From Flavobacteriaceae bacterium (GTDB taxonomy: Bacteria; Bacteroidota; Bacteroidia; UKL13-3): a stretch of DNA of 34,924 bases. The stretch spans positions 1-34,924 of the forward strand of contig JANYDJ010000040.1 in NCBI GenBank assembly GCA_025363675.1, given 5' to 3'. The number at the start of each line of letters is the position of its first letter. The first letter of the stretch is position 1. Position numbers and translations under genes: made by a program. The notes under the pieces were generated by a model. It had not been told where the DNA came from. It saw only the letters and a list, made by a program, of their open reading frames with translations, and ran no database searches. Below, piece after piece: positions 1 to 34,924 of the stretch.

Positions 1-1849
1 GTTTTAGTTTGTTCGTGCTAGCAGTATCATATTGTTTGATGATATTGTTGGGATATTCTATCGTCCATTTCCTCTGTTGTATAATACTGTTTCCGCCGCT
101 GCTGTCTGTAAGGGTGATGGTGCTGTTGCCGCAGCTTGTTATATAGTTTGGGGTGAAGGTAGGGTTAGTTGCAGTTTCAAAAAGTACATTTTGTATGACT
201 GCAGCACTATCATAACAGCCTAAGTTTTTGGTGGTGGCATAATATATATAACTGCCATTGGTATCCAATATACTATTATATACAAAAGTGCTTACCGTAT
301 CAGTGTTTTTTGTATATATAACCGTATCATAATTGCCAAGATGCAGTGTGAGCGTATCACAATATTTGTATAATACTTTGATTTGTAAATGGTATTTGCC
401 GCAGGTATAATAACCGGTGTTCTGCAGGCCCACATTGGGTTTGAACTTAATGGTTACGCTGTCGCCCACCCACTGCAGGTAGCCGCAGTTGCCCAGTTCA
501 CAGGCAAGTTTTATATAATAGCTGCCCGCTTTTTTGTATGGGTGTACCACACTTTTGCCCACCGCACTGTCTCCGTCTCCGAAATACCAGTTATAACTTT
601 TGAAGGCACTGTCTGCATCTGCTGTAAAACGGGTGGTATCATAGCCACAGCCACCGGCACCTGTTACTCCAAAACGTGGATTAATACGCTTGATTGGGAA
701 ACTATGGCAAGGGAGATTATATGAACGATTATTTGATCCCGGTAACATCGTTAAACCATCAAATATTAATTCACAGCCTGCACCCCATACATCAGGATAT
801 TTGATATAGCTAAAGGTTCTATAGGTAGAATCCGTAGTCGCATGCCAATACAAGCGATTGTCTGGTCCAAGCTGGCATCCATAAAAACCAAATAATTTGC
901 CTTTTTTGCCATATTTAAACGCTGCTAACACTTTGTTATTATAAGGTTTGATATTATATGTAGGCATTTGATAAACAAATAAAGTATCATTTTTTGAGGG
1001 GTTGAATAGCAATTTTGGTTTAAAATAATATATGATACTGTCATTGGGTGAGAAAGAATAAGTAACTTCACTTTCTGATTTTGGGGTTAGGCCTCTAGGA
1101 TTACTTAATTTTCCTGTTTTTCTGTCAAAATCATATAAATAGTATTGTAAAGCATTTGGGTATGGATATACTCTTAGTCCTGGAGAAATAATCATTTTCC
1201 CATTATTAGATACTCTTAGGTAGGGGTCCATTCCATTTATTACTCCCGAAGGCCGACCATAGCATTTAGATATAACTGCGATTGTATCTACTCCTTTTTT
1301 TGTAAGTAAATAGGCATGCATAGTATAATCACTAGTCTTAAAAAGTACCCAGTAATCGGTATCATTGCTGTGTTTTATAAACCCAGCATTAGCTCCAAGC
1401 GAGTCTGTAATGTGTATTTTGTATTTTTCAAAACCACCTCTGCCACTGTCCAAATTATTGTTAAGCAAAAAATAATCTAGCCCTGTATATATTGATGCCA
1501 AAAATAAGTACACAAGAGAATCATTACCTGGGGCTGGAATGAAAAAATTATTGTCATTATGAGCATTCATTTTCCCCATAGTATTTAAGAGCTTATGCTC
1601 CTTGTTCCATACCAAACTATCGCCCCCAATATAATAAAGTAAATTACCATTACAGTCTGAAATTGCCTGAGGAAACTCTGGAGCAACAGAGTCATTATTA
1701 AGCTTGTGCATCTCGGATGTATAGAACTGGGCGGGGTTTTGGTTGAAGTTAATCCCCCCCCGCCAACCATATACCCAATTATTGGTTTGCTGTGCACCTG
1801 CATAAATGCAAAATATTGCAAACACTATTGATAAAAAAAATGATTTCAT
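1..1849 (-). CDS. Large secreted PKD-domain protein, probable T9SS cargo (3' end outside window)
   Basis: One uninterrupted reading frame runs from the ATG at 1849-1847 to the left edge, about 616 codons, with no stop. The first 20 residues (MKSFFLSIVFAIFCIYAGAQ) are a signal peptide. Next come segments such as NNWVYGWRGGINFN and SDCNGNLLYYIGG; this layout is familiar from Bacteroidota proteins that end in a T9SS type B (gliding motility-associated) sorting domain. A PKD domain with the core YNWYFGDGDS lies near residues 400-440, followed by cysteine-containing Ig-like segments. The sorting domain itself would lie beyond position 1, so type B is inferred. A run of eight C at 1754-1761 lies inside the gene, but the frame passes through it intact. 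A good promoter sits just upstream (1897-1926). Likely role: surface or secreted adhesin-like protein; substrate unknown. Confidence 0.85.
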   Translation of the reverse strand, partial: MKSFFLSIVFAIFCIYAGAQQTNNWVYGWRGGINFNQNPAQFYTSEMHKLNNDSVAPEFPQAISDCNGNLLYYIGGDSLVWNKEHKLLNTMGKMNAHNDNNFFIPAPGNDSLVYLFLASIYTGLDYFLLNNNLDSGRGGFEKYKIHITDSLGANAGFIKHSNDTDYWVLFKTSDYTMHAYLLTKKGVDTIAVISKCYGRPSGVINGMDPYLRVSNNGKMIISPGLRVYPYPNALQYYLYDFDRKTGKLSNPRGLTPKSESEVTYSFSPNDSIIYYFKPKLLFNPSKNDTLFVYQMPTYNIKPYNNKVLAAFKYGKKGKLFGFYGCQLGPDNRLYWHATTDSTYRTFSYIKYPDVWGAGCELIFDGLTMLPGSNNRSYNLPCHSFPIKRINPRFGVTGAGGCGYDTTRFTADADSAFKSYNWYFGDGDSAVGKSVVHPYKKAGSYYIKLACELGNCGYLQWVGDSVTIKFKPNVGLQNTGYYTCGKYHLQIKVLYKYCDTLTLHLGNYDTVIYTKNTDTVSTFVYNSILDTNGSYIYYATTKNLGCYDSAAVIQNVLFETATNPTFTPNYITSCGNSTITLTDSSGGNSIIQQRKWTIEYPNNIIKQYDTASTNKLK

Positions 1850-1896
1850 ATAATTCTATTCCTTACCAGATTTTATAAGAATATGGCTCTTCTATG

Positions 1897-1926
1897 CAAA
1901 TGTAATTACTATGTCTACAAAACAAA
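1897..1926 (-). promoter_or_regulatory. Bacteroidota-type promoter for the PKD protein gene
   Basis: On the minus strand TTTG (1926-1923) is followed after 18 nt by TACATTTG (1904-1897). This matches the TTTG / TAnnTTTG promoter used by the primary sigma factor of Bacteroidota. The start would fall near 1890, giving a leader of about 40 nt before the ATG at 1849. Motif match only. Confidence 0.5.
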
Positions 1927-1955
1927 GTAAATAGTTGCCTGCAAGCAAAAATTAT

Positions 1956-4301
1956 CTATTGGTTTGTTTTAATCATTTTTTGAGTAGATATTGTCTTTCC
2001 ATCGGTATGATTGTATACCCGCACCAAATAGCAACCTACCGGTAAATTGCTAATATCAAATGAGGGCCTTGATTTTCCTTTTACATTTCCTGTCATTAAT
2101 TGCTTGCCCATCATATCTAATAATATAAAACCCATAGCCGTTTCATAATTGTTCTCCAAAACTATATAGTCATTTGCCGGGTTTGGGAATATATTGATAC
2201 TGTTATTTTTTATAGGGTCTTTAGTTTTGGGGAATATAGTTGGGTCGGTCTTAAAAGTTCCTCGACATGAACCCGTAGGGCCTGCAGCACCAGAAACCTT
2301 ATTTGAAGCACCACTTGAAATGGTATGCCCATCTAAGCTAACAGTATTACTTACCCATTGCGGGGGATATCCACTAGCATAGTATATATTTGCGTTGCTC
2401 CCTGTTTTATACCAAGCTATATCCGCATAAGTATTTGTAGTTGAATTGGTGTTGCCATTAATATCAAAGAAATTTTCCCATTCTGTAGACATTGAACCTC
2501 CCTGTGGGTCAATATCCCCAACACCTACAATACCCCAATCGTTATTAAATATTTTATTGCATGTATATTCTAATTTTCTTAAATTGGTATAATTGGTGCT
2601 GTTGGTACAGGCAAGGCTCGTTGCAGTTGGGTCGCATTCAGGGGCTATCACCAAACCATATTTATTATTTTGAATATCATTTTCAGCTATAAGACCAGTG
2701 CAGTTATTGGTATAGTTATAATATTCTATACCTTTTAAAAAACTATATAGCGAATCGTTACTCATAATAAGATTATCTACTTGTGAAAGATTTACACCAG
2801 ATACACCTGCTTTGCTAACGGTATTAATTATTCCACAAATATATATTGTTACCCTGTCTCCGTCAAAAACTTCAATTCCATGATTTACATTTCCTAATAC
2901 CGATGATTGGTATATATATAAATCCTGAACATGTGATGCATATATCGCATCATTAAAATCTCCAGCAAAGTAACATTCGTTTACCTCGAAGCCCTCAATG
3001 CTGCAAATTGCAGGAGAAACATTGTGCATCTCTAAAGCATTCTCATCAAATGCACTTGCCCAATTATAGCAAACAAAAGTATTTTGTGCCAATTTAATGG
3101 TTTTGCTGTCATCAATATATATCATTTTTCTATAGTAATTATTGTTGGGTGTTGAGGGGAGATTTGTTGGAGTGAACATTGGGACAGTTTCCATCAAATA
3201 ATTAAATGTACTATGATTAATATTCAAATTAACACCTTGGTTTCCACCAGCCCCACATCCGCTTTGTTCACCCACAAAGCTTCTCAAGTCTATGTGCTGA
3301 TAATTATTTTCAAATAGATTATGGTCTAATGTAAGTATGGTATTATTATCTGCATATATGCCAATATAGGCATCATGAATTTCAGAATATGTTAGTGAAA
3401 CAGTGGCACTATATGGATTATTTGCTGTAGTATTATCATACCCCTCAGCATAAATACCGCCCCATTTGTCACAACTACTAAAAGTAGTGTAATAACTAGT
3501 CAAAAAACCGCCATTAGCTTGACCAAGACCAGGGTCAGCTTTCCGTAGAATTATTTCAGCACCATCTTTCATAATTACAGAACAATTATTCATAACAACA
3601 GTAGCATCGGGTGGAATAACAATCATGCCTTCTAAAACAACAGTTGTATTTGAGAGACTAGTAATGCCTGGAGGGAAAATATAATTGGCAGTGTAAGTAT
3701 TGGTAAGGCTACAACCTAGAGTAACTGGTATAGATATTTTGTTTCCACAAAATGCAGAAAAAGCTTCAATATAATAATTGCCTGCAGCTGTTGCAATGTA
3801 AGTACTTGAGTTGGCTCCTGCTATAGGAATTCCATTTCTGAACCATTGAAAATTTACGTAATTCATCAACGAAACATTCCCGCTTAAATCCAAAGTTAAA
3901 GTAGTTGGGAAACCCCCAGATGATGTGACAACAAAAGCTGAAGCTACTACCAAATGAATGCTCCCAGATGAACAAGTACCACCTCCATTGGTAGCATCGT
4001 AATGTAAATAATAATCTCCGTCAGAATAGGAATTTGAATAAGTTGTACCAGTTGATAAGTATGTTGGAGCGGAGCAAAGAACTCCAGGAGCACAATGGTC
4101 ATCATACCAATAATAAGTGTAACCCCCTAGAGCAGTCGAAGTTAACATAACATTTGGATCGCAGCTATATACGTCAACCGCACCAGGGCATGGAGATTGG
4201 CTATATGCATAGTTGTATGTAGCTATTATTACTAAGAAAGTTAGTAATAATAATATTCTCTTGGCAAGAAAGGTTGCCGGCCTTTTAATTAATTTTTTCA
4301 T
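1956..4301 (-). CDS. Secreted right-handed beta-helix protein with Ig-like domain and T9SS type A sorting domain
   Basis: 781 residues. Residues 1-35 form a signal peptide (charged start, RILLLLTFLVIIA core, ending YSQ). An Ig-like segment with a W-x-R-N-G-x-P core lies near residues 130-195. A long stretch from about 205 to 640 is rich in N, T, G and short beta repeats with isolated N/D-rich turns, as in parallel beta-helix (pectate-lyase-like) surface proteins. The last 80 residues begin INIFPNPANDY and end in MIKTNQ, a T9SS type A sorting domain that directs export across the outer membrane and anchoring or release. No catalytic motif was recognised, so function (adhesin, matrix protein or polysaccharide lyase) is open. 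Its architecture matches the broken gene at 30555-34924. Confidence 0.87.
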   Translation of the reverse strand: MKKLIKRPATFLAKRILLLLTFLVIIATYNYAYSQSPCPGAVDVYSCDPNVMLTSTALGGYTYYWYDDHCAPGVLCSAPTYLSTGTTYSNSYSDGDYYLHYDATNGGGTCSSGSIHLVVASAFVVTSSGGFPTTLTLDLSGNVSLMNYVNFQWFRNGIPIAGANSSTYIATAAGNYYIEAFSAFCGNKISIPVTLGCSLTNTYTANYIFPPGITSLSNTTVVLEGMIVIPPDATVVMNNCSVIMKDGAEIILRKADPGLGQANGGFLTSYYTTFSSCDKWGGIYAEGYDNTTANNPYSATVSLTYSEIHDAYIGIYADNNTILTLDHNLFENNYQHIDLRSFVGEQSGCGAGGNQGVNLNINHSTFNYLMETVPMFTPTNLPSTPNNNYYRKMIYIDDSKTIKLAQNTFVCYNWASAFDENALEMHNVSPAICSIEGFEVNECYFAGDFNDAIYASHVQDLYIYQSSVLGNVNHGIEVFDGDRVTIYICGIINTVSKAGVSGVNLSQVDNLIMSNDSLYSFLKGIEYYNYTNNCTGLIAENDIQNNKYGLVIAPECDPTATSLACTNSTNYTNLRKLEYTCNKIFNNDWGIVGVGDIDPQGGSMSTEWENFFDINGNTNSTTNTYADIAWYKTGSNANIYYASGYPPQWVSNTVSLDGHTISSGASNKVSGAAGPTGSCRGTFKTDPTIFPKTKDPIKNNSINIFPNPANDYIVLENNYETAMGFILLDMMGKQLMTGNVKGKSRPSFDISNLPVGCYLVRVYNHTDGKTISTQKMIKTNQ

Positions 4302-4440
4302 GATTATAAATTTTAGTTGTTTTTAATTTTAAAAAATGGGCATGGATAAAAATTGAAGCATGCATAAACTACTTATTATATAATCCGCCGCCGCGGACAA
4401 AAAAGAAAAGTGCAATTCTTTATTGCAATGGAGAAGTTCG

Positions 4441-4471
4441 TTTGTTAAAATTCATAGCTAAATTATATTTG
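4441..4471 (+). promoter_or_regulatory. Consensus Bacteroidota promoter with no downstream protein gene
   Basis: TTTG at 4441-4444, exactly 19 nt, then TATATTTG at 4464-4471. This is a full match to the TTTG-N19-TAnnTTTG consensus. Transcription would start near 4478 and run rightwards, away from the gene at 1956-4301 and antisense to the end of the gene at 4712-6595. Both neighbouring genes are on the other strand, so the promoter serves neither. Confidence 0.5.
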
Positions 4472-4477
4472 TTTCAG

Positions 4478-4618
4478 TGCAATTGTAGGGTATAAAAACA
4501 TTCCCTCCTCATTAAAAATTCCACCGTTTCTGTGGTTTTATTATTGGGAAATTATATATAGGTTTCCGCAAAAAAAAACATACTATTCACTAGGTTATTG
4601 TGAATTGTAATTTTTTTT
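4478..4618 (+). ncRNA. Candidate small RNA (promoter- and terminator-defined)
   Basis: The interval lies between a consensus promoter (4441-4471) and a hairpin plus T-tract (4585-4618) on the plus strand and would give an RNA of about 140 nt. An internal hairpin CCAC / GTGG followed by TTTT near 4530-4545 could give a shorter product. No open reading frame of note is present on this strand. Identity and function are not known; this is an inference from signals only, with no family recognised. Confidence 0.33.
4585..4618 (+). terminator. Hairpin with T-tract
   Basis: ATTCAC (4585-4590) pairs with GTGAAT (4600-4605) around a 9-nt loop; after TGTAA comes a run of eight T (4611-4618). This looks like an intrinsic terminator for rightward transcription, consistent with the orphan promoter at 4441-4471. 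Confidence 0.45.
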
Positions 4619-4711
4619 GAAAGGATTGAACCTCAATATTTATTTTTAAAAAAGTGATAAAAAAATTTGGAATATATATATATGCTCAATACGTGAGTTT
4701 ATAATACCCCC

Positions 4712-6595
4712 TCATTTCCACACCAACTTATTCTCCAATATCCCCATATTATATTGTTGTATATATGCCTGCATAAATTTCAGCATTTCGGCTTGGGTGT
4801 GGTTAAGTAGATCGGTGGTATCATTATAATAGTTTAATACGGTTTCTCCGTCACTAATTAATACACTGTTGCCCATAATTAATTGATAGGAACTGCTCAT
4901 ATAATTTATAGAAAAAGAATTCTCCTTGTTATAATTACTCCACGATAATATATTGTGGTTAATGCCATACCGCTCGCATAAAACAGGTAAGATATCGGTT
5001 TGTTGTGCCAATGAATAAATGTGGTAGCCAACAGGATTTTGAGGGTCGAATATCATACAAGGAATATGATACAATTCTTTGCGTCCCTTGTCTCCACCAA
5101 GTTCGCCAATATGGTCGGCTACAATAACAAATCTGGTATTATGATACCAATCGGTGTTTTTTATTTTATCGAAGAACAATTGAAGTGCATCATCGGTATA
5201 ATGTATAGTATTTAAAAAAGGGTTTTCTAAATCATTATATATATTCATTTCATTTTTGGGAATGGCATACGGTGGATGCGATGAAAGTGTAAATACGCTA
5301 CTCACAAATGGCTTAGGCATTTTATCCAATTTGTCAGCATAAAATTGCAGAAACGGTTTGTCCCAGATACCCCAATTACCATCAAACTGACCTTGATCGG
5401 GAAAGTCTTCTTTACCATAATATTTATCGAACCCCACGGCTTGGGTATATTTATCAAAATTCATAGTGCCGGTTTTTCCACCATGAAAAAAAGAAGAATG
5501 ATAGCCCTGCGGTTTAAGTAGACTTGCAATACTTGTTAATTGGTTACTGGCATAAGTAGAAGTGAGATAGGGCTCGTCCATTAAACCAGGAAACCCCGAT
5601 AAAATGGCAGGTATGCCATCTATGCTCTGCTTGCCATTGGCATACATTCGTTTGAACACGGTACTGTAGTTTGCTAGCGAGTCGAGAAAGTGGGCCGATT
5701 TTTTTTTGTTGCCCCCCATCTCCAAAGCCTCCCACGACAAACTCTCCACTATAATAATACATAAGTTTTTCTTTTCTGCATTTGTATTTTGCCTAGGTGT
5801 AAAAATAGGATTAAAAGTGTTTTTTGCTTCCGCATCGCTCATGTATTTTTTGTTTTTAACAGTGGGCAACATCATGGCCTGTAGAAAACAAAAGGGAGAG
5901 TTCATCACCAACTGTGCATTGTTAGGGTTGTCGCCTTCAATTGCTGAAACTACCGACAATGGCCTCAATTGAAATCCGCCACGCACAGCCACCACACTTA
6001 TTCCTATTATAAAAGTAACAAGGGTAGCAATATATAATAAAGAGGGTTTTTTTAAGGTAAGTGTTTTGATATGATAGGATGAGAATTTTTTGTTGACATA
6101 CATCCATCCCCAAATAAAAACACCAAACAAAATTAAGCCCCACCAATACTGCACAATCCCCGAAAGTAGTATATTGAAAGCCCCATCGCCCGTGCGAAAA
6201 AAGAACATGATATTGAAACCAATACGCTTGAGCATGTACTTAAAATTATATATGTCGATAAAGTTGAGTATAAGTGCAGAAGCGTTGATTGCATAAAAAT
6301 ATATATTCTCAATTTTAACAGTCCATCTAATCGTATTTTCTAACCTAACGGGGTGGGTCCAATACAAAATTTGGGCAATTAAAATAAGTAATAAACTTGG
6401 CAAGTTTATTGAGAGTAATCCAGATAAGTCGAACCTTAAACCGCTAACAAAACATAAAATATTTTCTGATATCTTGTTCGATGAAAAAAAAGATGTATTT
6501 TCGCAAAAAAACAAAACCCTGCTGATGGAAAACAACAACATTAAAATGAGGAATCGTTTGATGAAAACAAGAATAAAGGGTGCTTTTTCTTTCAT
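4712..6595 (-). CDS. LTA synthase-like membrane sulfatase (alkaline phosphatase superfamily transferase)
   Basis: 627 residues. The N-terminal third holds about five membrane segments (roughly 8-30, 55-78, 100-118, 150-168, 186-205). The rest is a periplasmic sulfatase-type domain: metal ligand E284 in IIIVESLSWE, the likely nucleophile S324 in KQSIDGIPAILSG, H440 in SSHPPY, and D494-H495 in VADH. This is the layout of LtaS/OpgB-type enzymes, which move phosphoglycerol or phosphoethanolamine headgroups from phospholipids onto envelope glycans. In LtaS the nucleophile is threonine; serine here is a variation. Bacteroidota lack classical lipoteichoic acid, so the acceptor is unknown. The start at 6595 keeps the first membrane helix whole and overlaps the 5' end of the divergent gene if that gene begins at 6561. 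Confidence 0.85.
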   Translation of the reverse strand: MKEKAPFILVFIKRFLILMLLFSISRVLFFCENTSFFSSNKISENILCFVSGLRFDLSGLLSINLPSLLLILIAQILYWTHPVRLENTIRWTVKIENIYFYAINASALILNFIDIYNFKYMLKRIGFNIMFFFRTGDGAFNILLSGIVQYWWGLILFGVFIWGWMYVNKKFSSYHIKTLTLKKPSLLYIATLVTFIIGISVVAVRGGFQLRPLSVVSAIEGDNPNNAQLVMNSPFCFLQAMMLPTVKNKKYMSDAEAKNTFNPIFTPRQNTNAEKKNLCIIIVESLSWEALEMGGNKKKSAHFLDSLANYSTVFKRMYANGKQSIDGIPAILSGFPGLMDEPYLTSTYASNQLTSIASLLKPQGYHSSFFHGGKTGTMNFDKYTQAVGFDKYYGKEDFPDQGQFDGNWGIWDKPFLQFYADKLDKMPKPFVSSVFTLSSHPPYAIPKNEMNIYNDLENPFLNTIHYTDDALQLFFDKIKNTDWYHNTRFVIVADHIGELGGDKGRKELYHIPCMIFDPQNPVGYHIYSLAQQTDILPVLCERYGINHNILSWSNYNKENSFSINYMSSSYQLIMGNSVLISDGETVLNYYNDTTDLLNHTQAEMLKFMQAYIQQYNMGILENKLVWK

Positions 6596-7250
6596 AAATA
6601 TATGTGTGCAAAGATATGTTATTGTATTATTAAGTGCATATAGCTTTTCAAATATTGCCTATTCTCAAGTGCCTAGCATAGTAGTAGATTCGACTATTAT
6701 ACAGTTTTCGGGTTTGGTACTCACCAATGACAGTCTGATACCCTTGCCCTATACCACCATCAGTAATTTGCATGGCAAAATGTTGGCATTAAGCGATCGT
6801 GAAGGTTTTTTTACTTTTGTTTCACGCAAGGGCGACACCGTTGTTTTTAGAGAATATGGCTTTGTTCAAAAATCTTTTATTATACCTAAAGATATACAAG
6901 GTATGAAATATTCCATCGTCCAACTTCTCGATTCTAAAGCTGACACGCTGCAACCAGTTTATATAAAACCCTATCCCAGCAAACAAGAGTTTGACTACCG
7001 CATGGTGCACGATGAGGTACCCGACAATATGACCGAACAGGCAAAGGGCAGGTTATCGCGTGATAAATTAGATGAAGTAGCGAGGCAAATGCCTATGAAT
7101 GGTAGTGAGAATTATCAAAACTATATGAAAACATATAGCGATAGGATGTATTGGAATGGCCAAACACCTCCAGTACGTTTATTAGATCCAGTGGCTTGGT
7201 CGCAGTTTTTTAAGGCTTGGCAAGATGGGCAGTTTAAGCGGAAGAAGTAA
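6561..7250 (+). CDS. Small secreted protein with carboxypeptidase-like regulatory (CarboxypepD_reg-like) domain
   Basis: From the ATG at 6561 it encodes 229 residues. A hydrophobic signal peptide (VIVLLSAYSFSNIAYSQ) is followed near residues 45-120 by a beta-sandwich segment (FSGLVLTNDSLIPLPYTTIS ... LSDREGFFTF), the pattern of carboxypeptidase regulatory-like or CNA-B-type domains common in Bacteroidota envelope proteins. The C-terminal part is charged and ends in KRKK, with no sorting domain. A GTG at 6606 would give a shorter, cleaner signal peptide and remove the 35-nt head-to-head overlap with the minus-strand gene starting at 6595; an ATG at 6546 is also possible. Probably periplasmic or outer-membrane associated; exact role unknown. 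Confidence 0.75.
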   Translation: MKTRIKGAFSFINICVQRYVIVLLSAYSFSNIAYSQVPSIVVDSTIIQFSGLVLTNDSLIPLPYTTISNLHGKMLALSDREGFFTFVSRKGDTVVFREYGFVQKSFIIPKDIQGMKYSIVQLLDSKADTLQPVYIKPYPSKQEFDYRMVHDEVPDNMTEQAKGRLSRDKLDEVARQMPMNGSENYQNYMKTYSDRMYWNGQTPPVRLLDPVAWSQFFKAWQDGQFKRKK

Positions 7251-7276
7251 CTAATTATATAATAATTCTTCTACTA

Positions 7277-7293
7277 CGTCATGCTGAATTTAT
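7277..7293. repeat. Half-copy of a dispersed palindromic repeat
   Basis: CGTCATGCTGAATTTAT matches the first 17 bases of each arm of the long palindrome at 22960-23028. Like that copy it lies between the stop codons of two converging genes (7250 and 7297). Only one arm is present here. Confidence 0.6.
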
Positions 7294-7296
7294 ATA

Positions 7297-8007
7297 TTAT
7301 TTTCCCTCATTCACAAACTTATAACCCACGCCCCGCAGTGAGTGGAAGAATACCGGATTCTTTTGGTCTTTCTCGAAATATTTGCGAAATGACAATACAA
7401 AATTATCGATGGTGCGGGTAGATGGGAATACAGAATAACCCCACACAGTTTGCAAAATTTTCTCGCGGCTCACCACTTCGCCTTTATGATCAATCATGAG
7501 TTTTAATAGCAGTGCTTCTTTTTTGGTCATTTTAAATTCTCCTTGCTGCCCCGTAGCTTGGTAGGTTTCAAAATTTACATAGTTGTCGCCAAAACTGTAT
7601 TCATTAAAATTGGGTTTTTTGGGCATGTTTTCGGCACGGGCAATTAATTTGCTTACACGCAATAATAGCTCTTCCAGGTTAAATGGTTTGCTCAAATAAT
7701 CATCGGCCCCAAGCTTTAGGCCTTTCACTCGGTCTTCGCCAGCATCGCGGGCAGAGAGAATGAGTATGGGTATTTTATTGTCCTGCAACCTAATATTTTC
7801 GCAGGCGGTCAGCCCATCCATTTCGGGCATCATAATATCTAGAATAATGAGGTCGAATTTTTCTTCTTTAAATCGGTGAATGGCTTTCAGTCCATTGTCT
7901 ACAGCTGCTACATAATAACCTTCTTCTTCCAGATTTATCTTTACCAAGGTGCGAATAGTTTCCTCATCGTCGGCAAAAAGAATACGTTTTTTATTGGTCG
8001 AACTCAT
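7297..8007 (-). CDS. OmpR/PhoB-family response regulator transcription factor
   Basis: 236 residues from the ATG at 8007; an in-frame ATG at 8034 would add nine residues that do not look like receiver sequence. Receiver domain: acidic pair D13-D14, phosphoacceptor D57 in LIILDIMMPEMDG, S85, K107 in YLSKPF. After a short linker the C-terminal half is a winged-helix DNA-binding domain (KMTKKEALLLKLM ... SREKILQTVWG ... RTIDNFVLSFRKYF ... RGVGYKF). It should be phosphorylated by the histidine kinase encoded immediately upstream (8148-9293). Target genes cannot be told from the sequence. Confidence 0.95.
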   Translation of the reverse strand: MSSTNKKRILFADDEETIRTLVKINLEEEGYYVAAVDNGLKAIHRFKEEKFDLIILDIMMPEMDGLTACENIRLQDNKIPILILSARDAGEDRVKGLKLGADDYLSKPFNLEELLLRVSKLIARAENMPKKPNFNEYSFGDNYVNFETYQATGQQGEFKMTKKEALLLKLMIDHKGEVVSREKILQTVWGYSVFPSTRTIDNFVLSFRKYFEKDQKNPVFFHSLRGVGYKFVNEGK

Positions 8008-8147
8008 ATATAGATTGTTTGATTGGAACCACAAATGAAATCAAAATATTTGGCTTTTTTTTACAAATGACATAAATATGATAATTGGGGAGCATTATGA
8101 AGGGTGATTGGGAAATGGGCAACATCAGTAAAACCAATACGCTGCTT

Positions 8148-9293
8148 CTATTCTTTGGGAAAATGAATGGCAAAAATATTTCCCCCACCTTCACGTTTTA
8201 AAATGGAAATAGTAGCCTGATGCGATGCGATAATTTGTTTCACAATGTATAAACCCAAACCCGTTCCTATGTTTGTTCTTGTTTCCTCATTGCCTATGCG
8301 GTAAAATTTTTCAAAAATCTTTGTTTTTTCATTGGGGTCAATTAGCTCGCCACGGTCGTATATGTTTAGTTCTATATAATCGTCTTGCTCTTTCAATTCC
8401 ACCTTTAGGTCAGCTCCTTCGGGTGAGTATTTGATGGCGTTGGATAATAGATTGCTCAAGGCCACACCCAGTGCAAGCCTGTCGGCATTAATAAAGGGCT
8501 CATCATTATATAGTGCTTCCACACTTTGTTTTTTATCTGTGCCTTTCGCAAATTTTGAAACAGTATCCTCAACCACTCCGGCCAAATTCGTTTCCTCAAA
8601 ATGATAGTTATGGTGACCGCCTTCAATACGTGTGGCCATTAAAATATTTTCTACAAACTTGCCCAAGCGTTCCGTATCATTTAAAGTATCAGCTAATAAA
8701 TCGTGTCGTTGTTTATCGGGGAGTTGTCGTTTTTGCAGGGTTTCAAGCATGAGTTTAATGGAAGCGACGGGCGTTTTTAATTCGTGTGTAATGGCCAATA
8801 AAAAATTATTTTGTTGTCGGTTCACATCTATTCGGCGGGTTACTACTTTATATATATAATAAATGCCCCAAAACATTAGGCCTACAAACACCAAACCTTC
8901 TAATATAAATTGGGTAAGTTTGCGTTGGTATTTCTGCTCTATTTTTTCAAATATATAGGCTTTGGGTTTCACTTCTATCTTTGCCAATAACTCATTTTCT
9001 TTATCTGAATTTTTTGGAGTCTTCAAAAATCTCAAAGTATAGTCTGGGAAATAAGTTATTATATAATGTTGCAATGAATCCATATTTAACTCCTCACCTT
9101 CATCATACATCTCTTGACAAAAATCATTGATTTCTAATTTAGCTGTAAGGGCATCATCGGTAACTTTTAAAATAGCATTGTCACGCTGCTCCACACTGTT
9201 TTGCGTCAATATATAAAACCACCACCCAAAGGCTGCCAAAGCGTATCCGCTTATTAAGAAGAACAGTATTCGGGTTTTATAGGGTTGGTTCAT
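8148..9293 (-). CDS. Membrane sensor histidine kinase
   Basis: 381 residues. Two membrane helices (about 9-28 and 130-150) bracket a short periplasmic sensor of roughly 100 residues with no recognised fold. The HisKA segment contains the phosphorylated H170 in AITHELKTPVASIK. The ATPase domain has an N-box (ALSNLLSNAIKYSPEG), a G1-like segment (IYDRGELID), an F-box (EKFYRIG) and a G2 motif (GTGLGLYIVKQII). It is followed after 140 nt by the response regulator gene on the same strand, so the two form a two-component system. The Gly in G1 is preceded by R rather than the usual N or T, a minor variation. Signal unknown. Confidence 0.93.
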   Translation of the reverse strand: MNQPYKTRILFFLISGYALAAFGWWFYILTQNSVEQRDNAILKVTDDALTAKLEINDFCQEMYDEGEELNMDSLQHYIITYFPDYTLRFLKTPKNSDKENELLAKIEVKPKAYIFEKIEQKYQRKLTQFILEGLVFVGLMFWGIYYIYKVVTRRIDVNRQQNNFLLAITHELKTPVASIKLMLETLQKRQLPDKQRHDLLADTLNDTERLGKFVENILMATRIEGGHHNYHFEETNLAGVVEDTVSKFAKGTDKKQSVEALYNDEPFINADRLALGVALSNLLSNAIKYSPEGADLKVELKEQDDYIELNIYDRGELIDPNEKTKIFEKFYRIGNEETRTNIGTGLGLYIVKQIIASHQATISILKREGGGNIFAIHFPKE

Positions 9294-9295
9294 TT

Positions 9296-9448
9296 AATGA
9301 TGAATTATAAATGATGAATGATAAATGGGTGTAACTAGATATTTTTGATAAAATTATGAATTTGCTTTCGCCGGATTTTTAATTTAATATCGCCGGTTTG
9401 AAAATTGTGCGTGAGCTATTCATAATTTATCATTCATAATTCATCATT
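9296..9448. repeat. MITE-like element with nested inverted repeats
   Basis: AATGATGAATTAT (9296-9308) is exactly inverted at 9436-9448, and ATGAATGATAAAT (9314-9326) is exactly inverted at 9425-9437. The two arm pairs nest, so the whole spacer between the kinase start (9293) and the next stop codon (9450) forms one composite palindrome about 153 bp long. No reading frame is contained. It could be a miniature mobile element or a repeat-associated terminator. Confidence 0.5.
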
Positions 9449-9449
9449 G

Positions 9450-10166
9450 TTAAAAATTCGGCGATGGGCTATACTTGCTATAAAAATCAGTCACTACTTT
9501 TACGGCATCGTCGGCGGTGTCTACTAGTTTGAAAAGTTCCATATCTATTGGATTTACATTATGCTCTTTTAATAACATAATTTCATTAATCCATGCAATA
9601 AAACCTTTCCAATATTCTGTGCCAACTAATACAATTGGAAACTTCGCAATCTTCTCTGTTTGTATTAGCGTAAGTGCTTCAAATAATTCATCCATGGTGC
9701 CAAACCCACCGGGCAATACAATAAACCCTTGGGCATATTTCATAAACATAACTTTGCGAACAAAGAAATAATCGAAATCTATATTTTTGTCAGGATCTAT
9801 ATATGGATTGCTGAACTGCTCGAATGGCAAATCTATATTCAGTCCAACAGATTTTCCATTACCTCGTTTGGCTCCTTTGTTGCCCGCTTCCATAATACCT
9901 GGACCACCACCTGTAATTACACCAAATCCTTCTTTGGTAAGTTTATAGCCAATCTCTTCGGCCAATATATAATAAGGACTATCAGCCTTGGTGCGTGCCG
10001 AGCCGAATATCGAAACACAAGGCCCAATGCGGCTAAGGCGTTCAAATCCTTGCACAAATTCAGCAACAATTTTAAATACCATCCAACTGTCTGATATCTT
10101 TATCTCAGGCCATTCTTTACTTTGAAAAGCTTCTTTAATTTTGTCTTCGTTTTCGTGGTCGGTCAT
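9450..10166 (-). CDS. LOG-family / TIGR00730 Rossmann-fold protein
   Basis: 238 residues from the ATG at 10166; the upstream TTG at 10190 is less likely because it lies in the promoter region. Diagnostic motifs are GGGPGIMEAGNKGA and PGGFGTMDELFE, the nucleotide-binding and catalytic signatures of cytokinin-riboside-5'-monophosphate phosphoribohydrolases (LOG), once annotated as lysine decarboxylases. Known members hydrolyse nucleoside 5'-monophosphates to base plus ribose-5-phosphate. Cytoplasmic, with no signal peptide. It stands alone between repeat regions, and the true physiological substrate in bacteria is uncertain. Confidence 0.92.
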   Translation of the reverse strand: MTDHENEDKIKEAFQSKEWPEIKISDSWMVFKIVAEFVQGFERLSRIGPCVSIFGSARTKADSPYYILAEEIGYKLTKEGFGVITGGGPGIMEAGNKGAKRGNGKSVGLNIDLPFEQFSNPYIDPDKNIDFDYFFVRKVMFMKYAQGFIVLPGGFGTMDELFEALTLIQTEKIAKFPIVLVGTEYWKGFIAWINEIMLLKEHNVNPIDMELFKLVDTADDAVKVVTDFYSKYSPSPNF

Positions 10167-10187
10167 ATTGTTTAGGTGTTTAATGTG

Positions 10188-10195
10188 CAAATGTA
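10188..10195 (-). promoter_or_regulatory. TAnnTTTG promoter element upstream of the LOG-family gene
   Basis: TACATTTG on the minus strand, about 22 nt before the ATG at 10166, matches the -7 element of Bacteroidota promoters. No clear TTTG lies at the expected -33 position, so this is a partial match. Confidence 0.35.
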
Positions 10196-10241
10196 ATAGT
10201 TGGATGTTAAAAATCCATTGTGTTTAAGTGACGGATAGTGA

Positions 10242-11810
10242 TCATTGTGTTTTTATGAACTTACTCGTGGCAATTCCATTTTCATTATATACATTTATTA
10301 TATATAACCCCGATGCATAGCCTGCCAATTCAATACTTGCCTGATTATTGAAAGGAGTATATAATAAAGTTCTTCCCATCATATCCAATATCTTTAGATT
10401 AGATTTTGTTGAATTTGGTAAACTTATATGTAATATATTTTGTGCTGGGTTGGGCCATATTTCGACTTCGCTCAATATTATATCTTTTTCAATATTATTA
10501 TTCATAGCACATTGCATAGCATTCACGGCATTAATTCTGCCAGCACCTAATTTGTTTTTATATTTTATATTGTTTTTGTTGTCAATATTATCAGCAGTAG
10601 CTTTCAAACAAATTTCTATTTGGTCGGGAGATAGAGTTGGTTTCACAGACAACATCAATCCGCAAAGACCTGCTACCTGTGGGCAACTCATACTGGTTCC
10701 ACTCAGTGTCCCATAATACGGACTATATACAACCGTACTATATATGGTATCGCCTGGAGCCATTACATCTATATAGTTTCCATAGTTCGAGTTTTTAGAA
10801 ACTATATCATTCACTCCAGTACTTCCCACAGCTATTACATGATTGAAACCGGCAGGATAGTTTATAGAATCTTCTCCATCATTTCCTGCTGCTGCAATTA
10901 ATATAATATTCTTTTTATAGGCAGCATCAATTAATGTATGCAAAGTTTTATATAATGAAGTATCCTTCCCGCCCCACGACATCGATATAATATTTGCTCC
11001 TGCACTTATTGCATAATCCAAGCCATCCTCAGCATTGGTAAGCACTACAGGTTGTGTGGTGCATTTCACTGCTATAATAGAAACGGTATTATAACTCACC
11101 GATGCCACTCCCAAATTATTATTTGTTTTTGCTCCTGCAATTCCAGCGGTATGTGTTCCGTGTGTCCAAAATGTGGATGTGGGTGGGGTAGGGTCGTTGT
11201 CATTGTCGGCCACATCGTAACCATGTATATCATCAACAAAACCATTGTGGTCGTCATCAATTTTATTTGTATCAATTTCGTTTGGATTAGTCCATATATT
11301 CAAATCCGGGTGGTCAATTTTTACACCGTCGTCTACAATTGCAATGGTACTTTTATTGTTGCCTGCAAGTCCCCAAGCATTGTCCATGCTAATGGTTTGG
11401 AACACCCAGTTTTGTCGAGATTGTATATCATTGGGTACAGAAAATTTTTGATAGACTGGGCAAGGATGGGCGTATTCTATATAGTTTTCATTTTGCAATA
11501 AATTTACCAAACTATATATACTATCATACTTTTCAAAAGTGATTCTATATATCTTTTGTATTTCAACATCCTGCGTTTTAAATGCTTTTTCTATTTGTAT
11601 AATATGATAGTCTTTAATTGCTTTCTGCCAAAAAGTATTATATATAATATCATTTGTTTTTTTATTATATAGAGGAATTTCTTTTTCAAAACCAGTTTTT
11701 ATTTTGAAGAATAGTTTTCCTTGAAGGTGTTGGGCTTGGCAATATATGCCTACCGTCATTGCGAGGAGCAGTGCGTAAGCCTTGTGTGTAGGGCGATGTG
11801 GTAATCTCAT
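10242..11810 (-). CDS. Secreted subtilisin-like (S8) serine protease with T9SS type A sorting domain
   Basis: 522 residues from the ATG at 11810. The frame stays open to an ATG at 11966, but those extra 52 codons are repeat DNA and would not give a signal peptide. From 11810 the protein starts MRLPHRPTHKAYALLLAMTVG and ends its signal at QAQ. A prodomain of about 90 residues follows, then the protease with catalytic D160 (IAIVDDGV), H217 (THGTHTAGIAG) and S373 (GTSMSCPQVAG) and the oxyanion Asn in AAAGNDG. A D-rich stretch before H217 may bind calcium. The C-terminus (EVEIWPNPAQN ... KFIKTQ) is a T9SS type A sorting domain. It lies downstream of pyrB on the same strand, separated by repeat DNA, and is unlikely to be functionally linked to it. 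Confidence 0.88.
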   Translation of the reverse strand: MRLPHRPTHKAYALLLAMTVGIYCQAQHLQGKLFFKIKTGFEKEIPLYNKKTNDIIYNTFWQKAIKDYHIIQIEKAFKTQDVEIQKIYRITFEKYDSIYSLVNLLQNENYIEYAHPCPVYQKFSVPNDIQSRQNWVFQTISMDNAWGLAGNNKSTIAIVDDGVKIDHPDLNIWTNPNEIDTNKIDDDHNGFVDDIHGYDVADNDNDPTPPTSTFWTHGTHTAGIAGAKTNNNLGVASVSYNTVSIIAVKCTTQPVVLTNAEDGLDYAISAGANIISMSWGGKDTSLYKTLHTLIDAAYKKNIILIAAAGNDGEDSINYPAGFNHVIAVGSTGVNDIVSKNSNYGNYIDVMAPGDTIYSTVVYSPYYGTLSGTSMSCPQVAGLCGLMLSVKPTLSPDQIEICLKATADNIDNKNNIKYKNKLGAGRINAVNAMQCAMNNNIEKDIILSEVEIWPNPAQNILHISLPNSTKSNLKILDMMGRTLLYTPFNNQASIELAGYASGLYIINVYNENGIATSKFIKTQ

Positions 11811-11955
11811 TCCTTTATAAGCTGCCGTCATTGCGAGGAGTCTCGTTTGCAGAACGAGACGACGAAGCAATCTCCTAGGGTGTATGCTCGGGAATTTAAT
11901 CTCGTCGAGCACACTGTTCAATGGGATTGCTTCGTCGTTCCTCCTCGCAATGACG
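11754..11955. repeat. Composite dispersed repeat with direct and inverted copies
   Basis: The 15-mer CGTCATTGCGAGGAG occurs at 11754-11768 and 11826-11840 and inverted at 11941-11955. A second inverted pair, ACGACGAAGCAATC at 11859-11872 and its complement at 11925-11938, nests inside, and a small hairpin TCTCGTT / AACGAGA lies at 11841-11859. The block is GC-richer than its surroundings. Repeats of this type are, from general knowledge, scattered in many Bacteroidota genomes and often get translated into spurious peptides with 'ARRNDEAI'. Here it fills the pyrB-protease spacer and reaches into the protease reading frame. Confidence 0.75.
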
Positions 11956-11972
11956 CGTAACTTCATTTATCG

Positions 11973-12893
11973 TTAATTATTAGCCAGCAAATACATCACC
12001 GCCATTCTAATGGCTACTCCGTTTTCTACTTGGTCAAGTATAATAGAGTGCTCGCTATCGGCCACATCGCTGGTAATTTCCACGCCTCTGTTTATGGGGC
12101 CTGGGTGCATGATGGTGATTTTTTTGTCGAGTCTGTTTAGCAAGTTCAAATCCAAACCGTAGAGCATGGAGTATTCACGTAGCGATGGGAAATATTTGAT
12201 GTCCTGTCTTTCTAATTGTATGCGTAGCATATTCGCTACATCGCACCAGTTAAGGGCTTTCAGCAGGTTGGTTTCTACTTTCACACCTAGCGATTCTATA
12301 TGTTTCGGTATTAAAGTAGCGGGGCCGCAAACCATTACTTCGGCTCCTGTTTTTTGTAGTGCGAATATATTTGATAGTGCAACTCTGCTGTGCATAATGT
12401 CACCCACAATTACCACTTTCTTTCCTTCTAAACTTCCCAGTTTTTCTCTGATAGAATATGCATCTAGCAAACCTTGTGTGGGATGTTCGTGTGTGCCATC
12501 GCCTGCATTAATTATTTGTGCATCGATATGCTTGGCCAAAAATATGTGAGCCCCAGGCACCGGGTGACGCATCACCACCATATCCACTTTCATGGCTAGG
12601 ATATTTCTCACCGTATCAATTAAAGTTTCGCCTTTGGAAACTGAAGAACCTGATGCGGAGAAATTGACCACATCGGCACTCAGCCTTTTTTGGGCAAGCT
12701 CGAAAGAAATACGGGTACGTGTAGAGTTCTCGAAGAAAATATTGGCAACAGTAATATCTCTAAGCGAAGGAACTTTCTTGATGGGGCGGTTGATAACGGT
12801 CTTAAACTCATCGGCTGTTTCAAAAATTAGCCTGATGTCATCACTGTTGATGTTCTTAATTCCTAATAAGTGCGGGGTTGTTAGTTGGCCCAT
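11973..12893 (-). CDS. pyrB: Aspartate carbamoyltransferase catalytic subunit
   Basis: 306 residues, the usual length. It catalyses condensation of carbamoyl phosphate and aspartate to carbamoylaspartate, the first committed step of pyrimidine synthesis. The carbamoyl-phosphate loop is ENSTRTRISFELA (STRT at 57-60); further signatures are HPTQGLLDAY, VGDIMHSRVALSN and MHPGPINRGVEI. No pyrI regulatory subunit, pyrR or other pyr gene is adjacent. A full-consensus promoter lies 38 nt upstream (12931-12961). The stop is followed directly by the dispersed repeat. Confidence 0.97.
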   Translation of the reverse strand: MGQLTTPHLLGIKNINSDDIRLIFETADEFKTVINRPIKKVPSLRDITVANIFFENSTRTRISFELAQKRLSADVVNFSASGSSVSKGETLIDTVRNILAMKVDMVVMRHPVPGAHIFLAKHIDAQIINAGDGTHEHPTQGLLDAYSIREKLGSLEGKKVVIVGDIMHSRVALSNIFALQKTGAEVMVCGPATLIPKHIESLGVKVETNLLKALNWCDVANMLRIQLERQDIKYFPSLREYSMLYGLDLNLLNRLDKKITIMHPGPINRGVEITSDVADSEHSIILDQVENGVAIRMAVMYLLANN

Positions 12894-12930
12894 GTATCAC
12901 TTCCGTTTTTACTAAGGCGGAATTAAGATA

Positions 12931-12961
12931 CAAACTTATGGGATTTTGGGGAAAGTGCAAA
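12931..12961 (-). promoter_or_regulatory. Consensus promoter for pyrB
   Basis: On the minus strand TTTG (12961-12958), 19 nt, then TAAGTTTG (12938-12931). This is an exact TTTG-N19-TAnnTTTG match, with a predicted start near 12924 and a leader of about 30 nt. The leader is too short for a pyrR-type attenuator. Confidence 0.6.
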
Positions 12962-13162
12962 ATGGGATTCTTATAAGTGTTGCATTTTGCAGTGCAAAAA
13001 ATATTTTTTGGGTAATATGAATTCTGCGTGTACTTTGCACATGTTTTACTCTGTCTTCCAATAATTTGATTGGTGCATTTGATGTAAGTGATTTATTTAT
13101 TAGGGATATTTAGTAAAAGCATAAATGAAGCGACTCAATACTACAAAAATAATTAAATACAA

Positions 13163-13757
13163 ATGAAAAATACAAAACTTCTATTCTTTGTAATCATGTT
13201 TTTCTCAATTTCATGCGGAAAAAAACTTGATAGAGAAGAGGCAAAAAAACAAATCATCGCCACAAGTAATTACCCTGAAATTAAAAGCTATATTATTCCA
13301 AAATCATATAATAAGGATGAAGATTCAAGAGGTAATGGAGTAACTATTGTTATTGGTAAGGAAAAAAAGGGATGAAACAACTAAAGTAGTGGGCATATTT
13401 GAAAGAGCTGGTCTAGTAAAGCTCAGTGAAGAACAACATAGCGAGGAATCATCAGCCGCTTTTTTGGGCACAACAATAAGAACTTGGACTACAGTTACAG
13501 TATCTTTAACTGATGAGAGTAAAAAGTACTTAATAGAAGAAACTCCAAACTCATATAAGGTCAAAATATGGGAAACGGATATTGACAATGTTTCGGGTAT
13601 TCAAGAAAAAGAGAACGAAAAAGCTGCAGTTGTTGAATATACAATTTCTAATAAGAATATTACCCCCTTTGGAGAACAATTCAATGATAAAAATAATATA
13701 CAAAATAAAACAAGCTATTTTTCCAAATATGATGATGGTTGGCGTCTGAAAAATTAA
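13163..13757 (+). CDS. Small lipoprotein of unknown function, interrupted by a frameshift
   Basis: The first frame (13163-13375) encodes a lipoprotein signal (LLFFVIMFFSISCGKK, lipobox Cys18) and stops after 70 residues. The rest of the gene continues in the +1 frame to 13757 (IFERAGLVKLSEEQ ... YFSKYDDGWRLKN). The join falls at a run of seven A at about 13363-13369; six A would give one 197-residue protein. The ending K-Y-D-D-G-W-R is typical of small DUF-type lipoproteins that close with a beta-strand. Options are a real inactivating indel, a homopolymer assembly error, or transcriptional slippage at A7. No family was recognised. A hairpin terminator follows at once. Confidence 0.7.
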
Positions 13758-13784
13758 AAGAATTGCATTTTACTATTCTTTTAA
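13754..13784 (+). terminator. Hairpin terminator after the lipoprotein gene
   Basis: TTAAAAGAAT (13754-13763) and ATTCTTTTAA (13775-13784) form a perfect 10-bp stem around an 11-nt loop, overlapping the stop codon of the lipoprotein gene. The right arm carries the T-run. It probably ends transcription in either direction. Confidence 0.5.
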
Positions 13785-13963
13785 CCAATTCCTACTTAAA
13801 ATATAATATAAGAACTCTGAAATATTAATTATATGAAGTATAAATATGCTTGTTTATCGTATCTCTAATCCCCTTAAGTAGCTAAAATGATTAATGCTAG
13901 ATAAAGTTTTTAATATGAAGAATCATAAAAGATATTCGCCACTAAATAATAAAGTTTCCGGGT

Positions 13964-15141
13964 TAATATACATTTGTGGTGGTAAAATTGTTTGAATCCC
14001 TTAATGGTACTACGTTTGAGAGGATGAAAGGCTATGAATAAAAAAACTGCTTTTTTTGTGGGAGCAAAATTGTAACAAAATGGGGGCATCATAATTCTAA
14101 GCAACGGTATAAATGCCAAAGCTGCAATAGACGATTTACAGGAGGAGAACGACTTGACAATGATACCCTATGGAAAGAATACTGCAAAGGGAAACAAACC
14201 TATTCGCAACTTGCACAAAAGTATGATTGCTCTACTAAGACAATACAGCGTAGGTTGGATAAGGTAAGACCTATTCTTGAAAAGGAATTTCCTCAGAATG
14301 TTAACTTACTAATGGACACTACTTATTTTGGAAAGTCTTTTGGTGTAATGGTTTTTAAGGATAGCATAGGTGGCAAGGTGTTATATAAACAATACGTGAG
14401 AAATGAGACAAATCTACTATATCTAGCAGGCATAAGAGAAGTCATTAGGCGGGGCATAAAAATACAGTCTGTCATTTGCGATGGAAGAAAGGGCTTACTG
14501 CAATTACTCCCAGATGTGACAGTCCAGATGTGCAATTTTCATCAGGTAGCTATCATACGTCGATATTTAACAAAGAAGCCCAAAATGCAAGCCAGTAAAG
14601 AATTATGGGAACTAACAATACTATTAAAGCAAACCGATAAAGAAAGCTTTGAAGGTGGCTTAAACGATTGGTATATTAAATGGGAATCTTTCTTAAGCGA
14701 AAAAAGCAAAGATGAAAAAGGGAAAAACAGATACATACATAAAAGACTAAGAAGTGCTTACCGAAGCCTTAAAACCAACATGCCTTGGTTATTTACCTGG
14801 TACGATAATATGCACTTGAAAATACCCAATACAACAAATGCGATTGATGGTCATTTTGCCGATTTAAAGTACAAACTCCGAAACCATAATGGACTATCAA
14901 TTACTCGAAAGAAAAAATTTGTGGATGAGTTTTTAAAGGCATAAGTGGTCTCAAAAAATACCAATGGGCTATCTCCCGAATAACCCATTGATTAGACATT
15001 TTTGTCGACCACTGATATTATCCCTTAACATGTTGCTCTCCAGCAGAGCATGCATCTGTTTATATCAGTTCCGCAAAAATATGGAATGTTAAATTAGTGC
15101 AACATCTACTAAAAAATAAAGACCACCACAAATGTCTATTA
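13964..15141 (+). mobile_element. IS256-type insertion sequence (variant with zinc-binding transposase)
   Basis: About 1178 bp. Terminal inverted repeats of 20 bp match at 19 positions: TAATATACATTTGTGGTGGT at 13964-13983 against the complement of 15122-15141. They enclose a single transposase gene (14034-14944) plus 177 nt of non-coding DNA with two hairpins (CAATGGG / CCCATTG and TGCTCT / AGAGCA). I could not find a target-site duplication in the flanks, so the insertion may be old. It sits between the frameshifted lipoprotein gene and the end of the Moco operon. Confidence 0.8.
14034..14944 (+). CDS. IS256-family transposase, zinc-ribbon variant, with a one-base frameshift
   Basis: The ATG at 14034 leads into a run of seven A (14040-14046). 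One further A would join it to the main frame and give 303 residues starting MNKKNCFFCGS. In that numbering a zinc ribbon uses C6, C9, C28 and C31 (KCQSCNRRF), followed by a helix-turn-helix-like segment (TYSQLAQKYDCSTKTIQRR) and the DDE core: D95 in LLMDTTYFG, D150 in VICDGRKG, and D272 in TTNAIDGHF, where the family normally has E (N-x-x-E-G). As the sequence stands, the zinc-ribbon part has no start codon in frame; translation could begin only at the TTG at 14255, after the ribbon. Either the copy is dead or production relies on slippage at A7. Confidence 0.8.
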
Positions 15142-15416
15142 CACCGCATAATAATATTTCTTAAAATTCTACATACATATCATATTTTGTTGAAATGTAT
15201 TTTTTGCAATTTTAGCTAATCGGATTTTTGGAAAATGCACAAGTTATGCAAGAGAAATCCACGAATAAACACTGAAACATTGTATCGCCGCGGCTGACCT
15301 TGTTTCTTGGGATGACAAATACCTACTTATTGTATATGTTCTGACTACACATATTCCAAAATTAGTTTTACGAGCTCGGAAATGACCCACATATATAAAA
15401 CAAGCAATACTTTATA
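15142..15416. other. Spacer between the IS and the moaCB stop codon
   Basis: 275 bp with no convincing gene, repeat or terminator. It is AT-rich apart from a short GC patch (CGCCGCGGC) near 15284-15293. It probably represents the original downstream flank of the Moco operon. Confidence 0.5.
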
Positions 15417-16340
15417 TCAATGCCCGCCCCCATCTTTCACTTTAAACAAATGAAAAACATAAGGAAATAATGCATCCATAGTTTCTGCAGCACCACGGGT
15501 TGAACCTGGCATTGTTATAATAAGTGTATTTGATGCAAAACCTGCAATACCTCTGGAAAGCATAGCATACGGCATACGCTGTTGTCCATAATTTCTGGCG
15601 GCTTCCATCATACCGGGTATATCTCTGTCAATAAGAGGAGCAACTGCTTCGGGTGTTATATCTCTTTTTGAAAGACCTGTACCACCCGTGATTAGCACCA
15701 TATCAAAATCAGCTATAATATATTTCTGAACATTGTTTTTAATAGTATCTGAATCATCCGGTATTATAATATATGCTGCCGATTGTATATTATATTTCTT
15801 AAGTTGTTCGGCGATAGTTTTTCCCGCTTTGTCTTCTTTTTTTCCTGATGAAACACTATCAGAACTCACAATTATAGCAACTTTCAAATCAGGTTTTGGC
15901 ATGTCTTTATAATCAGATTTACCACCTGATTTTTCAAGTAATTTTATATTCGATATTTCCACGCCTTTGTCAATAGGTTTTAACATATCGTATATGGTAA
16001 GTGCTACCACTGAGGCTCCGTGCATTGCTTCCACTTCTACGCCCGTTTTATATATAGTTTTTACTTCACAATATATAGTTATATTTAATCCTTCAATTTG
16101 ATATTTGATATTTGTATATTCTATTGGCAATGGATGGCAATCGGGTATCATATCGGCAGTGCGTTTTACGGCAAACAAACCAGCAGTGCGGCTTACTTCT
16201 AACACATCGCCTTTGGGTACTGTTTTATTGGCAACTGCAGCAATAGTTTCTGCTTTGCTTACTGTTACAATCGCAGTTGCAATAGCAGTTCGAAGTGTTG
16301 TTGATTTTTTTGTAATGTCTATCATGTGTTCACTTTCCAT
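15417..16340 (-). CDS. moaCB: Bifunctional molybdenum cofactor protein, MoaC-MoaB fusion
   Basis: 307 residues, two domains. Residues 1-150 are MoaC (cyclic pyranopterin monophosphate synthase): KGDVLEVSRTAGLFAVKRT, DCHPLP with the active-site His, VEVEAMHGASVVALTIYDM, and IKLLEKSGGKSDY. Residues 151-307 are MoaB/MogA-like (molybdopterin adenylyltransferase): VAIIVSSDSVSSGKKEDKAG, LITGGTGLSKRDITPEA, MPGSTRGAAETMDAL. Fusing cPMP formation to the adenylation step is known in Bacteroidota. It is the last gene of the operon and overlaps the end of moaE. An ATG at 16325 shares an ATGA with the moaE stop; the ATG at 16340 keeps the usual few residues before HMIDIT. Confidence 0.95.
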   Translation of the reverse strand: MESEHMIDITKKSTTLRTAIATAIVTVSKAETIAAVANKTVPKGDVLEVSRTAGLFAVKRTADMIPDCHPLPIEYTNIKYQIEGLNITIYCEVKTIYKTGVEVEAMHGASVVALTIYDMLKPIDKGVEISNIKLLEKSGGKSDYKDMPKPDLKVAIIVSSDSVSSGKKEDKAGKTIAEQLKKYNIQSAAYIIIPDDSDTIKNNVQKYIIADFDMVLITGGTGLSKRDITPEAVAPLIDRDIPGMMEAARNYGQQRMPYAMLSRGIAGFASNTLIITMPGSTRGAAETMDALFPYVFHLFKVKDGGGH

Positions 16341-16765
16341 TGATGGGTTTCATCCTCAAAAATTTCTTTGCCCCAAACAGGTGCATCTTTTTTAATTCTT
16401 TCTACAATATAGCGACATGCATCAAAAGCTTGTTGGCGATGCGAAGATGATACAAAAACAAACAAGCTGATTTCTCCTGCATTTACTTTGCCCAAACTAT
16501 GATATATATGCATGCAACTTAACTCAAACTTTTCAAATGTATTTTCTCTTATTTGGTGAAATATTTCATCTGCCATTTCATTGTATGCCGAGTATTCAAT
16601 AGCACCTACTTTCTTTCCGTCAATCTCATCTGCACGCACTTGTCCGAGGAAAATATCATGAGCTCCAATATCGGTTTTGCTCTGATGTTTGGCAATAGAA
16701 TCCGCAATAAATGCAGGGGTGATTGGCCCTTCAACAAATACTTTTTTGGGTTTATGCTCTTTCAT
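16322..16765 (-). CDS. moaE: Molybdopterin synthase catalytic subunit MoaE
   Basis: 147 residues. With MoaD-thiocarboxylate it inserts two sulfurs into cPMP to give molybdopterin. Family signatures are LGQVRADEIDGKKVGAIEYSA, HIYHSLGKVNAGEISLFVFV, SSSHRQQAFDAC and the C-terminal KKDAPVWGKE with the catalytic Lys. It overlaps the 3' end of moeB by 14 nt and the 5' end of moaCB, which points to translational coupling. Confidence 0.96.
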   Translation of the reverse strand: MKEHKPKKVFVEGPITPAFIADSIAKHQSKTDIGAHDIFLGQVRADEIDGKKVGAIEYSAYNEMADEIFHQIRENTFEKFELSCMHIYHSLGKVNAGEISLFVFVSSSHRQQAFDACRYIVERIKKDAPVWGKEIFEDETHQWKVNT

Positions 16766-17471
16766 ATCGGTGTGTAAAATTATATATATTAAATTGATTT
16801 TTAAGCATATCGAAAACTAATAATTTCCCTGATAAAATATCGCCTATTCCGGTAATTAGTTTTATACATTCAGTAGCTTGCAACATTCCGGTAAGTCCGG
16901 GTAAAACGCCCAGTACACCTACTGTTGCACAATCTGGAATATCTGCTTCACTTTTGTTGGGGAACAAGTCACGATAGGAGGGGCCTCCTTTGTAGTTAAA
17001 CACCGAAACTTGTCCTTCAAACTTATGAATTGCTCCATATATCCAAGGTTTATTTAACTGCAAACAGGTGTTGTTTAATATATATCTGGTTTCAAAATTA
17101 TCGGTACAATCAATTATTATATCATAACTTTCTAATATATCTAACACATTTGATTGTATTAAACGAAAATTATATATGATAGTTTTAATTTCTGGATTTA
17201 GATTTTGCAAATAATTTCCTGCTGCTTCCGCTTTGCTTTTTCCTATCGAATCTGTTCCATAAATAACTTGCCTTTGTATATTACTTTCTTCCACTATATC
17301 ATTATCCACTATTCCAATTGTTCCCACACCTGCAGCTGCGAGATACTGTAATACAGGGCATCCCAGCCCGCCTGCACCTATTACCAATACCTGAGCATTT
17401 TGCAAACGCAACTGTCCTTCTGCACCTATTTCAGATAATTTAATTTGCCTATCGTATCGGTTTATATTCAT
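16752..17471 (-). CDS. moeB: MoeB/ThiF/HesA-family adenylyltransferase for MoaD activation
   Basis: 239 residues. It should adenylate the C-terminal GlyGly of MoaD (gene directly upstream). Signatures: RYDRQIKLSEIGAEGQ, the nucleotide loop VIGAGGLGCPVLQYLAAAGVG (30-50), DNDIVEESNIQRQ, DCTDNFETRY, and C181 in PDCATVGVLGVLPG. The two CxxC pairs that bind structural zinc in E. coli MoeB are absent: the first site reads S165-Y-R-D168 and the second is lost at the short C-terminus. No rhodanese domain is fused, so sulfur transfer to MoaD would need another protein. Confidence 0.93.
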   Translation of the reverse strand: MNINRYDRQIKLSEIGAEGQLRLQNAQVLVIGAGGLGCPVLQYLAAAGVGTIGIVDNDIVEESNIQRQVIYGTDSIGKSKAEAAGNYLQNLNPEIKTIIYNFRLIQSNVLDILESYDIIIDCTDNFETRYILNNTCLQLNKPWIYGAIHKFEGQVSVFNYKGGPSYRDLFPNKSEADIPDCATVGVLGVLPGLTGMLQATECIKLITGIGDILSGKLLVFDMLKNQFNIYNFTHRYERA

Positions 17472-17486
17472 CGGTTATTAGTAAAA

Positions 17487-17726
17487 TTACCCGCCAGAAA
17501 AAGGTGGGAGAATAGCAATTTCAGAATCAGGAGTAATAAGAGTTTCGTTGCTGGCAATATTTCTATCGATAGCTACCAAATAATTAATTCCATTCATATA
17601 TATATACTTTTTCTCAAGTACGGCTCTAAGTTCAGAAACATTTAACACAGGCTCATTCAATTCTATCTCTGCTGCAATTTTCTCTTGCAACATTCCAAAT
17701 AATTTTATATGCAACACATCATTCAT
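17487..17726 (-). CDS. moaD: Molybdopterin synthase sulfur carrier subunit MoaD
   Basis: 79 residues with a ubiquitin-like fold and the essential C-terminal GlyGly (ILPPFSGG), which is adenylated by MoeB and then carries the thiocarboxylate. Its start codon overlaps the stop of the tauE-like gene by one base (TGATG), and moeB begins 15 nt after its stop. The length is normal for the family. Confidence 0.95.
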   Translation of the reverse strand: MNDVLHIKLFGMLQEKIAAEIELNEPVLNVSELRAVLEKKYIYMNGINYLVAIDRNIASNETLITPDSEIAILPPFSGG

Positions 17727-18472
17727 CAGGCAAATATAAGTTTAATTGCGGCCATACCAATCCCTAATGCAAGCAAGCGTTTAATCCATACTTCTTGTGC
17801 TTTGCTGCTGCCCCACCATGCACCTAACAATCCACAAGCAACTACGGTTCCCAATAATATATAAGTTTCTGTAGTAAGTGCTTTTTCAATATTGGTCCAA
17901 CCCTTATCATTCATTAACCCTGCGAGCGAATTAACCAAAATAAACAAAGCCGAAACTGCTGCGGTTTGTTTTGCATTAGCCCAGCCAAAAAGTAATATAA
18001 TCGGACTTAATATAATGCCACCACCAATACCCAACATGCCTGATAAAAAACCTATAATACTTCCTATCAGAATGGCGATGTATATATTTAATTCTAGTTT
18101 TATTTTTTTAATTGGTATGGGTATGCCACTAAGTTTAATTACAGGCAATAGCAATATAAAACCCAATACTTTTTTATATAAGATTGGATCTAAATGAATA
18201 CCGCCACCTATATAAGCAAAGGGAATGGAAGCCAGAGCAAATGGATAAAACAATTTCCAATTAAAATGCTTTTTTATATAATACTGACTGAACGAAATAC
18301 TTGAAACTGCTATATTCAAAATCAACGCTGTGGTTTTCATATAATCTGTTGGCAATGCCCATATAGCCATCACAGCCAAATAGCCACTGGCACCGCCATG
18401 CCCCACCGATGAATATAGCATTGAAACAAGTCCAATAAGTATAATCATATATATATCGAAATGTGCTGGCAT
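17726..18472 (-). CDS. TauE/SafE-family membrane transporter inside the Moco operon
   Basis: 248 residues with about seven to eight membrane helices and the internal duplication typical of the TauE/SafE family: SMLYSSVGHGGASGYLAVMA in the first half and FLSGMLGIGGGIILSPII in the second. Members export sulfite, sulfoacetate or related sulfur anions. It starts 3 nt after the moeA stop and overlaps moaD by one base, so it is co-expressed with Moco enzymes. A link could be sulfite handling by a Mo-dependent sulfite dehydrogenase, or sulfur flow for molybdopterin; the sequence does not decide. Confidence 0.9.
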   Translation of the reverse strand: MPAHFDIYMIILIGLVSMLYSSVGHGGASGYLAVMAIWALPTDYMKTTALILNIAVSSISFSQYYIKKHFNWKLFYPFALASIPFAYIGGGIHLDPILYKKVLGFILLLPVIKLSGIPIPIKKIKLELNIYIAILIGSIIGFLSGMLGIGGGIILSPIILLFGWANAKQTAAVSALFILVNSLAGLMNDKGWTNIEKALTTETYILLGTVVACGLLGAWWGSSKAQEVWIKRLLALGIGMAAIKLIFA

Positions 18473-18475
18473 GTG

Positions 18476-19660
18476 TTAATTAATCCAATGAACTTCTACC
18501 ATATCGCCCACCTTTTTCTCTTCTATATTTTCGGGAATATATACCAAACAATTTGCTAGTGCATACGAATGAAGGATATACGATTCTTGCCCTTCTAATA
18601 TTTCAACGCTGGTGGAATTTGCAATAGCTTTTAGAAAATGGGTTAATTCTTTTTTCTTTGTATAAGAATTTTTGAGTGGTAGAAAAGATTTTGCAATATC
18701 GGAATTTTGAAATCCCATCATCGATTTTAACGCAACAGAAACGTATTCGTAAAAACAAGTAAGCACCGATGCCGGATTGCCTGGAAGCCCAAAAACCAAT
18801 TTATTTTCTTTGGTACCAAAGTATAAAGGTTTGCCTGGTTTCTGTTTAATGTTGTGAAATACTTTTTGCACACCAGCTTTTTCTAGCATAGGCACCACAT
18901 AATCATAATCGCCTACTGATACACCACCTGTTACCAAAAGTATATCAACTTTCTCAAAAGCTAATTGTATTTTGTTATATAATAGTTCTGGCTCATCGGG
19001 AACATGTATGATATAATGAGGTTCAATTCCCAAACTATTTAAAGCAGCAATCAGCATGGGTTTATTGGAATCATATATACTACCTTCTTTCAATTCTAAA
19101 CCGGGTTCTATCACTTCGTTTCCTGTGGTGATAATAGCAACTCTGGGTTTATTATATACCCATACTTCTGTAATTCCCAACCCCGTTAAATGCCCCACTG
19201 CCGCAGGTGTAATCAATTGCCCTTTGGCAAAAGCTATAGCTCCTTTTTGTATATGAGAACCTATTAATCGCACATTCACTCCTTGCTTAATTGGCAATGG
19301 CGAAAAAGATATATTTCCATCTGTAACAGTTGCATGTTCTTGCATAATTACGGTATCTGTGCCAGCAGGAACTGATGCTCCGGTAAAAATACGTATGGCC
19401 GAATTGGGTGCTACATTATTTGTATAATTTCCACCTGCTGCAACTTCTCCGCCTAAAGTAAATGTATCGGTATTTTCTAAATCACTAAATCTAATAGCAT
19501 ATCCATCCATCGCACTTTGATTAAATGGTGGCAATGCCAATGGTGAATATATATCTTCAGTAGTAACAAACCCACAAGCCTCAACAACACCAAGCTTTAC
19601 CGAGGATAGTTTTGGTATGTGTTGCTTAATAAATTCTACCGCTTCTGAAACACTAATCAT
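18476..19660 (-). CDS. moeA: Molybdopterin molybdenumtransferase MoeA
   Basis: 394 residues, the normal length. It inserts molybdate into adenylylated molybdopterin. Signatures: PPFNQSAMDGYAIR near residue 45, GASVPAGTDTVIMQE, ITTGNEVIEPG, VTGGVSVGDYDYV, and FGLPGNPASVLTCFYEYV, plus a C-terminal MoeA domain IV. It starts 12 nt after the moaA stop codon and is followed 3 nt later by the tauE-like gene, so it is the second gene of the operon. Confidence 0.96.
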   Translation of the reverse strand: MISVSEAVEFIKQHIPKLSSVKLGVVEACGFVTTEDIYSPLALPPFNQSAMDGYAIRFSDLENTDTFTLGGEVAAGGNYTNNVAPNSAIRIFTGASVPAGTDTVIMQEHATVTDGNISFSPLPIKQGVNVRLIGSHIQKGAIAFAKGQLITPAAVGHLTGLGITEVWVYNKPRVAIITTGNEVIEPGLELKEGSIYDSNKPMLIAALNSLGIEPHYIIHVPDEPELLYNKIQLAFEKVDILLVTGGVSVGDYDYVVPMLEKAGVQKVFHNIKQKPGKPLYFGTKENKLVFGLPGNPASVLTCFYEYVSVALKSMMGFQNSDIAKSFLPLKNSYTKKKELTHFLKAIANSTSVEILEGQESYILHSYALANCLVYIPENIEEKKVGDMVEVHWIN

Positions 19661-19672
19661 ATCATATATAAT

Positions 19673-20647
19673 TTATCCGCCAATGGAAATCATACTGCGA
19701 TTTTCCATTTCATTACTCAATTGCTGACCACCCAACATGGCAAATTTCGATTTCACATTTTGTATAATAAGTGGGCGAATATCTTCACCTTTTCTATAGG
19801 CACTTAATAGGTCAGTTTCTGTTTGCGAGAACAAACAATTTTTCATTTTGCCATCTGCTGTTAAACGCAAACGATTGCAGTCGCTACAGAAAGGTTCTGT
19901 TACGGTACTTATAACTGCAAAGGTTCCTGCAAAACCTTTTGCTTGATATTTTTTCGCGGTATCATGCGGATAATCTTCCAATTTTTCTATATCATATTTG
20001 GCAGAAACTTGGTTTATCATTTCTTGATAAGTATATACTTTTTCGTGATCCCATTCATTTCCTTTAAAAGGCATAAACTCAATGAAACGCACATGCACAG
20101 GCAAGTTACGGGTGAGTTCAACAAAGTCGCAAACTTCATTTTCATTCATTCCTTTCATCACCACTGCATTTAATTTTACATGAAAATCGTGGTGAATTAA
20201 TTTTTCTACATTGCCAATTACTTTACTAAATGCATCAACTCTGGTAATTTCTTTGAACTTGTCTTTATCCAAAGTATCCAAACTCACATTGATGGAACGC
20301 AAGCCTATCTCTTCAAAACATTCTAAATATTTATCGAGATAAACACCGTTTGTAGTAATGGCCAATTTGAGTGGCAACTTTCCAATTTTGTTAAAAATAT
20401 TCAATGCATCTTTACGTACCAGCGGCTCACCACCCGTAAAACGAACGCGATCAATTCCCAATTCAGAAAAGATATGTATAATACCTTCAATTTCATCGGC
20501 CTGCATTAAGTGTGGCGATGGATGGTTGATTTCGCCAAACGAAGCCACACAATATTGACAACGAAAATTACACGCATCCGTAAGCGAAACCCGCAAGTAG
20601 TTATGGGCTCTGCCAAAGGTATCGGTAAGATTATTCGTGTCAGTCAT
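19673..20647 (-). CDS. moaA: GTP 3',8-cyclase MoaA (radical SAM)
   Basis: 324 residues. It converts GTP to 3',8-cyclo-7,8-dihydro-GTP, the first step of Moco synthesis. The radical-SAM cluster is C26-x3-C30-x2-C33 (DACNFRCQYC). The second cluster uses C254, C257 and C271 (FCSDCNRLRL ... KNCLF). GGEP motif: RFTGGEPLVRKDAL. The C-terminus ends in the conserved GG (MISIGG) needed for activity. It is the first gene of the operon, with a promoter-like motif about 30 nt upstream and the divergent glycosyltransferase gene beyond. Confidence 0.97.
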   Translation of the reverse strand: MTDTNNLTDTFGRAHNYLRVSLTDACNFRCQYCVASFGEINHPSPHLMQADEIEGIIHIFSELGIDRVRFTGGEPLVRKDALNIFNKIGKLPLKLAITTNGVYLDKYLECFEEIGLRSINVSLDTLDKDKFKEITRVDAFSKVIGNVEKLIHHDFHVKLNAVVMKGMNENEVCDFVELTRNLPVHVRFIEFMPFKGNEWDHEKVYTYQEMINQVSAKYDIEKLEDYPHDTAKKYQAKGFAGTFAVISTVTEPFCSDCNRLRLTADGKMKNCLFSQTETDLLSAYRKGEDIRPLIIQNVKSKFAMLGGQQLSNEMENRSMISIGG

Positions 20648-20677
20648 TTAGAAATAATGCGATAAGATTTAGATAGG

Positions 20678-20709
20678 CAAATTTACGATATCAGAGCCAA
20701 TTTCTACAA
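20678..20709 (-). promoter_or_regulatory. Probable promoter of the Moco operon
   Basis: TAAATTTG on the minus strand (20685-20678) matches TAnnTTTG; a TTG lies 21 nt upstream (20709-20707). The predicted start is near 20671, giving a leader of about 24 nt. That is far too short for the long Moco-sensing RNA motif, and none was seen. Confidence 0.4.
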
Positions 20710-20749
20710 GATTTATCAAATCGCCAAAGTATCATAGGAATTTGCTGCT

Positions 20750-20757
20750 TATGTTTG
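20750..20757 (+). promoter_or_regulatory. TAnnTTTG element upstream of the first glycosyltransferase gene
   Basis: TATGTTTG, 25 nt before the TTG start at 20782, matches the -7 consensus. No TTTG lies at the right distance upstream, so it is a partial match. Confidence 0.35.
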
Positions 20758-20781
20758 CATCAAATTTCGTAAAAACCACCT

Positions 20782-21879
20782 TTGAAAAAGATTTTATTTT
20801 TATGCAGTGAATTTCCTCCAGGACCTGGTGGTATTGGTAATCATGGATTTAACTTGATTAAAACTTTGCAACAAAAGGGGTTTGAGATTTCTGTTATTAC
20901 CAATTTAGAAAATGCTACACCACAAGAGAGTCAAAATTTCGCCCAAAAGGAACAGTTAGAAATTAATTATATTCAGCGAGAAGGTATTTTGCCTGTGCAG
21001 TTCAGAAGAGTTTTCGCAGCTTTTTCTAAAGTTTCCACTTATCAGTATGTGCTTTGTTCGGGTATGTTTTCTTTGTGGATGGGTGGCTTGCTCCATCTTA
21101 TTTTCCGAAAGAAAAAATATATAGCTATTATACATGGCACTGAAGTAACAGATACCAATGCGATTCACCAAAGGTTTACCAAATGGGCATTGAGGAAATT
21201 TAATACAGTGATCTCCGTATCAAAATATACACAAGAACAAATAGAACCTAAACACACTAAAATTAATTATGAAGTAATTCCGAATGCAATTTCGGCAAGC
21301 GATTTACAAAAACATATTATACCAGAACCTATTAAATGGAAAGGCAGTCCTTCATTGCTCACCGTTGGGAATGTGACCAAAAGAAAAGGCCAGCAAAATA
21401 TTATAAAAGCACTTCCAGAAATTATAAAAATATATCCTGATGTCCATTATCATATAGTAGGATTACCCTCAAAAAAAACTGAATTTGAAAAATTGGCTCA
21501 CGAGTTAAAGGTGCAAGATTATATTACTTTTCATGGCAAAGTAGATACGCAAACATTATATACTTCTTACCAGTGTTGTGATATTTTTGCGATGCTAAGC
21601 GAGAAACAACCTGATGGAGATGTGGAAGGTTTTGGTATAGCTATATTGGAAGCTAATTATTTCGGCAAACCTGCTATCGGTGCTACAGCTTGCGGAATTG
21701 AAGATGCCATTGACGAAGGAAATACCGGATATAAAGTCCCGAATAACAATCCCCAATTAATTGCCGAAGCTATACAAAAAGTGATGAACAATTATAATCA
21801 TTATCATACCCATGCAAAAAACTGGGCATTGAAGCATGATTGGAATGATATAGCACATAGTTATATAAAATTAATGTGA
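20782..21879 (+). CDS. GT4-family glycosyltransferase (first of a pair)
   Basis: 365 residues, GT-B fold. The N-terminal half begins LFLCSEFPPGPGGIGNH, the acceptor-side Gly-rich loop of GT4 enzymes. The C-terminal half has LLTVGNVTKRKGQQNIIKAL and the donor-binding E-x7-E motif EGFGIAILE. It transfers a sugar from a nucleotide-sugar donor to an unknown acceptor, probably a surface polysaccharide. The start is a TTG at 20782; no ATG or GTG is available in frame before the conserved KKILFLCSEFPP. Its last codons overlap the next gene by 4 nt (GTGA), so the two are coupled. Confidence 0.9.
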   Translation: MKKILFLCSEFPPGPGGIGNHGFNLIKTLQQKGFEISVITNLENATPQESQNFAQKEQLEINYIQREGILPVQFRRVFAAFSKVSTYQYVLCSGMFSLWMGGLLHLIFRKKKYIAIIHGTEVTDTNAIHQRFTKWALRKFNTVISVSKYTQEQIEPKHTKINYEVIPNAISASDLQKHIIPEPIKWKGSPSLLTVGNVTKRKGQQNIIKALPEIIKIYPDVHYHIVGLPSKKTEFEKLAHELKVQDYITFHGKVDTQTLYTSYQCCDIFAMLSEKQPDGDVEGFGIAILEANYFGKPAIGATACGIEDAIDEGNTGYKVPNNNPQLIAEAIQKVMNNYNHYHTHAKNWALKHDWNDIAHSYIKLM

Positions 21880-22937
21880 AAACTAGCAAACCCATTGTAA
21901 TATTTGACGCCACCAAAACGGGCAATCGAGAAAGTGGACTTGGTAATTTTTGTTATCATTTGGGCAAAGAAATTTCGAGACTAAAACCAGAACGATTTGA
22001 AATACAATTTTTGGTACACAAACAGCAGGTGAATTTATTTGGAAGTGAACAGCAATATATCCTATTAAACGCAGTTCATAAATTCCCTGTAAATAACTTC
22101 AAAGATGCTGCACTCCTGCATGCTTGTTGGCAACTTAGCTCATTGCAGAGCAGCAACAAAAAATTGAAATGGCTCTACACGGTCCACGATTTAAACTTCC
22201 TGATTAAATATAAAGGTTTCAAAAAAACCTATTATACAAACAGATTCTTGGGCAATATAAAAAAGGCTAACCAAGTGGTATGTATTTCAAATGCCACCAA
22301 TGTATTGTTTGCCGATTTAACCAATGATAATTTTGAGGCAGAGATTATATATAATGGAAATTCACTATCACATATTATAAAAGCCGAAAAGCCCTTCACC
22401 AATTTACCCAAACGTTATTTATTTTTTATAGGTATTATATCTCCTAAAAAGAATCTAGAAACGATATTTGAAATATTGCAGCAAATTCCTGAACTAAGTG
22501 TGGTAATTGCAGGCGAAGCACAAACCATATATCAACAACAATTAGAACTAAAAGCTACTCAATTAAATATTGTTGATCGGATTATATTTACCGGTAAAGT
22601 AAGCGAAGAAGAAAAATTATATTTATATGAGAACTGCGAAGCTTATATCAATTCCAGTATAGCTGAAGGGTTTGGCATACCTGTGGTTGAGGCCATGAGT
22701 GTGGGTAAACCATTGGTGTTAAATAATATTCCTGCATTTAAAGAAATTGCAGGCGATTTGGCTTTATATATAACACCCGAAAATCAGAAAAATTTTAAAG
22801 ATCAATATCAGGCTTATATCAACAAATTTGGTGCAACTAGTATGGGTAAAGATATAAAAACAGCAGCACAAAAATTTTCGTGGACGCACGCTGCAGAAAG
22901 TTATATAAAATTATATGAAGAGCTTTTGTTTGGATAG
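21876..22937 (+). CDS. GT4-family glycosyltransferase (second of a pair)
   Basis: 353 residues, GT-B fold. It begins with a GTG that overlaps the previous stop codon. The N-terminal half has FDATKTGNRESGLGNFCYHL and WLYTVHDLNFL; the C-terminal half has YLFFIGIISPKKNLETIFEIL and the E-x7-E motif EGFGIPVVE. It is similar in type to mannosyltransferases of polysaccharide synthesis. No other polysaccharide genes (flippase, polymerase, nucleotide-sugar enzymes) are nearby, so this is an isolated two-gene unit that ends at the palindrome 22960-23028. Confidence 0.9.
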   Translation: MKTSKPIVIFDATKTGNRESGLGNFCYHLGKEISRLKPERFEIQFLVHKQQVNLFGSEQQYILLNAVHKFPVNNFKDAALLHACWQLSSLQSSNKKLKWLYTVHDLNFLIKYKGFKKTYYTNRFLGNIKKANQVVCISNATNVLFADLTNDNFEAEIIYNGNSLSHIIKAEKPFTNLPKRYLFFIGIISPKKNLETIFEILQQIPELSVVIAGEAQTIYQQQLELKATQLNIVDRIIFTGKVSEEEKLYLYENCEAYINSSIAEGFGIPVVEAMSVGKPLVLNNIPAFKEIAGDLALYITPENQKNFKDQYQAYINKFGATSMGKDIKTAAQKFSWTHAAESYIKLYEELLFG

Positions 22938-22959
22938 TACAAACGTCATCCAATACACC

Positions 22960-23028
22960 CGTCATGCTGAATTTATTTCAGCATCTCTAATGTACGTTCA
23001 TGGATGCTGAAATAAATTCAGCATGACG
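22960..23028. repeat. Long palindromic repeat between converging genes (probable bidirectional terminator)
   Basis: A 26-bp arm (22960-22985, starting CGTCATGCTGAATTTATTTC) is exactly inverted at 23003-23028 around a 17-nt loop. Each arm is itself a hairpin (ATGCTGAA / TTCAGCAT). It lies between the stop codons of the glycosyltransferase (22937) and birA (23042). The first 17 bases also occur at 7277-7293. Elements of this form are, from general knowledge, dispersed in Bacteroidota genomes. Confidence 0.75.
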
Positions 23029-23041
23029 TAAGTAATCAAAA

Positions 23042-23797
23042 TTAATATATAAACCCAATTTCATTGTTTTTGAATTTTAATACATTTCCTTCAATTTCTA
23101 GTAACAAACAACCGTATTTATCCACACCTTTAATGGTTCCCCGAATCACTTGGCTTTCTATTAAAAAATTGTGTGGCTGCATAATCTCAAAAAGATGTTG
23201 TGTATAGTTTGCTTTTAGTAATTCAAACTGTCTTGATTTTAATTGTTTATAGCGTTCGTCTATGCTGTCGGTCAATCGCAGTTGGCATGCCGGAAGATTA
23301 TATTCTTTGGCAGTAAGTTTTTTTAGTGAGGTTGCGAACGAGAGTTCAGGGACAAAATCAATTTGGTTAACATTAAGTCCCAATCCGATAATACTATTAG
23401 AAATGTTCTCTCCGCTCAAGGTGTTTTGTATAAGCACCCCACAGATTTTTTCATTGCCTACCATAATATCATTCGGCCATTTGATAGAAACGCCTGACAC
23501 CATTTCAGTTAAAAAATCGTAAACGCCCAAACTAATGGCCATCGATAAATAAAATTGTTCGTCGGCTTTAATAGAAGTGGGATAAAGCACAAACGACATT
23601 AAAATATTTTGCCCGGGCATCGAGTGCCAAAACTTTCCCATTTGCCCGCGGCCGGTGTGCTGGTATGCAGTACTAACAGTGAAGCCTTCCTTTACTGGGC
23701 CACTCTTAAGCAACATCTGAAGCTGATGGTTAGTGGAGTCAGTTTCGGGTAAAAAAACTTGTTCGTGACCCACAATTTTTTCGGTGGCAAGTATCAT
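23042..23797 (-). CDS. birA: Biotin--[acetyl-CoA-carboxylase] ligase
   Basis: 251 residues from the ATG at 23797; an upstream in-frame TTG at 23845 would start inside the promoter region. The enzyme makes biotinyl-AMP and attaches biotin to the carboxyl carrier protein. Motifs: ETDSTNHQLQ, TGRGQMGKFWHSMPGQN, SIKWPNDIMVG, and GLGLNVNQ. There is no N-terminal helix-turn-helix, so it is a class I ligase without repressor function. It is divergent from rsfS, sharing a short intergenic region with overlapping promoter-like motifs (TATTTTTG at 23850-23843 on the minus strand; GATATTTG at 23835-23842 on the plus strand). Confidence 0.94.
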   Translation of the reverse strand: MILATEKIVGHEQVFLPETDSTNHQLQMLLKSGPVKEGFTVSTAYQHTGRGQMGKFWHSMPGQNILMSFVLYPTSIKADEQFYLSMAISLGVYDFLTEMVSGVSIKWPNDIMVGNEKICGVLIQNTLSGENISNSIIGLGLNVNQIDFVPELSFATSLKKLTAKEYNLPACQLRLTDSIDERYKQLKSRQFELLKANYTQHLFEIMQPHNFLIESQVIRGTIKGVDKYGCLLLEIEGNVLKFKNNEIGFIY

Positions 23798-23864
23798 GCA
23801 GCAAATGTGTGGTATTTGTATTACATTTTTACACGATATTTGCAAAAATATTTATTAATTTTTA

Positions 23865-24251
23865 GTGAACGGACAAATCAAACCAGCCCCCAAAAAAAAT
23901 GCCTCAGCACAACAACTTGTAGATAGTGTGGTAGTAGGCATGCAAGAAAAGAAAGCCAAGAACATTGTAGTTCTAGATATGCTTAACCTTAAATCGGCCC
24001 CTGCAGATTATTTTGTGATATGCCATGGCGATTCTGACAAACAAGTAGAAGCCATAGCCCGCAGCATAGATGAGTTTGTAAAAAAGATGACGGGTGAAGA
24101 TGCCCTACATATTGAAGGAAAAGAAAATGCCGAATGGATACTTCTCGATTATTTTAATGTAGTAGTGCATGTATTCCAACACGAAAAACGAAACTTCTTC
24201 GATATTGAAGGTTTATGGGGCGATGCCCGCATTCGTGCTATTGAGGATTAA
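23865..24251 (+). CDS. rsfS: Ribosome silencing factor RsfS
   Basis: 128 residues, Iojap/RsfS family. It binds ribosomal protein L14 and blocks subunit joining under starvation. Signatures: LDMLNLKSAPADYFVICHG, DSDKQVEAIARSI and EWILLDYFNVVVHVFQHE ... FFDIEGLWGDA. The start is a GTG at 23865. The birA-rsfS pair is familiar in Bacteroidota, where, as far as I recall, ftsH usually follows; here an unrelated minus-strand gene follows instead. Confidence 0.94.
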   Translation: MNGQIKPAPKKNASAQQLVDSVVVGMQEKKAKNIVVLDMLNLKSAPADYFVICHGDSDKQVEAIARSIDEFVKKMTGEDALHIEGKENAEWILLDYFNVVVHVFQHEKRNFFDIEGLWGDARIRAIED

Positions 24252-24308
24252 CATATGAAATGTTTTTTGTGTATTGTCCTCGCAATAACTAATGTTTTAG
24301 CTTATGCT

Positions 24309-24974
24309 TTATTTTGACAAACGATAAATTATGCCCAAATTAAAGCTAGAACCATAATGTTTACTTGGATAATCTTTTGTTGGTTTATTTCTAGTATATG
24401 ATAAAACACTGTGTTGGTATTTTGCCGAAGAATAAATTGAAATTTTTTTGTTTAGTTTATAGCCGCATCCAAGTTCCATTAGCCCTCCTAAATCAAACCG
24501 GGAAAAATTCTTTGTACCTATCTGTGTAGAATCTCCAATGTAATTTCCTGATATGTCAAACCAAGGCAACTTTGTAGATGCTATTAATAGAAAGGAAGGG
24601 CAAAACCCTATATTTCCAAATACATATAATTTTCTTCCCGTAGAATATCCTATTTTTAAAGGGACGGAAAGATATCTAAAATCTAAAGGTATGTTATATT
24701 TTTGACCAGTAGGGTTTCCATTTGCGTTAGTAAAAATAAGTGGCAATACACATCCTCTTTGTTCGTATAACAATTCTGCTCCTAACAATATATTTTTTTG
24801 ACAATGGAAATCATAAGTTAGGCCTGCAATCATACTTTGCTTAATCTCTTTATCACTATATAAATTAGAAGTAACATTTGTTCTATTCAATCCAGTCTTG
24901 ACACCGATGTATTGACTTTGTCCTTTACATGCAAGGCATACAAGAGTAAGTATTATAATAATAATTGGCTTCAT
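24309..24974 (-). CDS. Outer-membrane beta-barrel protein (PorT/OMP_b-brl-like)
   Basis: 221 residues. A signal peptide (MKPIIIIILTLVCLACKGQSQ) is followed by alternating aromatic and polar strands (YIGVKTGLNRT, MIAGLTYDFHC, LLGAELLYEQRG, YLSVPLKIGYSTG, ISIYSSAKYQHSVL) ending in LGIIYRLSK. This is the eight-strand barrel pattern of the OMP_b-brl family common in Bacteroidota. Its start overlaps the stop of the upstream propeller gene by one base, so it is the third gene of a coupled unit (protease, propeller, barrel). Role unknown; it may anchor or interact with its partners at the outer membrane. Confidence 0.82.
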   Translation of the reverse strand: MKPIIIIILTLVCLACKGQSQYIGVKTGLNRTNVTSNLYSDKEIKQSMIAGLTYDFHCQKNILLGAELLYEQRGCVLPLIFTNANGNPTGQKYNIPLDFRYLSVPLKIGYSTGRKLYVFGNIGFCPSFLLIASTKLPWFDISGNYIGDSTQIGTKNFSRFDLGGLMELGCGYKLNKKISIYSSAKYQHSVLSYTRNKPTKDYPSKHYGSSFNLGIIYRLSK

Positions 24975-25981
24975 TACTTGACTAGCACCCGCTCATTTTT
25001 ACCATCAATGTCCATTATCACTATATAGTCATAATCCAGAATATCATAGCCGCCATTTATAAGTTTCGCATCACGGCGTTGTGCTATTATTTTAGTAGCA
25101 TCTGCTGATATTGAGAAATTAATATATGTTCTAGAATTACATGTGTTTTTTATATATTCTTTCTTGAGAGTTTTTACATTCATTTTATAAAATCCATCCC
25201 AGAGAGTAGTAAAATAAACATCCTCTCCATTTTGATGCCACTGTATACAGTTTATCTGGGGAGCCGCAGTTATATAATCTACTTTGTATAATAATTGAAA
25301 TTGGCGTGTGATAAGATTAAAAAGCCCCAACCCATATTGAGCACTTGCGTTTAATGATAATCCACCCACTATTTCCTTTTTGCTACTCCATGCGGTGGGA
25401 AACATCATATTTTCTATTTCATTAAGCCCAATGCTATCAAGTCTTTTACCATCAATTGAAATAAGTTTATTACCGCCTTCTTCAGGGCTACCACCAGTGG
25501 CACTTGTTATGATTGTGTTCCCGTCAGGTGAAAGTGCGGGGAATATATTTGAAAATACTGTAGTGACAGGTTGAAAATCTAACCCATTGTCTCTAATTTT
25601 ATATATAGCTAAATCCAATCCAGCAAAAACAATCCAGCCTTGCTTGTTCCAATTAAGCTGACTATTGATATATATTTTTTCAAGTAGAATAGTTTCGCCT
25701 CCTGTTGTAATATTTCTTTTTACCAGTTGCTTTTCGTATTGCTTAAAGTACACAAATTCATTTGAATTATTTGGATTGAAGCATGGGGATTTATAAAGTG
25801 TATCTTTATGAAAAGGTGCATTTGTAATACTGATGCCACTATCCTTTTTTCTTATAAGCGGTTCACATGATTCGCAAGCTAGGCATACAGGGTTATCTTT
25901 ATGACAAGCAAGAAGCAATATGGACAAGAATAAGGAACTTGCCCATACTGCAACTATTATTATGATTGGTTTACGAATCAA
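24974..25981 (-). CDS. TolB/WD40-like beta-propeller lipoprotein
   Basis: 335 residues. The start is a TTG at 25981 overlapping the stop of the upstream protease gene. A lipoprotein signal ends in LLLACHK (Cys26). Three further cysteines follow soon after (VCLACESC). The body is a beta-propeller: repeated blades with F-P-A-L-S-P-D-G-N, INCIQWHQNGEDVYFTTLW and FSISADATKIIAQR, ending DYIVIMDIDGKNERVLVK, as in TolB/PD40 proteins. No enzymatic site was recognised; propellers of this kind often serve as protein-binding scaffolds. It is co-transcribed with an S8 protease and a beta-barrel. Confidence 0.82.
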   Translation of the reverse strand: MIRKPIIIIVAVWASSLFLSILLLACHKDNPVCLACESCEPLIRKKDSGISITNAPFHKDTLYKSPCFNPNNSNEFVYFKQYEKQLVKRNITTGGETILLEKIYINSQLNWNKQGWIVFAGLDLAIYKIRDNGLDFQPVTTVFSNIFPALSPDGNTIITSATGGSPEEGGNKLISIDGKRLDSIGLNEIENMMFPTAWSSKKEIVGGLSLNASAQYGLGLFNLITRQFQLLYKVDYITAAPQINCIQWHQNGEDVYFTTLWDGFYKMNVKTLKKEYIKNTCNSRTYINFSISADATKIIAQRRDAKLINGGYDILDYDYIVIMDIDGKNERVLVK

Positions 25982-28215
25982 TGCACTAATGTTATTTTGC
26001 GGCTTATTACACCATTTGTTGTTTGAACCCTACAAATATACACACCATTCGTTTGATCTGATAAATCAATTTGAGTTTCAAAATGTTGCTGGTCACCACT
26101 TCTTTTTGTAACAGACTTTACTATTTTGCCACTCATATCTAATATATCTATTTTTACATCTCCTTTTTCCTTTAAGCCAAAAGTTAGAGTAAAAACACCA
26201 TTGGTTGGATTCGGATATAAGGCAATCATATCATCATTAACAGTAGCACTCATAACATCAGTTTGGGATGGATTGTCTGTATATGCTGTGAGAGCAAATG
26301 TTGTAGAGCCATTTAAATCGCTTGGGTACCAATAATCAACTATAGGGCCAAGTGGATAACATGAAGTGAAATGATATACATATCCAAATATTGTTGCTGT
26401 AGTTTGATTGAAGCTTGTGATTGCAGCATCTCTGTCCGACATTAGATTAGGATTAGCCCCTGACCAAGTATTTGTGCCAGCAGCATGGGGCCATACATCA
26501 AGCACAACTCTTCCTGTAGGTTGAGCGATATTAATCACAGTGCTTATCTTATACATAGTTGCAGTGTAATAACCAGCCGCAAGATTTTGGTACCCCTCAT
26601 TTAGATTGACTGTCATAGCTCCTATGGTTGTATAGTTTGAACTATTTGATACTGTTTTGGTATAATGCTTTAGCTGATAACGAGGTAAGACCATTCTGTT
26701 TAAAGTTCGGCCTGCATTTACTTTTCCGTAGCCTGTCTTACTATCATAGGCAACCGCAACGTTTATTCTGTCACAATTTTTCTCCATCATATGTTCGATG
26801 TCTTCTGGCCAAAGAGAATTTGGAGCAAAGGAATTATTGTTTATATAACTCACCATTAAAGCCGAGACACCAGAAACATGTGCAGTAGCAGTAGATGTTC
26901 CATCGTTGCCATCGTTATATAATACATTCGAGCCAGCATTTAAATATTGATATAATAGCCCTACACCAGGAGCAGCAAAATCGATATTATAGTTGTAGTT
27001 TGAAAAACTAGCCCATTGGCCATTTTCATCGGATGCGGCAGTTTTTAAAATCCAATCATCTTTAAAGCTCGAGGGGTATTGTGGACGTGAAACACCATCG
27101 TTTCCTGAAGCTGCTGCCATGCTTACTCCATTCTCATAACAAAATCTATATCCATTTTTCAATGTTTTTGATGTTGTGTTTCCTCCGAAACTAAAATTCA
27201 TGACATGTAATCCATAACCATAGTTTGTGTTACTATTAAAAGAAGTTGCACCTTCTATTAGTGCATCTGCTAACTCCTTGTCTGAAATATCAACATCGCC
27301 CTGTTTTGAAACTTTCATTGCATATAATGAAACGCCGGGATTTGAAGAAGTATTATTACCTCCTGCAATACCAGCCATGCCCGTTGTATTATTTCGTTTT
27401 GCACCAATGATACTTGCCATGTGAGTCCCGTGTCCAAATATATCAAGTTCTCTGTCTGTATCAATATCAGTCCCAAATGCATAGTTATAACCACCTTTTA
27501 TTCGTGAAGTTGCATATGAAGAATCATTAGTACTATCATTAAAATCATAATGATCCCAATTTATGCCAGTATCATATACTCCTACTCTCACATTGTCCTT
27601 GCCAGTGCTAATATTCCAAGCAGAATCCATATTGATGTGAGCGTGTAAATAAGTTGAATTAGGTATCATACTTGCTTGTGCATTTATTGTTACAAAACTG
27701 TCATTAGGGATGCTATATAAAGTATATATATTATTTGTTTGTGCAAACTCTATCCACGGATAAAATTTATTTAGGCTGTCTATAGCTGGCAAATAATCTA
27801 TGCCCGTAGCACCATAATCCCAGTCAATTAAAAATGTTGACCAGAACTGTGGAATTCTTATAGTATCCCCTGTTCTAGTTATAGAAATGGTGTCATTAGT
27901 CGAAAGTCGTGTATATACTTTGTGAGTCGCAAGACTTCCTATATCGGAATTATAAAAAGCATTTGTGTCAAGAAAGACCAAAATATTTGAATCAATAAAA
28001 TCTGATAACATCCCAGATTGGAAAGAAGAATTGTTTACCGCAGCAATGTTTACCAAGGATGGTTTGAATTTCACAATAATTTGATTTTTCCACCACAGTG
28101 GAACACCTGCTGAATCATAAACAATACTGTCAGATGGAGCTGATTGACATATTGCATTATTGCTAATGCAAAAAAGAAATAAGATGCTAAATACAATAAA
28201 AATTTGTTTTTTCAT
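25978..28215 (-). CDS. Secreted subtilisin-like (S8) serine protease with T9SS type A sorting domain
   Basis: 745 residues. Signal peptide 1-24 (MKKQIFIVFSILFLFCISNN ... CQ), a prodomain to about residue 200, then the protease with D215 (VGVYDTGINWDH), H262 (GHGTHMASIIGAKR) and S441 (DGTSTATAHVSG); AAASGNDG holds the oxyanion Asn. A beta-rich region (about 500-660) precedes the T9SS type A domain (IALYPNPTNGVF ... KITLVH). The stop overlaps the next gene's TTG start. Unlike the other S8 protein in this window it has an ordinary signal peptide and a longer middle region. It heads a three-gene unit and may be regulated by the leader structures at 28404-28505. Confidence 0.9.
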   Translation of the reverse strand: MKKQIFIVFSILFLFCISNNAICQSAPSDSIVYDSAGVPLWWKNQIIVKFKPSLVNIAAVNNSSFQSGMLSDFIDSNILVFLDTNAFYNSDIGSLATHKVYTRLSTNDTISITRTGDTIRIPQFWSTFLIDWDYGATGIDYLPAIDSLNKFYPWIEFAQTNNIYTLYSIPNDSFVTINAQASMIPNSTYLHAHINMDSAWNISTGKDNVRVGVYDTGINWDHYDFNDSTNDSSYATSRIKGGYNYAFGTDIDTDRELDIFGHGTHMASIIGAKRNNTTGMAGIAGGNNTSSNPGVSLYAMKVSKQGDVDISDKELADALIEGATSFNSNTNYGYGLHVMNFSFGGNTTSKTLKNGYRFCYENGVSMAAASGNDGVSRPQYPSSFKDDWILKTAASDENGQWASFSNYNYNIDFAAPGVGLLYQYLNAGSNVLYNDGNDGTSTATAHVSGVSALMVSYINNNSFAPNSLWPEDIEHMMEKNCDRINVAVAYDSKTGYGKVNAGRTLNRMVLPRYQLKHYTKTVSNSSNYTTIGAMTVNLNEGYQNLAAGYYTATMYKISTVINIAQPTGRVVLDVWPHAAGTNTWSGANPNLMSDRDAAITSFNQTTATIFGYVYHFTSCYPLGPIVDYWYPSDLNGSTTFALTAYTDNPSQTDVMSATVNDDMIALYPNPTNGVFTLTFGLKEKGDVKIDILDMSGKIVKSVTKRSGDQQHFETQIDLSDQTNGVYICRVQTTNGVISRKITLVH

Positions 28216-28403
28216 TTTAGATGTTTTTAAAGTTAGTATTATAGATATATTATTAACTAAGCCAAAACCCCAATAACAAAATGGTTAAAATGCTTTTCAA
28301 TTATCAGAAAAATTTGATAGTCGAATGTTTGTTTGTTTTCCTGTCTGTTTCTTATTTTAAGCTGTGTTAATTATAGTTATATTAATTCACACAACTTTTA
28401 GTA

Positions 28404-28505
28404 TAAAAAAAGAGGTGTGAACTCCCCTTCGCCTCCCGCTATAGCAGGTACTGGAATACCCATAAATGAAAGAATTGAAGAAAAGAACACACCCCTGACG
28501 GGGTG
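28404..28505 (-). promoter_or_regulatory. Candidate structured leader with terminator-like and competing hairpins
   Basis: Read on the minus strand, CACCCC (28505-28500) can pair with GGGGTG (28495-28490), and part of that right strand (GGTGTG, 28493-28488) can instead pair with CACACC (28419-28414), which is followed at once by TC and seven T (28411-28405). The pairings exclude each other, as in attenuators. Between them a stem CCTGC-TATA-GCGGG forms only with a U-G wobble on the minus strand, which suggests the minus strand is the transcribed one. It lies about 190 nt before the protease start codon. The 68-nt loop of the outer stem is long for a terminator, so a repeat remnant is also possible. 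Confidence 0.3.
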
Positions 28506-28650
28506 CATCCGTTTCAACAAAAAGTCATTTATTGCAAATTTCCAGTTTAGCTACAGACCGTTTTGTTTAAAAAGAATGCTATATAATATAATTTTTTTTT
28601 TCTATGACAATTGAAGGTGTCAAAAAGCAAACCACCAAATAAATTTTAAA

Positions 28651-28693
28651 AACTAGGTAAATCACTAGTAAGCTACTAGTGATTTACCTAGTT
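28651..28693. terminator. Perfect 20-bp inverted repeat with 3-nt loop after rsmE
   Basis: AACTAGGTAAATCACTAGTA (28651-28670) is exactly inverted at 28674-28693. In the rsmE direction it is followed by TTTAAAATTTATTT, so it can act as the operon's terminator. The stem is much longer than an intrinsic terminator needs and holds the palindrome ACTAGT twice, so it may also be a repeat or a protein-binding site. Confidence 0.5.
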
Positions 28694-28757
28694 CCAATTT
28701 TTAGACAATAATAATTAGTTTTCAAGACAGCCATCTTTGCAGACCCACTATCGAGGA

Positions 28758-29453
28758 CTAGTTTCCCAAATCCCACACTGCTGCCAAAGCCATAGCTGCG
28801 GTTTCGGTACGCAATATTTGTTTCGAAATTAATAGGGGCTCAAAGCCTTTTGAAACAGCCAAGCTTATCTCATTTTCACTAAAATCTCCTTCAGGACCAA
28901 TTAAAATAGTGGCCGATTTTTTTGTATCGAGTTTTATATACTCTGTAGCTTCGCAATAAGCTATTATTTTATCGCCAATTAATTCTTGATTTATATATTT
29001 TTCAAAAGAAATAACGCCCTCTATTTGTGGCAACCAAGGTCGTTTGCATTGTTTTATGGCGGCAACAGCAATCTTTTGCATACGTTCTAAATTAAGCTTG
29101 TTACGCTCCGTACGATTGCATTCTATAAATGTAATTTTTGCAACACCCAGCTCTGTTAGTTTTTCTAACATCCACTCCATACGTTCGTTGGTTTTTAAAA
29201 CCGATATACCTATTTCCAAATTGTTGCTGGGAGGCGTATGATATTTAACCTTGTGTAAAATTACTTGGGTGTGCTTGTCGTGAACTGTATCTATTCTTCC
29301 TTCTGCCACCCAACCCTTGCCGTTGAGAACTATAATACTTTCCTCTTTTTTTATACGCAATACTTTAGCACCATGCCACGATTCTTCTGGGTTGAGCGTA
29401 ATAACACTTCCTTGTTCAAATTCAAAAATATCTGGCGTATAAAAAGCAATCAT
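28758..29453 (-). CDS. rsmE: 16S rRNA (uracil(1498)-N(3))-methyltransferase
   Basis: 231 residues, SPOUT-class methyltransferase that methylates N3 of U1498 in 16S rRNA using SAM. Signatures: an N-terminal PUA-like domain (residues 1-70), EKLTELGVAKITFIECNRTERN, the SAM-binding knot ILIGPEGDFSENEI, and ILRTETAAMALAAVWDLG at the C-terminus. It starts 7 nt after the stop of the SCO gene and ends before the palindrome at 28651-28693. Confidence 0.96.
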   Translation of the reverse strand: MIAFYTPDIFEFEQGSVITLNPEESWHGAKVLRIKKEESIIVLNGKGWVAEGRIDTVHDKHTQVILHKVKYHTPPSNNLEIGISVLKTNERMEWMLEKLTELGVAKITFIECNRTERNKLNLERMQKIAVAAIKQCKRPWLPQIEGVISFEKYINQELIGDKIIAYCEATEYIKLDTKKSATILIGPEGDFSENEISLAVSKGFEPLLISKQILRTETAAMALAAVWDLGN

Positions 29454-29460
29454 TATAATA

Positions 29461-30075
29461 TTAATCTCTTAATAGCATTTTGGCATCTTCTATTAACTTA
29501 TATACTTTTTTTGGATCTGTGCCATCATAAGCATCGCCACGAAGATGACCTTGTTTATCGACCAACATAAACATTTGAGTATGCAGAAAATAATCTTTTG
29601 TTTTCACTGCTTGGGGAGTTGCCAATAAATAACTTTCAGCCGCAGTATTGTATAACTTTTCTTTTGGGCCAGTTAGAAATATCCAGTTTTTACTGGCGTG
29701 GTGTGCATCGGCATAAGCTTTAAGTTGTGCGGCTGAATCTACCTCTGGGTCAACGGTGTGCGATAATATCATAAAATCATTCCTATCTTTAAAAGCCGAA
29801 TCTACTTTCATCATATTTTTATTCATGGGAACACATATACTTTGGCAGGTAGTGAAAAAATATTCCACAATATATACTTTTCCTTTTACCTCATTTTGTG
29901 TAAAAACTTTTCCATCTTGATTAATAAATGAAAAATCCTTCACTAGATGCCCTGAATTGCCCAAAATAGGAATTTCTCTAACAGGGAAAGTACTATTTTT
30001 TTGCCAGATACTATATAAGAAAAAACCCAAGCAAATTATGGATATTATAATGAGTGCTATTTTTATATTTTTCAT
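29461..30075 (-). CDS. SCO1/SenC-family protein (copper delivery / thioredoxin-like)
   Basis: 204 residues. It has one N-terminal membrane anchor (6-23) and then a thioredoxin fold facing the periplasm. The copper or redox motif is C77-Q-S-I-C81 (EYFFTTCQSICVPM) and the third ligand is H165 (DYFLHTQMFML). Members load CuA of cytochrome c oxidase or act as thiol reductases. No oxidase gene is in the window. It is the first gene of a two-gene unit with rsmE. Confidence 0.92.
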   Translation of the reverse strand: MKNIKIALIIISIICLGFFLYSIWQKNSTFPVREIPILGNSGHLVKDFSFINQDGKVFTQNEVKGKVYIVEYFFTTCQSICVPMNKNMMKVDSAFKDRNDFMILSHTVDPEVDSAAQLKAYADAHHASKNWIFLTGPKEKLYNTAAESYLLATPQAVKTKDYFLHTQMFMLVDKQGHLRGDAYDGTDPKKVYKLIEDAKMLLRD

Positions 30076-30554
30076 TCTATATATTATATTTTTTTGTTGC
30101 CTTGACCGTAGTCGAAGGGTTATATTTTTGTTCCTTTAGGTCGAAACCATTAACCTTGGATTTTAAATTCTGCTTCTGTCATCGGCAATTAAGTTTGTTT
30201 ATTATGACGAGACAAATATAAGGAAATAAGCTGATTTAAATATACAAAGGCCGACACTTTCGTCAGCCTATATACATTTTGAAAACAAACTTAAACCTTT
30301 TGATCAAGAAAAAATCTTGGTCGGAGCAAATATATGAACTTAGTTTATAGAATCCCTCTGAAATTTATTGTCCTTAAAATGCAACCATTAGTCTATTTTT
30401 GAGGTCTATTGGATAACGAAAAAAATATTTGTTAATTATTTGATTTTTTGAGCGTTTATTTGACGGATAAAATTAAAATTATATAGACAACTCAAAAAAT
30501 TACTCTACTTTTATTAAAAGTGGCATCTTAAGAACAAGTTTTTTAATCTTACTG
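30076..30554. other. Intergenic region between SCO (-) and the large T9SS gene (+)
   Basis: About 480 bp, very AT-rich. It contains TAnnTTTG-type motifs on the minus strand (TATATTTG at 30220-30213 and 30334-30327) but no well-spaced TTTG, and an 8-bp hairpin with one G-U pair (AGGCCGAC / GTCAGCCT near 30248-30269). The segment GACCGTAGTCGAAGGG near 30103-30118 resembles fragments of repeats seen in Bacteroidota. The last 78 nt (30477-30554) are open in the frame of the large gene and encode its likely signal peptide without a usual start codon. Confidence 0.5.
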
Positions 30555-32705
30555 TTGTACTCAAATGTACTCTATTCTCAAAAGAGAGATTGGGCTTTGT
30601 TTAATAATTCAGCTGGTACAATTGGTGTCAATGATTTTATTTTTAGAGGCACATATACCAAACCTGATGTAAAGAACCCTAATATTTACTCAAAAACAAT
30701 AAACCCTAATGCTACTTTGACAGGATTTAATACATACAATAATGACAACGGAACAGAAGTAGTTAGTTTAGTTTCTACGACTTGGGGTACTGATATATAT
30801 ATAAAGTCACAACTCCTTACAACAGTATCAGGATTTGATGATGAGGTTGGAATTATTCCAATACCTTCAAACCCTGATGTTTCCAATTTAATAATAGGTG
30901 ATAAAATATACAAATTAGATATTTCTACAAGTACCTTATCAAACCCTATTGATTTAATATATCAATTACCAACTTTTCCACCAAGTGCGGCAGTTAATTT
31001 CTATTCATATGAAGGGGGTTTTTGTTCTTCAGCTCCAGATCCCAATAGCGGTACTTACAAAGTATATACAGTGCAATGTAATTATTGTCTTCCCTCACAA
31101 GGTTATAACACTTCGGCATACTATAACTTAATTGAAACTATAATTGATTACAATAATTTTACTATTAGTTCAGATAATATAGTTAAAACTTTTGAAATAG
31201 GAACACTAACATTTGCAAATGGAGTAACAACAGGTTTTAGCAATAAAACATACTCCGAAATGGAATATTTAAGTGGTAGAGTAGCTTGGGGAGAAAATTC
31301 GAATATTCATACAATGGATTTAGCTACTAGTACCTATAAAAAATACAATGCATCATATAGAATAACAGGATTAGAATTCAATCCTCGTGATCCCAAAGAA
31401 CTTTGGATAAGTTACACTAATATAGGATTAGCAAAATGGGATGTTGTAAATTCGAATAGCCCTACAAATATGAGCTACACTTCAGATTATTGCTATTCAC
31501 AAATAGAAGCTGGAGCAAATGGAGATATGTATATGATGAGTCTGAGTTCTGGAAACTTAAGAGGGTATACCACTCAAATATTTAGCTATAACACACAGCA
31601 ACAGTACACAAATGTGGTGAATAATATGGCTACCCTTGGATTTGCGTCTATGGGCGGGTGTTATAGTTTACCTGAACAAATAGATGGATGGGATTATAAA
31701 ATTATAACAAGCCAATCGGTTACAAGTGCAACCATTACTCAAGTACCATTATTATGCAATGACTTTACTTTAACGGTCTCGCCAGCAAATGTTTCTGGAT
31801 TTAAATGTTATTATGATGCTGACTGCAAATTGCTTGCTGGGGCATTTATTGGAAGGAATGGAACTGTAACAGCTTATAGAAGTTTTCCTTCAATATGGGT
31901 TAAGTACATGGATTACGATAATAATAGTGAAGGAACTAATAAAATTAAAATAGATTTAATAAATACGAGTAGTACTTTTGATATAGAAGCCCATTATAAC
32001 ATTAGCTCCTATTCGGCTACTTCTAATGATGAATCATGGGATTGTCTGGGCAACACAGTTACATATGACAACAGAACAAATTATTACCTTAATAATAATA
32101 CTGCAAACCATCCTCAATCAGCTACCTATTTGTGGGATTTAGGAAATGATAAAACAAGTACTGCTTTTAACCCACAGGCTAATACCTACTCTTTACCCGG
32201 AGCCTTTGATATTACTTTAATAGCAACAGATAATTATGGGTGTAAAGATATCTCAATAAAAAAACTTCACATTGATAAAAACACATTAAAGCAACTTCCC
32301 GATATGTGTAGCAATGATAATATAGATTTTGAAGAACGAAAAATTGGAACTCCACTTGGAGGATCTTATTATATCGATTATGTGCCTGTTACTAATAACT
32401 ATACAATTGCAGATGCATTAAGTAATCAAAACTATAATCCACATATACTCCAATACGATGTCTGTGGAACAACCACCTCTACTACTTTTAATATAAACCA
32501 AGCCCCTGCTGCTGCTAATTTTACAAGCCCCACGGGAAGCCCTGTGGACTTATGTTGGGGAACCTCTGTCACACTAACAAATACAGCGAACGATGCCAGA
32601 TGGTTTAGCATTTCCAATTTAAGTCCTTTGCAAGTACACTCCACTTTAAATGGACACACAACAAATAATTTCACAAATCTTCCAAATACACAATACCATC
32701 CCTGA
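30555..32705 (+). CDS. Very large T9SS cargo protein with PKD domain, 5' part (frameshifted gene)
   Basis: 716 codons from a TTG at 30555. The true N-terminus probably lies upstream: the frame is open from 30477 and encodes GILRTSFLILLLYSNVLYSQ, a good signal peptide, but has no ATG, GTG or TTG before it (ATT at 30513 is the best placed codon). The first 400 residues are beta-strand-rich with repeated aromatic and Asn/Ser turns. A PKD domain (TYLWDLGNDKTS ... GAFDITLIATDNYGCKD) lies near residues 525-575. The frame stops at 32703-32705. Dropping one C of CCC at 32700-32702 would join it to the continuation at 32692-34924. Probably one gene with an inactivating indel or a sequence error. Confidence 0.75.
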   Translation: MYSNVLYSQKRDWALFNNSAGTIGVNDFIFRGTYTKPDVKNPNIYSKTINPNATLTGFNTYNNDNGTEVVSLVSTTWGTDIYIKSQLLTTVSGFDDEVGIIPIPSNPDVSNLIIGDKIYKLDISTSTLSNPIDLIYQLPTFPPSAAVNFYSYEGGFCSSAPDPNSGTYKVYTVQCNYCLPSQGYNTSAYYNLIETIIDYNNFTISSDNIVKTFEIGTLTFANGVTTGFSNKTYSEMEYLSGRVAWGENSNIHTMDLATSTYKKYNASYRITGLEFNPRDPKELWISYTNIGLAKWDVVNSNSPTNMSYTSDYCYSQIEAGANGDMYMMSLSSGNLRGYTTQIFSYNTQQQYTNVVNNMATLGFASMGGCYSLPEQIDGWDYKIITSQSVTSATITQVPLLCNDFTLTVSPANVSGFKCYYDADCKLLAGAFIGRNGTVTAYRSFPSIWVKYMDYDNNSEGTNKIKIDLINTSSTFDIEAHYNISSYSATSNDESWDCLGNTVTYDNRTNYYLNNNTANHPQSATYLWDLGNDKTSTAFNPQANTYSLPGAFDITLIATDNYGCKDISIKKLHIDKNTLKQLPDMCSNDNIDFEERKIGTPLGGSYYIDYVPVTNNYTIADALSNQNYNPHILQYDVCGTTTSTTFNINQAPAAANFTSPTGSPVDLCWGTSVTLTNTANDARWFSISNLSPLQVHSTLNGHTTNNFTNLPNTQYHP

Positions 32706-34924
32706 TGAAATTAATTGGACAGTTAGGGATTATGCAAATGGATGCCTTTCAGACCCTTCTCCTACAATCACAATTCGATATAGTGTAACTCCCTATGTAT
32801 ATAATACCAATTATGATATAACAGTTTGTAAGGGAAGCAATGGAAATACTAATTTTTATGCCTGTGAAAATGACCCTACGAAAAACCCTTCATTAGACTG
32901 TGGTTTGGGGAATAGTATTCCAAAACAATGGTATAAAAATGGTGTAGCTATTCAAGGAGCAACAACTACAACCTATACTATTAGTAATAGTACAGCTACA
33001 TCTGCAACTTATTATTATACAACAAAATCTAAATTTGGAGCATGTGAACAACAATCTGCTCACTATACTATTCACGTTCCTGATGTACCTATAGTTACAA
33101 CAACTAATAACGTATTACAAATAGGAGGAAATAGTATACTTAATTTTACCAATGCAGCAGATTTTCAAAGTATTAATTGGTACTATAATGGAAAAGTTAT
33201 TTCTACTTCACCTGTATTGAATGTCACTTTGCCAGGAAAATATACAGCCGAAGGAATTTCATCATCATGTGGAAACTATATTACTGAAGTAATTGTTAGT
33301 TTAAATTGTGGAAATATTATACCACCTAGAACTATTACAGTAAATACAACATATAACACTCCAACTACCCTGTTTGATGTAACAATAAATAATGGGGCTA
33401 CGCTTACAGTAAGTGCAACTACTCTGACTATGCAAAGCTGTGCAAAAATTACAGTTAAAACAGGTGGGAGTTTGGTAATAAATGGCTCAAAACTTATAGG
33501 TTGCAGCGAGTGGGCTGGTATAACAGTTGAGGATGGTGGCACATTAACAATTAATGCTCAGAATGGTAATAATAGCGAAATTAGCGGTGCATATGCGGGG
33601 GTGTATTATAAGAAGATAGCTAATGGAAACGGTACAATAAATGTACAATATTGCGATTTTGGCAACAATACTTCTCATATTATATTGATTGATAAAACTG
33701 TTGGTACTTCTACCTTTTCTAATTGCAATTTTTATTCACTAAACAACAGCCCTACATGCGGGAATATTGCCAATATACCAACTTTGCAAAACTCATCTGT
33801 AAGAAAACAGTTATATATACAGGCTTGCAATAATGTCCATTTCACTCAATCCGTTTTTAGAGGGCAGCCAAACGTTGGAACCGCCTTTAGCAGATACGCG
33901 GTCGAAGGGTATAATCTTACTACCAACAATGCTAATTATAATTTAGAAGTAAAAGAATTTGATTTTAATGGTACTTATACAGAAGCCGTTCATTTGAATA
34001 ATAGTAAAAATATAAATATTGAAGGGCGAGGCAGCATTGATAATATATGGGGGCAAATGGATGCAGCGATACATGCTATTGGGGGCTCAAAAGTAGCTGT
34101 AAAAAACACCCGCATTTCTGACTTTACTACTAACCCACCCCCTATTACTCCGCCTATTACTAACGGAATCTTATTTGACCAAACAGATGAATGTACAATA
34201 AATAATTGCAAGTTCCATTATTGTACTAATGGAATTCAATATTATAATACCCACTCAAATCAAGCAACTACAAATATTACAGAAAATGTGTTTTTTAGTA
34301 ATCAGTTTGGCTTAGTGATGGCTTCAAATAGTTACCCTTATACTTGTGGTAATGTTTGTAACAATACAAATACAAATGTTATAGCAGTAAATATTGGCTG
34401 TAATAATTTTTTACATAACAATATAGGAATCTATGGATGCGGTAAATTAAACGAAATAGGTGATTTTAACCACGAGTCAGGCAATATAATGATTTGGAGT
34501 ACTAGTAGCAACAATAATATCGATTGGGATTTTTTATGGGATGATCTAGCAGGTAATAATTCTCAAGAAAAAATAAATTTACTACCAGGAGCTGGAAATA
34601 GTAATTTTTATTTGATTAACAATACAAATCACAACACTCTTCTTGGAACATATCCGATGAATTCTACTCAAAATTTTTCTCTAACTGGATTTAAAGGTCA
34701 AACAAATTCAAACGGAGCTCTTTGCACTAGAAATGCTTCGAGACCATTTGCCCCCAATATTGCCAAAGACGAAGAAGAATCACAAAAATATAAAGTGGTT
34801 ATATTCCCTAATCCATATACAAATTTATTTAATATAAATATTACATCGGATGAACCGTTAGAATTGTATTCTATTGAAATATATGATATTTTAGGAAATA
34901 TTGTCAAAAAAACTCAAATACAAG
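32692..34924 (+). CDS. Very large T9SS cargo protein, 3' part: Ig-like, beta-helix, type A sorting domain (continues past window)
   Basis: About 744 codons in the +1 frame relative to the 5' part, open to the right edge. The start given is where the frame becomes open, not a start codon; the first in-frame ATG is near 33430. It opens with PDEINWTVRDYANGCLSD and Ig-like segments (KQWYKNGVAIQGAT; INWYYNGKVIST). A parallel beta-helix follows (LTMQSCAKITVKTGGS, GCSEWAGITVEDGGTLTI, NITENVFFSNQFGLVMAS), and then the beginning of a T9SS type A sorting domain (VVIFPNPYTNLFNINITSD ... IYDILGNIVKKT). The order of elements parallels the gene at 1956-4301, suggesting paralogues. Surface adhesin or matrix protein is likely; no catalytic site seen. 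Confidence 0.75.

Follow-up and report, generated by a model that had tools for sequence, protein, structure and literature searches.

The S8 protease locus

The window (the whole stretch of 34,924 nucleotides that was analysed) contains, directly downstream of pyrB, an open reading frame with matches to PF00082 (4e-46), PF18962 (1.7e-12) and TIGR04183; a subtilase domain with a C-terminal Por secretion tail is the layout of a T9SS-secreted S8 protease. The N-terminus of this frame, roughly its first 71–78 codons, is nearly all repeat, consisting of one full palindromic element and one solo arm (Table 1). We compared the locus within its own genome (G000, 3.53 Mb) and with two congeners (G001 and G002) and an outgroup (G005); the assemblies are fragmented and of metagenome type, and three species represent the genus.

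Table 1 Features of the S8 protease locus (positions in the window).
Feature	Position	Strand	Basis
S8 (subtilase) protease ORF, 574 aa, C-terminal T9SS sorting domain	10242–11966	-	PF00082, PF18962, TIGR04183
pyrB (aspartate carbamoyltransferase), upstream neighbour of S8	11973–12893	-	Kept in G001 and G002
Upstream in-frame ATG (MKLR..), just after the pyrB stop codon; possible retained native start	11964–11966	-	Orthologue comparison
Full palindromic element of 130 nt, its two arms carrying the CGTC ends on the outside; read in frame with the protease	11826–11955	.	Exact 15-mers, fold, other copies
Solo arm (half-element), CGTC end at 11754	11754–11808	+	Exact 15-mer; arm structure of other copies
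Most credible signal peptide, 26 aa, MRLPHRPTHKAYALLLAMTVGIYCQA, predicted cleavage before QHLQGK	11733–11810	-	Rule-based metrics, not SignalP
Repeat-derived part of the hydrophobic core, AYALLLAMT, 9/16 residues	11754–11780	-	Orthologue comparison and rule-based metrics
Host-derived end of the h-region and c-region, VGIYCQA	11733–11753	-	Comparison with G001 and G002

The mature region is 87% identical to that of G001, with a dN/dS of 0.107 for the body of the gene. Because the distance to G002 is practically equal from both species (dN = 0.118 from G000 and 0.122 from G001), the G000 gene is not accelerated. Silence of the gene, which the original prediction had named as fatal to it, was thus checked, and the substitution pattern indicates a gene that is under purifying selection and not silent.

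A dispersed palindromic repeat

The 15-mer CGTCATTGCGAGGAG occurs exactly at 11754–11768 (+), 11826–11840 (+) and 11941–11955 (-); shuffled-sequence controls gave a mean of 0.25 matches at three or fewer mismatches, and none reached four. Across its own genome, 78 copies were found with at most one mismatch (reversed-pattern control, 0), and the congeners hold 50 (G001) and 4 (G002). Arms in other copies are built as CGTCATTGCGAGGAG-CAGTGCG..-GGCGATGTGGTAATCTC, and full elements in G000 and G001 have inverted 15-mer ends and mostly measure 98–156 nt, with variable arms and interior. With terminal inverted repeats, small size and no ORF of its own, the repeat resembles a MITE. The repeat region of the S8 N-terminus folds as RNA with z = -7.5. 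An Rfam search of the window matched no family, and a literature search with the literal repeat sequence matched only apparently unrelated E. coli papers.

Further repetitive features were observed elsewhere in the window. A perfect 26-nt inverted repeat, CGTCATGCTGAATTTATTTCAGCATC, forms an intergenic CGTC-ended palindrome of a different kind at 22960–23028; a perfect 20-nt palindrome with a 3-nt loop, AACTAGGTAAATCACTAGTA, lies at 28651–28693, upstream of a second S8 protease gene (25978–28215, minus strand); and at 13959–15146 a transposase-like frame, the start of which is apparently frame-disrupted, lies between imperfect 25-nt terminal inverted repeats, in the manner of an insertion sequence.

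The signal peptide

There are three candidate starts for the protease, at 11966 (78-aa presequence), 11831 (33 aa) and 11810 (26 aa), all of which lead into the same core AYALLLAMTVGIYCQA followed by CQA/QH (slash, predicted cleavage). We scored signal peptides by simple rules (charge, core length and Kyte-Doolittle hydropathy) rather than by SignalP. The 26-residue version has an n-region charge of +3, a 16-residue core and a best 9-residue Kyte-Doolittle mean of 2.52, within the range of reference native signal peptides from the window and relatives (2.46–3.57). Starting from either 11810 or 11831, the rules find the basic n-region, uncharged core and small residues at -3 and -1 of a Sec signal peptide. 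The cleavage site CQA/QHLQGK is host sequence and conserved. The solo arm, translated on the minus strand, reads R-L-P-H-R-P-T-H-K-A-Y-A-L-L-L-A-M-T; the ATG at 11810–11808 lies at its inner edge and is not internal repeat sequence.

The original prediction had described an in-frame repeat copy at 11754–11812 that supplies the n-region and part of the core of the only credible signal peptide, starting at 11810. The frame is correct, the arm itself stops at about 11808, and the repeat does supply the n-region together with nine of the 16 core residues. The absence of a usable start further into the protease was also borne out, as the sole downstream ATG, at 11759, gives MTVGIYCQA only, nine residues and too short. 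The 11810 version scores like native signal peptides; "only" goes too far, since the frame is open through both repeat copies to the ATG at 11966, making the starts at 11966 and 11831 also possible.

Comparison with S8 orthologues

We aligned the N-termini of the orthologous proteases. The G002 protein does not have this repeat and carries a native-looking signal peptide, ..YILVLIILLSINIFSNA/QYLPGK, which ends at the same site. The congener G001 (86% identical) has a repeat end, TTCCTCGCAATGACG (C5:18324–18338), at the same junction as in G000; it contributes SFLAMT and is followed by MMLLMFLSQATHA/QHLQGK, where G000 reads VGIYCQA/QHLQGK. The outgroup has a plain MKNCLLLLSFCFCMIGFS/Q. As the signal peptides of G000, G001 and G002 end at the same place, the alignment indicates that the repeat took the place of the n-region and of a part, about half, of the h-region in an existing export signal. 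Of the suggestion that the insertion had replaced or created this signal, partial replacement therefore stands and creation does not, because the congeners and the outgroup have a signal peptide there. S8 has no clean empty-site orthologue, since the N-termini of G001 and G002 are also rearranged. The n-region of the G002 orthologue (L033, about 1446–1500) holds a hairpin, TGTGGTTGGCGACAACGCCAGACCACA, possibly another palindrome inserted at the same spot.

Recurrence in other exported proteins

All repeat copies of the three genomes were checked for in-frame genes, followed by orthologue comparison; for G000, the sequence examined was the stretches around repeat copies. In-frame repeats between the native start and the h-region were found in six exported proteins of the genus: the S8 protease, an M23 peptidase (G002 and G000), a GH92 glycosidase (G000 and G001), an amidohydrolase (G000 and G001), GldD (G001) and P17, an exported protein of unknown family (this repeat in G000, other repeats in G001 and G002). 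Identities are from Pfam or NCBIfam, and the GldD match used the first 102 residues only and fell below the model's cut-off. The S8 gene had been called a rare case, with a search for further in-frame copies as a check; the genus has five or more other exported proteins that are affected, and the S8 gene is not one.

GldD, a gliding lipoprotein with a lipoprotein signal peptide, provides the cleanest empty/filled pair: G002 reads KSSGEK-MKSIISFFSILYIIVITSC, whereas G001 reads KSSGEK-MRSII-[AKTSLRGGHRRSNLWKGILSKSI]-ILFSIIYIIVITSC, with about 23 codons inserted in frame where the n-region meets the h-region (L090/L277, C5 about 38450). Both share the 5' flank, start codon, h-region and lipobox. 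For the M23 peptidase, G001 reads MYFQKKY-HLLYLILLMYGSAYTQ and G002 reads MYFQKKY-[KATRAHNMRDCDVGGLLAMTRKGTQKY]-YILYIFILFSNIITAQ, an insert of 27 codons after MYFQKKY; by way of a target-site duplication, its flanks show a vague CAAAAG..TAT similarity and no more. The start codon of P17 overlaps the upstream stop codon (ATGA) in both G000 (L017) and G001 (L169); its n-region contains, in frame, two different palindromic repeats in G000 and a third kind in G001; in G002 (L170) it holds a duplication, NINKIQKYSRIQSP and NINKIQKHSRIQSP. In four of the repeat-carrying exported genes the body has a dN/dS of 0.06–0.19. A second repeat family, GTCATCCTGAG..TCGAAGG, has one of its 29 copies in a signal peptide (GH92 of G001).

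Several candidates were discarded. LLAMT-frame ORFs in L113, L122 and L125 and a PRND-frame ORF in L109 looked spurious from their translations, which gave no recognisable protein, and were left uncounted; PRND-frame L010, L027, L107 and L146 were not accepted as fusions, since in each a start of native appearance follows downstream of the repeat.

Outside the genus, the complete 3.9-Mb genome G096 (same class, other family) has 243 exact copies of the repeat end; its 30 sampled loci (L211, L213–L241) contained no signal-peptide fusion, so that the pattern is not universal and is either rare or particular to certain lineages. Single loci from other genomes of the class likewise showed no fusion, with L207 ambiguous. 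Many of the repeat ends in G096 stand in short direct arrays spaced about 20–25 nt, an organisation different from that of G000.

Probable translation of the repeat

We then asked whether the repeats are read as protein. An LLAMT frame that stays open over 45 or more codons upstream is found in 8 of the 9 copies in signal peptides, compared with 15 of the 126 repeat ends elsewhere (Fisher p = 2e-6), and whole elements are open throughout in 7/7 signal-peptide cases versus 29/65 others (p = 0.006), although these pooled-copy p-values overstate the case because orthologous insertions in two species are not independent; with the G000 gene families alone, 5 of 5 are open (p = 5e-5 and 0.02 by the two measures). 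The repeat copy in the G000 amidohydrolase has ATT in place of its ATG; beyond the first arm no ATG, GTG or TTG is left, so that almost all of the 107-nt element would have to be translated. The P17 frame in G000 stays open through two different repeats, over 85 codons. A membrane acyltransferase of G000 (L022/L272, C105:23001–24086) carries the repeat in frame at about residues 261–290, an insert absent from G001 and G002; as this copy is internal, no alternative start could help there. These four arguments, all drawn from sequence, favour translation of the repeat in these genes. In-frame insertions absent from orthologues, the behaviour of RPE, are thus seen in GldD, M23 and the acyltransferase.

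Discussion

The sequence shows CGTC-ended palindromes inserted in frame in the S8 signal peptide, their position relative to orthologues and their recurrence, together with purifying selection on the gene body. We consider it probable that the palindromes are selfish and that the resulting signal, part repeat and part host, was tolerated. In this account a MITE- or RPE-like repeat inserted twice between the native start and the Sec hydrophobic core. It would supply a basic n-region, since its translations are in part basic peptides (such as VIARRNDEAI and SLRGG), and, through its outward-reading end CTC CTC GCA ATG ACG (L-L-A-M-T), half of the h-region, with a spare start codon; the host would contribute the seven residues that run up to the cleavage site, and the site itself. 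Insertion in coding DNA would usually kill a gene. An insert may survive in an n-region because only positive charge and a hydrophobic stretch are needed there and the rest is discarded; with Sec n-regions loosely constrained and the repeat residues removed by signal peptidase, export of the protease is predicted to persist and the mature enzyme would be left unchanged. Tolerance of this kind would likewise account for the in-frame repeats in the signal peptides of the other exported proteins of the genus.

The repeats might instead be mainly 5' untranslated, with translation starting at 11810 (or at the repeat-end ATG of other genes), the upstream open frame being chance and the repeat merely re-supplying a start codon and a few residues. 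A caution from Di Nocera et al. (PMC3733652) is that many of the REPs placed at N-termini by annotation lie outside genes. In the LLAMT frame, 45% of intergenic elements are open from end to end anyway, and a start of the type MTRKG.. at the end of the repeat yields a textbook signal peptide in both the G001 amidohydrolase and the G002 M23 peptidase. Set against this are the open frames of all seven full elements in signal peptides compared with 29 of 65 others, the ATG-to-ATT change in the G000 amidohydrolase, the overlapping ATGA start of P17 kept in two species and the conserved native starts of GldD and M23; moreover, the S8 half-element would still be translated. We therefore regard untranslated repeats as unlikely.

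Disruption of the S8 gene, leaving it decaying or without a working signal peptide, would fit an n-region that is unusual and, with the 11966 start, up to 62 residues long. It is very hard to reconcile with an intact 574-aa ORF, a dN/dS of 0.107 against G001 with no acceleration, and an intact cleavage site and T9SS domain, and we give it almost no weight. The original prediction spoke of a domesticated repeat, which implies a selected benefit; a hairpin or long n-region could, for instance, regulate translation or targeting of secreted proteins. This would agree with the recurrence across six families of exported proteins, and with S8, the amidohydrolase and GH92 each having repeat ends at one and the same site in two species. 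However, the same-site elements differ in arms and length between species, GldD of G002 and M23 of G001 have none, and no conserved structure was shown. Variable or missing elements fit tolerance better, nothing here shows a benefit for S8, where tolerance fits the data equally well, and we hold domestication to be improbable.

Returning to tolerated insertion, a broader version, which we put forward tentatively and would not yet favour, is that n-regions in this lineage form a general safe harbour for RPE-like palindromes, because the insert is cleaved off. In-frame elements would swell n-regions to as much as 60–80 residues, and the outward CGTC end (ATG-ACG, Leu-Leu-Ala-Met-Thr) might let such insertions repair themselves, as it provides hydrophobic residues and a start codon. 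Repeats that collect in a discarded segment suggest a simple rule about which parts of coding DNA can accommodate mobile elements, and natural variants with very long n-regions could test how little the Sec pathway demands. A practical warning is that the starts of repeat-carrying genes may be wrongly placed by gene callers and by signal-peptide predictors.

Among known systems, Di Nocera et al. (2013; PMC3733652) defined CGTC-tagged repeats, including two RPE families, and report the superfamily in Bacteroidetes. Like these REPs, the present repeat is palindromic, dispersed, sometimes within ORFs, and ends in CGTC followed by AT, with CGTCATTGCGAGGAG in nearly all copies. The 8–9 bp stem with a 4–5 nt loop beside the CGTC end was absent in four arm variants folded as DNA; only ATTGC/GCAAT pairs next to the end, and the tails are CTC or CCC, versus the CCA tail of CGTC-tagged REPs (CGTC-1 to 4). 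The composite elements, mostly 98–156 nt with a variable interior, also differ from that class. With the tag in common and the stem-loop absent, we do not file the repeat as a CGTC-tagged REP. A precedent is Yersinia RU-2 in YPO1552 (Delihas 2007, PMC2759123), one predicted case in a small protein; the gene concerned here encodes a large, conserved secreted enzyme, and the arrangement recurs across three species and six gene families. In the open-access text searched, we found no report of such repeats being concentrated in signal peptides.

The general precedent is the Rickettsia palindromic elements (RPE), in-frame palindromes in Rickettsia genes (Ogata et al. 2000, 2002, as covered by PMC10969869 and PMC3733652). 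Both are palindromic selfish repeats of about 100–150 nt, in frame in unrelated genes and open in several frames, and RPE are translated without killing the gene, a property argued here from sequence; the likeness lies in organisation, and the comparison of sequence extended to the CGTC end. The host here belongs to the Bacteroidota, and most in-frame copies lie in signal peptides, sparing the mature protein. RPE end up inside the mature protein, whereas these palindromes gather in a segment that is discarded after use.
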